DNA from: an uncultured Verrucomicrobiales bacterium
GTDB lineage: Bacteria; Verrucomicrobiota; Verrucomicrobiia; Verrucomicrobiales; DEV007
DNA length: 64,000 bases
Direction: 5' to 3'
Assembly (NCBI GenBank): GCA_937891465.1
Contig: CALAHF010000055.1
Location: forward strand, 1-64,000
The translations under genes and the position numbers were made by a program. Below the pieces are notes generated by a model that made no database searches, was not told the origin of the DNA, and saw only the letters and a program-made list of their open reading frames with translations. Below are positions 1-64,000 of this stretch, piece after piece (position 1 is the stretch's first letter; each line of letters opens with the position of its first letter).

Positions 1-161
1 CTATCTGGCCGGAGGAAGAATCGCCTCCTGGATCTAGCCCCGTTCCGGCTGCGGCCTCACTCATCGGCCAGCCGCCTACGGCTCCAGACCTCTTCGTTCA
101 GCCGCAGGCTGAACGGCTACTATCAACCCCATAAAATAACCAAAAACTCCCACTTCCTCCG

Positions 162-230
162 GTGTCATAAAATATGGCGCAACGTATCCTCTGAAAATTA
201 TAGCCCAGTGTCATTTATTTGTGGCGCAAC
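162..230. repeat. Two imperfect direct repeats (GTGTCAT...GGCGCAAC)
   Basis: The unit GTGTCAT-N7/8-GGCGCAAC occurs at 162-183 and again at 208-230, separated by 24 bases. No coding region was recognised in 1-346. Just upstream, near 94-112, GTTCAGCC and GGCTGAAC form a short palindrome. The block could be the edge of a mobile element or tandem binding sites for a regulator; nothing in the window decides between these. Confidence 0.4.
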
Positions 231-258
231 ACGCGGGGCGACGCCGCGAAGCCCCAAT

Positions 259-358
259 AACGAATCAACAGGGCCCGTTCGATGAATGAACAGGGTTTCG
301 TAAAGTCATTTCGATCCAATAGGGTTGGTTCGATGAATCACACCTATCACTTCGTAGA
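259..358. repeat. Palindromic repeat family, two adjacent copies
   Basis: Two head-to-tail copies of the interspersed element (core CAATAGGGT-n-GTTCGATGAA) lie at about 259-309 and 310-358. The second copy overlaps the last codons and stop of the adjacent minus-strand gene, so part of the element is translated there. See the perfect copy at 36568-36610 for the consensus. Confidence 0.75.
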
Positions 359-1216
359 ACCAGTCACGTCAGCAACCAGCACTTCGAGGCGATTCGCAAA
401 ATCAACCCAAACAGCACGGCCTTCGCCGGTATCATCGACATCTTGGCCCGCGTGAATCGCTGCTTTTAAATGCGGCTCAATCGAAAGCCATCCGTCATAT
501 CCGGTCGCTTCCAAGTCCGCTATAATTCGCCGCTGAACGGAATCTTCGTCAACGTGACACGCCACGTAGTCGCCTCCATCCGGGCCGGGCTTCGCGCATT
601 TGATGTGAACATGATCAATATGCTCGCGGCACTTCTGATAGTAATCCCACGTCACCTCGCAATCATTCGCGTGCAGCGAATTATTTCCTGTGTCCATGAT
701 CAAACGCAGCGCCGGGCTATTGACCGCTTCTGCTAATTCCAAATAGCCACCTGCGGTTTCACCATATCCGCTGCAATTTTCGTGCGCGAGAATCACGTTT
801 TCACCTTCAGCAATGGTCGCGAGCTCTTTAAGACGACGCACCGTTTCCGCTTTCCAATCAGCACGCGACAGCGCTCCTTCTTCCGGATTCGGATACGACA
901 TGATCCGCAAAAACTTCGTATCTGCCTCGCGCATCCGTGGTGCGACCCGTTTTAGCTCATCAATATCGACTTGAAAATCAGATGTAATCGGACGCGCCCA
1001 GTTTGCGATCTGCCCGCCGAATCCTGCGACTGAAATCCCCTCCGCCTGCAAAGTATTCCACGCCGCATTCCATTCATCGTCCGTCAGATCGACGACGTTT
1101 TTTCCGTCGAGCAACCGAAGCTCAATCGAACTCCAACCGACTTCTTTAAGTGTCGAAATCTGGCCGGCGAGTGACTTTTCCGCCTCATCCGCGAATCCTG
1201 TAAATTGAAATGGCAT
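347..1216 (-). CDS. Sugar phosphate isomerase/epimerase-like TIM-barrel protein
   Basis: About 289 residues, the usual length for the xylose-isomerase-like/AP-endonuclease-2 TIM-barrel family, whose members isomerise or epimerise sugars and related polyols in the cytoplasm. Visible metal-site elements are HENC near residue 145, MDTGN near 174, HVHIK near 202 and SIEPH near 247, giving the expected Glu-Asp-His-Glu pattern. There is no signal peptide. ATG at 1216 (MPFQFTGFADEAEK) is preferred over an upstream TTG at 1234. The stop codon lies inside a copy of the palindromic repeat, which contributes the final residues. The substrate cannot be told from sequence; many PVC paralogues are annotated only as isomerase/epimerase. 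It stands alone on its strand next to the gyrase operon. Confidence 0.85.
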   Translation of the reverse strand: MPFQFTGFADEAEKSLAGQISTLKEVGWSSIELRLLDGKNVVDLTDDEWNAAWNTLQAEGISVAGFGGQIANWARPITSDFQVDIDELKRVAPRMREADTKFLRIMSYPNPEEGALSRADWKAETVRRLKELATIAEGENVILAHENCSGYGETAGGYLELAEAVNSPALRLIMDTGNNSLHANDCEVTWDYYQKCREHIDHVHIKCAKPGPDGGDYVACHVDEDSVQRRIIADLEATGYDGWLSIEPHLKAAIHAGQDVDDTGEGRAVWVDFANRLEVLVADVTGSTK

Positions 1217-1323
1217 GCCTGAAAATGTCAGCAAGCCCGCTTCACTTCAACCCCGCAGTTCCGTTTTTTTACGTTGGGAAGAAAATCGAGGCGCGGCACT
1301 ATCCCAGTTCGTAATCACCGTTG

Positions 1324-1503
1324 ATGAAACGAAAGAAAAAATACGATCTGTTCCGCCAGGACGATAACGGAAACGAATTTCTTGTCGGACAGTTTGAGTC
1401 CAAAACGAAAGCAGCCGCCAAATTGCAAGAACTTGCAAAAGGCGGCCACAAACAGTTTTACGAGATCCGAACCGCCTTAGAAGCTGTCAGACCTGATTTA
1501 TGA
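1324..1503 (+). CDS. Small basic hypothetical protein (59 aa)
   Basis: The reading frame encodes a 59-residue protein beginning MKRKKKYDLFRQ and containing two acidic/basic blocks (DDNGNEFLVGQF and KTKAAAKLQEL). The pattern of a KKY start, a central strand-like segment and an alternating Ala/Lys helix looks like a folded small protein rather than a chance frame. A TTG three bases upstream is an alternative start, and no clear ribosome binding site is seen. Its last six bases overlap the 3' end of gyrA in convergent orientation. I do not recognise the family, so no function is proposed. Confidence 0.5.
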   Translation: MKRKKKYDLFRQDDNGNEFLVGQFESKTKAAAKLQELAKGGHKQFYEIRTALEAVRPDL

Positions 1504-4203
1504 TTCTTCAGTAGCAGCGCTATCGCCTTCACCGCCCTCAACTTCTGGAGCCGGTGTTGTATCAATGGTCTCAGTTGCGGTTGCCTCATCGGTTTCTGCC
1601 CCCTCAACTTCTTCTACTTCAACTTCCTCGCCCTCGGTTTCATCCGGAGCAATTCGAGCAACGTCTTGAATCATCTCACCTGCTTTGAGGTTCATCAATT
1701 TAACACCTTGAGTGGCACGTCCGATTTTTGAAATACCGGCGCAAGCGATCCGCACGGACTGGCCAGCACTGGTCATCAGCATGATTTCGTCCTCGTCGGT
1801 GACACGTAGAGCTTTCACAAGCGGACCGGTTTTTTCGGTGCACTTCATCGTGAGCATTCCTTTTCCGCCCCGACCCTTGGTCATGTATTCAGAGAAAACG
1901 GTGCGCTTTCCAAGTCCATTCGCACTGGCGACGAGCAATTGCGCGTCGTCATCAGCAATCGCAAGAGCAACGGTGAAGTCGCCTTCGCGCGGTCGGATTC
2001 CACGGACTCCAGATGAAGCACGGCCCATGAATCGAATGTTTGATTCGTGAGTCCGGACTGCGTAACCGCCACTGGTGACAAGACAGATGTCGTCGTCTCC
2101 ATTGGTCAGCTTCACATCAATGAGTTCGTTTCCTTCTTCGATCTTAATGGCGATGATTCCGTCTTTCCTGAAATTACGGAAGTCAGAGAGCTTCGTCTTT
2201 TTCACTTTGCCGGAACGAGTCGCGAAAAACACAAACTGATCGTCAACAAAGGTCGCGTCTTTGTCTTCTTGACCAACGGCCACAATTCGAAGCACAGAAG
2301 CAATGTTTTCCTCGGGTTTCAAATTCAACAAATTCTTAATCGAACGACCTTTTGAAGTTCGCGAGCCTTCAGGGATTTGATAAACCCGCTCGATATAAAC
2401 CCGACCGGTGTTGGTGAAAAACATCAGGTAATCGTGCGAAGTCGCCGCGAAAAGGTGCTCAACAAAGTCAGCTTCTTCTTCGTCAACCGTCTCGCGAGTC
2501 TCCATTCCCTTGAGACCTTTTCCGCCCCGAGCCTGAGTTCGGAACTCACTCGAAAGCGTCCGCTTAATATAACCTCGGTTGGAAATGGTGATCACATTCG
2601 ACTCGTTCGCAATGAGATCGACATTGGCGATTTCACCTTCGTATTCGGCAAAATCAGTCTTCCGTGGAGTCGCCCATTTTTCCTGAATCTCGCGCAGCTC
2701 GTCTTTAATGATCTGCAAAACGCGCTCTTCACGAGCAATTATATCGAGAAGGTCTTTGATCGTCTCAAGAAGCTCATCGTAATCAGCCTTGATTTTATCA
2801 CGCTCAAGACCAACGAGTTGGTAGAGGCGCAATTCGAGGATGTGATTAACCTGAATATCAGTGAGAACGTAGCGGCCCGGTTCGATTTGAAGGCTTGGCT
2901 GATCTCTCAGCAAAATTCCCAGTGCCTCAGCAGCGGCAGGATCGAAAGTGTATGCCTTGATTTTCTCCCGTGCTTCATCGCGCGTTTTCGAGTCGCGAAT
3001 AATCTTGATAAAGTCATCCAGGTTACCAAGCGCAAGCAGATAAGCCTCGAGTTTCTCAGCATTTTTCTCAGCCTGACGAAGCATCCATTTAGTCCGGCGA
3101 AGCACAACCTCGCGGCGGTGTTCGATGTAGCAAACAAGTGCGTCTTTTACTGAAAGCAGCTTCGGACGACGATCATCAATCGCCAGCATGTTGGCTGAAT
3201 ACGATGACTCAAGCGCGGTGTGCTTGTAGAGATTGTTCAACACAACCTGAGCACGCGAATCACGCTTCAGATCAACAACAACACGGGTGTTTTCATCCGA
3301 CTCATCACGAACTGCAGAAATTTCCGGAAGAATTTTCTGATTCGCGAGCTCAGCAATCCGCTCAACCAATCGCGCCCGGTTCACCACATACGGAATCTCC
3401 GTGATGATGATTTGCTCCTTGCCGGTTTTGGTTTCTTCAACCGTCGCACGACCACGAACCCGAATCGAACCGCGACCCGTTTTTGAGTATTCCTGAATCC
3501 CTTTTTGCCCTAAAATGGTACAACCGGTTGGGAAATCTGGCCCTTTAATCAACAGCAACAATTCCTGATGCGTGATGTCCGGATTATCGATTGTTGCGCA
3601 AACGCCATCGATCACTTCGCCAAGATTGTGCGGCGGAATGTTCGTCGCCATACCAACCGCAATACCAGTTCCGCCATTTACTAGCAGGTTCGGCACAGCC
3701 GCTGGGAAAACAACAGGCTCCTGGCGAGTTTCGTCATAGTTGGTGACGAAATCGACGGTGTCTTTTTCCATGTCAACCATCAGGACATGCCCCACGTGGG
3801 TCAGACGGGCCTCCGTATAACGCATCGCAGCAGGAGGATCACCTTCAACGGAACCGAAGTTACCCTGACCTTGAATCAAAATCTCACGCATCGTCCACGG
3901 CTGAGCCATGTTCACCAACGTTGGATAAATCGTCGCTTCACCGTGCGGGTGATAGTTACCCGAGGTATCACCACAAATTTTCGCGCACTTTCGATAATGC
4001 TTACCCGGCCCGAGACCGAGGTCATTCATCGCCAAAAGAATGCGTCGTTGCGAAGGTTTTAAGCCATCACGAGCATCGGGCAATGCCCGCGAAATAATGA
4101 CCGACATTGAGTAGTCGAGGAACGAATTCGACATCTCATCAGCCACGGAAATGGGTTCGATGTGGTTTTCGAGAGGGGCGTTTTCGGGAGTTTCGTCTGC
4201 CAT
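1498..4203 (-). CDS. gyrA: DNA gyrase subunit A
   Basis: GyrA (901 aa) breaks and rejoins DNA in the A2B2 gyrase that introduces negative supercoils. The N-terminal breakage-reunion domain carries SRALPDARDGLKPSQRR (residues 38-54), HPHG at 85-88 and the catalytic tyrosine Y129 in AAMRYTE. The C-terminal beta-pinwheel begins with a gyrase-type box, QARGGKG, which argues for gyrase over topoisomerase IV. The protein ends in a long acidic tail rich in Glu, Asp and Thr. In the quinolone-resistance region, the position of E. coli Ser83 is Ala90 and that of Asp87 is Pro94. It lies 56 bp downstream of gyrB on the same strand, so the two are probably cotranscribed. Confidence 0.98.
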   Translation of the reverse strand: MADETPENAPLENHIEPISVADEMSNSFLDYSMSVIISRALPDARDGLKPSQRRILLAMNDLGLGPGKHYRKCAKICGDTSGNYHPHGEATIYPTLVNMAQPWTMREILIQGQGNFGSVEGDPPAAMRYTEARLTHVGHVLMVDMEKDTVDFVTNYDETRQEPVVFPAAVPNLLVNGGTGIAVGMATNIPPHNLGEVIDGVCATIDNPDITHQELLLLIKGPDFPTGCTILGQKGIQEYSKTGRGSIRVRGRATVEETKTGKEQIIITEIPYVVNRARLVERIAELANQKILPEISAVRDESDENTRVVVDLKRDSRAQVVLNNLYKHTALESSYSANMLAIDDRRPKLLSVKDALVCYIEHRREVVLRRTKWMLRQAEKNAEKLEAYLLALGNLDDFIKIIRDSKTRDEAREKIKAYTFDPAAAEALGILLRDQPSLQIEPGRYVLTDIQVNHILELRLYQLVGLERDKIKADYDELLETIKDLLDIIAREERVLQIIKDELREIQEKWATPRKTDFAEYEGEIANVDLIANESNVITISNRGYIKRTLSSEFRTQARGGKGLKGMETRETVDEEEADFVEHLFAATSHDYLMFFTNTGRVYIERVYQIPEGSRTSKGRSIKNLLNLKPEENIASVLRIVAVGQEDKDATFVDDQFVFFATRSGKVKKTKLSDFRNFRKDGIIAIKIEEGNELIDVKLTNGDDDICLVTSGGYAVRTHESNIRFMGRASSGVRGIRPREGDFTVALAIADDDAQLLVASANGLGKRTVFSEYMTKGRGGKGMLTMKCTEKTGPLVKALRVTDEDEIMLMTSAGQSVRIACAGISKIGRATQGVKLMNLKAGEMIQDVARIAPDETEGEEVEVEEVEGAETDEATATETIDTTPAPEVEGGEGDSAATEES

Positions 4204-4259
4204 GAAATACTAAAGTAAAATTACAAAAAAAGGTCGATCAATTGATCAAAATGAAGGAA

Positions 4260-6899
<2,640 letters not shown>

Positions 6900-6900
6900 C

Positions 6901-6938
6901 TAGTTGGACAAAACGCCACCACCGATCATATCCAACTA
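6901..6938 (-). promoter_or_regulatory. Inverted repeat in gyrB leader
   Basis: TAGTTGGA (6901-6908) and TCCAACTA (6931-6938) are perfect complements separated by 22 bases, 26 bases upstream of the gyrB start. It could be an operator or a leader hairpin. gyr promoters are often supercoiling-controlled, but nothing here shows that directly. Confidence 0.35.
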
Positions 6939-7071
6939 CCCTAGAGAGAACTGAGTGGAATTCAACGTATTCGTGACGATTTCGGCAGTTTTTTTATCTT
7001 AATTTTCAGGTTTTCCAAACAAAAAAAATCACCCCTGAACTAAAGGTCGAAAATGAACAAAAAAGGCCTGT

Positions 7072-7100
7072 TTTTCGAACGAATACTATTCGTTCGAAAA
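7072..7100. repeat. Perfect 29-bp palindrome (14-bp arms, 1-nt centre)
   Basis: TTTTCGAACGAATA and TATTCGTTCGAAAA flank a single C. The palindrome sits between the gyrB start and the stop of the PVC heme protein gene. It is followed at about 7107-7127 by TTCGATCCTACCCTGTTTG, which resembles one arm of the interspersed repeat family. It may be a degenerate member of that family, a protein-binding site, or a cruciform-forming 3' terminator for the heme protein gene. Confidence 0.7.
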
Positions 7101-7142
7101 GCTGCTTCGATCCTACCCTGTTTGACCGTAAAACACACCAGA

Positions 7143-9830
7143 TCAGCCCTTCAGCGACGCCAAATACGCAATCAAATCCCGCCGTTCCTCATCGCTCAGC
7201 GTTCCCGTCAATCCCGCCGGCATCAGCGATCCCACATTGCGTTTTTCGGCAATTTCTTTGTGTGGCAGTGGTTGCGTATTCCCCGAGGCGGTATCCTTAA
7301 GAAACAGCACACCATCCTGATCCTTCTCCTGATAGCCGGTAAAGGTCGCTCCGCCCTTCAGCGTGACGCTGATGGCAAAATACCCTTCCTTCATCTGGCG
7401 ATCGGGAAAGAGGACCGACTCAACAATCAGATCAAGCGGCAGACCTGCTCCCACCGAGTCGAGTGACGGTCCAAGAATCCCTCCTTTACCGCCGATTTGA
7501 TGACAAGCCGTGCAAGTAAGTTCTACGCGCTCAAAAATTGCTTTTCCGGCCACGACGTCGCCATCTGCTTCGACAGCTTTCACAATCCCCGCCACGAGCT
7601 CAGCCGAATATTTTAATCCATCAGTCTGAACGCCTCGCGCTGCATTCAGAACACCAATCAATTTCGATTCAGTTCGTCCAATCCGCTGCAATTCCAGCGC
7701 CAGCACCGTCGCCGTTTCAGCATTAAACGAGCCCTCACCGAGTTTCGAAATTGCCGAAGCCAGGGCATCTGCCCCGCCCTTTCGATTCAAAAACGGCGGT
7801 AAAAACGTCGCCAGAGAATCTGTCGACTCCGCACCTGCAAGAAACGTCGCCGCGACTTCAGCAGATTTCGAGAGCCCCTCAGGAACCATCGCTAACGCCT
7901 CAACGACACCCCGTTTCAGCGTTGAACTAGTCTCTTTCACAGTCGAAATTTCACGCAACATCGGAATCGCATTCTTTCCCCGAATTCGCGCCGTTGCGTG
8001 TATTGCCGGAATCCGAATTTCAATCGGCTCCACCTTATTTTTCGCGAAATCTAAAATCGAATCCGCCAGCGGAGCGACCTTCCAGAATCCCGCCAATTCA
8101 ATGGCAGCTGACCGCACCGACTCATTTTCAGAACCAATCAATTCCTGCAACCGCGGCGCCAACGGGGGCACCGCACGCAACTTCCGCGTCGCCCACGATT
8201 CAATCAAACCATCCAAAACTGCCGAGTCAGCGTGCTCCCTCATCAGCAAGTCACGAATGTCGTCAGCAGTGCCAGTCTTCGCCAGAACCTGCGCAAATCG
8301 CGCCCGCGTTCCCGGTTTCAAATCAGTAACCGCGAGTTTCGCCGTAGCGATTTCACGCGCATCAGTTCCGCCGATTTTTTCCAAGGCAAACGCGAGATGC
8401 TCCGGTTTCGCAAATTCCAACTCGCCCGCCGTTGCCGCTGGAACCCAGTATTCAGCCAATGCGTAGACCGTTTGCTCCAAGGCATAATCGATGGATTTAT
8501 CCTGCGGATAATCAAGCGCCTGAAGAATGATCGGAAAATGAACCGCACTCTTTTCACTGGCCACCGCCACAATCGCATCCAGCCGAGCCCGCGCAGAACC
8601 ACCAATTGCTTTGTTGATATCAAGACCGTGAACCCTCGCCTTTTCAGGTTCATTAACGGTAAACTTAGACCGGTCACTCAACTCCCGGCCCTTCGCCGTA
8701 ATCCGCCACACGCGCCCATGCTTATCATCACGATCGGGATGACGCAGTGACGCCTGATAATGCCCGATGATCGGGTTGAACCAATCCGCCACGTAAATCG
8801 CGCCATCCGGACCGATCCGGGTTTCCACCGGACGAAAACTGCGGTGCGACGAAACAAGCACTTCAACCGGCTCGACCTGTTTGTATCCGGCCCCTTCTTG
8901 AATCAACGGAAATGCCGTGACTCGATGCGAATAATATCCCGAAACGAGCATGTGATTTTGAATCCAATCCGGCAAATGCGACGACTCGACATACTCCGCC
9001 CCCATCGATTTCCCAGGCGTTGAGCCAATGCTTCCAATCGGCGCGAGATTCTTCTGATGCGTCGTCGGAATCAAACCCGGGGTCACGTAAATCAGCTCTT
9101 TGTTATTCGATTTCACGAACATCGCTCCCGTTTTATCGAAGCCGATTCCACACGGGTTTTGGCTCGCCAGCGACGGAAAACAGAATGGATCAAGACGCAG
9201 CGTTTTCGGATTAAATCGGAAGAACCCGGCCGCCTCGCCGCGAACAATTCCCCACGGCGTTTCAACTCGCGAATACGCGTGAAGCCCCTGAGCAAAATAC
9301 AAACAGCCATCCGGCCCCCACGTGAAATTTGAAATATTCTGGTGCGTGTCTCCCACTCCAAAACCGGTCAGGACAACCTTTCGAGAATCCGATTTATCGT
9401 CGCCATCGGTGTCTTCGAAAAATAACAGGTCCGGCCCCTCACCGACATAAACGCCGCCATAACCGAGCGCGAATCCCATCGGCATATCCAGCCCCTCGAC
9501 AAACACCGTCGACTTATCAGCGCGGCCATCGTGATCGGTGTCTTCGAGAATTGTCAGTTTATCGTTTACCGCCTGCCCCGGTTTCAGCTGTGCATAGGTC
9601 AGAGTCGTCAGCACCCACAGACGCCCCTTCGCATCCCAGTGCATCGCAACCGGATTTGCGATTCCCATCGATTCATCCGCAAACAGATTGATCTCGAAAT
9701 CAGGGTGAATTTCAAAAGCCGCGAGCTGACCTTTGATCGAGGTGTCCTCGTCTTTCGGCGCAACTGAATCCGCAAACAAAGGTGAGAATATTAGGACCAA
9801 ACCTGCTGTAAAATAAAACAACGCTTTCAT
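7143..9830 (-). CDS. PVC-type heme-binding CxxCH / membrane-bound dehydrogenase-like protein
   Basis: A secreted protein of about 895 residues. After the signal peptide (MKALFYFTAGLVLIFSPLFA) comes a beta-propeller of the glucose/sorbosone dehydrogenase type, with repeated DxDxDG turns such as EDTDHDGRADK. A helical HEAT-like middle follows, then a C-terminal c-type cytochrome domain with CTACH followed by GPSLDSVG. This domain order defines the PVC membrane-bound dehydrogenase group, presumed to oxidise sugars periplasmically; the substrate is unknown. ATG at 9830 is chosen over one 18 bases upstream because GGAGGT sits just before it. The start overlaps the stop of the upstream gene by four bases (ATGA), so the pair is translationally coupled. 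Confidence 0.9.
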   Translation of the reverse strand: MKALFYFTAGLVLIFSPLFADSVAPKDEDTSIKGQLAAFEIHPDFEINLFADESMGIANPVAMHWDAKGRLWVLTTLTYAQLKPGQAVNDKLTILEDTDHDGRADKSTVFVEGLDMPMGFALGYGGVYVGEGPDLLFFEDTDGDDKSDSRKVVLTGFGVGDTHQNISNFTWGPDGCLYFAQGLHAYSRVETPWGIVRGEAAGFFRFNPKTLRLDPFCFPSLASQNPCGIGFDKTGAMFVKSNNKELIYVTPGLIPTTHQKNLAPIGSIGSTPGKSMGAEYVESSHLPDWIQNHMLVSGYYSHRVTAFPLIQEGAGYKQVEPVEVLVSSHRSFRPVETRIGPDGAIYVADWFNPIIGHYQASLRHPDRDDKHGRVWRITAKGRELSDRSKFTVNEPEKARVHGLDINKAIGGSARARLDAIVAVASEKSAVHFPIILQALDYPQDKSIDYALEQTVYALAEYWVPAATAGELEFAKPEHLAFALEKIGGTDAREIATAKLAVTDLKPGTRARFAQVLAKTGTADDIRDLLMREHADSAVLDGLIESWATRKLRAVPPLAPRLQELIGSENESVRSAAIELAGFWKVAPLADSILDFAKNKVEPIEIRIPAIHATARIRGKNAIPMLREISTVKETSSTLKRGVVEALAMVPEGLSKSAEVAATFLAGAESTDSLATFLPPFLNRKGGADALASAISKLGEGSFNAETATVLALELQRIGRTESKLIGVLNAARGVQTDGLKYSAELVAGIVKAVEADGDVVAGKAIFERVELTCTACHQIGGKGGILGPSLDSVGAGLPLDLIVESVLFPDRQMKEGYFAISVTLKGGATFTGYQEKDQDGVLFLKDTASGNTQPLPHKEIAEKRNVGSLMPAGLTGTLSDEERRDLIAYLASLKG

Positions 9831-10726
9831 CTCTGCACCTCCTTCCAAATCGCTTCATCCGCTTTTTCAATCAGCGGCGGAATCTTCTCCAACTCCTCCA
9901 CAAACCAACGGTGCTCCGTATTTTTGTGATCCCGCGAACTCGGAACATGCTGCCGATCCCCAAACAAAAACGCCCAGTTTGTCGGACGGTAGTATTGCAG
10001 CCAAAGTTTGTTTTTTTCGCGGATCCGTGCGTGCAGATTTGAGTCTACGCTAACTCCACGAATCGCTTCCCGAAACCCACTCATATCTATCGAAAGCAAA
10101 ATACCGCGACTGTCTGCCAGTTTCTGAATCGACTCCGTATATTTTGCTAAAACTGAATTCCGTTCATCGGCAAACGTTCCAGCCGGTCCCTCTTTAGAAA
10201 ACGGCACGGGCCGAAGAAGCGAAATTCGCGGCGAAATTTCCATTAAAGCATCAAGCAATCGCCCATAGGCTTTTTCAAATTCATCGAGCCGGTCCAAACC
10301 GTCGAGGGATTCCATTCTTCCAAATCGAAGAACGAAAATTCCCGGTTCCAGTTTTTCACGTTGATCCGGCACGCTCCCTTCGCGGTTATCGCCTTTCACC
10401 GTGTAGAAAAACATCGGGCGCTGCTGCCGATAGACTGTATCCGCCGGCCAACTGACATTTCGAAACCGCAGGTTTTTATCAGGAAACCAGAAGTGCAGCG
10501 AAATCTCGAATTCGCAGGTTTCGTGCATTTGGTAGACATCCGTGCCGCCCATCAAAGTGATCGTCTCGCCTACATTTGGCGCAATCGCCCCATCGACGAA
10601 CGGCTTCAGCGGTTCCGTCGGCTTTTTAAAATGCCGCACCAGCGCCAACGAATCATCCTGAGTCGCTGGATCAAAAGCACGTGCCAAATAGCACACGAAA
10701 AACAGAGCAACAGAAAATAATCGCAT
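9827..10726 (-). CDS. Secreted SGNH-like protein coupled to heme protein
   Basis: About 299 residues from ATG at 10726, chosen because it starts a clean signal peptide (MRLFSVALFFVCYLARAF). A GTG at 10765 is also in frame. The mature part contains LMGGTDVYQMHE, FPDKNLRFRNVSWPADT and a late LLRPVPFSKEG block. This resembles divergent SGNH/GDSL-type proteins often encoded next to PVC heme proteins, but the canonical GDS serine motif is replaced by GGTD, so hydrolase activity is doubtful. Its stop overlaps the heme protein start by four bases, which strongly implies joint production and probably a shared extracytoplasmic role. Confidence 0.7.
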   Translation of the reverse strand: MRLFSVALFFVCYLARAFDPATQDDSLALVRHFKKPTEPLKPFVDGAIAPNVGETITLMGGTDVYQMHETCEFEISLHFWFPDKNLRFRNVSWPADTVYRQQRPMFFYTVKGDNREGSVPDQREKLEPGIFVLRFGRMESLDGLDRLDEFEKAYGRLLDALMEISPRISLLRPVPFSKEGPAGTFADERNSVLAKYTESIQKLADSRGILLSIDMSGFREAIRGVSVDSNLHARIREKNKLWLQYYRPTNWAFLFGDRQHVPSSRDHKNTEHRWFVEELEKIPPLIEKADEAIWKEVQR

Positions 10727-10775
10727 CGAATGAATACTACCGAATCCAGCAGCATATTTCAACACCGGATACCTG

Positions 10776-10931
10776 CTACAACTTCGAGCATTTCACCAAA
10801 ATCAAAAACGCGACTCCCACAAACAGCGCCGCGTAACAAATGCATCCAAGACAGTTTTTCCACTGCCCTTCACGAATTTTTTCATCATCGCTGATTGAAT
10901 TAGTTTCGTCTTTTTCGTGTTCAGTTTCCAT
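10776..10931 (-). CDS. Small single-span membrane protein (51 aa)
   Basis: Translation of the minus strand from ATG at 10931 to TAG gives 51 residues: an acidic, charged N-terminus (METEHEKDETNSISDDEK), a Trp/Cys-containing turn (QWKNCLGCICY) and one hydrophobic helix (AALFVGVAFLILV), ending in KCSKL. The charge-then-helix layout is typical of real single-pass proteins. No Shine-Dalgarno sequence is visible, and the palindromic repeat lies only six bases upstream of the start. It precedes the SGNH-like/heme protein pair on the same strand and could belong to that operon. The function is unknown. Confidence 0.5.
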   Translation of the reverse strand: METEHEKDETNSISDDEKIREGQWKNCLGCICYAALFVGVAFLILVKCSKL

Positions 10932-10937
10932 TTTTTA

Positions 10938-10980
10938 CGATCCAATAGGGTGCGTTCGACGAACCAACCCTATTGGTTCG
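10938..10980. repeat. Palindromic repeat family, complete copy
   Basis: Arms CGATCCAATAGGGT (10938-10951) and ACCCTATTGGTTCG (10967-10980) pair over 13 of 14 positions. The loop holds a second small stem, GTTC-GAC-GAAC. The copy starts right after the M1 aminopeptidase stop (minus strand) and lies before the 51-aa membrane protein. Confidence 0.85.
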
Positions 10981-10986
10981 TGAAAG

Positions 10987-13617
10987 TCATTTTTTATCGG
11001 CTGATAATTTTTCAACTTTGCCACCGAGCTCTTTGAGTTGCTTTTGCAATTCGGTAAACTGCTTGCGGAGGTCACCAACTTCTTCAGCCTGTTTTTTCCC
11101 GCCGATCAGTTTTTGAATGGCAGCGCTCGCGGCTTTTGCTTCGGGAGAATCGGTCTTGGCTGAAAAAGTTTCGAGAACGGGAATCGCGGCGGGATCACTC
11201 AGCGTGCCGAGCGATTTAATCACGGCAGTTCGGAGTTTTTCCTTTGGTAGATTCAATTTCGAACTGAGGTAATACCGAATCGGGTCGCGGACAGAATCGT
11301 CTTCTTCGCGGGCGAGATAAGCCAACGTGTCAAAAGCAGTCCCGAGATCGCGAGTGGTGAATTTCGATTCGTTTGCCTCGATGTGCTTGCGGAGCGTTGG
11401 AACCATTTTTGCGTCCGCCTGCTTGCGGATCGCTCTGATCGCAGAATTGGCAATTTTGTGACGGTAGGATTCACGATCCAGCGCTGCTACGATGGCTTCA
11501 GTGCCTCCCTCTGCCTGGGTGAATTTTCCGATCGAATAAATTGCCGAAGCAACAATGTCAGGATTTTTTTCGTTCTCGATGACTGACTTCAATGCTGCAA
11601 ACGCATCGTCTTTGTAGAATTTCCCCATGTTATCGACAACGGCTTTCCGCACGCGCGCATCGTCCTGCTTTTGAGAAGCAATCAGGATGGCAAGAGATTC
11701 ATCATTGTGGGTTTTCCCAAGTGAATTGGCAGCTTCAATCCGCACTCCATAAAACTCGTCACCAGTCAAAACCCCAGCCAATTTCTCAAGCGAATTCTTG
11801 TCTTTGCGTCCGCCCAGTTCCTTCGTAGCAAGGAGGCGACCAATCATGTCAGCCTTTTCAAGTTGGGCGAACAGAAGCGGATTTGCCGGTTTGAAATCGA
11901 TTGCGGCAAGAACGGTGGTATCCGGATCAATGCGGAGAAACTCAGGGGCTTTTTCCAAATCAAACGTGAAATCTTCCTTCGCCAGATTAACCCGAACTGT
12001 TTCGTTGGTGATCTTTCCATCAGCATCCACGAATCGAACAGGCAACGGAAAATCGAAGAGCAGCACTTTCTCTGAAATCTTTTGAGTTTGCTCGATCGAC
12101 AACTTCACCTGTTTTTTCTTCGCATCCCACGAGTAACCGACTTTCAGTTTGGGGACGCCACCGTGGTGAACCCACTGATCAAAAAACTCGTTCAAATTCC
12201 GACCGCTCAGCTCTTCGAACACTTCGCGCAGATCGTTCGTTTCAACATTCTGATTCCGATAACGTGTCAGATATTCGGTGATGCATTTCCGATACAAATC
12301 GTCGCCGAGCTGACTCCGCAACATATGTAAAACCCACGAACCTTTTGGATAGACGCGATTGCCGAATTGCTCCATCGGATCTTTGTAGCCGCGCCACGTG
12401 ATCGGACGTTCATCCTTGTCGCCAGTGACTCGAGTTCCATCACGCCACAATCCATAAATCATATCGTCGCGCCCATTTTTCTCGTTCTCGTAAAGGTGGG
12501 TGTAATACGTCGCAAAGCCTTCGTTCAGCCAAAGCTGCGACCAGTCGCGGCAGGTCAGCAGATCACCAAACCACTGGTGAGCGATCTCATGCGCGTCCAA
12601 TCGATGCGATGTATGGAGATTTTCTGAATCAGCGTGAAACAGCGTTCCGTTGGTCAACGTCGTGACACTGGTGTTCTCCATGCCACCAGCCACAAAATCC
12701 GCCACGCAAACGTTGTAATATTTTGCCCACGGATACTCGACTCCGAGTTCATTTTCGAAAAACCCGAGAATTTTGGAAGTGTCACGAAACGAATTTTCAG
12801 CAACAGAAAATTCGCTCGGCGTCGTGTAAAATGCGAGATCGAGATCACCGTGTTTTGCTTCCAGCTTCTGCAAATAACCGGCCACTACAGAAACCAGATA
12901 ATTTACGTGCGGCTTTTTTTGGTGCCAGTGAAAGGTCGAAATTCCGTTCTCGGTTTTTTCGCCAACCAATTCTCCGTTCGACAAAACAGTCATGCCTTCA
13001 GGCACGTGGCAGATGACTTCGGTCGTGAAACGCTCGTTCGGATAATCGTATCCGGGAAACCAATGACGATGACTTTCCGGCTCGCCCTGGGTCCACAAAT
13101 GGTCGTCACCTTTCGGATAACCCATCGCTTCGGTCCGAAAATAAAGTCCCGCTTCCTGCGGCTGAGCCGAATAAGTAATGGTCACGCTTGCTTCAGCATC
13201 CGGCGCAATTGCTTTGGCAAAGGTGATATCGATCGAATTTTCTCCAACGACAAAATCTTCAACACCAGCACTGGATTCGACCGTGGCAACACGCAGATCA
13301 ACCGCGTCGAGTTTCAAATGCGTGAGCGCTTTCGCGATCGGTTTGAACGAAATTGTCGAGGTTCCTTCAAGCGTCCGATTTCCAAAATTTGGAGTGATCT
13401 CAATTTTCTGGTGCAGCACATCGATTTCACGATCACGCGCGTATTTCCGACCATTTCCAGCAGATGCATCATCGAGCGCAAGCCCACGGGACGCTTCCAA
13501 TTTCTGGCGAAGGGTCAGGTGTTTTTGCGCACACACCTCCCAGCCGTTGTGAGTGTGTTCCAACGCGGTCGCGAGAAACGGTAAAAGAAGCAGGGGAAGG
13601 AATTTGAAGAGTTTCAT
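10987..13617 (-). CDS. Secreted M1-family zinc aminopeptidase with C-terminal HEAT repeats
   Basis: 876 residues. After a signal peptide (MKLFKFLPLLLLPFLATA) come the M1 beta-domain and the gluzincin catalytic domain. The exopeptidase motif GGMEN lies near residue 312. The zinc motif HEIAHQWFGD lies near 343, with the third ligand in LWLNEGFATYY eighteen residues later. The last 250 residues form HEAT-like helical pairs in place of the usual ERAP-like cap, and the end is a short coiled coil (QFTELQKQLKEL). It removes N-terminal residues from peptides, here probably in the periplasm. Its stop abuts a palindromic repeat. The specificity cannot be read from sequence. Confidence 0.95.
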   Translation of the reverse strand: MKLFKFLPLLLLPFLATALEHTHNGWEVCAQKHLTLRQKLEASRGLALDDASAGNGRKYARDREIDVLHQKIEITPNFGNRTLEGTSTISFKPIAKALTHLKLDAVDLRVATVESSAGVEDFVVGENSIDITFAKAIAPDAEASVTITYSAQPQEAGLYFRTEAMGYPKGDDHLWTQGEPESHRHWFPGYDYPNERFTTEVICHVPEGMTVLSNGELVGEKTENGISTFHWHQKKPHVNYLVSVVAGYLQKLEAKHGDLDLAFYTTPSEFSVAENSFRDTSKILGFFENELGVEYPWAKYYNVCVADFVAGGMENTSVTTLTNGTLFHADSENLHTSHRLDAHEIAHQWFGDLLTCRDWSQLWLNEGFATYYTHLYENEKNGRDDMIYGLWRDGTRVTGDKDERPITWRGYKDPMEQFGNRVYPKGSWVLHMLRSQLGDDLYRKCITEYLTRYRNQNVETNDLREVFEELSGRNLNEFFDQWVHHGGVPKLKVGYSWDAKKKQVKLSIEQTQKISEKVLLFDFPLPVRFVDADGKITNETVRVNLAKEDFTFDLEKAPEFLRIDPDTTVLAAIDFKPANPLLFAQLEKADMIGRLLATKELGGRKDKNSLEKLAGVLTGDEFYGVRIEAANSLGKTHNDESLAILIASQKQDDARVRKAVVDNMGKFYKDDAFAALKSVIENEKNPDIVASAIYSIGKFTQAEGGTEAIVAALDRESYRHKIANSAIRAIRKQADAKMVPTLRKHIEANESKFTTRDLGTAFDTLAYLAREEDDSVRDPIRYYLSSKLNLPKEKLRTAVIKSLGTLSDPAAIPVLETFSAKTDSPEAKAASAAIQKLIGGKKQAEEVGDLRKQFTELQKQLKELGGKVEKLSADKK

Positions 13618-13658
13618 AAACGTGAAAACTCACCGTTTCTGCTCTATTTTAGGGTGCA

Positions 13659-14223
13659 ATGCAAGTCGCTGAACAAATTCCCTGTGTCGTACTGAATCGG
13701 ATCAGTTGGGACGGCTATCTCCAGATTGACGAAATTTTGAGTGAAAGTGGAGGCGCGCGATTAAAATTTTCCGACAACCAGCTAGAAATCATGTCCGCCG
13801 TTTCAGACGACCACGAGTATATCAAAGGCAATATCGGAGGGTATGGTTCAAGCACACTGTCAGGAACACGATTTGTTTTACCAATTTCGGGGCAATGCAA
13901 CCATTCGCAAAGAAGGGATGCGCGGCGGCGAGCCAGATGAGTCTTATATTTTTGAAAAGGGCAAACAGTCCATTGATCTTGCAATCGAGATTGCCCTTAC
14001 CAGCGGAGGAATTGACAAACTCGACTTTTATCAGCCGATGCAAATTCCTGAAATTTGGATTTGGGAGAATAACAAACTATCCGTTTTTCTGTTTGAGAAT
14101 GATCAATACCAGGAGCACGACAACAGTCTGCTTCTCCCGAAACTGGATCTCAAACTTGTCGAAGAACTGGCGACCAGCGATTTTCTTTCTGAAGTAATCA
14201 AAGGATTCCGGTCGCGCATGTAA
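13659..14223 (+). pseudogene. Uma2-family (DUF820) endonuclease-like gene with +1 frameshift
   Basis: Two overlapping frames together make one Uma2-type protein of about 187 residues. The first encodes MQVAEQIPCVVLNRISWDGY to HEYIKGNIGG. The second, from 13843, encodes MVQAHCQEHDLFYQF, GEPDESYIF and IDLAIEIALTSGG, the PD-(D/E)XK-like core of the family. Removing one base near 13837-13842 (GGAGGGT) joins NIGG directly to MVQAHC. It is therefore either a recent pseudogene or a sequence error. Uma2 proteins are abundant in cyanobacteria and PVC bacteria and have no settled role. The C-terminus is intact, and the gene converges on the DUF1080 gene. Confidence 0.8.
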
Positions 14224-14238
14224 CAGCGCTTGGCCGAA

Positions 14239-15579
14239 TTACAGTTTCTTGATCGCCACGTTTCGGAAATAAACCGCATCGCCGTGTCCAGCGAAGCCAA
14301 AGTAGCCGTCCGTATTTTTCAATCCGGGGTGCTTAGATTTCGCCATGAACTCAGCAGCATCGAGCGATGAGAGATCGGTATCGAGAATCACAGTACCATT
14401 CAACTCCACTTTGATCGTTGATCCTTTCACGGTCACTTCCTGATAATTCCATTCCCCGACAGGACGCTGATAGCCGCGATGCGCAGCTGCCATTCCGTAG
14501 GCGCTCCCGTGAAACTGACGCACATCCAGCTTCTTGTATTTCTCAGCGGTATTATCTAAAACCTGCAATTCGCACATGCCGGCGTATGCAGTATTACCCT
14601 TACCTGGATAACGAATCGCAAGGCCGTTGTTTCCACCGGGAGGCACTTTGAATTCAACACGAGCAACAAAGTCAGTCAGCTTTTCATCAAAATAAAGGGT
14701 GCCGCCTTTTCCTTTTTTGCAGGCAATGGCACCATCAACCACTTCGTAGTTGTCTGCCGCGCCGGCCCAGCCAGTGAGATCTTTTCCGTTAAAAATCTGC
14801 GAAAACCCTTCGTCTTCGCCACGCAACGCTGCGTTTGCTTCGTCGCCTGGAATTTCACGAACCGCGATGTTTTTCCAGCTGATCTCACCACCATGAGTCT
14901 GGAGATGGATCGGTGCTTTGGCAGGAAGCGGCTTCGAGCGATCCCAGTAATTATCCATGATCGCCCCATCAACGACCAACTTGTCATTCAACCAAACCCA
15001 CGTGCGAGCACCGAGTTGGCGAATACGAAAGGCATTCCATTCGCCAAATGCCTTATCCGCTAAAACGAGTGGGTTTTTGCCGGGATTATCTTTGTTATTA
15101 TTCCAGAGGCCCCCCGATCCTTTGTCTGCGCCATGCTTGTGAGCCGCTTCATTGGTGTGATCCCAAATTTGAACCTGAGGAGTTCCACGAAGGTAAATTC
15201 CCGAATCTGCTTTTGGCACCGTTTTGTAATCGACCGTGAAATCCATGTCGCCGTATTCTTTAGCAGTCGTGGCGTAAGGACCATGGCCGTCATTATAAAG
15301 CGCGCCGTCTTTTACAGACCAATGCTTCGAAAACTCGGCAGCCTGTTTTTTCAATGATTCTGCGGTTGCCTTGGCAGCAGCTTCTTCAGAGACTTCTTCG
15401 CCAGCCTTTTTTGCGGCTTTTGCCAATGCTTTAGTCGCGCCTGCTGTCGTGTGCGGATTGTTTCCGCTCCAGCCGGTCAGATCTTTTCCGTTAAAAATGG
15501 GAGTGAGGCCAGATTTTTCCTGCGCAATCGCAACCGTGGCAGAAATCAGGATACAAATGAAGGGGACGAGTTTTTTCAT
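14239..15579 (-). CDS. Secreted protein with two DUF1080 (3-keto-disaccharide hydrolase) domains
   Basis: About 446 residues from ATG at 15579, which begins the signal peptide MKKLVPFICILISATVAIAQ; an in-frame ATG 105 bases upstream would bury that signal. The first DUF1080 domain opens with GLTPIFNGKDLTGWSG and carries an unusual Ala/Lys/Glu-rich helical insert (ATKALAKAAKKAGEE) near the front. The second opens with GFSQIFNGKDLTGWAG. The near-identical openings suggest internal duplication. DUF1080 domains are concanavalin-like beta sandwiches; some members act on 3-keto-disaccharides and others may simply bind sugars. PVC genomes hold many paralogues, so the substrate is uncertain. Confidence 0.9.
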   Translation of the reverse strand: MKKLVPFICILISATVAIAQEKSGLTPIFNGKDLTGWSGNNPHTTAGATKALAKAAKKAGEEVSEEAAAKATAESLKKQAAEFSKHWSVKDGALYNDGHGPYATTAKEYGDMDFTVDYKTVPKADSGIYLRGTPQVQIWDHTNEAAHKHGADKGSGGLWNNNKDNPGKNPLVLADKAFGEWNAFRIRQLGARTWVWLNDKLVVDGAIMDNYWDRSKPLPAKAPIHLQTHGGEISWKNIAVREIPGDEANAALRGEDEGFSQIFNGKDLTGWAGAADNYEVVDGAIACKKGKGGTLYFDEKLTDFVARVEFKVPPGGNNGLAIRYPGKGNTAYAGMCELQVLDNTAEKYKKLDVRQFHGSAYGMAAAHRGYQRPVGEWNYQEVTVKGSTIKVELNGTVILDTDLSSLDAAEFMAKSKHPGLKNTDGYFGFAGHGDAVYFRNVAIKKL

Positions 15580-15689
15580 AAAATTCAGACCGTCATTGTT
15601 GGGGTAAACCAAACGGGAAACAAGAACGTAGATGTGCCACGCCTCATTTTTCAAACCCTGCTTTTTTGCGCTTTTTTGCGGCAATCAAA

Positions 15690-17030
15690 TTAGCTTCGAG
15701 CCGCCGCTGCTTCCGCCATGAGCGCTTCGATTTCATCAGCTTCAATCGGAATCCCCGCCATCAGATCGACATTCCCGCCGGCTTTCACGACAACGTCGTT
15801 CTCAAGCCGGACCCCAAATCCTTCATCGGGAATATAAATACCGGGCTCAACCGTCATCACCTGATTTTCGACAAAAATGCAATCCGGCGGATTCACGTCG
15901 TGAACGTCCAAACCCAAGTTATGTGACGTGCCGTGCATGAAATATTTGCGATAGGCCCGCTTCTCTTCGGGCAACTCTTTCACGTCTTTAGTGCGTTCTT
16001 CCGCAACGATGTCGGCATCGATCAAGTCCAGCCCGATAAGTTCGTCTTCCGTCGCGCGGGCAACTTCGCGCTGATACTCGTCACGAACTTTCTTACCGGG
16101 AACCATCAACTCGTCGATGCATTTTCTAAAAATCCGATACACTGCATCGTAAACCGCCCGCTGACGTTCGGTGAATTTGCCGTTCGCCGGAATTGTCCGG
16201 GTCAGATCCGAATTGTAACCAGCGTATTCTGCCGCCACATCCATCAAAATCAGCTGACCGTCCTCGCATTTGCTGTCGTTCGTTAAATAATGCAGCGTGC
16301 AGGCATTTTTGCCGGTCGCGATGATGGGCTCATAAGCAAAGCCACGCGATCCGTGCCGAGTGAATTCGTGGATCAACTCCGCCTCGATCTCATATTCCAT
16401 GACACCCGGTTTCACGAAATCCAAAGTGCGCTGAAAGCCTTTCGCCGTGATATCGCAAGCATGCTGCAACACATCGACCTCGATCTGAGACTTCGCTTGC
16501 CGCATCTGATGCAAAAACGGAGCGACTCGCTCGAATCGATGATCTGGATACTGCGCCACACAGTGCTCGCGAAACCGGTCATCCGGCGAGAAAACCATTG
16601 GACCGCTTGGTTTCGGATGTTCGTTGTGATTTAAAAACAAACGGTCGTATTTTCGAGCAAGTCGTCGAAACACGCCCTCAAATTGATCGTTCAAAATGAT
16701 GTTTTCGATTCCCGAGACTTCAGTCGCCTGCTCGGGAGACAGCTTTTCGCCCTCCCAGATCGTTAATTCCTCCGACGTTTCGCGAACAAACAGCCGCGCG
16801 CGATCATTGGGATCTTCCGCTCCGGGCTCCAGAATTAGCATTGTCTGTTCCTGATCGATGCCCGTAAGGTAATAAATATCACTGCCTTGAATGAATCGCA
16901 TTGAGCCGTCCGCACAGCGCCACGGCAGGTCAGCCGAATGAAAAACCGCAATACAATCCTGAGGCAACATTTCGAGAAGCCGTTGGCGATTTTCGACAAA
17001 AAGTCGGGGGTCAATGGGAGCGTATTTCAT
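15690..17030 (-). CDS. pepP: Xaa-Pro aminopeptidase (M24B, AMP_N domain)
   Basis: About 446 residues with an N-terminal aminopeptidase-P domain (RFIQGSDIYYLTGID) and a C-terminal pita-bread metallopeptidase. Dinuclear metal ligands are visible as the two Asp of DVAAEYAGYNSDLTR, the His of HGTSHNLGLDVHD, and the Glu of TVEPGIYI and RLENDVVV. The enzyme removes an N-terminal residue that precedes proline and is cytoplasmic, with no signal seen. ATG at 17030 (MKYAPIDPRLF) is preferred because the family starts close to this point; GTG at 17081 is an alternative. The gene diverges from the sigma-54 regulator gene just upstream. Confidence 0.93.
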   Translation of the reverse strand: MKYAPIDPRLFVENRQRLLEMLPQDCIAVFHSADLPWRCADGSMRFIQGSDIYYLTGIDQEQTMLILEPGAEDPNDRARLFVRETSEELTIWEGEKLSPEQATEVSGIENIILNDQFEGVFRRLARKYDRLFLNHNEHPKPSGPMVFSPDDRFREHCVAQYPDHRFERVAPFLHQMRQAKSQIEVDVLQHACDITAKGFQRTLDFVKPGVMEYEIEAELIHEFTRHGSRGFAYEPIIATGKNACTLHYLTNDSKCEDGQLILMDVAAEYAGYNSDLTRTIPANGKFTERQRAVYDAVYRIFRKCIDELMVPGKKVRDEYQREVARATEDELIGLDLIDADIVAEERTKDVKELPEEKRAYRKYFMHGTSHNLGLDVHDVNPPDCIFVENQVMTVEPGIYIPDEGFGVRLENDVVVKAGGNVDLMAGIPIEADEIEALMAEAAAARS

Positions 17031-17116
17031 ATGCGACAGATCGAACGACAAGGGTATAATCGAATCATCAAAATTCGTCACTCATGAATCTTGAAAAGTA
17101 AGGCGAAATTTATGTC

Positions 17117-18505
17117 ATGGCAGGTAAAATGGATCAAATCATCGTAATTGCAGATTCCGACTCGGATTACCTCGAGTGGGCCGCAAAGCATTTGAGCGTG
17201 GATGGCATTGAAGTGCTGACAACGTCAAAGTCTGACGAAGCATTGAAACTTTTTACCGACAAAGCGGCGGATCTTCTGGTCGCCGACTTCAATCTCGCGC
17301 CGATGAACGGGCTCGAATTGCTCAAAAAAGTGCGCTTGAACCATCCGAATTCGATGGTTTTGCTGACGGGCGCGATTTCCTCGACCAATGTCATCATCGA
17401 AGCGATGAAATTGGGCGCGAGCGACGTTTTACGAAAAGAAGCCCTGAATTTTGAGCTTCGTCCCGCTGCAGAACGCGCCTTGCAAGCTGCCGAGCAGACA
17501 AAACTCGCTGCCGAAGCTCAAGCTGAATCTCCAATCCCCGCGCAGCAAGCTTCCAACGACCTGATCATTGGCCGTTCCCCTGCGATGCAGGACGTTTATA
17601 AACTCGTCGGTCGCGTTGCCCGAGCTGATGCACCCGTTCTCATCACCGGCGAAAGCGGTGTGGGTAAAGAAGTGGTTTCAAACGCCGTTCACAAATTTTC
17701 CCGCAGAGCGAATGCCGAATACGTCACCATCAACTGCGCGGCGATTCCTTCAAATTTGCTGGAAAGTGAACTGTTTGGTCACGAAAAGGGCGCTTTCACG
17801 GGTGCTGTCGGACAACGGATCGGCCGGTTTGAGCAATGCGACAAAGGCACCCTATTCCTCGATGAAATCGGCGACATGCCGATGGAAGTGCAGAGCAAAT
17901 TGCTGCGCGTTTTGCAGAGCGGCGAATTCTCCCGCGTGGGCGGAAATCTCACGCTTCAAAGCGACGTCCGAATTCTCGCCGCGACCAACAAAACCCTCGA
18001 AGAAGAAGTCAAAAACGGCACTTTCCGCGAAGATTTATTCTATCGTCTAAACGTCGTTCGAATCCACATCCCGCCACTTCGCCGACGCGTTGAAGACATC
18101 CAACTCCTCGCTGAGTTTTTCCTCACCAAGCAAAGCCGCCGCATCACCCTTTCCGCCGAAGCCGCCGAACTCCTGGTCGGCTATCGCTGGCCGGGCAACG
18201 TTCGCGAATTGGAAAACACCATTCAGCGAGCCTGCGTGTTAGCGACCGGCAACGTTTTGCTTCCGCAGGACATCCCCCTCGGTGACGGCGGACGTGACGA
18301 TTCTCCGAAAGAACGTCAGAAACGAGCCCTTCGACGTGCCGCCGAACGTTTTATCGCAGTCGCAACTGAGGAAGATGACGTCTTCGAAATTGCAGCCCGC
18401 GAAATTACATTGGCTGCGCTTGATTCTGCGAATGGAGATGAAGCTGCGACGGCGAAGCAACTTGGGATTACCAAAGCTGCGCTGAAAAAGAAGATTGGTG
18501 AGTGA
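17117..18505 (+). CDS. Sigma-54-dependent response regulator (NtrC family)
   Basis: 462 residues in the order REC receiver, AAA+ ATPase, Fis-type HTH. In the receiver, D57 (VADFNL) is the likely phosphorylated residue, with the acidic pair D13/D15, T84 and K107. The AAA+ domain has Walker A GESGVGKE, the sigma-54 contact loop GAFTGA near residue 227 and Walker B GTLFLDEIGDMP. The C-terminus (DEAATAKQLGITKAALKKKIG) is a DNA-binding HTH. It activates RNA polymerase-sigma-54 after phosphorylation by a histidine kinase, but no kinase gene is adjacent, so it is an orphan regulator here. The start could also be the ATG four codons later, which has AGG just upstream. Confidence 0.95.
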   Translation: MAGKMDQIIVIADSDSDYLEWAAKHLSVDGIEVLTTSKSDEALKLFTDKAADLLVADFNLAPMNGLELLKKVRLNHPNSMVLLTGAISSTNVIIEAMKLGASDVLRKEALNFELRPAAERALQAAEQTKLAAEAQAESPIPAQQASNDLIIGRSPAMQDVYKLVGRVARADAPVLITGESGVGKEVVSNAVHKFSRRANAEYVTINCAAIPSNLLESELFGHEKGAFTGAVGQRIGRFEQCDKGTLFLDEIGDMPMEVQSKLLRVLQSGEFSRVGGNLTLQSDVRILAATNKTLEEEVKNGTFREDLFYRLNVVRIHIPPLRRRVEDIQLLAEFFLTKQSRRITLSAEAAELLVGYRWPGNVRELENTIQRACVLATGNVLLPQDIPLGDGGRDDSPKERQKRALRRAAERFIAVATEEDDVFEIAAREITLAALDSANGDEAATAKQLGITKAALKKKIGE

Positions 18506-18509
18506 GGGC

Positions 18510-18560
18510 GGGGAACTTGGGTGTGAATCAGCAGCTAATCTGCTGCATCTTCCCCCTTTT
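18510..18560 (+). terminator. Nested hairpin followed by T-tract, probable terminator
   Basis: GGGGAA (18510-18515) pairs with TTCCCC (18550-18555). Inside lies CAGCAG-CTAAT-CTGCTG (18529-18545), and TTTT follows. It lies five bases after the regulator stop and between two convergent genes, where a terminator is expected. Confidence 0.45.
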
Positions 18561-19480
18561 CATTCGAAGGACAATTCATCCGCAAGATCTTCAACCGATC
18601 TTCGATGTGCTTCAGATTGTTCACTGCTCCGCTCTTCTTCCTGGCGCTTCCGATCGAGGAATTTGTCCTCTTCCTTATTTGCTTCGTCTACACAGAGAAT
18701 CAAAGTCTCCCTGTGATACTTTTTCACTTCTTCGAGCGTCGTTCCATCCAGAATGATTTTCGCACCTGTAACCGATGCGATCCCAGGTCTATGCATCAAA
18801 GAATATTGCGGAGGCGAATTCCAGGTGTGGATAAACATCTCGATCCAGATCGCCGATGGCTTTCGATTCAGGCGAAACGGGACTGTATATAATGCGCATC
18901 CAGAAGTTCCATCCATGGTGGGCTCGGTCACTTCATCAACAATCACTCCAACAATTTTGAGCCGTTCGTCCGGTGACAATCTCAGCAAAGGCCTAGGGAA
19001 CGGCACCTTCGTTGCCGGACCGACTGGCGGAGCAGCAGCTCTGGTGTCGAGAAGCGTGGCGGTAAGATCCGAATAGTTCTGAGATCTCCGCTCAGCAGTG
19101 CGGAGGTCGACATAATATTTACCCTTCAGCCAAGAAGGCGCCGATTCAGCTCATGATCCTTTGGCAAGGATCGGGATAAACTTCCGATGATTGCCTTGGG
19201 TATGAACCTCCGCAGTCATGATATCCCCCTCATACCCAACACCACCTTTTCTCTCGTCCGTTTTTAGCTTGTAGTTGGGAGTGCAGGTAATCAAAACGTA
19301 GTCGTTTTCGCGGATCTCTTTCTCCATAAATGCAGGCAACTGGTCACCCGGAATAGCGTGCCACTGATCAAGCATGGTCTCGATGCCATCGCCCCGAAGC
19401 TCGGTTGCCAATGTAGCGACCCGCTCTTTGTGGGGGGCGTCATCCCACGAATATGAAACGAATGCCTTGGGGTTGCTCAT
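18560..19480 (-). pseudogene. TIR/SEFIR-domain protein interrupted by in-frame TGA
   Basis: Reading from ATG at 19480, an N-terminal TIR/SEFIR domain is clear: KAFVSYSWDD, then IETMLDQWHAIPGDQ, NDYVLITCTPNY, GGVGYEGDIMTAEV and KFIPILAKGS. A TGA at 19153-19151 then stops translation. The same frame continues without a gap as AESAPSWLKGKYYVDLRT and stays open to 18560, encoding a further 197 residues with a charged coiled-coil end (EEDKFLDRKRQEEERSSEQ). At this position relatives would be expected to have Trp (KGSW), and a single base change at 19151 converts TGA back to TGG. TIR and SEFIR domains in bacteria are often immune NADases or signalling adaptors. The full product would be about 306 residues. 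Confidence 0.75.
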
Positions 19481-19680
19481 CTTCAATTATCTTCAGCTAA
19501 CAGTCATTAATTGGGGAATCTGATATCAATTGTTAAACCAATCCGAATAAATTTTCCAAGCAGAGCTAACTGTTCGATTCCCCCCCCTGTCAACGGACCG
19601 CAAGATTTCGAGAGCAGTTGATTGCTGATCAAAATTGGTCACCTATTCGAAAATATCACAGTCACCTTCCACCCGTGCAC

Positions 19681-19783
19681 CACGAACCAACAAGGTCTGT
19701 TCGGCGAATTAATAGGGTATGTTCGAAAAGCCGTTTCGATCAAATAGGGTCTGTTCGATGAACTTACCCTATTCGATCGTGGG
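19681..19783. repeat. Palindromic repeat family, two copies, in a 350-bp gap
   Basis: The 350 bases between the TIR gene start and the sulfatase start hold one degenerate copy (about 19681-19733) and one good copy with arms CGATCAAATAGGGT (19737-19750) and ACCCTATTCGATCG (19766-19779). The remaining part, 19481-19680, is AT-rich and shows nothing I can name. This is one of the few copies upstream of genes rather than at a gene end. Confidence 0.8.
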
Positions 19784-19830
19784 ACTGCAAAATCATCGCC
19801 TCGGATGATGGATTCGACTATTCTCTGGCG

Positions 19831-21963
19831 ATGATGAAGTTGTTTTTAACCTCACTTTTTTCCGCCTTACTTGCGGTTTCTGCCTTTGGAATCGAGCCAC
19901 ACCCTGATGCGAAACCGAACTCGCATGCTCCGGGCGAAGTTGATATTCCGGCGAATGTGGCGTTTATCGTGGCGGATAAAACTGAGCTTCCTGGAATCGT
20001 GCTGGACGAAACGGACGCAGTTCTAACGGGGGATTGGCAGTATTCAACTCACACGCCGCCGTATGTGGGGATTGGGTATTTGCACGATATGAAATCGGGC
20101 AAGGGTGAGAAATCAGTGACGTGGAATCCGAAGTTTCCCAAGGCGGGACATTACGAAGTGCGGGTTTCGCATTGTTACAATGTCCGCCGAGCAACGAATA
20201 CGCCGGTGACGATTCGACACGCTAACGGAGAAACGACAGTGCGGATCAATCAGCAGGAAAAACCGGAGCACGATGCCTTGTTTCAGTCGTTGGGCGTTTT
20301 TGAATTTGCCAAAGGACAATCGGGGTCGGTCACGATTTCGAATGACGGGACGGATCCGAAAAAAGTGGCGATTGCGGATGCGGTTCAATTTTTACCGGCT
20401 CCATCGCCCTCTCCTGCAGCGGGTAAAAAGCCGAATGTATTGCTGATCGTGGCGGATGATTTGGGATTTTCGGATCTCGGCTGCTACGGTGGAGAAATCG
20501 AGACGCCGGTGCTGGATTCACTGGCAGCGGGTGGTTTGAAATTGACGCAATTTTACAACACGGGGCGCTGCTGTCCGTCACGGGCGAGCATTTTAACGGG
20601 GCATTACCCGCATCGTGTTGGGCTCGGGCACATGACGCAGGACATTGGCCGAAAAGGGTATTCGGGTTCGGTTTCGAAGGACGCACAAACGATCGCGCAG
20701 GTCCTGAAGCCGGCAGGGTATCGGTCGTTTATTTCGGGGAAATGGCATCTGGGAACGGATGATCCGACACAGCATGGTTTTGAGGGATTTTACGGAACGT
20801 TGGTGAGCGCAAAACGATTTTGGGATGCAAATCACCTCATTCGAAAGCCGGACGGAGCGCCGATGCGGGATTATCATGATGGCGAATTTTACGCGACGGA
20901 TGCGGTGACGGATCATGCGTTAGACTTTCTCGGTCAGGCCCGCCAAACGCCGGATCAACCGTGGTTTTTGTATCTGGCTTACAATGCACCTCACTTTCCG
21001 CTTCATGCCCCGAAAGCCGAAATCAAAAAATATGCAGATCGTTATCAGGGAGGCTGGGATGAACTCCGGGCAGAACGGCTCGACCGCATGAAAGCGCTGG
21101 GGATTGTCGCCAAAGATACCGAGCTGACGCCGCGCTCGCCATGGTGGAATTACGGTGAAACGGAGACGGGAACCAACCCAGCATGGGTGGATTTCCCTGA
21201 AGATCGGCGATTGGATTCTGCTCGTCGAATGGCGATTTACGCAGCGATGGTGGATCGGATGGATCAGCAAATCGGGCGGGTGGTGTCCGATTTGAAAAAA
21301 GAGGGGGAATTCGAAAACACGCTCATTATTTTCACCTCGGACAACGGAGCCTGCGCTGAGTGGGACCCTCGCGGATTCGACGGAAAATCGAGCAACGACA
21401 ATATTTTGCATACAGGCGCTGACTTGGAAAAAATGGGCGGGCCGGGAACGTATCACAGTGCGGGTTCGGGTTGGGCGAATGCGTCGAACACGCCGTGGCG
21501 GCTTTACAAACACTACAATCACGAGGGCGGAATCAATTCGCCCTGCATCATCCACTGGCCGAAAAATCCGATCGCAACTCCAAAGGGCGCGATTGACGAA
21601 ACGCCACGTCACATCATCGATTTGATGCCAACGATTGCTGAGGTTGGCGGTGTTGAATATTCAGGGGAAATTCCACTGCCGGGCGAGCTGATGCTTTCGG
21701 CAACGGATCCAAATCGGACGCTCTATTTCGAACACGAAGGAAACCGGGCCGTTCGCGAAGGCACTTGGAAGCTCGTCGCGCTGCGCGATCAGCCGTGGGA
21801 ATTGTATGATTTTTCGAATCTTCGGACTGAGATGAAAAATCTCGCAGCTGAAAATTCGGAGAAGGTGAATTCACTCAGCAAAAAGTGGGACACGTGGGCG
21901 ACGGAAAATTTCGTGACGCCACTGCCGAAGGACTATCAGGTTAAGTATTTGAAGGTGAAATGA
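19831..21963 (+). CDS. Secreted sulfatase with N-terminal golvesin-like domain
   Basis: 710 residues. After a signal peptide (KLFLTSLFSALLAVSAFG) comes a golvesin-like beta-sandwich (about residues 35-190) with WNPKFPKAGHYEVRVSH and ending IADAVQF. The S1-family sulfatase then starts at KKPNVLLIVADDLGFSDLG. The formylglycine motif is CCPSR, and HLGTDD, APHFPLHAP and TSDNGA are other sulfatase landmarks. It hydrolyses sulfate esters, probably on polysaccharides; the first domain may bind the substrate or cell surface. Maturation needs a formylglycine-generating enzyme or anaerobic sulfatase-maturing enzyme, not seen in this window. Two ATG codons are adjacent at 19831 and 19834, and either may be used. 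Confidence 0.93.
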   Translation: MMKLFLTSLFSALLAVSAFGIEPHPDAKPNSHAPGEVDIPANVAFIVADKTELPGIVLDETDAVLTGDWQYSTHTPPYVGIGYLHDMKSGKGEKSVTWNPKFPKAGHYEVRVSHCYNVRRATNTPVTIRHANGETTVRINQQEKPEHDALFQSLGVFEFAKGQSGSVTISNDGTDPKKVAIADAVQFLPAPSPSPAAGKKPNVLLIVADDLGFSDLGCYGGEIETPVLDSLAAGGLKLTQFYNTGRCCPSRASILTGHYPHRVGLGHMTQDIGRKGYSGSVSKDAQTIAQVLKPAGYRSFISGKWHLGTDDPTQHGFEGFYGTLVSAKRFWDANHLIRKPDGAPMRDYHDGEFYATDAVTDHALDFLGQARQTPDQPWFLYLAYNAPHFPLHAPKAEIKKYADRYQGGWDELRAERLDRMKALGIVAKDTELTPRSPWWNYGETETGTNPAWVDFPEDRRLDSARRMAIYAAMVDRMDQQIGRVVSDLKKEGEFENTLIIFTSDNGACAEWDPRGFDGKSSNDNILHTGADLEKMGGPGTYHSAGSGWANASNTPWRLYKHYNHEGGINSPCIIHWPKNPIATPKGAIDETPRHIIDLMPTIAEVGGVEYSGEIPLPGELMLSATDPNRTLYFEHEGNRAVREGTWKLVALRDQPWELYDFSNLRTEMKNLAAENSEKVNSLSKKWDTWATENFVTPLPKDYQVKYLKVK

Positions 21964-21987
21964 AGCTCGAAAAAAGAGCGGCTTTGG

Positions 21988-22015
21988 TTGCATCGCGTCG
22001 CAGATAGCGGATACT
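21988..22015 (+). promoter_or_regulatory. Sigma-70-type promoter for the structured RNA
   Basis: TTGCAT (21988-21993) and GATACT (22010-22015) are separated by 16 bases. The expected start point, six to seven bases after the -10 box, falls at the first base pairs of the long stem beginning at 22020. Confidence 0.5.
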
Positions 22016-22019
22016 TTCA

Positions 22020-22165
22020 TTGCCTGCCGGGTCATTGAGCGAGATTAGTTTTTCCATCGCGGAAGACATATACAGTCGGACTCAACTTCACGTTGGTCTC
22101 GACTCACATGCGTCACCCGAGAGTTTATAGTTACGATCTTACCAGTGGACCGGCAGGCAACTTTT
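22020..22165 (+). ncRNA. ssrS: Rod-shaped structured RNA, candidate 6S RNA
   Basis: This gap between two genes folds as one long rod. TTGCCTGCCGG (22020-22030) pairs perfectly with CCGGCAGGCAA (22150-22160). The closing stem continues through 22032-22037 with 22143-22148 and through GAGAT (22041-22045) with ATCTT (22136-22140). A large central bubble follows (about 22046-22060 against 22118-22135). An apical arm then includes GAC/GTC (22065-22067 with 22112-22114), AGTCG/CGACT (22074-22078 with 22100-22104) and CAAC-TTCAC-GTTG. A T-rich stretch (CTTTTCCCTTT) follows the closing stem. Closing stem, central bubble and apical hairpin are the 6S RNA plan, which mimics an open promoter and binds sigma-70 polymerase. 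It is a bit shorter than many 6S RNAs. Gene name only if confirmed. Confidence 0.55.
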
Positions 22166-22209
22166 CCCTTTAATTTTAGCGATGACAGCACCGCGCTAGT
22201 TTCTCAGAG

Positions 22210-22689
22210 CTATCGGCTCAAGTCCTCTTGCATGAGGACTTTATAACCGGCTTCATTCAGCACCTGCTTGCCGAATTGATTGTCTTCCGCGCATAGCGCC
22301 ATGGCAGCTCGGCCATTCGGACGCGTCAGAATGGGATACAGAAAATGAACATTCGTTTCTGCATTGAGAAGTTCGCGAAGCAATTTGGGAAGATCTTCAG
22401 CACCATGAACCAATTCAACAACGAGGACTTCCGTCGTGGAATAGGCGATCCCCTTTTCGATAAACAGGGTTTCGATCGTATCAGGATCGCTCACAATGAG
22501 GCGCACCACGGTTGAATCGACCGAATCCTTCACCGATAGGCCAAGAACGAGCACGTCATTGTCGGCAATGAGTTGAACGATGGAAAGCAGAGCTCCGGCA
22601 CGGTTTTCGAGAAAAACGACAAGCTGCACAACGGATGAGCCAGAGCTAATCGCCGACGTGATATCGTGTTCCGGGTCTCCAATTTCCAT
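22210..22689 (-). CDS. Tandem ACT-domain regulatory protein
   Basis: 159 residues. The first ACT domain reads VVQLVVFLENRAGALLSIVQLIADNDVLVLGL, with the usual N/RAG-x-L turn. The second half ends in KQVLNEAGYKVLMQEDL, like the second ACT repeat of small tandem-ACT proteins. ACT domains bind amino acids and control enzymes or transport; no catalytic domain is attached here. It lies 57 bp downstream of glmS on the same strand and may be cotranscribed. The ligand is unknown; some relatives are annotated as acetolactate synthase small-subunit-like, but this one is not next to ilv genes. Confidence 0.8.
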   Translation of the reverse strand: MEIGDPEHDITSAISSGSSVVQLVVFLENRAGALLSIVQLIADNDVLVLGLSVKDSVDSTVVRLIVSDPDTIETLFIEKGIAYSTTEVLVVELVHGAEDLPKLLRELLNAETNVHFLYPILTRPNGRAAMALCAEDNQFGKQVLNEAGYKVLMQEDLSR

Positions 22690-22746
22690 GTCTCAAAAAG
22701 TAATAGCTTCATTGAATGATTTCCAGCAAATTCAGCGACGTGACGA

Positions 22747-24606
22747 TCACTCAACCGTCACCGATTTCGCCAGGTTCCGTGGCTTATCGACATCACATTC
22801 GCGAGCAACCGCGAAGTGGTAGCTGAGAAGCTGTAACGGAATCACGCTCAGAATTGGACTGAGACATTCGTCCACTTCCGGAATGTAAATCACGTCGTTG
22901 GCGATGTCTTCCATGTCGGTATTGCCTTCGGTCGTGATCGCGATGACGGGGCCTTTTCGGGCTTTGACCTCTTCTAAACTGGATACGTTTTTGTCGTACA
23001 CGGAGTCTTTCGGGATGATGAAAACGCTCGGCAAATCTTCGGTGATCAACGCGATGACTCCGTGCTTCAGTTCGGCACTGGCGTGGCCACTGGCGAAAAT
23101 GTAGCTGATCTCCTTCATCTTCAATGCGCCTTCCATTGCTGTGGGAAAGTTGAACTGACGCCCCAAAAAAAGCATTCCCTGCGCGTCGATGTATTTCAGC
23201 GCAATAGCACGGATCTTCTCCGTTTGCTGAAGAATCATCTCCACCTTCGCAGGGAGATCACGAATTTCAGCAAGCATCCGCTGGCCTTCTCTCATGCTGA
23301 GATTTCGCATCCGACCAAGTAACAGCCCGAGCAGCGACATCATCATGACCTGCGACGTGAACGACTTCGTTGCCGCCACCCCGATTTCCGGACCGGAATA
23401 GAGATACGAACCACCGTCACTTTCGCGGGCAATCGTTGAACCGACCGAATTCACAATACTCAAAACACGGTGGCCTTTTCGCTGACCTTCGCGCATCGCC
23501 GCCAGCGTATCGATCGTTTCGCCGCTCTGTGAAATCACAAAAATCAGCGTGTTTTTATCCATCGGCAAATTCCGATATCGGAACTCACTGGCGATTTCGA
23601 CCTCAGTCGGAATTCGAGAAAGGTGTTCGATGATGTATTCGCCAGCCATCGCTGCGTGACTTGCCGTTCCGCAACCGACCAGCACAATCCGGTCAACATC
23701 GCGAAGTTCCTGCGGCGTCAGGTTCAATCCGCCCAGTTTGGCCGACGCTTCATCATCGGAAAGTCGTCCGCGAAACACGTTCGCAATCGTGGTGGGCTGC
23801 TCGAATATTTCCTTGAGCATATAATGCGGATACTCGCCTTTTTCCGCCTGTTCCGGCGTGAAATCTACGCGGCTCACTTCGAATTCAACGGAACCGCCTT
23901 CGACGTGTTCAATTTTAAAATCGCTATCCGTCATGTAGACGAGATCCCGATCCGAAAGATAGATCGCGTCGGACGTGTGCGAAACAATCGCTGACACATC
24001 GGAGGCGAGAAAGTTCTCCCCTTTTCCTAAACCAACAACGAGCGGACTTCCCAGCCGCGCACCGACAAGAAAACCGGGAATGTCAGCGTGCATCGTGACA
24101 ATTCCGTAGGTCCCCGAAATCAATTTCAACGCATCCCGAACCGCCGCGACCAATCGCATTTGCGGAGTGGCATCACTCTCAGCCGAAGCCTCATATTTCT
24201 TCCCGACCAGATGAGCCAATACCTCAGAATCCGTCTGACTATGAAACACATGGCCTTCCGCCTCCAGCGCCTTCCGCAGTGGCTGGTAATTTTCAATCAC
24301 GCCATTGTGAACGATCGCCAGTTTGCCTGACTGATCCAAGTGCGGGTGAGCATTTTCATCCGTCGGCTCTCCGTGTGTCGCCCACCGAGTATGAGAAATT
24401 CCGCATTCCCCTTCCGGAGGATTTTCTCCGACAAGGTCACGAAGATTTTGCAAACGCCCCTTTTTCTTCCGCGTGTGAATGGTGTTGGATCCATTCATCA
24501 CCGCAATTCCCGATGAATCATACCCGCGATATTCCAGCTTCCTCAAGCCCTCCAAAAGAATCGGAGCTGCCGATTCTTTTCCAACGTAACCAATAATGCC
24601 GCACAT
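22747..24606 (-). CDS. glmS: Glutamine--fructose-6-phosphate aminotransferase
   Basis: 619 residues, normal length. The mature N-terminus begins with the catalytic Cys2 (MCGIIGYVGKESAAP) of the class-II glutaminase, followed by RGYDSSGIAV and SHTRWATHG. Two SIS domains follow, with GCGTASHAAM and SQSGETIDT, and the conserved end is KPRNLAKSVTVE. It makes glucosamine-6-phosphate from fructose-6-phosphate and glutamine, the entry to peptidoglycan and lipopolysaccharide amino sugars. Only about 125 bases separate it from divergent glgC, and no glmS ribozyme is visible in that gap. A good promoter is present instead, at 24631-24660. Confidence 0.98.
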   Translation of the reverse strand: MCGIIGYVGKESAAPILLEGLRKLEYRGYDSSGIAVMNGSNTIHTRKKKGRLQNLRDLVGENPPEGECGISHTRWATHGEPTDENAHPHLDQSGKLAIVHNGVIENYQPLRKALEAEGHVFHSQTDSEVLAHLVGKKYEASAESDATPQMRLVAAVRDALKLISGTYGIVTMHADIPGFLVGARLGSPLVVGLGKGENFLASDVSAIVSHTSDAIYLSDRDLVYMTDSDFKIEHVEGGSVEFEVSRVDFTPEQAEKGEYPHYMLKEIFEQPTTIANVFRGRLSDDEASAKLGGLNLTPQELRDVDRIVLVGCGTASHAAMAGEYIIEHLSRIPTEVEIASEFRYRNLPMDKNTLIFVISQSGETIDTLAAMREGQRKGHRVLSIVNSVGSTIARESDGGSYLYSGPEIGVAATKSFTSQVMMMSLLGLLLGRMRNLSMREGQRMLAEIRDLPAKVEMILQQTEKIRAIALKYIDAQGMLFLGRQFNFPTAMEGALKMKEISYIFASGHASAELKHGVIALITEDLPSVFIIPKDSVYDKNVSSLEEVKARKGPVIAITTEGNTDMEDIANDVIYIPEVDECLSPILSVIPLQLLSYHFAVARECDVDKPRNLAKSVTVE

Positions 24607-24630
24607 ATTGTCTTTAAGATGTTATAATAA

Positions 24631-24660
24631 ATTATAGAAACTGTGAAAAATTTCGTTCAA
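24631..24660 (-). promoter_or_regulatory. Sigma-70-type promoter for glmS
   Basis: Read on the minus strand, TTGAAC (24660-24655) and TATAAT (24636-24631) are separated by 18 bases, leaving a leader of about 20 bases before the glmS ATG. The -10 box is a perfect consensus. Confidence 0.55.
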
Positions 24661-24731
24661 AACTCCGAGTATTACAACGCAATATTGTTTCGATTTTCTG
24701 AATTCAATCTGATTTAATCGGACCCTCCATT

Positions 24732-26039
24732 ATGCCTAAAGATATCACCTCAAGCGTCCAAGATTCCACACTCGCAATCATTATGGGAGGTGGCCAGGGA
24801 ACGCGCCTATCCCCACTTACCGACCGCCGGGCAAAACCTGCCGTCCCTCTCGCGGGAAAATATCGTCTTGTTGATATTCCAATCAGTAACTGCCTCAATT
24901 CCGGCATTCGTCAAATGTATGTGCTGACTCAATTTAATACCGAGTCCCTTCACCGCCACATTACCGACGCTTACAAATTCGATGCCTTCACCGAATCTTT
25001 TGTCCACATTCTGGCAGCTCAACAAACTCCTGGTGATGATGAATGGTATCAGGGAACTGCAGACGCCGTTCGGCAAAACCTGGAATATTTCATGGGAGGG
25101 GCAAAACCGTTCAAATATTTCCTGATTCTCAGCGGAGACCAGCTCTATCGGATGGATTTCAAAAAAATGCTCGCCGAGCACATTGAACGAGATGCCAAAC
25201 TCACGATCGCCACCACCCCGGTTGATCGTGAAGACGCGCGCGCATTCGGACTCATGCACACCGACGACGACAGTAAAATCACCCGATTTGTTGAAAAGCC
25301 CGGTGACAACAACGAGCTCCTTGACGAACTCACCATGCCAGCAAGCCTTTTGGCCCAAAGCAATATCGCCGAAGACGAAGAGCGATTTCAAGCATCCATA
25401 GGTATCTACCTGTTCAATCGTAGCGCTCTCGAAAAATGCCTCGACAATGATTTCAAAGACTTCGGAAAAAACATCATTCCAAAGTCCATTGAAGATTACA
25501 ACGTTTACTCCCACGTCTTTCAAGGATACTGGGAAGACATTGGAACGATCGGCTCCTATCACGAGGCCAACGTATCCCTGACCGATCAAATTCCGTCCTT
25601 CAATTTCTTCGAAGAACAGCCCATCTACACACGCGCACGCTTCCTACCCACCAGTAAAATCAACGGCGCAACGATCAAAAACGGCCTTGTATCTGACGGC
25701 TGCATCATTGAAGGCGCGACTATTACTCGCAGTCTCATTGGCGTCCGCACAGTCCTTCGCTACGGTTGCCACATCAACAACTCCGTTATTCTTGGGGCCG
25801 ATTATTATCACCGAAATTCAGTGAATTCAGAAACTGGTGAGGCCGAAGAAATCTCCATTGAAATTGGAGAAAACGTAATCATCAACGACGCTATCATCGA
25901 CAAAAACGTCACCATTGGACGAGACGTTGTCATCCAGCCAGACGATCGTCCTGATGGAAAATACGAGTATTGCGTCATTAGCGATGGCATTGTGGTCATT
26001 CCAAAAAGCACGAGGATTCCTGCAGGAACCCGCGTCTAA
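24732..26039 (+). CDS. glgC: Glucose-1-phosphate adenylyltransferase
   Basis: 435 residues, normal length. The nucleotidyltransferase domain starts with MGGGQGTRLSPLTDRRAKPA, the ATP-binding signature of ADP-glucose pyrophosphorylases, and has the glucose-1-phosphate side FVEKPGDN and EDIGTIGSYHEANVSL. The C-terminal left-handed beta-helix follows (GATIKNGLVSDGCIIEGATI). It makes ADP-glucose for glycogen synthesis and is normally allosterically regulated. No glycogen synthase or branching enzyme gene is nearby. It diverges from glmS, so the two sugar-phosphate genes share one intergenic region. The VOC gene starts 21 bp downstream. Confidence 0.97.
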   Translation: MPKDITSSVQDSTLAIIMGGGQGTRLSPLTDRRAKPAVPLAGKYRLVDIPISNCLNSGIRQMYVLTQFNTESLHRHITDAYKFDAFTESFVHILAAQQTPGDDEWYQGTADAVRQNLEYFMGGAKPFKYFLILSGDQLYRMDFKKMLAEHIERDAKLTIATTPVDREDARAFGLMHTDDDSKITRFVEKPGDNNELLDELTMPASLLAQSNIAEDEERFQASIGIYLFNRSALEKCLDNDFKDFGKNIIPKSIEDYNVYSHVFQGYWEDIGTIGSYHEANVSLTDQIPSFNFFEEQPIYTRARFLPTSKINGATIKNGLVSDGCIIEGATITRSLIGVRTVLRYGCHINNSVILGADYYHRNSVNSETGEAEEISIEIGENVIINDAIIDKNVTIGRDVVIQPDDRPDGKYEYCVISDGIVVIPKSTRIPAGTRV

Positions 26040-26060
26040 AATCTCGACCCTGCTTCTGAA

Positions 26061-26411
26061 ATGAAAGTTGAAAAAGTTAAATACGTGCTCTGGGTAAAAG
26101 ACATGGACAAGGCAATCGCCTTTTACCGTGATCTCTTTGGAGGTGAAGTTTCAATCCAAACCGAGACGTGGAGTGAAGTCGTAGTTTGCGGGTCCAATAT
26201 TGGCCTGCACAACGATGGCAGCGGCGAACGAACGTGGACCGGATTGAGTTTTCAGCTGGAAGACCTCCGAAGCGGAATCGAAGAACTCAAAGCGGCCGGG
26301 GGAGATCTCACCCGCGAACCGAACGACACTCCCGAAGACCCGCTTCACCTCGCCATGTGTGTCGACCTCGATGGAAACGAGTTCATGATGACACAGCGCC
26401 GCGAGCACTGA
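26061..26411 (+). CDS. VOC-family (glyoxalase-like) protein
   Basis: 116 residues forming one vicinal-oxygen-chelate domain: KVKYVLWVKDMDKAIAFYRDLFG at the front and CVDLDGNEFMM at the end, a typical beta-alpha-beta-beta-beta pair. Such small VOC proteins act as dimers in isomerase, dioxygenase or antibiotic-binding roles; the sequence does not show which. It is 21 bp downstream of glgC on the same strand, which may only reflect read-through. It converges on the SGNH hydrolase gene with a gap of just seven bases. Confidence 0.85.
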   Translation: MKVEKVKYVLWVKDMDKAIAFYRDLFGGEVSIQTETWSEVVVCGSNIGLHNDGSGERTWTGLSFQLEDLRSGIEELKAAGGDLTREPNDTPEDPLHLAMCVDLDGNEFMMTQRREH

Positions 26412-26418
26412 CTGAACT

Positions 26419-27096
26419 TCACTTCGCCAAAACTTTCGCAATTTCTGCAGCCACCTTGGTCGCCAGAAATTCCGAACCCTCGGGCTTAAAGTGGAGATCA
26501 CCCTTCACCTGAAGCTCCGTAAAACGTGGCGTCACGAACGTATTCAAATTGTTCGTCACAATTTTTCCACCGCCTGCTTCTGCCATGATTTTAGCTGCGA
26601 CCTTGTTGTATTCCGATTCATCTCCAAAATTTCGATCCTGAATTAACGTTTCATCCGGAATCGGCGTGATTGTCGCCCAAATCAATTTGGCTCCTGTTTT
26701 TTGAAGTCGCGCGACCAATTCGCGCAGATTTTTTTCATAATCCGCCGGCTCAACTTGAAGTTTACCGGTCGGCATGATTTTTAAATCATGGATGCCCCAG
26801 TTGAAATGGATCACATCCCATTTTTCTGACTCATCACCGAGCCACCTTTCGATATTCGCCAGCCCACGGGATGTCGGGCCACCATTCGCGGAAATTCGGT
26901 GCACATTCGCCTTCCCTTTCAGCAATTTTTGCACCGGAACCGTGTAGCCCATTGAAATCGAATCACCGATCAACAGTACTCGCGGCAAACCTGGCACGTC
27001 TTCAACTTTTACCATCGAAGGATGGGGGTTTTTTTGGGAAAAAGCCGTCCCGGACAACAAGGCAAATCCAATTAAAATCAAAAGGGCATTTTTCAT
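26419..27096 (-). CDS. Secreted SGNH/GDSL hydrolase
   Basis: 225 residues with a signal peptide (MKNALLILIGFALLSGTAFS). Block I is VLLIGDSISMGY, with the nucleophile Ser in GDSI. Block II is SANGGPTSRG. Block III is FNWGIHDL, where the usual GxND has His in place of Asn. Block V is GDLHFKPEG, with the Asp-His pair of the triad. It is probably an esterase acting on acylated carbohydrates, as many PVC secreted SGNH enzymes are. The Asn-to-His change in block III affects an oxyanion-hole residue and may alter activity. Confidence 0.88.
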   Translation of the reverse strand: MKNALLILIGFALLSGTAFSQKNPHPSMVKVEDVPGLPRVLLIGDSISMGYTVPVQKLLKGKANVHRISANGGPTSRGLANIERWLGDESEKWDVIHFNWGIHDLKIMPTGKLQVEPADYEKNLRELVARLQKTGAKLIWATITPIPDETLIQDRNFGDESEYNKVAAKIMAEAGGGKIVTNNLNTFVTPRFTELQVKGDLHFKPEGSEFLATKVAAEIAKVLAK

Positions 27097-27110
27097 AAGT
27101 TTAACTTTCT

Positions 27111-27155
27111 ACGAAGCAACAGTGTAAGTTCGATGAACCGACCCTATTGGGTCGT
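27111..27155. repeat. Palindromic repeat family, degenerate copy
   Basis: CGAAGCAACAGTGT and ACCCTATTGGGTCG flank GTTC-GAT-GAAC. The left arm has drifted. It lies ten bases beyond the MscS gene stop and before the SGNH hydrolase start. Confidence 0.65.
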
Positions 27156-27164
27156 TTATCCAGT

Positions 27165-28547
27165 TTACTTCAAGGCAGCATGATCAAGACGACCGCCGTT
27201 CATGTTCACCACCGTTTCAGTGTCGAAACGGGTTGGAAGTTGGAAGATTTCGAGTTCAAATTCTTTCGTCGCAGCGATCAAATGATCGAAGAGATCACAC
27301 TGAATCGCCTCGTATTCATTCCAATTGGTCGTCGTGGTGAAGCAATAGATCTCAATCGGCAATCCGAGTTCAGTCGGCTGAAGTTGCCGAACCAAAACGG
27401 TCATTTCCTTGCTGATATTAGGATTAAAATCCAAATATGCCTCAATGTAAGCGCGATACATTCCCAGATTGGTGAGCTGCCGTCCGTTGGTTTGGTTGAT
27501 CAGATCAGCTCCGTTTTCTTCGTTCCAATCGTCCACCTCTTTGATTTTTGCATCGACATGTTCGGTGATGAGCTGCAGTTCACCGAGAACTTTCAGCATC
27601 CAATCCGTGCAGAATTTCACGGACCGAACATCGATATTTAGCGTCCGCTTGATCCGGCGGCCGCCACTTTCCTGCATTGCCCGCCAGTTTTTGAACGAGT
27701 CATTGATCAACACTTGAGTCGGGATCGTCGTGATGGTGTTGTCGAAATTCTTCACTTTCACGGTGGTCATCCCAACGTCGAGGACGTCGCCGTCGATACC
27801 GTATTTCTTCATCTCAATCCAGTCACCCGGCGCGATCAACTTGTTCCCGACGAGCTGCAGGCCGGATACGAACCCAAGAATGGGATCCTTAAAAACGAAC
27901 ATCAATACGGATGCGAGCACTCCAAATCCGGCAATGAGAGTCAGCGGAGATTTCCCGGCGAGAATCGCGATGACAAGAATAATCGCAAATAGGGATGCGA
28001 TTACTTTCGCTAACTGAACGAAACTCGAAGTCGGCATTTTTTTTGCCAGATCCGTTTTCTTATAAAGTGCTTTCGCGGTATTTATTACCGAATCGATGAT
28101 GAAATACGCAGCGATTACCATGTAAATTTGGGCAGCTTTTACGAGCCATTTGGCCAATTCAGGGGTGTCTTTAAACAGCCCGGGAATGACGGCAAAGATT
28201 AGCAATCCGCACACAAAATGGCTCGCCCAACGCGGCAATCCGTTCCACAGCAGGTAGTTGTCCCATTTCACCTTCGTCTTTTCGATCGCCTTCGTGACGA
28301 GGCGCAGCATGATCGGACGAACAATCACTAACAGAAGCAGACTGATGATTACGACTCCAACCAATAGGATCGATGTCGCAATCGGGCTTTCCAGCCACTC
28401 AGGGACGCCCCACTGTTTTACCCACCCGAAAACGGATTTTGAGATGGACGCAGTACTGTCAATAATTGCAGATGGAACGACATCTGCAGGCGAGATCTCG
28501 CCTTCGATGATGATCTCTGCGCTTCCCTGATCGGCTAAATCACTCAC
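27165..28547 (-). CDS. MscS-family mechanosensitive ion channel
   Basis: 460 residues. Four to five hydrophobic segments occur in the first 200 residues (for example SILLVGVVIISLLLLVIV and VIASLFAIILVIAILAG). The pore-lining helix follows (LIAGFGVLASVLMFVFKDPILGF), then the MscS beta-domain (NKLIAPGDWIEMKKYGIDGDV and NFDNTITTIPTQVL). The length and extra helices resemble the YbdG-like subgroup. It opens under membrane tension to release solutes on osmotic downshock. The GTG start overlaps the stop of the upstream sulfatase gene by eight bases, so the two are translationally linked despite unrelated functions. Confidence 0.93.
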   Translation of the reverse strand: MSDLADQGSAEIIIEGEISPADVVPSAIIDSTASISKSVFGWVKQWGVPEWLESPIATSILLVGVVIISLLLLVIVRPIMLRLVTKAIEKTKVKWDNYLLWNGLPRWASHFVCGLLIFAVIPGLFKDTPELAKWLVKAAQIYMVIAAYFIIDSVINTAKALYKKTDLAKKMPTSSFVQLAKVIASLFAIILVIAILAGKSPLTLIAGFGVLASVLMFVFKDPILGFVSGLQLVGNKLIAPGDWIEMKKYGIDGDVLDVGMTTVKVKNFDNTITTIPTQVLINDSFKNWRAMQESGGRRIKRTLNIDVRSVKFCTDWMLKVLGELQLITEHVDAKIKEVDDWNEENGADLINQTNGRQLTNLGMYRAYIEAYLDFNPNISKEMTVLVRQLQPTELGLPIEIYCFTTTTNWNEYEAIQCDLFDHLIAATKEFELEIFQLPTRFDTETVVNMNGGRLDHAALK

Positions 28548-30378
28548 GGTTTTTCTCGGTTGGTGCGGTTTCTATGCGGGTGCTTCGGAGAATCAAATTT
28601 TTCAATTCGATTGCTTCGGATTTCAATTTTATAGGCGTTAGCAGGAGAGTTTCAATATCTGATTTGAGATGAATTTCTCCGATTTCCATTCGCTTCCACA
28701 CTTTCGCGGGGAACTCGTTGCGGGGAGAGCGATCAAGGTCCTTGATTGGCTCTCCTACATGTGGGTTCTTCACCTCAAAAACCAGTTTTTCGTCTCCTCC
28801 CCTGAGTTCAAATTGGCAGGGTGCGTTTTCACCCTTCAAAAAGTAATCGATCGAAACGGCATATGTTCCTAAATCCACTACTTTGACCGGCCAGGAAATG
28901 GATTGAGCACTCGATTTCCAATCCGCAATCCACGAATTGTTTCCCCGCTTGAGCTTCCAATCCTCATCAGAAAGCACCGCGTCCTGGGCACGCAACGTCA
29001 CAACGGGCCATTCATCGTGCCCAATTTCCGTTCGGAATAGGCCCAACCCATCATCTGTTGTATCATCCATCCAGAACGAAAAATCAGCGCGCATATCGCT
29101 CAATAGAAAGGGATAATCACTTGCGACATCGACGGTCTGAAACGGATCACTCGAAAGATCATACAGTTCCCACCCTCCCAGCATCGGATCCGTTTTCCAC
29201 CGCCGCCAGCGGACATCGCGAACAGCCAACCAACGATCTGTACGCACCGCGACGTTGGCATTTTTCACATCGTATCCTGCAGGCGTTTGGGAGGTAAATA
29301 GAATCCGGTTCGGCCATCGTCGAGGATTTCCTCCGGTCAATAAAACTTCTTCGAGGCTCTTGCCATCGATTTCAATATCAGGATCAAAATTCTTCAACGA
29401 GCACAGATCAACCAAAGTCGGCAGAATATCGATGTGAGCAGTCATTCTTCGAAACTTCGAGTTTGCCGCAATTTTCTCTGGCCATTTTATGAAACACGGA
29501 ACCCGGACACCGCCTTCATGCACGCTTCCTTTTGCCCCATAAAAATGGCCATTGAATCGTGGAGTTCCTGCTTTTTTATTCACCGAGGGGCCGTTGTCGG
29601 ACAGATAAACCACAATCGTTTCCTTTTCGGTTTTCAACTCTGAAAGGAGCCCCAGCATGCGTCCGACGTTTAAATCGATGGACTCAACCATCGCGTAAAT
29701 TGCTGCGGTCCGATCATCCAGCTTCCGCGCTTTGTATTTTTCAAAAAGCCCATCAGGACATTGAAACGGCGAATGCGGGGTGTTGAAAGGCACGTAACAG
29801 AAAAATGGCTGATCTCCTTCGTGACGCGATTTCATGAACTCCATCGCTCGATCCGTGAGGACATCCGTCACAAAACCCTCTGTTTTTTCGAAACGATCAT
29901 TGCTCTCCAATTCAGCATCGAAATATTGATTCCAGTGGCCTTGAGAAAGTCCGAAAAATTCATCGAACCCTTGGCCGATCGCGTTGTGCGGCCAATTGGA
30001 TCCGTTGTGCCATTTACCAAAACAGCCAGTCGCATACCCATGGTCCCGAAACACCTCCGCTAGGGTGGTTTCCGTCGAACGCATGACTTCTTCGCCTCGC
30101 GAAACGGAACTGACGCCCGTTCGGTAATGATAGCGGCCCGTCAACAGACTGGCTCGAGTCGGTGCACAATTAGGACACACGTGGAATTTCTCCAACTGCA
30201 ATCCAGCTTTCGCGATCGAATCGAGATGCGGAGTATCGATCAGTTTATTTCCGTGAATGCCTACGTCGCCATATCCCTGATCATCGGTCACGATAAAAAG
30301 AACATTGGGATGATCAGCCGAAAAAACAGCCGATCCAACGACCAATAGGACAAGAGCGGGGAAAACAATCAGTTTCAC
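28540..30378 (-). CDS. Secreted arylsulfatase-type sulfatase
   Basis: About 612 residues from GTG at 30378, chosen because it begins the signal peptide (KLIVFPALVLLVVGSAVFSA); the frame extends further upstream without a better start. The catalytic domain opens HPNVLFIVTDDQGYGD. The formylglycine motif is CAPTR, a Thr variant of the C-x-P-S-R consensus, and later landmarks are KWHNGSNW, NTPHSPF and YLSDNGP. The last 120 residues form a separate beta-rich domain (SISWPVKVVDLGTYAVSIDY) that may bind carbohydrate. Its stop overlaps the start of the MscS gene. The substrate is not identifiable. Confidence 0.92.
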   Translation of the reverse strand: MKLIVFPALVLLVVGSAVFSADHPNVLFIVTDDQGYGDVGIHGNKLIDTPHLDSIAKAGLQLEKFHVCPNCAPTRASLLTGRYHYRTGVSSVSRGEEVMRSTETTLAEVFRDHGYATGCFGKWHNGSNWPHNAIGQGFDEFFGLSQGHWNQYFDAELESNDRFEKTEGFVTDVLTDRAMEFMKSRHEGDQPFFCYVPFNTPHSPFQCPDGLFEKYKARKLDDRTAAIYAMVESIDLNVGRMLGLLSELKTEKETIVVYLSDNGPSVNKKAGTPRFNGHFYGAKGSVHEGGVRVPCFIKWPEKIAANSKFRRMTAHIDILPTLVDLCSLKNFDPDIEIDGKSLEEVLLTGGNPRRWPNRILFTSQTPAGYDVKNANVAVRTDRWLAVRDVRWRRWKTDPMLGGWELYDLSSDPFQTVDVASDYPFLLSDMRADFSFWMDDTTDDGLGLFRTEIGHDEWPVVTLRAQDAVLSDEDWKLKRGNNSWIADWKSSAQSISWPVKVVDLGTYAVSIDYFLKGENAPCQFELRGGDEKLVFEVKNPHVGEPIKDLDRSPRNEFPAKVWKRMEIGEIHLKSDIETLLLTPIKLKSEAIELKNLILRSTRIETAPTEKNRE

Positions 30379-30543
30379 GGTGATTGTATAGCGGTCAGGC
30401 CGTTCCACCGCAAGCCGACAGAAAAAACATCCAATTGGCCACTGACTGGTCCGTTTAGATCTTGACGCTTGGCTCCACGGCTGGTCGAATCCCGCAACCT
30501 GCACCGATAACAAGTCGGTAATCCTTACACCCTATTTTCATAA

Positions 30544-33447
30544 ATGTGCGCCATCACAGGCTTAATTCAGCTGACAAACTCGACTCGCCCGGTTTCTCCT
30601 CAAACCGTGAAGCGCATGGCCGACGCGCAAATCCATCGGGGCCCCGATGAAGCGGGACATTTTTGCGATCCTGGCATTGCATTGGGACACCGCCGCCTCA
30701 GCCTCGTGTGTCGGGAAAACGGTCGCCAGCCGATTCAGAATGAAGACGGATCAATCGTGGTTGTAGCCAACGGCGAATTTTTTCGATCATGTCGAAAAGC
30801 GGGCCTTTCTAGAAAGCAAAAGTCACCAGTTTTCCACCCGAAGCGATTGCGAAATTTTTGTTCATCTGTGGGAGGAATACGGGATCGATATGTTTCAACA
30901 CCTGCGAGGTCAGTTCGCGTTTGCGCTGTGGGATCGCAAAAAATGGTCGTTAATTCTGGCGCGAGATCGCTTTGGAATCGTCCCCTTGCATTGGACAAAA
31001 GCGGGAGACCAGCTGCTTTTTTCTTCAGAAATCAAAGGACTTCTCGCCAGTGGACTCGTTCCGGCAGAACCGGATCATCGAGGATTGGATCACATTTTCT
31101 CGTTCTTTGCGATTCCATCGCGCCGCACTTATTTCAAAGGAATTTCGTCCATTTTGCCCGGTCATTTCCTGAAAATCGATGGCAATACGGGTTCCATCGA
31201 CAAACACCAGTATTGGGATTCTAATTTCCCCGATCAAGGCGACGAATACAATCCGGGCATCAAAAAAGCAGCCGCCGAATTTGGGGAACACCTGACTGAA
31301 GCAACTCGGTTGCGACTCCGGGCAGACGTTCCAGTGGGCTGTTATTTGAGCGGTGGAGTCGATTCAACTACGCTCCTGCAACTTGCTGCAAAAACCCGCG
31401 CCGACCAAAAAGGCGTCCCCGCTTTCACCATCGAAATCCCGTGCCCAAAGCTGAATGAATTGAGCCCGGCGAAGCACGCGGCAGAACAAGTCGGCTGCGG
31501 AGCAGCACGTTATTACTTGCGATGCGCAATACAATCGGCAATGCGTTTCCGCAGCTCATCGAGGCCTGCGAAGCTCCGGTGATGGATACCTCCAGTGCCG
31601 CGTTGCTCTGTCTTTCTGGACTTGTTCGTGAGCAGGGTTTCAAAACCGTTTTGTCAGGCGAAGTGGCCGACGAAGGCCTCGCCGGATACCCGTGGTTCAA
31701 GACAAACCGCATCATGTCGTTGCTCGATCACGGCGAATTTCGCCCGAGCAACATAATCCGGCGAATGGTGGGAAAGGTTACGGGCCGGGACGAATCCTGG
31801 GCCGAAGCGAGTCGTCATCAGTCGTTGATCGGGGGAGCTCCGGCGATGTCCGACTTTTACGGACTGCTTAAAAAAGGTCGCCGTATTTTCTATTCCGACA
31901 CTATGTGGGACGAGATCGATGGGCATTTGCCCTACGAAGATTTAAAGCTCGATCTCGATAAAATGAAGCGGTGGGATCCGCTCAATCAATCGCTCTATTT
32001 TGGCTACAAAACCATTCTTCCCGGTCTACCGATGAATCAAAAAGGCGAGCGGCTCACCGATTATCTGAATCGAGTGAAAAGTCTAAAGCGCCAGCTGTGC
32101 ACCTCCATCGCATTGCAACTGGCCGAAACCATCGCCGCACTGGTCGATTATCCACGATTGCTTTCAGCGATTGAGCTCGATGATTTTGCAGTTTCACTGG
32201 ATCAAGGAAAGTTTTTGAAAGTTCGGCTTACCGATTTCGGATTTGAGCGCGAAGAAACGCCAAAGGGCGACATGCAGCTGGCCCTGCAATGGGTTCGGGC
32301 CGTCAGAGCCATTCATCAGCGAATTCTCGATGGTCGGGGCGTTCCCACCACGCTCGCGGAGATGGGACGCACCAATGATCACGGCAATGTTTTTAACGGA
32401 CTTCTCAAGCGAATCGAACATCAATCCGGAGCTCAGGCAGCACGCATCCTGAAGGGGCTGAAGCCACATGTTTTGTCTGCTTCGGGTCTTTCTGAATCGG
32501 CACTGAACTACCTCGATCCAGAATTCCGCTCGATCAACCGCCAGTCCGATGCGCCAGTGGGACCGCTTCAAACTCTAATCATGGAGGGTGACAAATATAA
32601 AGAAACTTTTGCGGCGCGTTTCACCCCGATCATCGACAGGAGTTGCTTCAGCTTTTCCCCGTTCCGACCGCTTGCCCGTCTCAAATCACAGCACGACGAC
32701 GCCAGAGAGAATGACAGCGCAAATGCCAAGGCGGCCCTCGTGACACTCACAATCCTGCCACCGTAACGACTTCTTGATCATCAGGGCACTCAGATGCTGA
32801 ATCGCAAAATGAGCGACATCTATTTGAAAGCACATCCGTCTTCGCTTCGAACCCGATTTTTGCTATGCGAATCAGATTTCACATTCGTCGTCGGCGAACG
32901 ATTTTCCGGCATTTCGTTGCCCACTCTGATGGCACATCGCGGATCGCTTGATCCCAGAGATGCTCCCGAATTGATTGGGCAAATCGATCGCGCATTGACC
33001 CATTTTGAAAGTTTCGATTTCGGAATGCATGACTTCAGCCCGTGGCAGATTGATCTCTATTTTAAAGACGTTCCGCCGGATGAGCTGAAAAAATGCCTTT
33101 CGAGGGCTCCCCTCGCAAACTGGCCTGCATGGGATGTGAAAATTCGAGTCGAAAAGCCGACTGAATCCTTTATCGAATCAGCCTGTTCCCCATGGCGATA
33201 CCTTTACGATCGTCTCGATCAAAAAACGTTTCCAGCACTGATACTGTGGCTCACCGAAAGTGACCGGTTTGACTGGGCCCTGACAATTGGTAACGAAGAC
33301 CGCGAGCCATTTAGCTGGAATCCTCAGATCAACTCATTGATGGATTCAGCGATCCAGTTTTTCGACCCGGAAGAGCCGAAGCATCGCAAGCGGATGCTTG
33401 ATCTCCTTCACAAAATCTTCGAAAAAGAGATTCGACCGGAGCCGTAA
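30544..33447 (+). pseudogene. Eroded asparagine synthetase fused to kinase-like domains
   Basis: The 5' part is glutamine-hydrolysing asparagine synthetase: MCAITGLIQL, IHRGPDEAGHF, then in the next frame RGQFAFALWD, DRFGIVPLHW and the PP-loop SGGVDSTTLLQL, then in a further frame TVLSGEVADEGLAGYPWF. Three separate +1 shifts are needed: in T6 near 30780, near 31497 and near 31524. After LPGLPMNQKG (about 32044) the synthetase stops and a kinase-like C-lobe follows in frame (ERLTDYLNR, then VRLTDFGFER). A TAA at 32764-32766 interrupts this, but the same frame continues to 33447 with a second kinase-like block (GISLPTLMAHRGSL, then FGMHDFSPWQIDLYF). The locus looks like a deletion fusion of two genes in decay. 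The kinase assignment is tentative. Confidence 0.75.
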
Positions 33448-33538
33448 ACCATCTTTGCGCAGCCTGAAACGCCAGCGCTCATCACCATCGCTGAGCCCGA
33501 AATTCTCCTGCCACTTCCGTCGAGCGACTTGCACTGAA

Positions 33539-34597
33539 TTACTCGAAACCGTTCGGATCGAATTTTTTGGTAGTCTCACTCTCAGCAGCCGTCTCATCAG
33601 CAGTTTCAAGCGCTCCCTCAGTTGCCCCAAGAATCCCCTCAAGCTGCTCCAGCCACTCCTCCGATTTCGGATTTGTGATATTCGCTGTGATGAAATCGAG
33701 TAATGCTTTTGCACCCATCACCTGATCCAGATGATGATACGAATCAATCAGCTTCGACCACTTCAATTGTGGCAACGTTTCCCTCGCAAATTTTTCCGGA
33801 TCGTGAGCCTTCAGAATCCCACCGCGCCCATCTTGGCGATCACGCATCCGGGCTTCTTGCTCACGATCCATCCCGCGCAATTCTTTTTTATTCTGCTCCG
33901 ACAAAAACGAAACCAACCGTTTCTGCTGCTCGATCCGACGGTCCCAGGCGCTCATCAATTCCTCCGGCTTTTCGTTTCGTAAATAGGGCAGAATCGCCTT
34001 GTTGTAAATTCCTTCGATGTTGTAAGCGACGTCTTCCCAATCCTCATTCTTGCCAAGTAACTTCTCCAAATAATACCGTTCCGCAAACACCGTACGACTT
34101 ACCGATTGCATCAACATTCCATCCGGCGACTCCTCCAATCGGCTTAACGCGTCTGCAAATTCCATCAGCGGGGCAAACACCTGATCAAATTCTTTCACTT
34201 CGGCCGCTTTGCAGCTGATCGCCAGATAACGAAGTTGAATCTGTAATGCCTCCAAAAACGCGGGATCTTTCAATCGGTTCTCATTTTTTTCTTCCCACAG
34301 CCGAAAGTCACCAACTTTCCGGTTTTCACGGTCGAATTTCACAACCTTGTAGCAATCTAAATATAAGGCCAACGCGGCTTTGGCGTCTTTCGACGCCGTC
34401 ATGAATGCATCACCCGCTCCCAAATTCCGCGTCTTCGCATTGCCATCCACCGTGTCTCTCAGCTCCGCCAGTTTCTTCCGCACGACCACCATTTGCTCCG
34501 GTGTCAAATCCGCCGCAAACACCGACGAGACAGCTGTCGTTATTGCGACGAAGAAAATTCCGAGAGAGTTAACGCGCAGGGATTTGGAGGCCTTCAT
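33539..34597 (-). CDS. Secreted helical hypothetical protein
   Basis: About 352 residues from ATG at 34597, the start of a signal peptide (KSLRVNSLGIFFVAITTAVSSVFA). The mature protein is almost entirely charged alpha-helix (for example LTPEQMVVVRKKLAELRDTVDG and RRIEQQKRLVSFLSEQNKKEL). It contains a Gly/Arg/Asp stretch (MRDRQDGRGG) and an acidic tail (ETADETAAESETTKKFD). I do not recognise the family. Its length and composition suggest an extracytoplasmic helical scaffold or adaptor. It converges on the eroded kinase-like gene and diverges from the following sulfatase. Confidence 0.7.
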   Translation of the reverse strand: MKASKSLRVNSLGIFFVAITTAVSSVFAADLTPEQMVVVRKKLAELRDTVDGNAKTRNLGAGDAFMTASKDAKAALALYLDCYKVVKFDRENRKVGDFRLWEEKNENRLKDPAFLEALQIQLRYLAISCKAAEVKEFDQVFAPLMEFADALSRLEESPDGMLMQSVSRTVFAERYYLEKLLGKNEDWEDVAYNIEGIYNKAILPYLRNEKPEELMSAWDRRIEQQKRLVSFLSEQNKKELRGMDREQEARMRDRQDGRGGILKAHDPEKFARETLPQLKWSKLIDSYHHLDQVMGAKALLDFITANITNPKSEEWLEQLEGILGATEGALETADETAAESETTKKFDPNGFE

Positions 34598-34737
34598 TTT
34601 GAAAAGGTAGGCTGGAAACCCCATAGATACAACACCCCCCATTCAAGCCACTGACACAACCCACCACCACCGCAAACGACACATTTTTTGCACCGACAAA
34701 CATTATCCAAAGCCATGACGGAATCTAATATTTACCA

Positions 34738-36507
34738 ATGAAGGTCGCCCTGTATCTCGCAATCCTACTATTGTCCGCAATGGGGATTTCGGCTGAAAAG
34801 CCGAACATCATCGTCATTTACACCGACGACCACGGCTGGCCCGATATCGGAGCCGCCGGCGTTTACGATGATCTGAAAACACCACACATCGACGCCCTCG
34901 CCGCTTCAGGAGCCCGCGCGACCAACGGCTATTCCACAGCCCCACAGTGCGTTCCATCCCGGGCAGGGTTACTGTCAGGTCGCGCTCAAAGCCGTTTTGG
35001 AGTCGAAGCAAATGGAGGATCAATGGAAGGATTCAACGCGCAAACCACCATCGCCGAACGACTTAAAAAAGCAGGGTACGCCACCGGCCAGATCGGAAAA
35101 TGGCACCTTGGTCCCAACCCGCAAATTATCGATCACGGCTTTGACGATGTGTATTCGAAAAATGCCAATCGTCCCTGCCACGCCAATTTTACCCTAGAAG
35201 GCAAAACCACTCCGATGCAGCTCGATAAGGATAAAAATTATCACCTCGACGCCTGCTCCAAAGCCGCCCTCGCCTTTATCAAACGCCACGCGGACGAGCC
35301 GTTTTTCCTCTACCTAGCCTACCGCGCCCCTCACGTTCCGCTCGATGCACCAAAAGAATATCTCGATCGATTTCCCGGGAAAATGCCTGAGCGACGCCGT
35401 CAGGCGCTCGCCATGATCTCTGCGATGGATGACGGCGTCGGCGAAATCGTGGCCGATTTGAAAAAACGCGGTCTCTCAGAAAACACCCTCATCTTTTACA
35501 TCGGCGACAACGGCGCGCCCCTGAAGATTCACAAACACGATGCCCCCGGCGGCGGTCCCGGCTGGGACGGATCACTCAACGAACCCATGAACGGTGAAAA
35601 AGGAATGCTCTCCGAAGGCGGAATTCGCGTTCCCTATCTTATTTCCTGGCCCGGGACCATCCCACCCGATCAGGTTTTTAATCATCCGGTAACCACACTC
35701 GACGTCGCCGCGACCGCCGTTGAAATTGCCGGAGAAAAAACCGATGAAAAACTCGACGGCGTCAATCTCATCCCATTTCTCATCGGCAAAAAATCTGGTC
35801 CGCCTCACGAATTTCTCACATGGCGCTGGATTGCTCAGGCCGCCATTCGCGAAGGAAACTGGAAACTTCTTGTCGGCGGCGACCGCGTTTACCTTTACGA
35901 TTTGGCATCCGATCCCGGCGAAAAAATCAACGTCATCGCCGAAAACCCCAGCGTCACCAAACGGCTTCGCGGGCTTCTTGGTGAATGGGCAGAAGAGCTC
36001 GTTCCTCCCGGTCTGGTCACCGGAAAAATGTCGGTAATCTGGGAAAAATATTTCGATTTCTATCTCGATGGAAAAGCTGCTGAGCCGCTCAACACCAAGC
36101 CCGAAAAAGACATTCAAAGTTGGAAAGCCAGAAACGCCGACATAAAAATTCACGAAGGAAACCTACGAGTAGTTCCCAGCCCCGCAGCAAAAGCCGCCGC
36201 CCCATTTCTCGTGCAAGGCGGCATTACACTTGATGGAAACTTCACCGTAACAATCCAACTCCGCACCGGAATCGATGGAAGCGTTGGCGTTGCATGGCGG
36301 ACCTCCGATGAGAAAGATTTTCATCCCAAACACAAAGTTTCCGCCGCGATCACGAAGTCTCCTGAATTTCAAGAAATCGAAATCCAGGCCCCCGCCAAAG
36401 GCAAAACCATTCACCTCCGCATATTGCTTTCAAATGGTGTCGTCGACGTGAAAAAAATTACCTTCGAAGACAAATCCGGCCCTCAAAACTGGAATTTCAA
36501 AAACTAA
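34738..36507 (+). CDS. Secreted sulfatase
   Basis: 589 residues with a signal peptide (MKVALYLAILLLSAMGISA). The sulfatase core starts EKPNIIVIYTDDHGWPDIG and has formylglycine motif CVPSR, then GKWHLG, APHVPLDAP and IGDNGAP. About 120 residues after the catalytic core form a beta-rich C-terminal domain (GNFTVTIQLRTGIDGSVGVAW) that may bind glycans. It acts outside the cytoplasm on sulfated substrates. The stop codon is followed within five bases by a double copy of the palindromic repeat. It is a different sulfatase subgroup from the golvesin-sulfatase. Confidence 0.93.
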   Translation: MKVALYLAILLLSAMGISAEKPNIIVIYTDDHGWPDIGAAGVYDDLKTPHIDALAASGARATNGYSTAPQCVPSRAGLLSGRAQSRFGVEANGGSMEGFNAQTTIAERLKKAGYATGQIGKWHLGPNPQIIDHGFDDVYSKNANRPCHANFTLEGKTTPMQLDKDKNYHLDACSKAALAFIKRHADEPFFLYLAYRAPHVPLDAPKEYLDRFPGKMPERRRQALAMISAMDDGVGEIVADLKKRGLSENTLIFYIGDNGAPLKIHKHDAPGGGPGWDGSLNEPMNGEKGMLSEGGIRVPYLISWPGTIPPDQVFNHPVTTLDVAATAVEIAGEKTDEKLDGVNLIPFLIGKKSGPPHEFLTWRWIAQAAIREGNWKLLVGGDRVYLYDLASDPGEKINVIAENPSVTKRLRGLLGEWAEELVPPGLVTGKMSVIWEKYFDFYLDGKAAEPLNTKPEKDIQSWKARNADIKIHEGNLRVVPSPAAKAAAPFLVQGGITLDGNFTVTIQLRTGIDGSVGVAWRTSDEKDFHPKHKVSAAITKSPEFQEIEIQAPAKGKTIHLRILLSNGVVDVKKITFEDKSGPQNWNFKN

Positions 36508-36511
36508 ACTC

Positions 36512-36612
36512 GGCGAACCAACAGGGTTTGTTTAACGATCAAATAGGGTTGGTTCGAAAAGGCATTTCGAAGCAATAGGGTTGGTTCATCGAACGTACCC
36601 TATTGCTTCGTG
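36512..36612. repeat. Palindromic repeat family, one degenerate and one perfect copy
   Basis: The copy at 36568-36610 has perfect 14-bp arms, CGAAGCAATAGGGT (36568-36581) and ACCCTATTGCTTCG (36597-36610), around TGGTTCATCGAACGT with an inner GTTC/GAAC pair. A less regular copy precedes it at 36512-36564. This is the best consensus in the window. Confidence 0.9.
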
Positions 36613-36651
36613 GGGACTTGATTTTGATCCACTGAAATCCTAGCCTGCAGC

Positions 36652-38187
36652 GTGGAAGAGAATCAAAATCGAAGCCAACTCTCTGGCTGCGCTGGCATCA
36701 GCAAACATGGAAGCGGCGCTTTGCGGTTTATTGTGGCGGCTTCGTTTTGTTGATCGTGCTGTTCTATATTATCGAGAATACTCGAGGGACGATGGCGCTG
36801 AATGCCGCGAAGCAGCGTGCCGCAGATGCGGGGATCGACCTTAATTTTGCGAAGTTGATGACGCAAGAAATGCCACCGGATGAGGAGAATTTTGCGGCGT
36901 GTTTAGAGGCGATCGAAACGATTGGACATTTTCCGGATCTCCTCCCGGAATTCAACGGACTAACCCCGCATTTTGAACAGCAATCAGCAGCCCCGAGGTA
37001 CCGGAATTTTGGCTATGCCGTATCTGCGGATTATTCATTTAATTTTGACCCACGGAAAAGCTCTCACGAAGTAGGGTGCCGTGAAATCTTACGATTATTG
37101 AACGGATGGGATGCTGAACTCGCTCGAATTTCGGAGGCCTCCAAACGGAAGCACTATGTTATTAACAAAAATTGGGCTAGCCCCGCTGATGAGATCAGCA
37201 CTCCTACAGACCACAACGTTGCAAAGACGTTTCATTTGCGCGCAATGGCACGGCTGGGAATTGGTGACAATAAAGGCGCAGTTTCAGATTTGGAAACAAT
37301 GCTTCGGGTAGGACGGCATTTTGATGAGAAACCTACAATGCTGAATCTTCTCGTTTGTTCTGTTCGGATGAAATATTCGGCCACAACTCTTTGGGAGAGC
37401 TTGAATAGATGTCAGTTTGATCAAAGTGATTTGAATCAACTTGCCAATGCGTTTATTTTAATTGAGGCGGAGCGTGTTTGGAATAAAAGTTGCGTCGCAG
37501 AGGGCGCTTTCGCAGTAGCGGCTTTCGAATCCTTCATTAAGGGCGCAGCTTCGCGTTATTCAAAATCCACAGATACATTTTATGGAGCTTCGTATTTTTA
37601 CGCTGATCCACTGGTAGATCAAACCATAGACGATGACGTGATTACCTTAACAAATCGACTCATCTTTGCATTCCTGCCCACCGGTTGGTTTCGCCAAAAT
37701 TTGGCTGAAAAAATCGACGCCGATATCAATTTGTTTCAACAACAAGGAACTATGATAGAACCGCTGTCTTTCGTAGATTCAGCTGTATTCAAAAATGGTA
37801 AATACAATTTCATCTTCGGAGAAGTCGTCGCCATCGCTTCCGCATGCGGCAATTCTCAAAAAATTCATCGATTCCTCCGCAATGTTGCTCCAAGCAAAAG
37901 CCGCTATCGCATTCGAACTCCATTTTCTAGAACACGATAAATACCCAACCGCTTTTGAATCTCTCATTCCGGAGTTTCTCGACGCCATTCCAATCGATCC
38001 GTGGACAGACAAACCGATGCTGCTCGATTTTCGACCGGATGGCCGACCTGTGATTTATTCGGTGGGCGAAGATCTCGACGATGATGGTGGAATTCCTCAG
38101 TCACACCAAAAGCCTCGCGATGGCGATATCGTATGGCATTATTCGCTGCCGGTGGGTTTTGACGCGGAGGCTCACTACGAAAAATAA
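36652..38187 (+). pseudogene. Membrane-anchored hypothetical protein, frameshifted
   Basis: The main frame (in phase with 36747) begins with a basic stretch and one membrane helix (FAVYCGGFVLLIVLFYII), then a helical region with LRAMARLGIGDNKGAVSDLETML, resembling TPR-like periplasmic proteins. Near the A6 tract at 37858-37863 it goes out of frame. The +1 frame continues as AMLLQAKAAIAFELHFLEHDKYP, then SLIPEFLDAIPIDPW and a YSVGEDLDDDGG ending, which is clearly the natural C-terminus. The main frame has no ATG near its helix; a GTG at 36652 starts an adjacent frame (EENQNRSQ), so a second shift near the front is likely. Inactivated gene or homopolymer errors. Confidence 0.6.
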
Positions 38188-38262
38188 TCGACAACGAACA
38201 CCTCCCGCTAATTCTCAAAAATTGGCTTGTGGATTCGTAAATGCCGCTAACAGATAGCCCCG

Positions 38263-38290
38263 TTGACAGACAGCGACTCTCGCGTATCAT
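38263..38290 (+). promoter_or_regulatory. Strong sigma-70-type promoter upstream of ppdK
   Basis: TTGACA (38263-38268) and TATCAT (38285-38290) are separated by 16 bases. Transcription would start near 38297, about 110 bases before ppdK. Confidence 0.65.
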
Positions 38291-38324
38291 TGCGCCCGCT
38301 TCGGGAGGGGTGCGCCTTAATTTG

Positions 38325-38355
38325 TTGGGGACTCGAATTCATGTCCCCAATTTTT
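38325..38355 (+). terminator. Intrinsic terminator inside the ppdK leader
   Basis: TTGGGGAC (38325-38332) and GTCCCCAA (38343-38350) form an 8-bp stem with a 10-base loop, followed by five T. It lies about 30 bases after the expected transcription start and 52 bases before ppdK, so it would act as an attenuator or as the end of a very short RNA. A second hairpin (GCGCCC with GGGTGCGC, about 38292-38315) precedes it. Confidence 0.65.
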
Positions 38356-38407
38356 CGTATCTTCCCCCGAACGAATCGATTCAAAAAAACAATCCACACT
38401 GATAGTC

Positions 38408-41200
38408 ATGGCTACTAAAAAAACCGCGAAGAAAAAAACTGCGGCCAAAAAACCCGTTGCGAAAAAAGCAGCGGCCAAGAAGAACTCTAAAATGGTTTAC
38501 TACTTCGGCGCTGGAAAGTCCGATGGTAACGGTAAGCAAAAAGCGCTGCTCGGCGGTAAAGGTGCAAACCTTGCTGAGATGGCCTCTATCGGTCTGCCCG
38601 TTCCTGCAGGCTTGACGATCACGACTGAGGTCTGCAACCACTACTACGACAATGGTTGCAAATGGCCTGCTGATTTGGAGAGACAAATCAAAGCCAACAT
38701 CACTAAGATCGAAAAGGCGATGGGCAAAAAGTTCAACAACCTGGACAACCCGCTTCTCCTTTCCGTTCGCTCCGGCGCTCGCGATTCGATGCCGGGAATG
38801 ATGGATACGATTTTGAACCTCGGCATCAACGATGAAGTTGCTGAGTCGCTCGCGAAGAAAACGGGCAACCCGACTTTTGCATGGGACAGCTACCGTCGCT
38901 TTCTCCAGATGTATGGCGAAGTCGTGATGGGCGTTGAGCAGCACGCGAACGAGCACCACGATCCATTCGAGGTGATTCTCGATAAGGCGAAAGCCAAGCG
39001 CAAAGTCGCGACCGATTCCGATTTGAATGAAGCCGAGCTCAAGTGGGTCGTTGCCGAGTGCAAAAAACTCATCAAGTCACGTACCGGAAAAGATTTCCCA
39101 ACTGATCCAATGGAGCAGCTGGTTGGTTCTGTGAACGCAGTTTTCAATTCATGGCAGAACGACCGCGCGAAGGTTTACCGCCAGAAATACGGCATCCCTG
39201 CTGAGTGGGGCACCGCTGTAAACGTTCAGGCAATGGTCTTCGGTAACACCGGTAAAAAATCAGGAACCGGCGTGGCTTTCACACGTGACCCTGCAACTGG
39301 TGAAAATGTTTTCTACGGTGAGTATCTCATCGACGCGCAGGGCGAAGACGTTGTTGCCGGTGTTCGTACACCAAAGCAGGTCAAGCAGATGTCGAAAGAC
39401 CTTCCGAAATCTCACAAAGAGCTCTTGAAAGTGCGCGGCATTCTTGAAAAGCACTTCCGTGACGTTCAGGACATCGAGTTCACGATCGAAGAAGGAAAAT
39501 TGTGGATGCTTCAGACTCGTAACGGTAAGCGCACCGGTTTCGCTGCGGTGAACATCGCAATCGACATGGTGAAAGAGAAGCTCATCACTCAGGAAGAAGC
39601 GATTTTGCGTATTCCTGCTGATGACTTGAGCCACCTCCTCGCTCCGATCTTTGATACTGCTGCTGAGAAGAAGGCGAAGAAGATGGGATCCGGCCTTCCT
39701 GCTGGTCCCGGTGCTGCTTCCGGTAAGATCTACTTTTCTGCTGAAGAGTCAGTTGCTGCAGAAGCTCGTGGTGAAAAAGTCATGCTCGTTCGGATGGCAA
39801 CATCTCCAGAAGATCTTCGCGGTATGATTGCTGCGGAAGGTATTCTCACAACTGAAGGGGGTGCTTCTTCACACGCGGCACTCGTTGCTCGTCAGATGGG
39901 TAAAATCTGCGTTTGCGGTGCTCACGGCATGGTAATCGATTACAAAAAGAAAACGCTTTCCGGAAACGGCATCACGTTGAAGCAGGGCGATGAGCTCTCA
40001 CTCAACGGATTCGTTGGAAACGTTTACGCTGGTGGAATCAAGGCTTCACCATCACAGGTTATTCAAGGTCTCATCGAGAACAAAGCAGCCGCTAAGAAAT
40101 CCGCGACATACAAGAAGTTCGTTGAGCTGATGAAGTGGACTGACAAGCACCGCAAGCTCGGTGTTCGTACCAACTCTGATACTCCAGAGCAGGTTCGTCA
40201 GGCGATCCTCTTCGGTGGTGAAGGCATTGGCCTCACACGTTCGGAGCACATGTTCTTCGAAGGAAACCGGATCGACGCTGTTCGTGAAATGATTCTTGCT
40301 GACGACGACGCAGGTCGCGCCAAGGCACTCAAGAAGATCAAGGCCTTCCAGAAGAAAGACTTCATCGGTATTTTCAAAGCACTCGATGGTCGCCCGGCGA
40401 CAATCCGTCTTCTGGATCCACCACTTCACGAGTTCATCGGCACCATGGATGCGAAGCAGAAGACGGATCTTTCTAAGAAGATCGGCATGAGCGCAGCTGC
40501 AATCACTAAGCGGATTCACTCTCTTCACGAAGAGAACCCAATGCTTGGTCACCGTGGTTGCCGTCTCGGCATCAGTTACCCTGCAGTTACTGCAGCGCAA
40601 GTTGAGGCGATCCTCGAAGCAGCTGCTGAAGTTCAAGCTAAAGGCACCAAAGTTCTCCCTGAGATCATGGTTCCTCTCGTTGCTTACGCACGCGAGCTTG
40701 AGCTCCAGAAGCAGGTCATCGACGAAGCAGCTGTTGGCGTTCGGAAGAAATATGACCTCAAGAAGTCTGAGTTGAAATACACTGTCGGAACTATGATTGA
40801 GATTCCACGCGCAGCCCTGACCGCTGATGAAGTGGCGAAGCACGCTGAGTTCTTCTCATTCGGAACCAACGACCTCACGCAGACCGGTCTCGGCCTCAGC
40901 CGTGATGACTCGTCTTCGTTTCTTCCAACTTATCAGGACGCTGAAGTTCTCAACAACAACCCGTTCGCGGCACTCGATCAAGAGGGTGTTGGTCAACTAG
41001 TTGAGATGGGTGTTAAAAAAGGTCGTTCGACAAAGAGGAAACTCAAAATCGGAATCTGCGGCGAGCACGGCGGAGATCCTGATTCAGTGAAGTTCTTCCA
41101 CCGCACAGGACTCGACTACGTTTCTTGCTCACCATTCCGTATCCCAATCGCCCGCCTTGCAGCAGCACAGGCAGCGCTTGAAGATAAGAAAAAGAAGTGA
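38408..41200 (+). CDS. ppdK: Pyruvate phosphate dikinase with histone-H1-like N-terminal tail
   Basis: 930 residues. The enzyme interconverts pyruvate + ATP + Pi and PEP + AMP + PPi, at the glycolysis/gluconeogenesis junction. The N-terminal ATP-grasp domain starts [14 protein letters not shown] and has [16 protein letters not shown]. The phosphohistidine domain has [19 protein letters not shown] with the carrier His. The C-terminal TIM barrel ends with [10 protein letters not shown]. Residues 1-28 are an extra tail of Lys/Ala/Pro repeats ([14 protein letters not shown]) like histone H1 tails, ahead of the normal start near MVYYFGAGK. Codon choice is biased to GGT, GCT and CGT, unlike its neighbours, consistent with high expression. 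Confidence 0.97.
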
Positions 41201-41232
41201 GCTGAAGTGCTAGCTTAAGAAAAATTCGAAGA

Positions 41233-41264
41233 GGGCAGTCGGTGCGAACCGGCTGCCCTTTTTT
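41233..41264 (+). terminator. Rho-independent terminator of ppdK
   Basis: GGGCAGTCGGT (41233-41243) and ACCGGCTGCCC (41248-41258) form an 11-bp stem with one G-T pair, closed by a GCGA tetraloop and followed by six T, 33 bases after the ppdK stop. Confidence 0.93.
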
Positions 41265-41286
41265 CGTTTTTGTGAAAGCGTAGGAT

Positions 41287-41342
41287 GGCTCTCCAGTGCC
41301 GACTTATCTTAAAACAGGCAACGATGACAGCTCTGGAGAGCC
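41287..41342. repeat. Long-spaced inverted repeat in ppdK downstream gap
   Basis: GGCTCTCCAG (41287-41296) and CTGGAGAGCC (41333-41342) are perfect complements separated by 36 bases. The 300-base gap 41201-41505 otherwise contains only the ppdK terminator, and no gene is seen. It might be a small RNA hairpin or an insertion-element scar. Confidence 0.55.
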
Positions 41343-41505
41343 CTCTTGCGAAGTATTAACGATTTGAAAAGGACAAAGCTGATTCGGTTGCTATCGAATG
41401 CAATGATGGACAGAATTCGGGATCCGCGGGCGCAAATCCCCAAGTGATGTGGAACTCGATTCTGGAAATTGAAAAGGCAGAGTAACTCTGCTTTAAAGTC
41501 AGGAT

Positions 41506-42738
41506 TTACTTCGAAAGAAACTCCTTCAACGGCGTTCCATCTGTCCCTTTCCTAATTAGATAAAAATCGTCATCATCAACATCGATTCTGGAATCCACGA
41601 CATAATCGCCAGCCGTGGGAATCAACGCGGTTAGATGATCTTCGTGAAAGACGACGTGAGTGCCTTCGGGAAGGTCGGCCAGTGCTTTGGGAATTTCATC
41701 GATCGAATGAATGATCGTTGCTTGAACGTGCTTTTCGTAGGCCGAGAGAAGTGGATGATGGATGATTAATAAATGATCTTCGTCTGTCGCAAGCTGCGTT
41801 GTGAGGATCTTGTCGACCCGAGCTTCAGCCTCTGAAGTATTCGTCAGGAATAAAAATGCGGCGACAGCCAAAGCGATCACGCTCAGAACAATCGCAATAG
41901 CAAATCCGGGGCGACGTTTCGTCTTCACCAATGTCTCCCGGCTCCAACCATCCGAATCGTCTTCCGCAACTGGCTTCCGAGCGAGCAGACACGCTTCTGA
42001 ACCGAGCGACGGAAACAAGCCCGCCCAAATCTGATTGAACCGAATCCATGGGCGCAGATTTTCGAGTGGATTTCCCGTGTGACGTATCATGTGCGAGCCA
42101 GTGATGAATTCCGGCCTCAATCCGCAATCGTGAAGCAGGGAATACCAACGCCTAGTCGATAAGCTGTTGATGTGACCACCGCGCAGGATTTTTCCTTCAG
42201 CAAGACGCTTTCTGAAAATTTCCTGACGCCAGTTTGCAAGTATATGCGGCATCGTCGGAGTGCCAGCCAAAAGACAACCACCCGGGGCGAGAATCTCCTC
42301 GATTTGAACCAGTGAAAATGCCGGCCGTGGCAAATGCTCGAATACATGAAGCGATGAAACCACATCCGCAGAATTTGCCTCGACTGGAAGCGGGTGATCA
42401 AAATTCGCCTGAATAATTTCGTCGTATCCGGCTCTCTCGAGAAGCTTTGTTTCCGGGTTCCAATCAATCGCAATCCACTTCGCATCAATGTCTTCGCCGA
42501 CAAATCGCTTCAGCCAGCCTCGACCTGATCCTAAATCAATAATCGTGAGCGGAGTATCACGATTTTTAGCTTCTTTCCGAATAGCTTGGGCCACCCACCA
42601 ATACCGAAGCATCCGAACGGAAAACCGCGTTCTTAAAAGATGTTCTTCAAGCAGCGGATCTTCGGGAGTCCGAGTCACCGATTCCGAAAAAGGGACGAGC
42701 GGAAATCGAAGAAAAGGAAATCTAGAGGGGGAGGGCAT
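41506..42738 (-). CDS. SAM-dependent methyltransferase with C-terminal membrane helix
   Basis: About 410 residues from ATG at 42738 (MPSPSRFPFLRF); an in-frame start 117 bases upstream is possible but adds a composition-poor stretch. The class-I methyltransferase domain has motif I IDLGSGRGWLKRFVG, then AIDWNPE and SSLHVFEHLPRP (Methyltransf_11 type). After the catalytic part comes a single transmembrane helix (FAIAIVLSVIALAVAAFLFL) and about 100 residues of extra domain (LLIIHHPLLSAYEKHVQATI). The helix would tether the enzyme to the membrane, so the substrate may be a lipid or cell-surface precursor. The tail domain is not recognised. Confidence 0.8.
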   Translation of the reverse strand: MPSPSRFPFLRFPLVPFSESVTRTPEDPLLEEHLLRTRFSVRMLRYWWVAQAIRKEAKNRDTPLTIIDLGSGRGWLKRFVGEDIDAKWIAIDWNPETKLLERAGYDEIIQANFDHPLPVEANSADVVSSLHVFEHLPRPAFSLVQIEEILAPGGCLLAGTPTMPHILANWRQEIFRKRLAEGKILRGGHINSLSTRRWYSLLHDCGLRPEFITGSHMIRHTGNPLENLRPWIRFNQIWAGLFPSLGSEACLLARKPVAEDDSDGWSRETLVKTKRRPGFAIAIVLSVIALAVAAFLFLTNTSEAEARVDKILTTQLATDEDHLLIIHHPLLSAYEKHVQATIIHSIDEIPKALADLPEGTHVVFHEDHLTALIPTAGDYVVDSRIDVDDDDFYLIRKGTDGTPLKEFLSK

Positions 42739-42885
42739 CGGCGAAAGATTAGGGTCAGGATGAGAGCGTGCAAGGTCGCAGTTGATACGACCTTGCCTTT
42801 CGAATATTAGCGGAAAGCGTCCTCCTATGAGCCGTTTTCGGCCGTAATCTCCCATTTCCTATAAAACCAATCACCAGAGTAGAAA

Positions 42886-43474
42886 TCACACGGGGCTACG
42901 AATTTCTGACTCTATGTTTTTTCGGGCGGTAGCTTCGTATTTTACTCTGAAAAGCTCAGTTCGAAAAATCCACTCCCGATCCAAAAAACCGCGCAAGATC
43001 GATGCCCAACTTTCCCGATACTCCGCATCGGGCACGTGCGCGTATTCCTGCCGGATCGCCGCCGCGTATCTCTCGTAATAATCGGCATTTCTTCCAAGAA
43101 TCGACAAATCGATGTCTACAATCAGCTCCTCGCCCGGATTTTGTGGCTCGCCGCGATGATTCGTAATTTGAATCAACTGCTTCACACGCTCGATTTTTGA
43201 GGGTGCGACATTTATTTCCGCCAGCCATTCCGCCGCCAAATAAGCACTCGCAGATTCATTATCGCCGCGCTTTGGATCGTAAATGACATCATGAAACCAC
43301 AGAGCCAATTCAACTAACTCGCGATCTTTACAGATTGAATCAGGAACGTTTTTCAATTGCTCAAGACAATCCTCAATATGAGGCAAGCCGTGGTAAAACC
43401 TCCCCGGTTCGCCGTATTTTTTTTGTCAGTTCAGCAACGCAAAGCTTCCAACCCGTTGATTTAAAAACACTCAC
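42886..43474 (-). pseudogene. HD-domain phosphohydrolase with A8-tract frameshift
   Basis: The downstream frame (from 43386) shows an HD-superfamily protein: HIEDCLEQL, LWFHDVIYDPKRGDNE with the HD pair, and VDIDLSILG. The expected upstream residues GEPGRFYHGLPHIEDC are present in the same frame, but a stop lies just before. Shifting one base in the run of eight T on the plus strand (43417-43424) joins KYGEPGRFYHG to an upstream frame STGWKLCVAELTKK, with a GTG at 43474. That restores the complete family N-terminus. It is a frameshift in a homopolymer, either biological or technical. These proteins are uncharacterised metal-dependent phosphohydrolases. Confidence 0.75.
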
Positions 43475-43600
43475 TTCGCTTACCAAAACGAAAGAGCTCC
43501 ATCGAGTCAACCCAGCAACAGATTCAGTTCAAAAATCCCGCTCTACGCAACCGCCTAAATGCGGGAACTGCGGATTCGATTATTGAGGGTAAAATCGCTC

Positions 43601-45598
43601 ATGTTTCGAATTGGGATTCTACTATTTTTCGTCGTTCAACTTTGTTTCGCCGGTGATTTACCGCTGAAATTTGGTCCACGGCACAACGTCGAAATTGTGG
43701 CGAAAAAGGACGGCATCTCACAAGTGAAAATTACCGGCCCTTCCGCACACTTCTGGTCTCAGCCTGTCACTTCAGGGCCGAAAAGAACCGTTCTCGCATT
43801 CGAATATTTTTCGACCACCGGAATCAATTCTCTGTCCGTCCGATTTCGCGATGCCGACGAATCGATGGCCTTCGTTGGATCAGCTCCGGTGCCGCTTTCT
43901 GAAACCTGGCAGCCGTTTTCAATTGAACTCTCTGAAGTGCCGACCACCGAAACGCGGTTTCACTTCTCATTGCAATCTAAACTGAATGCCGGGCTTCTAA
44001 TCCGAAATTTAACGATCCGCGAACCCACCACAGAAGAAATTGCGAAGCGCGAAAACCTGGCAAAAATCACTGCAGCTCGACAGTCCGATGGCGATGCGTT
44101 TTTGAAATATCTTCGCACCGAATACGCTGCCGAAATCACTTCTATCGATGTCAGTGCCGGGAAAATACAAATCACGGGGAAATCTTCCCAACCAATTCAA
44201 CTCGTCGAAATTCCACCACAACTTCCATCTCACCTGAAATCGCCAAGGGAACCGATCCCGATTGAAACTCCCGCTGACTTCACGATCGAGTTGCCCCGAA
44301 TCGATTCCGTCGGAAAAAGAGACCGGGCAAGCTCGCGGTGGCGCCTTGAATCGCCCACAGGTGAAATTGTATCTCACGCAAAATGGCCATCTCAGATTGA
44401 ACCCGTAGAATCGGCAAAAACACTTCCAAAATTGACCTCTCCAAGCCAAAAGGGAATTGGCGGCGTTCCCTCTATCAATAGTCCGGATCATCCAATTTTT
44501 GAGCTTGGCGTCAGCCATGCCACCATCAATGTGGTTCTCAACGGAGCCATTTCGGAAAAGAAAAAACCCGGTCTGAAGCCCCACGTTTTTGAAGGAAAGA
44601 CGTATTTCATCAATCCGCGATTCCTGTCGATAAAAAACAACACCCTTCGACAACTCAACGATCAGGGAATCATCGTTACCTGCATTTTACTCGTCGGGAA
44701 TCAGCCAGACTCCCTGATGCGCCATCCTGCGGCGGAGTCTCGAGGAACGTACGCCATGCCCAATCTCGCCACTGCCGAAGGCACCCATCTCTATCGCGCT
44801 GCGATCGATCTTATTACCCGTCGATTTTCCAAACCCGAAACGCGAGTTGCCAACTGGGTTATTCACAATGAAATCGATCAGGCCGGAACGTGGACAAATA
44901 TGGGTGATCAACCATTGGCTCGTTATCTCGAAACCTATGCCCGTTCAACCCGAATCACCTATCACACAGCCCGGCACTACGATCCGCACGCACGCGTTTT
45001 TGTTTCGCTAACACATCATTGGACGCAGCAAAGCTCTGGAACTGGAACCTATGTTGTCCGCGACATCGTTGATCTATTTTCTGAAATCGCGACTGCTGAG
45101 GGAGCTTTCGACTGGGGCGTCGCCTACCACCCCTACCCGCGTGGCCTTCGAAATCCAGACACGTGGAATGATACAGACGTCTCCTACGATTTTGACACAA
45201 AATACATCACGCCAAAAAACGTCGCAGTCCTGCCTGCCTATCTGGGGCCGGACCGTCCCATTCTATTTTCCGAACAGGGTTTTAACACGCCAACGTTAAG
45301 CCAAGCAGATCAAAAACGGCAAGTCGCCGGATTGATTTACATGTTTCGAAAGCTTCGTCACATGCCAACCGTCGAGGCCTATCACCTTCACCGATATCAG
45401 GACATGCCCGATCGCGAAGGGGGCCTGCGTCTTGGGGTTATGGACGAGAACGGCAATCGCAAACTAGGCTGGCACGCCTACGCGGCAATCGGAACGGACG
45501 CGGAAAAAGAACACGAAAAAATCGCAGATGAAATCCTTCCGCCTACCGAACCATTGAAGGTGATTCCATTTCACGATCCAACAGGCTCTGTTCGATGA
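43601..45598 (+). CDS. Secreted DUF5722-like glycosidase-fold protein
   Basis: About 665 residues from ATG at 43601, start of a signal peptide (FRIGILLFFVVQLCFAG). The first third is beta-rich and sandwich-like (SLSVRFRDADESMAFVGS). The rest matches my recollection of DUF5722, a TIM-barrel group with glycosidase-like acids: NWVIHNEIDQ has an Asn-Glu pair like a clan-A acid/base, and ILFSEQGF is a candidate nucleophile Glu. The catalytic role is inference. The reading frame runs into a palindromic repeat, which supplies the last residues and the TGA. It converges with the PmoA-like gene. Confidence 0.75.
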   Translation: MFRIGILLFFVVQLCFAGDLPLKFGPRHNVEIVAKKDGISQVKITGPSAHFWSQPVTSGPKRTVLAFEYFSTTGINSLSVRFRDADESMAFVGSAPVPLSETWQPFSIELSEVPTTETRFHFSLQSKLNAGLLIRNLTIREPTTEEIAKRENLAKITAARQSDGDAFLKYLRTEYAAEITSIDVSAGKIQITGKSSQPIQLVEIPPQLPSHLKSPREPIPIETPADFTIELPRIDSVGKRDRASSRWRLESPTGEIVSHAKWPSQIEPVESAKTLPKLTSPSQKGIGGVPSINSPDHPIFELGVSHATINVVLNGAISEKKKPGLKPHVFEGKTYFINPRFLSIKNNTLRQLNDQGIIVTCILLVGNQPDSLMRHPAAESRGTYAMPNLATAEGTHLYRAAIDLITRRFSKPETRVANWVIHNEIDQAGTWTNMGDQPLARYLETYARSTRITYHTARHYDPHARVFVSLTHHWTQQSSGTGTYVVRDIVDLFSEIATAEGAFDWGVAYHPYPRGLRNPDTWNDTDVSYDFDTKYITPKNVAVLPAYLGPDRPILFSEQGFNTPTLSQADQKRQVAGLIYMFRKLRHMPTVEAYHLHRYQDMPDREGGLRLGVMDENGNRKLGWHAYAAIGTDAEKEHEKIADEILPPTEPLKVIPFHDPTGSVR

Positions 45599-45675
45599 AT
45601 CAACCCTATCCGATCGAAACGCCTTCACGATCCAACAGGGTACGTTCGACGAATCAACAGGGTTGGTTCGTAAAT
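45572..45675. repeat. Palindromic repeat family, two copies between convergent genes
   Basis: Copy one (about 45572-45620) begins inside the coding end of the upstream gene: CAC GAT CCA ACA GGC TCT GTT CGA TGA is both its final codons and the left side of the element. Copy two (about 45626-45672) ends next to the stop of the minus-strand PmoA-like gene at 45678. The elements fill the whole intergenic space of two convergent genes. Confidence 0.8.
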
Positions 45676-45677
45676 TT

Positions 45678-46679
45678 TTATTTCTCCTTCCGCCAGACTT
45701 CCCACTGCCGATGCGGAGATTTCTGCTGACCGACTTCGAATCCCGGCCGCGCTCCAAATGACTCAGCGACAGTTGCAGCCTTGGCTTGATCATATTTTCC
45801 TGAATGAGCCTGAAGCAGATAACGGAGGACCAGCGGTTTCTCTTTAGTGATCGTAAAGGCTTCGTTAAAACAAAATGAAGCCCCCATCCAACCATCCGAA
45901 CGCACATGCCAATGAGTCGGGTAGCGCGGATTTTCTGGATGATCAAAATAAGTGATGCCTTCAGCAACGAGCTTCCGGCCCCTTCCTTTCCCCACGACCA
46001 CCGGCCCGGAATAATCCATCCAGCGTGCGGATTTTCCGAAAATTTCTTTCTCACCCGCGGCTCCTTCACTGTTTGAGATTTCTCCGCCACCAAAATGATT
46101 TGAAAGAGTTTTCGAAACGCGAACGGCAAGAATCCCGAAATTCGTTTTCGCCAACTCAACCGTTTCGCGATCTGCAGAGGGTCGCATCGTGATTTGGATT
46201 TCCAAACCATGCTCGCCGCCTTCCATCGGAAACAACGCAGCGACAATTTCCTGCTCCATGAATTCGGTTCCATCTTTACCAAACCATCCCGTCGTCGCCG
46301 CCATGATAGATTCGTCATCACCATCTTCGTAGGCGATCCACTGCTTTTGTTTTACAGCAGTCTCTTTTCCATCAGCCCAAAATGACTCGCCGTTCAGGTC
46401 GTGATGGGCAAACCAGATGGAGCGGTGATGATCGTGATTCGAAGCGCCGGGATGTCCCATGCGCGTCAGAGAAACGCCGGACGGACCATTGAACGGAAAG
46501 AAAAACGGACGGGGATATTTTTCATCAAAATGCCAGCGTGTTTTTTCAACGCCGTCGATTTGAAACAACGTCTCGTGATTCGCCAGCGGTATAATTTCGC
46601 AGCGCTCGATTTTAAATTTAGAATCCTGAGCCGAGCAAATTCCGGCAACGAAAAGCAAACTGAGGGCGAGGATTTTCAT
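45678..46679 (-). CDS. PmoA-like (DUF6807) secreted protein
   Basis: 333 residues from ATG at 46679, start of a signal peptide (MKILALSLLFVAGICSAQ). The mature part shows the family landmarks PFFFPFNGPSG, HDHHRSIWFAHHDLNGE and HWHVRSDGWMGASFCFNEA. In databases the family was once labelled methane oxygenase PmoA, but it is not the real methane monooxygenase subunit. The many conserved His suggest a metal or sugar site. It is common in PVC and Bacteroidota secreted carbohydrate-related clusters. It sits back-to-back at its 3' end with the DUF5722-like gene, with repeats between them. Confidence 0.85.
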   Translation of the reverse strand: MKILALSLLFVAGICSAQDSKFKIERCEIIPLANHETLFQIDGVEKTRWHFDEKYPRPFFFPFNGPSGVSLTRMGHPGASNHDHHRSIWFAHHDLNGESFWADGKETAVKQKQWIAYEDGDDESIMAATTGWFGKDGTEFMEQEIVAALFPMEGGEHGLEIQITMRPSADRETVELAKTNFGILAVRVSKTLSNHFGGGEISNSEGAAGEKEIFGKSARWMDYSGPVVVGKGRGRKLVAEGITYFDHPENPRYPTHWHVRSDGWMGASFCFNEAFTITKEKPLVLRYLLQAHSGKYDQAKAATVAESFGARPGFEVGQQKSPHRQWEVWRKEK

Positions 46680-46730
46680 CCCCCTATTCCATCGAAATAC
46701 TCGGCTCATGACCAGTCCGTCATCGCGATT

Positions 46731-47106
46731 TTACAACGCCACCATTTTATTCCAAATACGAACAATCTTCGGTTTCACGCTGTAAAGATCATCCGTGTAA
46801 TTGTTCACGAAAATCGTGAAGGCGTAGCGCTTACCGGAGCGTGCATTGACGTGTCCCGAATAATTTCGAATTCGATCGAGCGTGCCGCTTTTTGCACGAA
46901 TCGCACCTTCAGCAGCCGAACCGCGCCCGATGCTACTAACAGTCCCTGACTGACCGACGACAGGTAAAGATTTGTAAAATGTATCAAATGGCTTCGCCAG
47001 TATTGGAGCGCTCACGCGCAGAGGCAGTCTCCGCGGCATCGACAAAGGGTGCCGATACGAGCAGGGCGAGTGAGAAGAGGCTTAGGATTCCAAGGGGTCT
47101 TTTCAT
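46731..47106 (-). pseudogene. D-Ala-D-Ala carboxypeptidase (S13/DacB) internal-deletion remnant
   Basis: Two pieces of one gene remain. From ATG at 47106 a signal peptide reads MKRPLGILSLFSLALLVSAP and runs out at TGA after 40 residues. In another frame the last 90 or so residues of a penicillin-binding protein 4 type enzyme survive: FYKSLPVVGQSGTV, then AIRAKSGTLDRIRNYSGHV with the third active-site box KSGT, and RYAFTIFVNN. The two active-site motifs that normally precede these are absent. An internal deletion of most of the catalytic domain, which also shifted the frame, explains this. The remnant cannot be an active peptidoglycan enzyme. Confidence 0.8.
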
Positions 47107-47146
47107 GGGGTTCTTTCGTTAAATTGGATTTTGCGCGGCGGAAATT

Positions 47147-47767
47147 TCAGTTCTTCGTGACGGTCACGTCTTTCGTTTCGAGGGTTCCCCAGATGTGGCC
47201 AACTCCGCACTGGATGACTTTGTTCCGGAGGCGGTCGTCCTCGATCTTGAATGTCTTATCATCAACGCGAATGGTCGCCACACTGCCGTCGAAGTTCACG
47301 CTCGTTGTATGCCACTCTCCAGCTTCCGCGTGGTGCTTTTCCGCCGTGACCGTAGCTTTCTTTTTCTTGGAGTCAGGAATGCTCTCGTAGGTCACGAAAC
47401 TGATCACATCGGTTGTCGTATGGTCTTTGGTCGGCCTGCCATTGATAAACACTTTGAAGAGGTGGGTGCGCTTGCCATTTTCTTCCGTCTCAAAAACAAG
47501 GTTGATTTTTTGAGGCAGGTCACGTTTCCATGAGAACGAAAAGGTGCCGTCGGTGAAAGGCACGTGGTAATACGTGATCGGACCATGCGTGTTGTGCTCG
47601 TGGTATTCCTCTTCGGTGCTCGCGACTTTTCGCACGCCGTCCTCCTCACTCACATTGCCCCATTTGATGGTGATCTGTTCCTCGGTCGGTTTGATTTCTT
47701 GAGCGGAGCCAACACTCAGCGTTGTGAGAAACAAGAAGGGAAGGATGATTGTTTTGAGATGTTTCAT
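47147..47767 (-). CDS. Secreted beta-sandwich hypothetical protein
   Basis: 206 residues from ATG at 47767, start of the signal peptide (KHLKTIILPFLFLTTLSVGSA). The mature part is beta-rich with ITYYHVPFTDGTFSFSWKRD and GEWHTTSVNFDGSVATIRVDD, the look of a concanavalin/DUF1080-type sandwich, though I cannot assign it firmly. It lies downstream of the sulfatase gene of the ECF-sigma operon, separated by a large inverted repeat, and could be transcribed with it. A role as a small glycan-binding partner of the sulfatase is possible but unproven. Confidence 0.65.
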   Translation of the reverse strand: MKHLKTIILPFLFLTTLSVGSAQEIKPTEEQITIKWGNVSEEDGVRKVASTEEEYHEHNTHGPITYYHVPFTDGTFSFSWKRDLPQKINLVFETEENGKRTHLFKVFINGRPTKDHTTTDVISFVTYESIPDSKKKKATVTAEKHHAEAGEWHTTSVNFDGSVATIRVDDKTFKIEDDRLRNKVIQCGVGHIWGTLETKDVTVTKN

Positions 47768-47784
47768 AAATTGATTTGGTTTTG

Positions 47785-47867
47785 ACCACGGATAAACACG
47801 AATGGACACGGATTTGAATTGCGTGCTGCTCGGTCCGTATCCGCGTTCATCTGTGTCCATCAGTGGT
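47785..47867. repeat. Large imperfect inverted repeat of the CACGGAT type
   Basis: The left arm, 47785-47813 (ACCACGGATAAACACGAATG...), and right arm, 47839-47867 (ATCCGCGTTCATCTGTGTCC...), are about 29 bases each and largely complementary, with a 25-base centre. Tandem CACGGAT units of this kind are a recurrent intergenic repeat in several PVC and environmental genomes, as I recall. It is a second repeat family, unrelated to the GGGTTGGTTCG palindromes. Confidence 0.75.
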
Positions 47868-47879
47868 TTAAAATTTGAA

Positions 47880-49757
47880 TCATTTCTCCAATCGAACCGT
47901 TTTCAGCTCGACAACAATTTCGCCCTCGGTCGGAACGGGAAGCGCAATGCCGATTCGCCCCTCGGGAGTCCACTTCTGCCACGCATCCGACTTTGTGCAG
48001 TCGATCACATACTGATGCCACTGCCCATCAGCAGTCGGCTTGAAAGGTAGATCATCGCCTTTCCAGGCGGTATCGCGCAGCACCGCCCGGCCCGCGCCCA
48101 CCGAGGTGCCGCCGGAAATTTTCATCTCAAATCGGAGCTTGGAGTATTTCTCCGGATCCACGTCCATGCCCCGGTAAAGAAGAGGCGGTGTGGCGCCGGC
48201 TTTCACTGTCACTTTGCAGATTCCGTTTTCGATCACGGGGTCTGAAACCAGGTCTTTGGTCTTCGCCTTATGAAGCCTTCCGTCAAATTTCTTAGATTCA
48301 AAATCCAGGACAATATCGTCAGGCAAGTTGGCGGGCGAACCGAGTTGATCTCGTAGCGGAATGAAATAATCCGGATTCTGATTCACCACTTCGGATTTCC
48401 AATCATCAAACGCCGTGTTCATCGCTGCGTATTTTTCCGGCATCTGCTCCGCGAGGTTTTCGGTTTCGTCCAAATCATCCTTCAGATTAAATAGCTCGTC
48501 TTTGTGCTCGGTGGACCATTTCTTTTCACCTACATACTTGAACGAGCGCAGCAGTTTCCAGTCGCCGGAGCGGAAGGCTTCCTGGCGCAGATAGTTTCCA
48601 CGCCCGCCCCAGTCACGGCGACGCCAACCAAAGTCACGCGGCAGGTCGTTTTTCTCCAGCAGGTTGATGCCGTCCAGGACACGACCGTCCGGCACGTGTT
48701 TTAATGCATCGGCAGCCGCGAGCGCAGTAACCGAGGCATCCATCATAATTGAGGGTTGGTCGCTGACGGTGCCGGCCGGAATTTTGCCGGTCCACTGCAT
48801 CAGGCAGGGAACGCGGATGCCGCCCTCCTCAAGGTGCTGCTTCGATTTTTTCAGCGGCCAACAGTTGCCCGAAAGCATGCCGCCGTTGTCGCTGGTAAAG
48901 ATGATCAGCGTGTTCTCCAGCTGGCCCTGTTCTTCCAGGGTTTGAAAAATCCTGCCAATGTGCAAATCAAGATGTTCGACCATACTAACGTATGCTTTTC
49001 GACCCTCTGGAGTATTGGACTTGGGACTGGCATCAAATGCAGTGGTTGGGGCTGCAGCAGGGTCCTGCAACGGCGCATGCGGAATCGACCAAGGCAGGTA
49101 GAGGAAGAACGGATCGTTCTGATTTTCTGCAATAAACTCGATCGCCTTATCGGTCCAGAGATCGGTCAGGTATTGGCCTTCCAAATTGGTGACGCGATTG
49201 CCGCCGGTTTCGAAAAGCATGGGACGACCATTGCAGTCGTTGTTCTTATTCTGGTGCTGAAAGTATCCGGTGTTGTGGTCGATGATTAACCAATCATCGA
49301 ACCCGTGCGCGCCCGGCCAGGAGACGCCCAGCGTTTCGCCCACATTCCATTTGCCATAGACCGCAGTGGCGTAGCCAGCCTGTTTTAGCCACATGCCAAT
49401 CGTCGGATCTTTCGACGCAACGACGCCATCAGGTGAACTGGCATAGGCCTCAGCCCACTCGCCGAGACGATTCGGATAACGGGCCGTCAGGAGAGCGCGG
49501 CGCGACGGCGAGCAGATCGGAGCAGCGGAATGGAAGTCAGTGTAGCGCACACCATTCTTTGCCATGCGATCCAGATTCGGTGTCGTGATCGGCGTGTTGT
49601 TCGGCGCTTCACCATGTGCCTCGGGATTGTAGCTGCTCAGGTCTCCGTAGCCGAGGTCATCGGCCAGCATGAAGATGACGTTAGGTTGATCTGCTGACAC
49701 ACCGACCGTGCCCAAAGCTCCCAACAGGGGTGCCATGAATAAAGGTTTCATCATCAT
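47880..49757 (-). CDS. Secreted sulfatase in ECF-sigma operon
   Basis: 625 residues with an N-terminal signal (KPLFMAPLLGALGTVGVSA). The catalytic domain begins DQPNVIFMLADDLGYGDLS and has formylglycine motif CSPSR, then GKWNVG, SIPHAPLQDP and FTSDNGG. The last 130 residues form a beta-sandwich (DIVLDFESKKFDGRLHKAKT) like a carbohydrate-binding module. Its ATG overlaps the anti-sigma stop by four bases, so it is the third gene of an operon whose first two genes are a sigma factor and its regulator, suggesting signal-controlled production. DNA here looks more GC-rich than around glgC. The substrate is unknown. Confidence 0.93.
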   Translation of the reverse strand: MMMKPLFMAPLLGALGTVGVSADQPNVIFMLADDLGYGDLSSYNPEAHGEAPNNTPITTPNLDRMAKNGVRYTDFHSAAPICSPSRRALLTARYPNRLGEWAEAYASSPDGVVASKDPTIGMWLKQAGYATAVYGKWNVGETLGVSWPGAHGFDDWLIIDHNTGYFQHQNKNNDCNGRPMLFETGGNRVTNLEGQYLTDLWTDKAIEFIAENQNDPFFLYLPWSIPHAPLQDPAAAPTTAFDASPKSNTPEGRKAYVSMVEHLDLHIGRIFQTLEEQGQLENTLIIFTSDNGGMLSGNCWPLKKSKQHLEEGGIRVPCLMQWTGKIPAGTVSDQPSIMMDASVTALAAADALKHVPDGRVLDGINLLEKNDLPRDFGWRRRDWGGRGNYLRQEAFRSGDWKLLRSFKYVGEKKWSTEHKDELFNLKDDLDETENLAEQMPEKYAAMNTAFDDWKSEVVNQNPDYFIPLRDQLGSPANLPDDIVLDFESKKFDGRLHKAKTKDLVSDPVIENGICKVTVKAGATPPLLYRGMDVDPEKYSKLRFEMKISGGTSVGAGRAVLRDTAWKGDDLPFKPTADGQWHQYVIDCTKSDAWQKWTPEGRIGIALPVPTEGEIVVELKTVRLEK

Positions 49758-50704
49758 CTTTTCTCTACTGTGGAGTTTTGTCGTTGGGCAGGGTGAACCG
49801 TCACAATTGTCGCTTTCATATCATCAATATACCGAGACGAGCCGGCAGACGCCTTAGGCAGATCAACCGCCGCGACCGAGAAGACAATGGTCTTCGTGTT
49901 GGCCGGTAGATCCATTCTCAGCTTTCCTATATGCCAGTCGGTCGAGCCTGCAGGTATGAGCACCGGCTTGCGAGCTGCGCTGGTGACTTGATCGTCCAGC
50001 TTCTCCGTGCTGCCGCTGATCTCGTCGGCGCCCGCCGTGAACGCCCGCAGCACCAGGAGCATCCGACTTTGATTCACAGCTCCGTCGCAAAAGAAGGAGG
50101 CAGAAAACTCCACCGCAGCGTCCTCGGCCGAGACCAGATGACTGACGTCCACGATCTGTTCGATCCGGGAATAGGGTCGATCTTCCACCGGCTGCATTTT
50201 CATCATGAAGCGGCCCTGCTTCGGTTCCACAGCGGAGTCTCCGGACGAGATGGTATGTGAAGCATCGCCGTTCCAACGATTCAAAGTTCTTGGAATCACG
50301 GCAGGAACAGACGTGCTTGTTTCCTCAAATCCCGGATCCACTAGAGACACCTTGATTCGTGTCACATCAGGGATTTTTGGAACCGCATACGCCCAGACAA
50401 CTGAAGAGGTCAGGATGCCGATCATGATTCCCGCCGCCGCCGTGGTCAGAGGACGCCAGGAAAACCCGTTGGACTTGTGAATCGTGGGCCGGTCAGAAAA
50501 CAACTGAGCCTCCTGTAATGCGCTCGCCGCTTTTGCGCTCGACTCCAGTGCCATGTCGAGATTCGCGTAGTCAAGATAGAGCGTTCGCAGTTCTCCATCG
50601 CACTCCAGCGCCTGCTCAAGCTCGGCGGATTCCTCCGGCGTCGCGATCCCGGCAAAGTGCTTCTGAATCAGGTCGTGCCACTCGTCGATGTTTTCGTTCT
50701 TCAT
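49754..50704 (-). CDS. Single-pass anti-sigma-factor-like membrane protein
   Basis: 316 residues from ATG at 50704. The cytoplasmic N-terminus (WHDLIQKHFAGIATPEESAELEQAL) is the helix-rich region typical of FecR-like/anti-sigma sensors. One membrane helix follows (TTAAAGIMIGILTSSVVWAYA), then about 200 residues outside the cytoplasm, rich in beta strands (RIEQIVDVSHLVSAEDAAVEF). Both its start and stop overlap neighbouring genes by four bases (ATGA), tying it to the sigma factor before it and the sulfatase after it. The likely role is to hold the sigma factor inactive until an external, probably glycan, signal arrives. No FecR motif was recognised. Confidence 0.75.
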   Translation of the reverse strand: MKNENIDEWHDLIQKHFAGIATPEESAELEQALECDGELRTLYLDYANLDMALESSAKAASALQEAQLFSDRPTIHKSNGFSWRPLTTAAAGIMIGILTSSVVWAYAVPKIPDVTRIKVSLVDPGFEETSTSVPAVIPRTLNRWNGDASHTISSGDSAVEPKQGRFMMKMQPVEDRPYSRIEQIVDVSHLVSAEDAAVEFSASFFCDGAVNQSRMLLVLRAFTAGADEISGSTEKLDDQVTSAARKPVLIPAGSTDWHIGKLRMDLPANTKTIVFSVAAVDLPKASAGSSRYIDDMKATIVTVHPAQRQNSTVEKR

Positions 50705-51237
50705 GTCGCTTCTTCCTGGTCGAGAGTTTGGTTCACGCATTCCAGCAAGGTGCGGCGGATGCGGTGCAGTTTTTTGTAAAGTGCCATCGGGGTCTGCCCG
50801 AGATCTTTGGCCAGCTCATCGATCCGGTTTCCGTTCGTGTAGGCCGTCAGGACGAGATCCCGAAGAGGTTCGGGAAGTTTCCGCAGGCAGCCGTCCAGCG
50901 CCTCCTGCTGGGTGAGAAATCGGTCTTCAGACGCAACCGCTTCGTCGGCAAGCCGGGCGACTAACTCATCACCAAACACCAGCCGTTCGCGTTTGCGATC
51001 CCGCATCAGGCCGAGTGCTTTGTATTTGGCAATACCGAAGGCCCAGGGCTTGAAGTCGCGTGAGCGGTCGTATTCCTCGAACTTCTCCCACAGGGTAATC
51101 GTGGTGAGCTGAAACGCTTCGTCCGCATCTGACTTCAAGGAAAGAATCGCCCTCAGAAACGCACGAATCGCCGCCTCGTGCTCGGCGAGCAGGCGGAGGA
51201 ATTCGTTTTGTTTCGGAGACTCTTGAGGAGATGACAT
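50701..51237 (-). CDS. ECF-type sigma factor
   Basis: 178 residues. Region 2 is visible as DEAFQLTTITLWEKFEEYDRSRDFKPWAFGIAKY, which includes the helix that contacts core polymerase and melts the -10. Region 4 is visible as LRDLVLTAYTNGNRIDELAKDLG followed by TPMALYKKLHRIRRTLLEC, the DNA-binding helices. This resembles the ECF subgroup of Rhodopirellula and Verrucomicrobium. It is the first gene of the sigma, anti-sigma, sulfatase operon and probably directs the operon's own transcription. Its stop overlaps the anti-sigma ATG. Confidence 0.9.
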   Translation of the reverse strand: MSSPQESPKQNEFLRLLAEHEAAIRAFLRAILSLKSDADEAFQLTTITLWEKFEEYDRSRDFKPWAFGIAKYKALGLMRDRKRERLVFGDELVARLADEAVASEDRFLTQQEALDGCLRKLPEPLRDLVLTAYTNGNRIDELAKDLGQTPMALYKKLHRIRRTLLECVNQTLDQEEAT

Positions 51238-51564
51238 AAAGGCGTTCTACCCACTATTTCCCCGAGAGCCGCGCATTTGCCGAAAAAATTGTGGTTTTCT
51301 CTGATTTTGGTGGGATGGGGACTAACCTTGGGCTAATCGTACTTTCAGCCGAAATATCAATTCGCCAATCTTACTCTATGTATTCATGAATCAACAGGGC
51401 GGTAAGCTGGCTCGACAGCGGTCTGAGGATTTTGCGATAGCAGAACCGGAACAGCCCTTACCTAAAAGGTTGGTTCGTAAAACTCGATTTTTGGACACAC
51501 GCAGACACGCCGTGGTTCAAACTTTATTTTAGTTCACCGAGCAGCTATTCTCTTCTATCTAAAA
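51238..51564. other. Divergent intergenic region with degenerate repeat copies
   Basis: The 327-base gap separates the divergent sigma-factor and DUF1501 genes. It holds remnants of the palindromic repeat near 51385-51400 (ATGAATCAACAGGG) and 51458-51480 (TACCTAAAAGGTTGGTTCGT). No gene is seen, and no promoter consensus is strong enough to name for either gene. Confidence 0.5.
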
Positions 51565-52983
51565 ATGAGTCCTCGATTTCAACCATCTCGCCGAACTTTA
51601 CTGAAGCAGTCCGCCTGCGGGTTCGGTTCATTGGCGTTATCTGGAATGGCTGGATCGGCAAATGCAACGGTCCTCAGCAATCCGCTGGCCGCAAAAGATC
51701 CGCCGATGATTCCGCGAGCCAAACGGGTCATATTTCTCTTTATGCAAGGTGGACCGAGCCAAGTCGACACGTTCGATTTGAAGCCGGAATTGCAGAAACG
51801 CAGCGGCGAGAAAATGAAGTTTTTCTATCCGCGAACAGGGCTTCATGAAGAAATGACGCTCTACGGTTCACCGTGGGAACACAAGCGTTACGGCGAGACG
51901 GGCCACGCCATTTCCGATCTGTTTCCTCACATTGGCAAACACGTCGATGATCTTTGTTTTCTTCATGGAATGCAGACAGAAGGCGTTGCCCACGGGCCGA
52001 GCACGCTTTTCATGCACACCGGCGCGACAAATTTGATCCGGCCTTCGATGGGTTCCTGGGTGATGTATGGGCTGGGCACGGAAAACGCGAATTTGCCCGG
52101 CTTTATTTCGATCGGGCCGTCATCAGCAAATGGTGGGCCGCGAAATTTCGGGAACGCTTTTTTGCCAGCCGATTTCCAGGGAACTGCGATCGGACGCGCG
52201 GGGTTGCCTGCGAAAAAAGCCACCATCGAACACCTTACGAATTCGAATCTCTCGTATGCTGAACAACGGAAACAATTGGAGTTTTTGCAGAAGCTGAACC
52301 GCACTCAAATCACGCAAAACCAAGCGGAAGCGGACACGAATTTAGAAGCAGTCATCAATTCATTTGAACTAGCCCATCGGATGCAGTCGGCTGCGCCGGA
52401 CGTGATGGATCTCGAAAGCGAATCTAAAGCCACGCAGGAGCTTTACGGAATCGACGAAAAACATACGGAAGATTTCGGCCGCCAATGCCTCACGGCACGT
52501 CGCCTCGCCGAGTCTGGCGTCCGTTATATTCAGGTCAACTACTCGGACAACGGGTCAAATCCGAGGTGGGATCAACACAGTAATTTGCCGAAACACGCTC
52601 ATCACGCAGCCGCCACCGACAAACCAGTCGCCGGTCTTCTTGCCGATTTGAAAGCACGCGGTTTGCTCGAAGATACGATCGTTTGGTGGGGCGGAGAATT
52701 TGGCCGAACCCCGTTTTCGCAAGGGAAAGACGGCCGTGATCACAATCCGCGAGGTTTCACCGTTTGGCTTGCTGGCGGTGGTTTCAAACCGGGAATGCGA
52801 CACGGTGCGACCGACGAATTTGGAAACGAAGCGATCGCTGGGAAAGTTCACATGCATGATTTGCACGCCACGATTTTGCATCAGCTTGGGTTAAATCACG
52901 AGCAGCTAACCTATCAATACGCCGGACGCGATTTTCGACTGACCGATGTGCATGGAAATGTCGTGCATGAGGTGATTTCCTAA
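51565..52983 (+). CDS. DUF1501-domain protein with Tat-type signal
   Basis: 472 residues. The N-terminus (SRRTLLKQSACGFGSLALSG) is a twin-arginine-like signal. The DUF1501 core follows: RVIFLFMQGGPSQVDTFDLKP, then WWGGEFGRTPFSQGKDGRDHNP and HDLHATILHQLGL. These proteins belong to the alkaline-phosphatase/sulfatase fold and are usually encoded beside a large cytochrome-type DUF1549/DUF1553 partner. No such partner is adjacent here; the flanking genes are an ECF sigma operon and an ABC operon. It is therefore an orphan. The biochemical function of DUF1501 is not settled. Confidence 0.92.
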   Translation: MSPRFQPSRRTLLKQSACGFGSLALSGMAGSANATVLSNPLAAKDPPMIPRAKRVIFLFMQGGPSQVDTFDLKPELQKRSGEKMKFFYPRTGLHEEMTLYGSPWEHKRYGETGHAISDLFPHIGKHVDDLCFLHGMQTEGVAHGPSTLFMHTGATNLIRPSMGSWVMYGLGTENANLPGFISIGPSSANGGPRNFGNAFLPADFQGTAIGRAGLPAKKATIEHLTNSNLSYAEQRKQLEFLQKLNRTQITQNQAEADTNLEAVINSFELAHRMQSAAPDVMDLESESKATQELYGIDEKHTEDFGRQCLTARRLAESGVRYIQVNYSDNGSNPRWDQHSNLPKHAHHAAATDKPVAGLLADLKARGLLEDTIVWWGGEFGRTPFSQGKDGRDHNPRGFTVWLAGGGFKPGMRHGATDEFGNEAIAGKVHMHDLHATILHQLGLNHEQLTYQYAGRDFRLTDVHGNVVHEVIS

Positions 52984-53040
52984 AATCACATTTTCCCTAG
53001 CGCAACGCCTCAACCTCGCTAAAAATGAGGGCGCTCCTGA

Positions 53041-53892
53041 ATGATCCGCTTTCTCGTCCAGCGTTTTTTGATTGCCCTGATTCGACTCGCAGTCGTTTTG
53101 GGCATTCTCGGATTGGTGACTGAAATCGCGATTGGCCTGAAGGGAGGCGATGAACCGATGCGCCACGTTTGGCAATGGTTTTCGGCAAAATCTTTCCCGC
53201 CTGATTTTGTCCCACGGCTCATGGCGAGTCTTCGCGTGTTATTGATCTGTTGGACGGTTGTGATGATTCTTGGGCTCGGCATCGGCATTTTTCGGGCACG
53301 ACTACGTCAGGCAAAGTCCCTCGAAATCGTCTGGTTGCCATTTGTGGCGCTGACCTGGGCGCCCGCGTTTTGGCTGATCGGATTGGTGGCACTTTGGCTG
53401 ATGGAACGATGGGGGCATCCTGGTTTTGCCGACGGCCAGGCACCGATTGGCGGAGCAGAAACCCAAGCCGTAAATCAGTGGTGGCATGCCATGATTCTCG
53501 GAATTATTCTCGCGGCGGGAGCGATTGGCTGGCAATTTCGCACCTGTACCACTGGGATTCGCGACAGTGCCAAACAGGGATTTGTCCGCGCGTCTTACAT
53601 GCGTGGGCATCGACGCTCAATCATTTTTTACGACCATGTTTTGAAAAATTCGATGGATGCACTCACCGGAATTGTTGATCGCGGATTGCCGGCAACGCTG
53701 GGGATGCTTGCCGTTTCTGAATGGGCGTTTCGCTATCCAGGACTCGGCCAATTCATGATAGAGAGCGCTCGAAATGCCCTCCCCGATCAAATTTTCATTG
53801 GCGCGGCAATTTTCTCAACCATCGCAATCCTCATGTCGATGATTGCCGAATGGATTTACGGAGGGCTCGACAGACGCGTTCGCACATCATGA
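53041..53892 (+). CDS. Dipeptide-type ABC transporter permease (DppB-like)
   Basis: 283 residues, somewhat short for the family. About six hydrophobic segments are visible (for example LIALIRLAVVLGILGLVT and VLLICWTVVMILGLGIGIF). An EAA-like loop that should contact the ATPase is present as GFVRASYMRGHRRSIIFY, and the last third reads GIVDRGLPATLGMLAVSEWAFRYPGLGQFM, typical of DppB/OppB. Its TGA overlaps the ATG of the next permease by four bases (ATGA), so they are made together. No substrate-binding protein gene is nearby. The transported molecule is unknown. Confidence 0.85.
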   Translation: MIRFLVQRFLIALIRLAVVLGILGLVTEIAIGLKGGDEPMRHVWQWFSAKSFPPDFVPRLMASLRVLLICWTVVMILGLGIGIFRARLRQAKSLEIVWLPFVALTWAPAFWLIGLVALWLMERWGHPGFADGQAPIGGAETQAVNQWWHAMILGIILAAGAIGWQFRTCTTGIRDSAKQGFVRASYMRGHRRSIIFYDHVLKNSMDALTGIVDRGLPATLGMLAVSEWAFRYPGLGQFMIESARNALPDQIFIGAAIFSTIAILMSMIAEWIYGGLDRRVRTS

Positions 53893-54788
53893 GCTCGCCC
53901 ACCGCCGTCGCCACCGGTCCTCCGGAAAAAAATAAGCGCCGCCCCAAATGGCGCGAGGCCTTGGCGCGAATCGCCGCCCGCTTTTGGTATGGTCGAAATG
54001 TTTACCTGACCGCGATCGGCTACCTATTTCTGCTCATCTTTTTCTGGATGACAGCGGCGTTTCTCGATTCCGGGTCGGCGACGTCTGTTTGGTACCCGCC
54101 AGGAGACGGTCACCTTTTCGGAATCAATGCACGCGGGCAAGATGTCTTTCATGCTTCGCTTGCAGCGGGGACAAAATCCATTTCAGCAGCTCTCCTTGCA
54201 GCATTTTTTGGCGTTGGCCTCTCCATATTGAGCGGTTGGGGCATCGCTTTATCTCGAAGGAGCGCCCCGAGTTTTGTATGGCTTCGACGCATCTCCCGAT
54301 ACGGCGGTTTTTGCCCCGCGCTGATATTCGTCCTCATTATTTCCGCGGGTTGGGGCGCCGGATTTTGGAAGCTTGTATTTCTCTTTAGCCTTGTTGTTCT
54401 CGTCTTCACGCTCTCCCGAATCAGCGATTGGTTTGAAGAGCTCGAAGACCGTGGCGGCACCATCGCCGCCGAAATCCTCGGTCTAACTCGATCTCAAACC
54501 ATTCGGGCAAACTACATTTCCTTCGTCGCCAAACGGGGAATCGCTCTCGCCTGCACCCTCATTCCCGGACTCATCCTTGGTGAAATTGCCCTATCATTTG
54601 TCGGATTCGGCCTCGGCCCAACCAGTTGGGGCGGACTTCTAGCTGAGGGCATGCGGGTCCTTTTCGAAGCCCCGTGGCTTACCATTTATCCCGGCTTCAT
54701 CATCACGGCAACGCTTCTCACTCTCAGTCTGCTGGGCTGGATGGCCCGAAAATCCATGAACGGCGACATCCCGCCGCGCATGTTTTGA
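53889..54788 (+). CDS. Dipeptide-type ABC transporter permease (DppC-like)
   Basis: 299 residues from the ATG that overlaps the DppB-like stop. A membrane helix near residues 40-60 (VYLTAIGYLFLLIFFWMTAAF) precedes the DppC hallmark GDGHLFGINARGQDVFHASLAAG. The terminal part, LILGEIALSFVGFGLGPTSWGGLL, closely matches the family end. The coupling loop (IAAEILGLTRSQTIRANY) is present but diverged. It should pair with the DppB-like protein in one complex. The ATPase gene follows 12 bp after the stop. Confidence 0.85.
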   Translation: MSSPTAVATGPPEKNKRRPKWREALARIAARFWYGRNVYLTAIGYLFLLIFFWMTAAFLDSGSATSVWYPPGDGHLFGINARGQDVFHASLAAGTKSISAALLAAFFGVGLSILSGWGIALSRRSAPSFVWLRRISRYGGFCPALIFVLIISAGWGAGFWKLVFLFSLVVLVFTLSRISDWFEELEDRGGTIAAEILGLTRSQTIRANYISFVAKRGIALACTLIPGLILGEIALSFVGFGLGPTSWGGLLAEGMRVLFEAPWLTIYPGFIITATLLTLSLLGWMARKSMNGDIPPRMF

Positions 54789-54800
54789 TTTCCCTGACTC

Positions 54801-55700
54801 ATGCCTGAAACCGCTCCCATCGAAAAACGCAGCCTGCTTCTCGAGATCGAAAATCTCACGGTCGAGCATCGCACTCCGCGGGGCGACACCGTGCTCGCTC
54901 CGCGCAATGTCAGTTTGTGGGTGAACCGTGGCGAAATCCTCACGCTTGTCGGCGAGCGCGGCGCGGGAAAGTCTGCGATCACTCAAGCAATGGCGGGCGT
55001 TCAATTTCCAGGCTCCAAACAAACCAGCGGCGAAATCCGATTTAACGGCAAAGACCTCAGTAAATTAACTGTCACTCAGCTTCGCGATTTTCAGCGAAAA
55101 AACGTCGCCTTTATCCTGCGAGATCCACATTCCCAGCTGAATCCGTTCATCACGATTCGCGAACATTTGCGGGAAACAATCGAGCTTGCCCGCCAAAAAT
55201 CGAAGTTTGGAAACGAAGCCGATTGGGCCCCGATTTTTTATGAAGTCGGCATCATTGAACCCGAGAAAATTCTCGATCACCGTCCCGATGATCTCTCCAC
55301 TGAGCTCGCCATGCGAATCATGCTGGCGACCGCGCTTTTTACCGAAGCCGGGTTACTCGTTTGTGATCAAGCAACGGCAGAGATTGAACCGGCTACCGCC
55401 CTTCACATTCACGAACTCCTGCGACAACTTCGCAGCGAGCGAAATCTCGCGATTTTGATGACGACCGACAATCTCTTCAACATCGAAAAAATCGCCGATC
55501 GGGTCATCATACTTTTTGAAGGCGGCATCGTCGAAATCGGGTCCGCTGATCGTATTATCCGACAACCGAAAAATGATTACACCCGCGCGTTACTCGACGC
55601 CGTTCCCCGACTGGGCCAAAAACGCGCCCGCCTCGGCGAGTTGGGCGAAAACGAGATTAGCGAAGGACGTATTGCGATTAACAAAAATTCGGGCATATAA
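54801..55700 (+). CDS. Degenerate ABC ATPase of DppD/OppD type
   Basis: 299 residues in the dipeptide-transporter ATPase family. Walker A is intact (GERGAGKS, 51-58). The other catalytic motifs are not. The Q-loop Gln is Arg107 (LRDP in place of FQDP). The signature LSGG is LSTE (165-168). The Walker B glutamate is Gln190 (CDQATAE in place of DEPT). The switch histidine is Thr222 (TTDN in place of THD). ATP binding is plausible but hydrolysis is not. It is the only ATPase with these permeases, whereas dipeptide systems normally carry two. The Mrp-type ATPase gene begins nine bp downstream. It may be a regulatory pseudo-ATPase; decay is less likely because the frame and fold are intact. Confidence 0.88.
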   Translation: MPETAPIEKRSLLLEIENLTVEHRTPRGDTVLAPRNVSLWVNRGEILTLVGERGAGKSAITQAMAGVQFPGSKQTSGEIRFNGKDLSKLTVTQLRDFQRKNVAFILRDPHSQLNPFITIREHLRETIELARQKSKFGNEADWAPIFYEVGIIEPEKILDHRPDDLSTELAMRIMLATALFTEAGLLVCDQATAEIEPATALHIHELLRQLRSERNLAILMTTDNLFNIEKIADRVIILFEGGIVEIGSADRIIRQPKNDYTRALLDAVPRLGQKRARLGELGENEISEGRIAINKNSGI

Positions 55701-55709
55701 GACACCTCC

Positions 55710-56756
55710 ATGATTCAAGAAGACCAAATCCGCGAACAACTTGGCAAGGTGAACTATCCCGGCTTCAGCCGCGATATCATTTCATTCGGCCTCGTCAAAG
55801 GCATCGAAATCGCCGATTCCGGTGACGTCGTCGTGAAACTCAGCCTCGCGACACGCGATCCGAAAGTGCCAAAAACCATTCACGAAGAGACCATGGCGGC
55901 GCTAAGTTCAATCGATGGAATCGGCAAGGTCACGATCGACTTCGACATCAAGGAACCCGCTCAGCCAGAAGGCGGTGCATCAACTTCGTCCGGGCAATCT
56001 GCCATCCCCGGCGTGAAAAAAATCATCGCCGTTGCTTCCGGAAAAGGCGGCGTCGGAAAATCAACCGTGGCGACCAACCTCGCCATCGCGTTGCAAAAAG
56101 GCGGCGCCAAAGTCGGCCTCTGCGATTGCGATTTGTACGGCCCCAGCGTTGCGATGATGCTCGGAATTGGCGACGAAAATCCGATGGCGACCGAGCAAAA
56201 CGAGATTATTCCAATCGACGCGCACGGAATCAAAGCCATCTCGATGGGGAATTTAATCAGCGACGACTCCGCCGTAATCGTGCGTGGACCGCTCGCGACG
56301 CGCTACATCCAGCAATTCCTTCGCCAATGCCGCTGGGCTGATGATGGCGAGCTCGATTACCTCATTCTCGATCTCCCACCGGGAACGGGCGACATTCAAC
56401 TGACCATCGTTCAAACCGTCGCCCTCGACGGCGCGATCATCGTGACGACTCCGCAAGAAGTGGCCCTGATTGATGCGCGGAAAGCGATTTCGATGTTCAA
56501 AAAAGTGAACGTTGGAATCTCAGGAATGATCGAAAACATGGCGTGGTTCGAATGCGATCACGGCACCAGATACCCCATTTTCGGAGAAGGTGGCGGAAAA
56601 GCCGAGGCCAAAAAAATTGGCGTTCCCCTTTTAGGACAAATTCCGATCGACCCCCTCACCGGCAAACGCGCCGACGAAGGCACGCCGGTAGCCCTGCTCG
56701 ATCCAGCCGAAAATGCGATCAGCGCAGCGTTCGCGGAAATTGCGAAGCAGGTTTGA
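55710..56756 (+). CDS. Mrp/ApbC-family P-loop ATPase
   Basis: 348 residues. The N-terminal MIP18/DUF59 domain (SRDIISFGLVKGIEI) is followed by a deviant Walker A (SGKGGVGKSTVATNLA) and YLILDLPPGTGDIQL of the Mrp/NBP35 group, which assembles or carries Fe-S clusters. The metal site is unusual: where relatives have CxxC (as in CSNC) this protein has only one cysteine (FECDHGTRYPIF), so cluster binding by the usual dimer bridge is doubtful. It is the fourth gene of a tight operon with two permeases and a degenerate ABC ATPase; spacing to the ATPase is nine bp. The stop is followed by a palindromic repeat. Confidence 0.9.
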   Translation: MIQEDQIREQLGKVNYPGFSRDIISFGLVKGIEIADSGDVVVKLSLATRDPKVPKTIHEETMAALSSIDGIGKVTIDFDIKEPAQPEGGASTSSGQSAIPGVKKIIAVASGKGGVGKSTVATNLAIALQKGGAKVGLCDCDLYGPSVAMMLGIGDENPMATEQNEIIPIDAHGIKAISMGNLISDDSAVIVRGPLATRYIQQFLRQCRWADDGELDYLILDLPPGTGDIQLTIVQTVALDGAIIVTTPQEVALIDARKAISMFKKVNVGISGMIENMAWFECDHGTRYPIFGEGGGKAEAKKIGVPLLGQIPIDPLTGKRADEGTPVALLDPAENAISAAFAEIAKQV

Positions 56757-56783
56757 TTGCGAATCCAGCAGTCACCCATTTTT

Positions 56784-56835
56784 CGAAGCAATAGGGTTTG
56801 TTCGGCGAATCATCGAACGCACCCTATCTGTTTAA
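56784..56835. repeat. Palindromic repeat family, one copy
   Basis: Left arm CGAAGCAATAGGGT (56784-56797) is perfect; the right side (ACCCTATCTGTTTA from 56821) has drifted. An inner GTTCGGCGAAtc and CGAAC remain. It lies about 27 bases beyond the Mrp stop. Confidence 0.75.
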
Positions 56836-57132
56836 TCTGAGCCTTCAATGGATCGCTGAACGGCGGCAAATGTCAGCCAAAACGCTCGCTAGTTTGAACG
56901 ACTTGAGGGAGGAAACTGACGGTAAGAGCTTCGCGCATGGGAAGATGCTGACCGAATGGGACGGGATCGTGTCGGAGCTGATGGTCTGAGCAACGACCAT
57001 CAGGCATGCGGAAACGTGTGAGGGACTTAATTAAAGAACGGTCGTAGGATTGGGTATAATGAATTTCATATTCCACTCTTCGTGGGTCTTTGTCCGATTC
57101 TTGGCTGTCTTACTCTCATAGCGTAAACAACC
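56836..57132. other. Spacer before the DUF1592 gene
   Basis: About 297 bases. A 39-codon frame from ATG at 56871 is open but has no clear ribosome binding site and no recognisable domain. Nothing else is named. Base composition rises in GC from here into the next two genes. Confidence 0.4.
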
Positions 57133-60100
57133 ATGAGTCGTCCAACTAACTTCGGCCTTTACCAGGCCTTCGTCGGGCTCTCCCTGGTTCTGATGGCATC
57201 CTTTGCTTTCGGTGAACCAATCCCGGAGTCGCTGAATCGCGTCATCGAGAACCACTGCGCGGATTGTCACGATGATGTGGAGGCGAAGGGCGGTTTGGAT
57301 CTTTTTTCTCTGAAGTGGGATCTCGAGGATCCCCACACCACCGGGATCTGGGTGAAGGTTCACGATGTTCTTTCTGCGGGTGAAATGCCGCCGAAGAAAA
57401 AGAGCAAATTGGGCGATGCGCAACGCGGGGCAGCGGTGGTGGACCTGGCGAATCGGATCGTCGAAGTGCAGGAGGCAGATTACGTTCAGCATGGGCGCTC
57501 AGTTTCGCGGCGAGTGAATCGTTTCGAATACGAGAATGTTCTTCGCGACTTGTTGCACGATCCCTACCTCAAGATCGCGGATCAGTTGCCCCTCGACGGG
57601 GAGGTTCATGGATTTGCCAAAGTTGGAGGCGCCCTCGATGTTTCCCACGTGCAGGTCGATGCCTACCTCGATGTTGCCGAGCTTGCGCTTCGCCGGGCCC
57701 TCGAGTTTCCAGCTGAAAAGCCGAAGACCACCACGCACCGTCATTACGCGCGCGAACAGGGGAGGCTGTGGAGCGGTTCAGGGAATGCCGGTTGGACACG
57801 ATTTTCTCTTGCCCTGGAGGGCTTGGATATCAATGAGAAGTATTCATTCAGCAAGAAAGGTTTTGACCCCGTCGAGAAGTCCCAACCCGTGGGGATCACC
57901 GTCGACGACGCCGAGGCGGAACGCACCGGGCCCTGGCGCAAGTCCACCCGTCGCCCTAACCACGTCGGGGCACACTATCTGGCCACCGACAAGGACAAGG
58001 GTCCCTACTCGATTAAGTGGGAGGCCACTTTGCCGAAACCCGGGATCTACGACGTGCGGGTAAGCTTCGGAGGGGGGAAGAGTCTGGCCAAGGCAGCCTC
58101 ATACCTGGTTCGCCACGCCGAGGGCGAAACCCGCGTGACCATCGACCAAAGCCAAACGCCGACCATTCAAGGCCTCTGGTTTCCCATTGGACGTTTCACC
58201 TTCGAGTCAACCGCGGGTGATCCCAAAACCGATACTGTCATGGCGGAGGTATCGCTCACCGACAAGAACGCCAAGGGCTACGTCATCGCGGATGCCGTCC
58301 AGTTCGTGCACCTCGATGACCTGGAAAAGGAGGGCAAGAAGACAGAACCCTCTGAGGAGGCGTCCACCGCCATTTTTAGAGGAGCTTACACGCCTTTCTA
58401 TTATGGGTTTGAAAAGTATAAAGCCCCAGTTCGTGGCGACTACAAGGTTCGCCTGAAGGCTCGATCCGTCCTTCGCCAAACCGACTACGTCGATTGGGAA
58501 GGGGAAAAGAAACCGCGCTTCTATCCGAACCTGGTGCTTGATGCCTCTCGACGCTATCCGACTCCCGTCAATGATCGTGTGTTGCCGGGAAAGCGGAGTG
58601 AGCCGGTCAAGGTGTATTCGTCCACCCTGGACGAACCGAACACTCAGAACATGCTCCCGATCGGGACCTTCGAAGCGCCGCCCGAGGTGCCCGAGGTCTT
58701 TGAACTGGCCGCCTTCCTGGAGAAGGGCGCCATGGTGAAACTCGATTGCATGCGCCTTCCGAGCCCGATGGTTCCGGCCATGCCGCATACCATCCAGAAA
58801 AGTGATCCGGATGGCTATCCCGGAGTCGCCTTCCACTGGCTGGAAGTCGAAGGTCCGATCATCGAGGATTGGCCGCCCGCGTCCTATCGCACGCTCTTCG
58901 GGGACGTCCCCTTCAAACAGATGGGCCGCCATGTCGTAGCCGTATCGGAACAACCGTTGAGCGATGCAAAGAAGCTGCTGGCCGGGTTCATGGAGCGGGC
59001 TTACCGGCGGCCGGTTGTGAAGGCGGAGTTCGATCGATTTCACCAGTATGCGAAGCAGTTGCTGGAGGATGACCAGCCGTTTACGGAGGCGATGATCGCG
59101 ACGTATTCGGCGGTGTTGGCCTCGCCCGAGTTTCTCTTCCACTGCGGGCAACCGGGCGAACTGGATGACTTTGCTCTGGCCGAGCGCCTCTCGTTTTTTC
59201 TCGGCGAATCCATGCCGGACGAGTCACTCCGCGCCTTGGCCCGATGGGGAAAGCTTCGCGAGCCTGAAGCTCTTCGAGCGGAAGTTGATCGCTTGCTGGA
59301 CAAACCCGAAGCGAGCCGTTTCGTGAAGGAGTTCCTCAATTCCTGGCTCAAGCTGGACGAGATCAACGATACCGATCCCGACCGGGAGCTCTATCCGGAG
59401 TACGCCGGAGACTGGTGGCTGGTAAACTCGATGGTCGAAGAGTCACGCCTCTATTTCGCTGACCTTGTCGCGAGCAATCGCCCAGCCCGGAATGTCATCG
59501 ACGCCGATTATACTTTTCTCGACGAACGCCTTGCGCGGCATTACCGCGTGCCCGGAATTGTTGGCCCATCGTTCCAGCGCACATCGCTTCCTGAGCAGAG
59601 CCCTTATGGGGGAATTCTCACCCAGGCGGCCGTGCTCAAGGTGACGGCAAACGGAACCGTCACATCTCCGGTTCTGCGCGGGGTCTACGTGATGGAGCGT
59701 TTCCTTGGCGATCCACCATCTCCTCCACCCCCATCCGTTCCCGCCGTGGAGCCGGATATCCGCGGAGCGGCGACGATTCGTGAGTTGCTGAAGAAGCATC
59801 GCGCGGATCCGTCCTGTGCGAGCTGTCATGAGAAGATCGATCCGCCGGGCTTCGCGCTGGAGAGCTTCGATGTCATGGGGCGCTGGAGGGATAACTACCG
59901 CTCGCTCGGCGAGGGATCGAAGCGCATTGAAGGAGTGGGCCGGAGTGGCAACGAATTTGTCCACTACATCGGCAAGCAAGTCGATGCCTCGGGTGTGACG
60001 TCCAAGGGCGAGGACTTCGGCGACATTGTCGCGTTCAAGAAGCTCCTGCTGCAGGATGAGGAAGCCATTGCACGAAATTTGACCGAGCAGCTTCTGGTGT

Positions 60101-60237
60101 ATGCAACGGGGGCTCCTGTGGGATTCGCGGATCGCGATGACGTTTCGGCCATTCTCGAAAAGAGCCGGGCGTCGGAATTTGGCGTTCGCACGCTCATTCA
60201 CAAAATTATTCAAAGTCCATTGTTCCTTCGGAAATAA
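57133..60237 (+). CDS. Large cytochrome-type DUF1592 protein with golvesin insert
   Basis: 1034 residues with a signal-like N-terminus. A planctomycete cytochrome motif, C42-A-D-C45-H46, lies near the front. DUF1587-type sequence follows (RRVNRFEYENVLRDLLHD). A golvesin-like sandwich is inserted near residues 280-400 (WEATLPKPGIYDVRVSF, YVIADAVQFVHLDD). Then come DUF1595/DUF1592 regions (LADAKKLLAGFMERAYRR-like, EFLFHCGQPGELDDFALAERL) and DUF1588 with CASCHEKIDPPGFALESFD near residue 894, then DUF1585. The two CxxCH sites suggest heme binding and an electron-transfer role with the DUF1552 protein encoded four bases downstream. The same golvesin module starts the sulfatase at 19.8 kb. More GC-rich than flanking DNA. 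Confidence 0.92.
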   Translation: MSRPTNFGLYQAFVGLSLVLMASFAFGEPIPESLNRVIENHCADCHDDVEAKGGLDLFSLKWDLEDPHTTGIWVKVHDVLSAGEMPPKKKSKLGDAQRGAAVVDLANRIVEVQEADYVQHGRSVSRRVNRFEYENVLRDLLHDPYLKIADQLPLDGEVHGFAKVGGALDVSHVQVDAYLDVAELALRRALEFPAEKPKTTTHRHYAREQGRLWSGSGNAGWTRFSLALEGLDINEKYSFSKKGFDPVEKSQPVGITVDDAEAERTGPWRKSTRRPNHVGAHYLATDKDKGPYSIKWEATLPKPGIYDVRVSFGGGKSLAKAASYLVRHAEGETRVTIDQSQTPTIQGLWFPIGRFTFESTAGDPKTDTVMAEVSLTDKNAKGYVIADAVQFVHLDDLEKEGKKTEPSEEASTAIFRGAYTPFYYGFEKYKAPVRGDYKVRLKARSVLRQTDYVDWEGEKKPRFYPNLVLDASRRYPTPVNDRVLPGKRSEPVKVYSSTLDEPNTQNMLPIGTFEAPPEVPEVFELAAFLEKGAMVKLDCMRLPSPMVPAMPHTIQKSDPDGYPGVAFHWLEVEGPIIEDWPPASYRTLFGDVPFKQMGRHVVAVSEQPLSDAKKLLAGFMERAYRRPVVKAEFDRFHQYAKQLLEDDQPFTEAMIATYSAVLASPEFLFHCGQPGELDDFALAERLSFFLGESMPDESLRALARWGKLREPEALRAEVDRLLDKPEASRFVKEFLNSWLKLDEINDTDPDRELYPEYAGDWWLVNSMVEESRLYFADLVASNRPARNVIDADYTFLDERLARHYRVPGIVGPSFQRTSLPEQSPYGGILTQAAVLKVTANGTVTSPVLRGVYVMERFLGDPPSPPPPSVPAVEPDIRGAATIRELLKKHRADPSCASCHEKIDPPGFALESFDVMGRWRDNYRSLGEGSKRIEGVGRSGNEFVHYIGKQVDASGVTSKGEDFGDIVAFKKLLLQDEEAIARNLTEQLLVYATGAPVGFADRDDVSAILEKSRASEFGVRTLIHKIIQSPLFLRK

Positions 60238-60241
60238 GCTG

Positions 60242-61492
60242 ATGAAAACATCCCGTCGAACCATCCTGCGAGCAGCCGGCATCGGCCTGAGTCTGCCCTT
60301 GCTTGAATCTTTCGGGGCCACGGCTTCGAAGGCCTCTCCCAAGCGCATGATCGCCATCAATCAAGATCTGGGCTTCATTCCTAAACGCTTTTTTCCTGAG
60401 ACTTCGGGAAGGAATTATACGATGTCCCCTTACCTCGAAAAAATCGCGGCGCACCGGGAGCAGTTCACCGTGTTCAGCGGGCTCTCCCATCCCGGCGTCG
60501 ATGGAGGGCATCGCGCCGACAAAACGTTTTTGACCGCAGCACCGCATCCTGGGCGGGCGAGCTTTCGCAACACGATTTCCCTCGACCAGGTGATGGCCAA
60601 TGAGGTCGGGCATGAGACCCGCTTCCGGTCTCTGTCTCTTGGGATCAACGATGTGAGGAGCCTTTCCTACACCCAGGCGGGGGTCGAGATTCCTACCATC
60701 AAGAGCGCGGCTGAGCTCTACAAAAAAATGTTTCTTCAGGGCGACCAGAAGGCGATGGAAGCGCAACTGACGCGGCTGCAACGCAAGGGGAGTATTCTCG
60801 ATGTCGTGATGGGCCAGAGCTCAGATCTGAGCAAACGCGTGAGCGCGTCCGACCGCGAGCGGATCGATCAATATCAAACCGCGGTCCGTAGTCTGGAGCA
60901 GCGGCTCACCGAAGCGAAAGCCTGGGAAATCCGGCCCAAGCCCAAGGTGGACGAAGCGATGCCGGAGTATCCGGAGGACAAGAAGGAGTTCTTCGAAATG
61001 GTACGCATGATGAATGACATGTCCCGTCTCGCCTTGCAGACGGATTCGACCCGGGTGATTACACTATTCCTGGGTAGTGTGCGCACTCCGGGGGTGAAAT
61101 TTGAGGACGGCCACTCGCTCGGCGGTTATCACAACCTTTCTCATCACGGCAAAGACGAGGCGAAGTTGAAACAGCTGGAAGAGATCGAAACCGCGCAGAT
61201 GAAGTTGTTCGGCGACCTTCTTCGGGATCTCCAGGAAGTCGAGGAGACGGACAGCAGCCTGCTGGACAACACCATGGTTCTCTATGGCTGCCACATGGGT
61301 GATGCCAACATTCACAATAACAACAACCTCCCAGTTATCCTCGCGGGTGGTGGGTTTCGCCACGGGCAGCACCTGGCGTTTAACGAGCACAACAACACCC
61401 CGCTGTGTGATGTCTTCGTCAGGATGCTTCAGAAGATGGGCATCGAGGCTGACCGCTTTGGAAGCAGCAATGGGACGTTGACTGGGCTTTGA
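60242..61492 (+). CDS. DUF1552-domain protein with Tat-type signal
   Basis: 416 residues from ATG at 60242, four bases after the DUF1592 stop. An earlier in-frame start inside that gene is rejected because it would lose the signal. The N-terminus (KTSRRTILRAAGIGLSLPLL) is a twin-arginine-like signal. DUF1552 landmarks follow: GLSHPGVDGGHRADKTFLTA, SLSLGINDVRSLSYTQAG and LYGCHMGDANIHNNNNLPVIL. DUF1552 is the regular partner of DUF1592 in PVC genomes, and the pair is thought to form a secreted oxidising complex, though the reaction is unknown. Shares the GC-rich composition of its partner. Confidence 0.93.
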   Translation: MKTSRRTILRAAGIGLSLPLLESFGATASKASPKRMIAINQDLGFIPKRFFPETSGRNYTMSPYLEKIAAHREQFTVFSGLSHPGVDGGHRADKTFLTAAPHPGRASFRNTISLDQVMANEVGHETRFRSLSLGINDVRSLSYTQAGVEIPTIKSAAELYKKMFLQGDQKAMEAQLTRLQRKGSILDVVMGQSSDLSKRVSASDRERIDQYQTAVRSLEQRLTEAKAWEIRPKPKVDEAMPEYPEDKKEFFEMVRMMNDMSRLALQTDSTRVITLFLGSVRTPGVKFEDGHSLGGYHNLSHHGKDEAKLKQLEEIETAQMKLFGDLLRDLQEVEETDSSLLDNTMVLYGCHMGDANIHNNNNLPVILAGGGFRHGQHLAFNEHNNTPLCDVFVRMLQKMGIEADRFGSSNGTLTGL

Positions 61493-61540
61493 ATGAAAGC
61501 GAAGGGCAAAAGCGGGCTTATTTGGATGGAACGCGAAATT

Positions 61541-61630
61541 GATCGTTTTACGATCGAACTCTATTCGTTTATAAATCACTACGAATCAATAAGGTCCGTT
61601 CGATGAACGTACCTTATCTGTTCGTGAAGC
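61541..61630. repeat. Palindromic repeat family, copies with compensatory changes
   Basis: The copy at 61582-61626 has left arm CGAATCAATAAGGT and right arm ACCTTATCTGTTCG. Compared with the consensus, AATAGGGT became AATAAGGT and ACCCTATT became ACCTTATC, so the changed base pairs with its changed partner. A partial copy precedes it (CGATCG near 61551). It lies beyond the DUF1552 stop. Confidence 0.75.
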
Positions 61631-61773
61631 GGGGATGGCGGAAAAATTGCCCTTCACTTTCATTCACCCCCTATTGACGGGCTTGGTTTAATCCGCGAAA
61701 ACCCACGTGGTACAAGCGCTTGAAGACGGTCCTGCTGAAGGCAAAAGGAAAAGAAAAATATGAATCAAAGCAC

Positions 61774-64000
61774 ATGAGTTATAAGAACCTACAACTGGCA
61801 TTCATGTCCATTATGGCAATCTTTTCGCCGACCGTCCGAGCTCAGGGGCAAGTCGTAGTCAAGTCCTTTGGAAAAGATAAGATTATATTAGGACCTTTCC
61901 TAATCCATGGGATTTGCGCGCTGCTATTGATACTGGCCACGACGAGCTATGGAGAGCCCGCGCTGACCAGTGAGGTTTCCCAACACGCATTTATTGAGAA
62001 ACATTGTATCGAGTGCCATGACGGTGATACTGAAAAGGGAGGGTTCAATATCGAGTCTCTCCAATCGGTGACGGCAGCGAATGCGGTTGAATGGCAGAAA
62101 GCCTGGGAGCAGGTGTCGCTCAAAGAAATGCCACCGAGGAAGAAGCCGCAACCCGATCAGCTGGAGCGCCTGCACTTTGTGAACGGCGTGATAGCGGGGT
62201 TGCAGGAAGCTTCGAAAGACCAAGGCGGTTTTCATGAAAATCTATTACCCACCAAGGGTAATTATGTGGACCATGAGTTGCTCTTTTCAAGCACAATCAA
62301 AGAGACTGAGCCGCCCTCGACACCTTCGAGGATGTGGCGCATTCACCCCGACGCCTATCTGGTTAAACTCAAAGAACTGGTTCACAACACGCCGGAATTC
62401 AATCCTAAATATCCCGGGCAATTAGCCAGCGGTGACCCAGTGATCGTTTCGAAAGTCATGACGGACACAGGAGATGTGAGATTGTCATTGGGATCTGACC
62501 AAGTCATGGGAATACGCAACGGTTCTGGTTGGCTGAATGGTTTTCCTTCTGTCAGACCAGTTCAAAGTCTGAGCGGTGAGAGGGGGCTACAGGATTTCCC
62601 CGTGATGTACGAGGTGACTAGTGATGAGATGCATCTGCTGGTGACCAATGCGAAAGCTGTTTTGAAACACATGATTGTAGGCTCGGCGGACGTGCCGGAT
62701 TACATGTGGAGGGATCCTAAGAATTACACCCTCAAGCGTATTAATACGATGATCGTAAATGGTAAGGAAAAGACTTTCGCCGATCGGGAAACCACCCATC
62801 TGTATATCAAAGGTTATCAACGCAAATACAGCCCGTTTATGGACGTCATGGCAACCGAGGAGTTGCCCACCCACGCTCAACTGGAGAAACTGGTGCCCTT
62901 CCTTTTCAACTCTCTCACGGGGCGAAATCCCCGGGTTGAGGAATTGAATAAGCAGATTTCATTTATTCAAAATGAAGTGAAAGTATTGGGGAAAGTAGAG
63001 GGGCTTATTGTTGGTTGCGTCCCCATCTTTCTGCACCCGGAAGCGTTGTACCGTTATGAATTTGGTAGCGGCGCCCCTGATCAATACGGCAGGGTAATGC
63101 TTGCGGGAGACGAGTTGGCTAATTCGATCGCAGGTGCCTTGACTTACATGTCGCCGGACCCTCAATTGCAGGCGGCTCTCAAGGCAGGGGATTTTAGGTC
63201 TCGGGCTGATGTTCTACGCGAGGTCACGCGGATAATGGATGATGGTTCTATTCGCAAGCCGCGCATTTTGAGGTTTTTCCAGGAATACTTTGATTACCAT
63301 CGCGCTCCTTTGGTTTGTAAGGACACTCAATCTTTGAAGGCGGCTAAGGTTCACGATACGGGCAGTCAATACAACCTTAAGATGAACTATTTGGTTTCTG
63401 AAACTGATCGATTGATAGAATACATTTTGGCGGCTGATCGCAATGTTTTGCATGAGCTTTTAACAACTAATGATTGCATCGTAAGAGCCAGGCCTACTAT
63501 CAAAGAGGAAAAGCCATTTCATACCTATAACAATGCGACTTCGCTTTCTTTTTACAACAACACGACCACTAAATATGGCAAGCGACAAAATCAAAAAGGA
63601 GAAATTGGTATTGAAGATATCGAGCGCCCGATTTTTATCCGTGAATACTGGGCCTCAACCAGTGTAACGGGGCCTTCGCCCTGGGAAATGATGACCTTTC
63701 CTGCCACCGAACGTTGCGGTATCCTCACTCAGCCCAGTTGGCTGATCGCCCATTCGGACGCTATGGATAACCACGCTGTGTTTCGGGGTCGATGGATCAG
63801 AGAACGGCTATTGGGTGGTGGCGTGCCTGAAGTGCCGATCACAGTGGATGCGGTTTTACCTGATGAACCGAAGGAATCATTGCGTCATCGAATGCGGGTG
63901 ACTCGAGCGGAAGAGTGCTGGCGTTGTCATCAGAAAATGGATCCGCTGGGTCTTCCTTTTGAGATGTTTAATCACGTCGGCAAATTTCGAAAAATCAAAA
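61774..64000 (+). CDS. Divergent cytochrome/DUF1588-type protein, 3' end outside window
   Basis: One frame is open from ATG at 61774 to the window end, 742 residues so far. A heme motif C78-IECHDGD lies early (KHCIECHDGDTEKGGFN), followed by LKEMPPRKKPQPDQLERL, the usual start of this protein class. A late motif CWRCHQKMDPLGLPFEMF near residue 715 is the DUF1588 signature. The front shows two signal-like hydrophobic stretches in one frame (LAFMSIMAIFSPTVRA, then LIHGICALLLILATTSYG), so the true start may be internal. The middle is much diverged from the DUF1592 gene just upstream and less GC-rich. Possibly a distant paralogue for another substrate. Confidence 0.85.
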   Translation, partial: MSYKNLQLAFMSIMAIFSPTVRAQGQVVVKSFGKDKIILGPFLIHGICALLLILATTSYGEPALTSEVSQHAFIEKHCIECHDGDTEKGGFNIESLQSVTAANAVEWQKAWEQVSLKEMPPRKKPQPDQLERLHFVNGVIAGLQEASKDQGGFHENLLPTKGNYVDHELLFSSTIKETEPPSTPSRMWRIHPDAYLVKLKELVHNTPEFNPKYPGQLASGDPVIVSKVMTDTGDVRLSLGSDQVMGIRNGSGWLNGFPSVRPVQSLSGERGLQDFPVMYEVTSDEMHLLVTNAKAVLKHMIVGSADVPDYMWRDPKNYTLKRINTMIVNGKEKTFADRETTHLYIKGYQRKYSPFMDVMATEELPTHAQLEKLVPFLFNSLTGRNPRVEELNKQISFIQNEVKVLGKVEGLIVGCVPIFLHPEALYRYEFGSGAPDQYGRVMLAGDELANSIAGALTYMSPDPQLQAALKAGDFRSRADVLREVTRIMDDGSIRKPRILRFFQEYFDYHRAPLVCKDTQSLKAAKVHDTGSQYNLKMNYLVSETDRLIEYILAADRNVLHELLTTNDCIVRARPTIKEEKPFHTYNNATSLSFYNNTTTKYGKRQNQKGEIGIEDIERPIFIREYWASTSVTGPSPWEMMTFPATERCGILTQPSWLIAHSDAMDNHAVFRGRWIRERLLGGGVPEVPITVDAVLPDEPKESLRHRMRVTRAEECWRCHQKMDPLGLPFEMFNHVGKFRKIK

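Follow-up and report, generated by a model that had tools for sequence, protein, structure and literature searches.

Evidence for a stand-alone structured RNA family distinct from 6S RNA in the Verrucomicrobiales

Introduction

Several described RNAs resemble the RNA reported here in one or the other respect. 6S RNA (SsrS; RF00013) is likewise a stand-alone RNA of a similar size class, with its own promoter and a long closing rod, whereas the new RNA shows no sequence-structure match to it, its core being branched and containing a conserved hairpin where 6S RNA has an open bubble. Ms1 RNA of mycobacteria, which binds core RNA polymerase (PMC4191392), is also a stand-alone structured RNA other than 6S; the two show no sequence relation at the level of Rfam and differ in that the new RNA coexists with 6S RNA. 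The small SRP RNA (RF00169) resembles it as a stable RNA of 100-150 nt with a rod-like shape and a single gene copy, but the genome studied here has its own SRP RNA elsewhere. Closest in status are orphan structured motifs, e.g. Acido-Lenti-1 (PMC2864571), which are conserved, apparently not cis-regulatory, limited to certain lineages and without an assigned function; the new RNA differs from these in matching no Rfam 15 family, Acido-Lenti-1 and the other accessioned motifs of PMC2864571 included. For the PVC group as a whole, a review puts the number of distinct small-RNA families at 8, out of about 550 (PMC9029176).

We describe here a single-copy, structure-conserved RNA family which is absent from Rfam and for which our literature search found no earlier description, i.e. 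a well-supported structured RNA family in a lineage with few described small RNAs. The copy from which we started lies in the window, the whole stretch of 64,000 nucleotides analysed from an uncultured Verrucomicrobiales bacterium, and had been regarded as a candidate 6S RNA in a first-pass annotation made from the sequence alone. Our data suggest that the locus is very probably a stand-alone structured RNA gene and not 6S.

Results

The locus and its gene-like signals

The RNA lies between two convergent genes, a sulfatase gene ending at 21963 and an ACT-domain gene ending at 22210. The first-pass annotation had seen no coding alternative in this gap, and we confirm that no gene is present within 21963-22210; an open reading frame common to the homologous copies was not found either. 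The ACT-domain gene (22210-22689, - strand) encodes an ACT-domain pair (Pfam ACT_8) just downstream of glmS and has matches in 33 of 37 relatives. The features of the locus are as follows, both ends of the RNA being predicted:

21988..21993, + strand: -35 hexamer TTGCAT, read from the sequence, with promoter-like hexamers at the equivalent site in homologues
22010..22015, + strand: -10 hexamer GATACT, 16 nt after the -35 hexamer; homologues keep [GC]ATA(G/T)T
22020..22165, + strand: small RNA gene; a covariance model matches 22019-22165, with 30 homologues showing covariation
about 22020-22022 and about 22165: predicted 5' end and predicted 3' end of the small RNA
22020..22038, + strand: closing stem P1, 5' side, perfect over 22020-22030
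22039..22047, + strand: P2, 5' side, GCGAGATTA, pairing with GATCTTACC with compensatory changes
22052..22064, + strand: P3 hairpin TTCC-ATCGC-GGAA, the most conserved element
22065..22114, + strand: P4, variable branch with the base GACATAT / ATGCGTC, double changes at all 3 scored pairs
22116..22123, + strand: CCCGAGAG, counterpart of the conserved CCUGAGG motif; may form P5, though imperfectly in the window copy
22134..22143, + strand: P2, 3' side, CGATCTTACC, from the covariation alignments
22143..22160, + strand: closing stem P1, 3' side, perfect over 22150-22160
22161..22172, + strand: U-rich, terminator-like tail 3' of the closing stem, from the sequence and T enrichment in homologues

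The promoter TTGCAT-16-GATACT and the T-rich run, which itself spans 22162-22172 in the window, are located where the first-pass annotation had placed them, and both kinds of signal recur in the homologues. Most of 29 homologous loci have promoter-like hexamers immediately before the closing stem (mean score 7.43, compared to 6.61 +/- 0.14 for shuffled sequences), and the T fraction after the stem amounts to 0.46 at the same site against a background of 0.22. In the alignment of the homologues 144 G-U cells stand against 41 A-C cells, an excess that assigns the RNA to the + strand.

The genes neighbouring the RNA vary from genus to genus; except for the two in the window, neighbours were named by eye. 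Promoter-like hexamers and the U-rich tail are kept while the flanking genes change, supporting a stand-alone gene. In the genome from the same genus, the site following the ACT gene holds an ordinary terminator, and a diverged copy of the RNA is found elsewhere; this copy is weak (30.6 bits) and lies between two other convergent genes, which together with the varied neighbours indicates that the RNA gene has no fixed partner gene. The locus combines the features by which a stand-alone structured small RNA is recognised, i.e. promoter-like and terminator-like ends, a covarying structure, no conserved open reading frame and a variable context.

Fold of the window copy

The 11-bp perfect closing stem seen in the first-pass annotation is present (TTGCCTGCCGG, 22020-22030, pairing with CCGGCAGGCAA, 22150-22160); the window contains no other perfect inverted repeat of 11 bp with a gap of 60-160 nt. 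Folding of 21980-22180 on both strands, which had been proposed as a check, yielded -64.8 kcal/mol and z -3.65 for the + strand, a stability equalled by 0 of 200 shuffles, and z -3.0 for the reverse strand. Among 435 tiles of the same size taken from the window, none is more stable for its G+C than the RNA region (z -3.69). In the free-energy minimum of the window copy (-58.0, compared to -48.6 when constrained to the consensus), the 3' side of P3 is paired with the P5 region and the consensus P3 is not formed; both the consensus fold and the minimum could form in the core of this copy. As a separate observation, 41161-41307 and 19699-19845 also have unusually stable folds for their G+C, with residual z of -3.6 and -3.3, respectively.

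Homologues and distribution

In 387 genomes of the order, blastn returned short but real matches to 22025-22064, and, allowing for some variation, six of the relatives have the closing stem, GUUGAGCGAGAYUA, UUCCAUCGCGGAA, GGUCUUACC and the U-run in common. Many of the first blast matches, at E 0.01-1, appear to be chance or coding-sequence matches. A covariance model built from the six relatives and the window gave one match each in 34 genomes at E<=0.01, E-values of such home-made models being rough and training sequences matching by construction; 30 loci were retained. The copies first found by this model alone, e.g. in G089, G129, G033 and G103 (93 to 100 bits), do not depend on the sequences used to train it. 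A second model, built from 30 copies, gave one match per genome in 33 of the 75 genomes of the taxonomic family, covering 8 of 18 genera and reaching up to 119 bits.

The remaining 42 of the 75 family genomes gave no match, some of these being complete to 90% or more, and the distribution is patchy: either the RNA is missing from part of the family or some copies are too diverged for the models to recognise. When 384 genomes of the class were searched with the second model, the genome of the window was the sole one to match. Partial matches in G016 and G024 cover only the closing rod, lack the core and resemble ordinary terminators. We rejected a dispersed repeat or mobile element as an explanation, the RNA being present in its genome without a second copy and giving no plasmid or phage matches. 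Outside this locus, the 11-bp inverted ends were seen again on just four distant contigs, from unrelated organisms, which we estimate to be about the number expected by chance, and on none of the viral contigs.

Consensus architecture and covariation

The homologues agree on a closing rod, P1/P2, which opens into a branched core containing the P3 hairpin UUCC-AUNGC-GGAA, the variable branch P4 and possibly P5 of the form CC-NNN-GG. In a structure-free MAFFT alignment of 30 copies, 86.5% of the cells are paired, compared to 76.9% in shuffled alignments, and double changes occur at 21 of 33 pairs, with 100 double-change cells against 36.5 expected and 0 of 500 shuffles as high. Sliding the pairing partners lowers pairing to 31-46%, a control which is biased toward the scored structure because this was derived from the same sequences; the counts of changed pairs form the stronger part of the evidence. 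The alignment fitted to the covariance model gives a picture in agreement with this. Across these alignments the predicted helices P1, P2 and P4 are supported by covariation and P3 mostly by conservation; a mutual-information search for additional tertiary pairs in the 30 sequences brought up nothing clear besides the helices.

These data bear on the 6S plan of closing stem, open bubble and apical stem, on which the first-pass annotation had relied. Its closing stem holds, whereas its open centre does not: the large central bubble is an impression gained from a single sequence, the relatives showing at this place a conserved short hairpin, P3, and a second branch, P4.

Discussion

Proposed function

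We propose that transcription from a sigma-70-type promoter, predicted from the conserved signals, would begin with the first bases of the closing stem and be terminated by this stem together with the U-run, giving a single stable RNA about 145 nt long. An independent, promoter-driven and rod-closed small RNA of this size had been predicted in the first-pass annotation, and this part of it is backed by the homologues and by covariation. The RNA would fold into the P1-P2 rod and the core with its UUCC-AUNGC-GGAA hairpin, variable branch and CCUGAGG-type motif, and may act in trans as the scaffold or decoy of a protein that binds it; base pairing with mRNA would then not be its main mode of action. 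Protein binding is the less secure part of this model. We put it forward tentatively, on the grounds that paired positions of the core are conserved in sequence as well as in pairing and that single-stranded regions show little conservation.

As to function, the main rival is a regulatory small RNA that base-pairs with messenger RNAs, which is the mode of most known stand-alone bacterial small RNAs (PMC9029176). We regard this as unlikely for the RNA described here, since its conserved sequence is found mainly in helices and short loops and no long conserved single strand is present. Quite a long shot would be a second global regulator RNA, existing beside 6S with a different architecture and binding the transcription machinery or another central protein.

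Relation to 6S and SRP RNA

A divergent 6S RNA, or a second 6S-like RNA binding RNA polymerase via open-promoter mimicry, would share with our RNA the closing rod, the own promoter, a similar size and the internal loops in the single-sequence fold, and 12 of the 33 carriers are without a separate 6S match, which may reflect draft genomes or divergent 6S. Several observations make this reading, and with it the 6S identity suggested in the first-pass annotation, very unlikely. The search with the Rfam 6S model which that annotation had named as a check returns no RF00013 match to the gap even at E<10, and likewise none to the homologues; RF00169 gives no match to the gap at E<10. No Rfam family scores above threshold across the whole window and none matches the homologues, a match of MIR1886 in the gap at E 8.8 being due to chance.

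The genome has its own 6S RNA on another contig (G000:C195:28464-28651), a full-length RF00013 match with E 1e-5 and 37.8 bits, below the gathering score of 46.4, which full-length matches exceed in 10 of 57 relatives. Its own SRP RNA (RF00169; 65.1 bits) likewise lies on another contig. A separate 6S match is found in 21 of the 33 carriers at a more sensitive setting (12 above the Rfam cut-off), arguing against a replacement of 6S by the new RNA. Conversely, the model of the new RNA misses the 6S loci, its one weak match there falling outside the 6S element, and its core is branched with a conserved hairpin. The RNA coexists with 6S and SRP RNA and substitutes for neither, which points to a role not yet assigned. 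A rod-like fold alone is therefore insufficient for a 6S label, and the true 6S gene of a genome needs to be checked first.

Relation to neighbouring genes

A cis-acting leader or attenuator controlling the gene directly downstream is highly improbable as a general explanation. It would fit 9 of the 30 loci, all of one genus, at which the start of a lipoprotein gene lies within -2 to +7 nt of the model end. The other 21 loci are without such a gene, there is no consistent same-strand downstream family, the next gene is convergent both in the window and at the same-genus copy, and the RNA has its own terminator-like end. Read-through or a leader role could occur at the lipoprotein-adjacent loci of this one genus. 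At these nine loci (L090, L091, L093, L094, L097, L102, L105, L106 and L111) the start codon of the lipoprotein-like gene, encoding about 170 aa, lies at the U-run of the RNA, the order often being def, a DUF368-like membrane gene, the RNA and the lipoprotein gene (names assigned by eye); for two of the lipoprotein-like proteins, the N-terminal 59 and 70 residues were compared with Pfam and gave no match.

A bidirectional terminator or decayed inverted repeat without RNA function, as might be imagined from the convergent setting and the well-folding reverse strand, has next to no likelihood, since homologues in other contexts keep the interior sequence, the promoter-like signals and the covarying helices.

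As a stand-alone structured RNA gene present in a single copy and with its own conserved promoter, the locus should be easy to delete and its RNA easy to pull down.

Other features of the window

Upstream of the RNA locus, a short open reading frame of 111 aa with a TIR/SEFIR domain is found at 19151-19486 on the - strand (Pfam TIR_2, 1.7e-15; SEFIR, 4.6e-15). It is adjoined on the same strand by an unmatched open reading frame of 148 aa (18560-19006), and the two possibly represent a broken or frameshifted defence-type gene.
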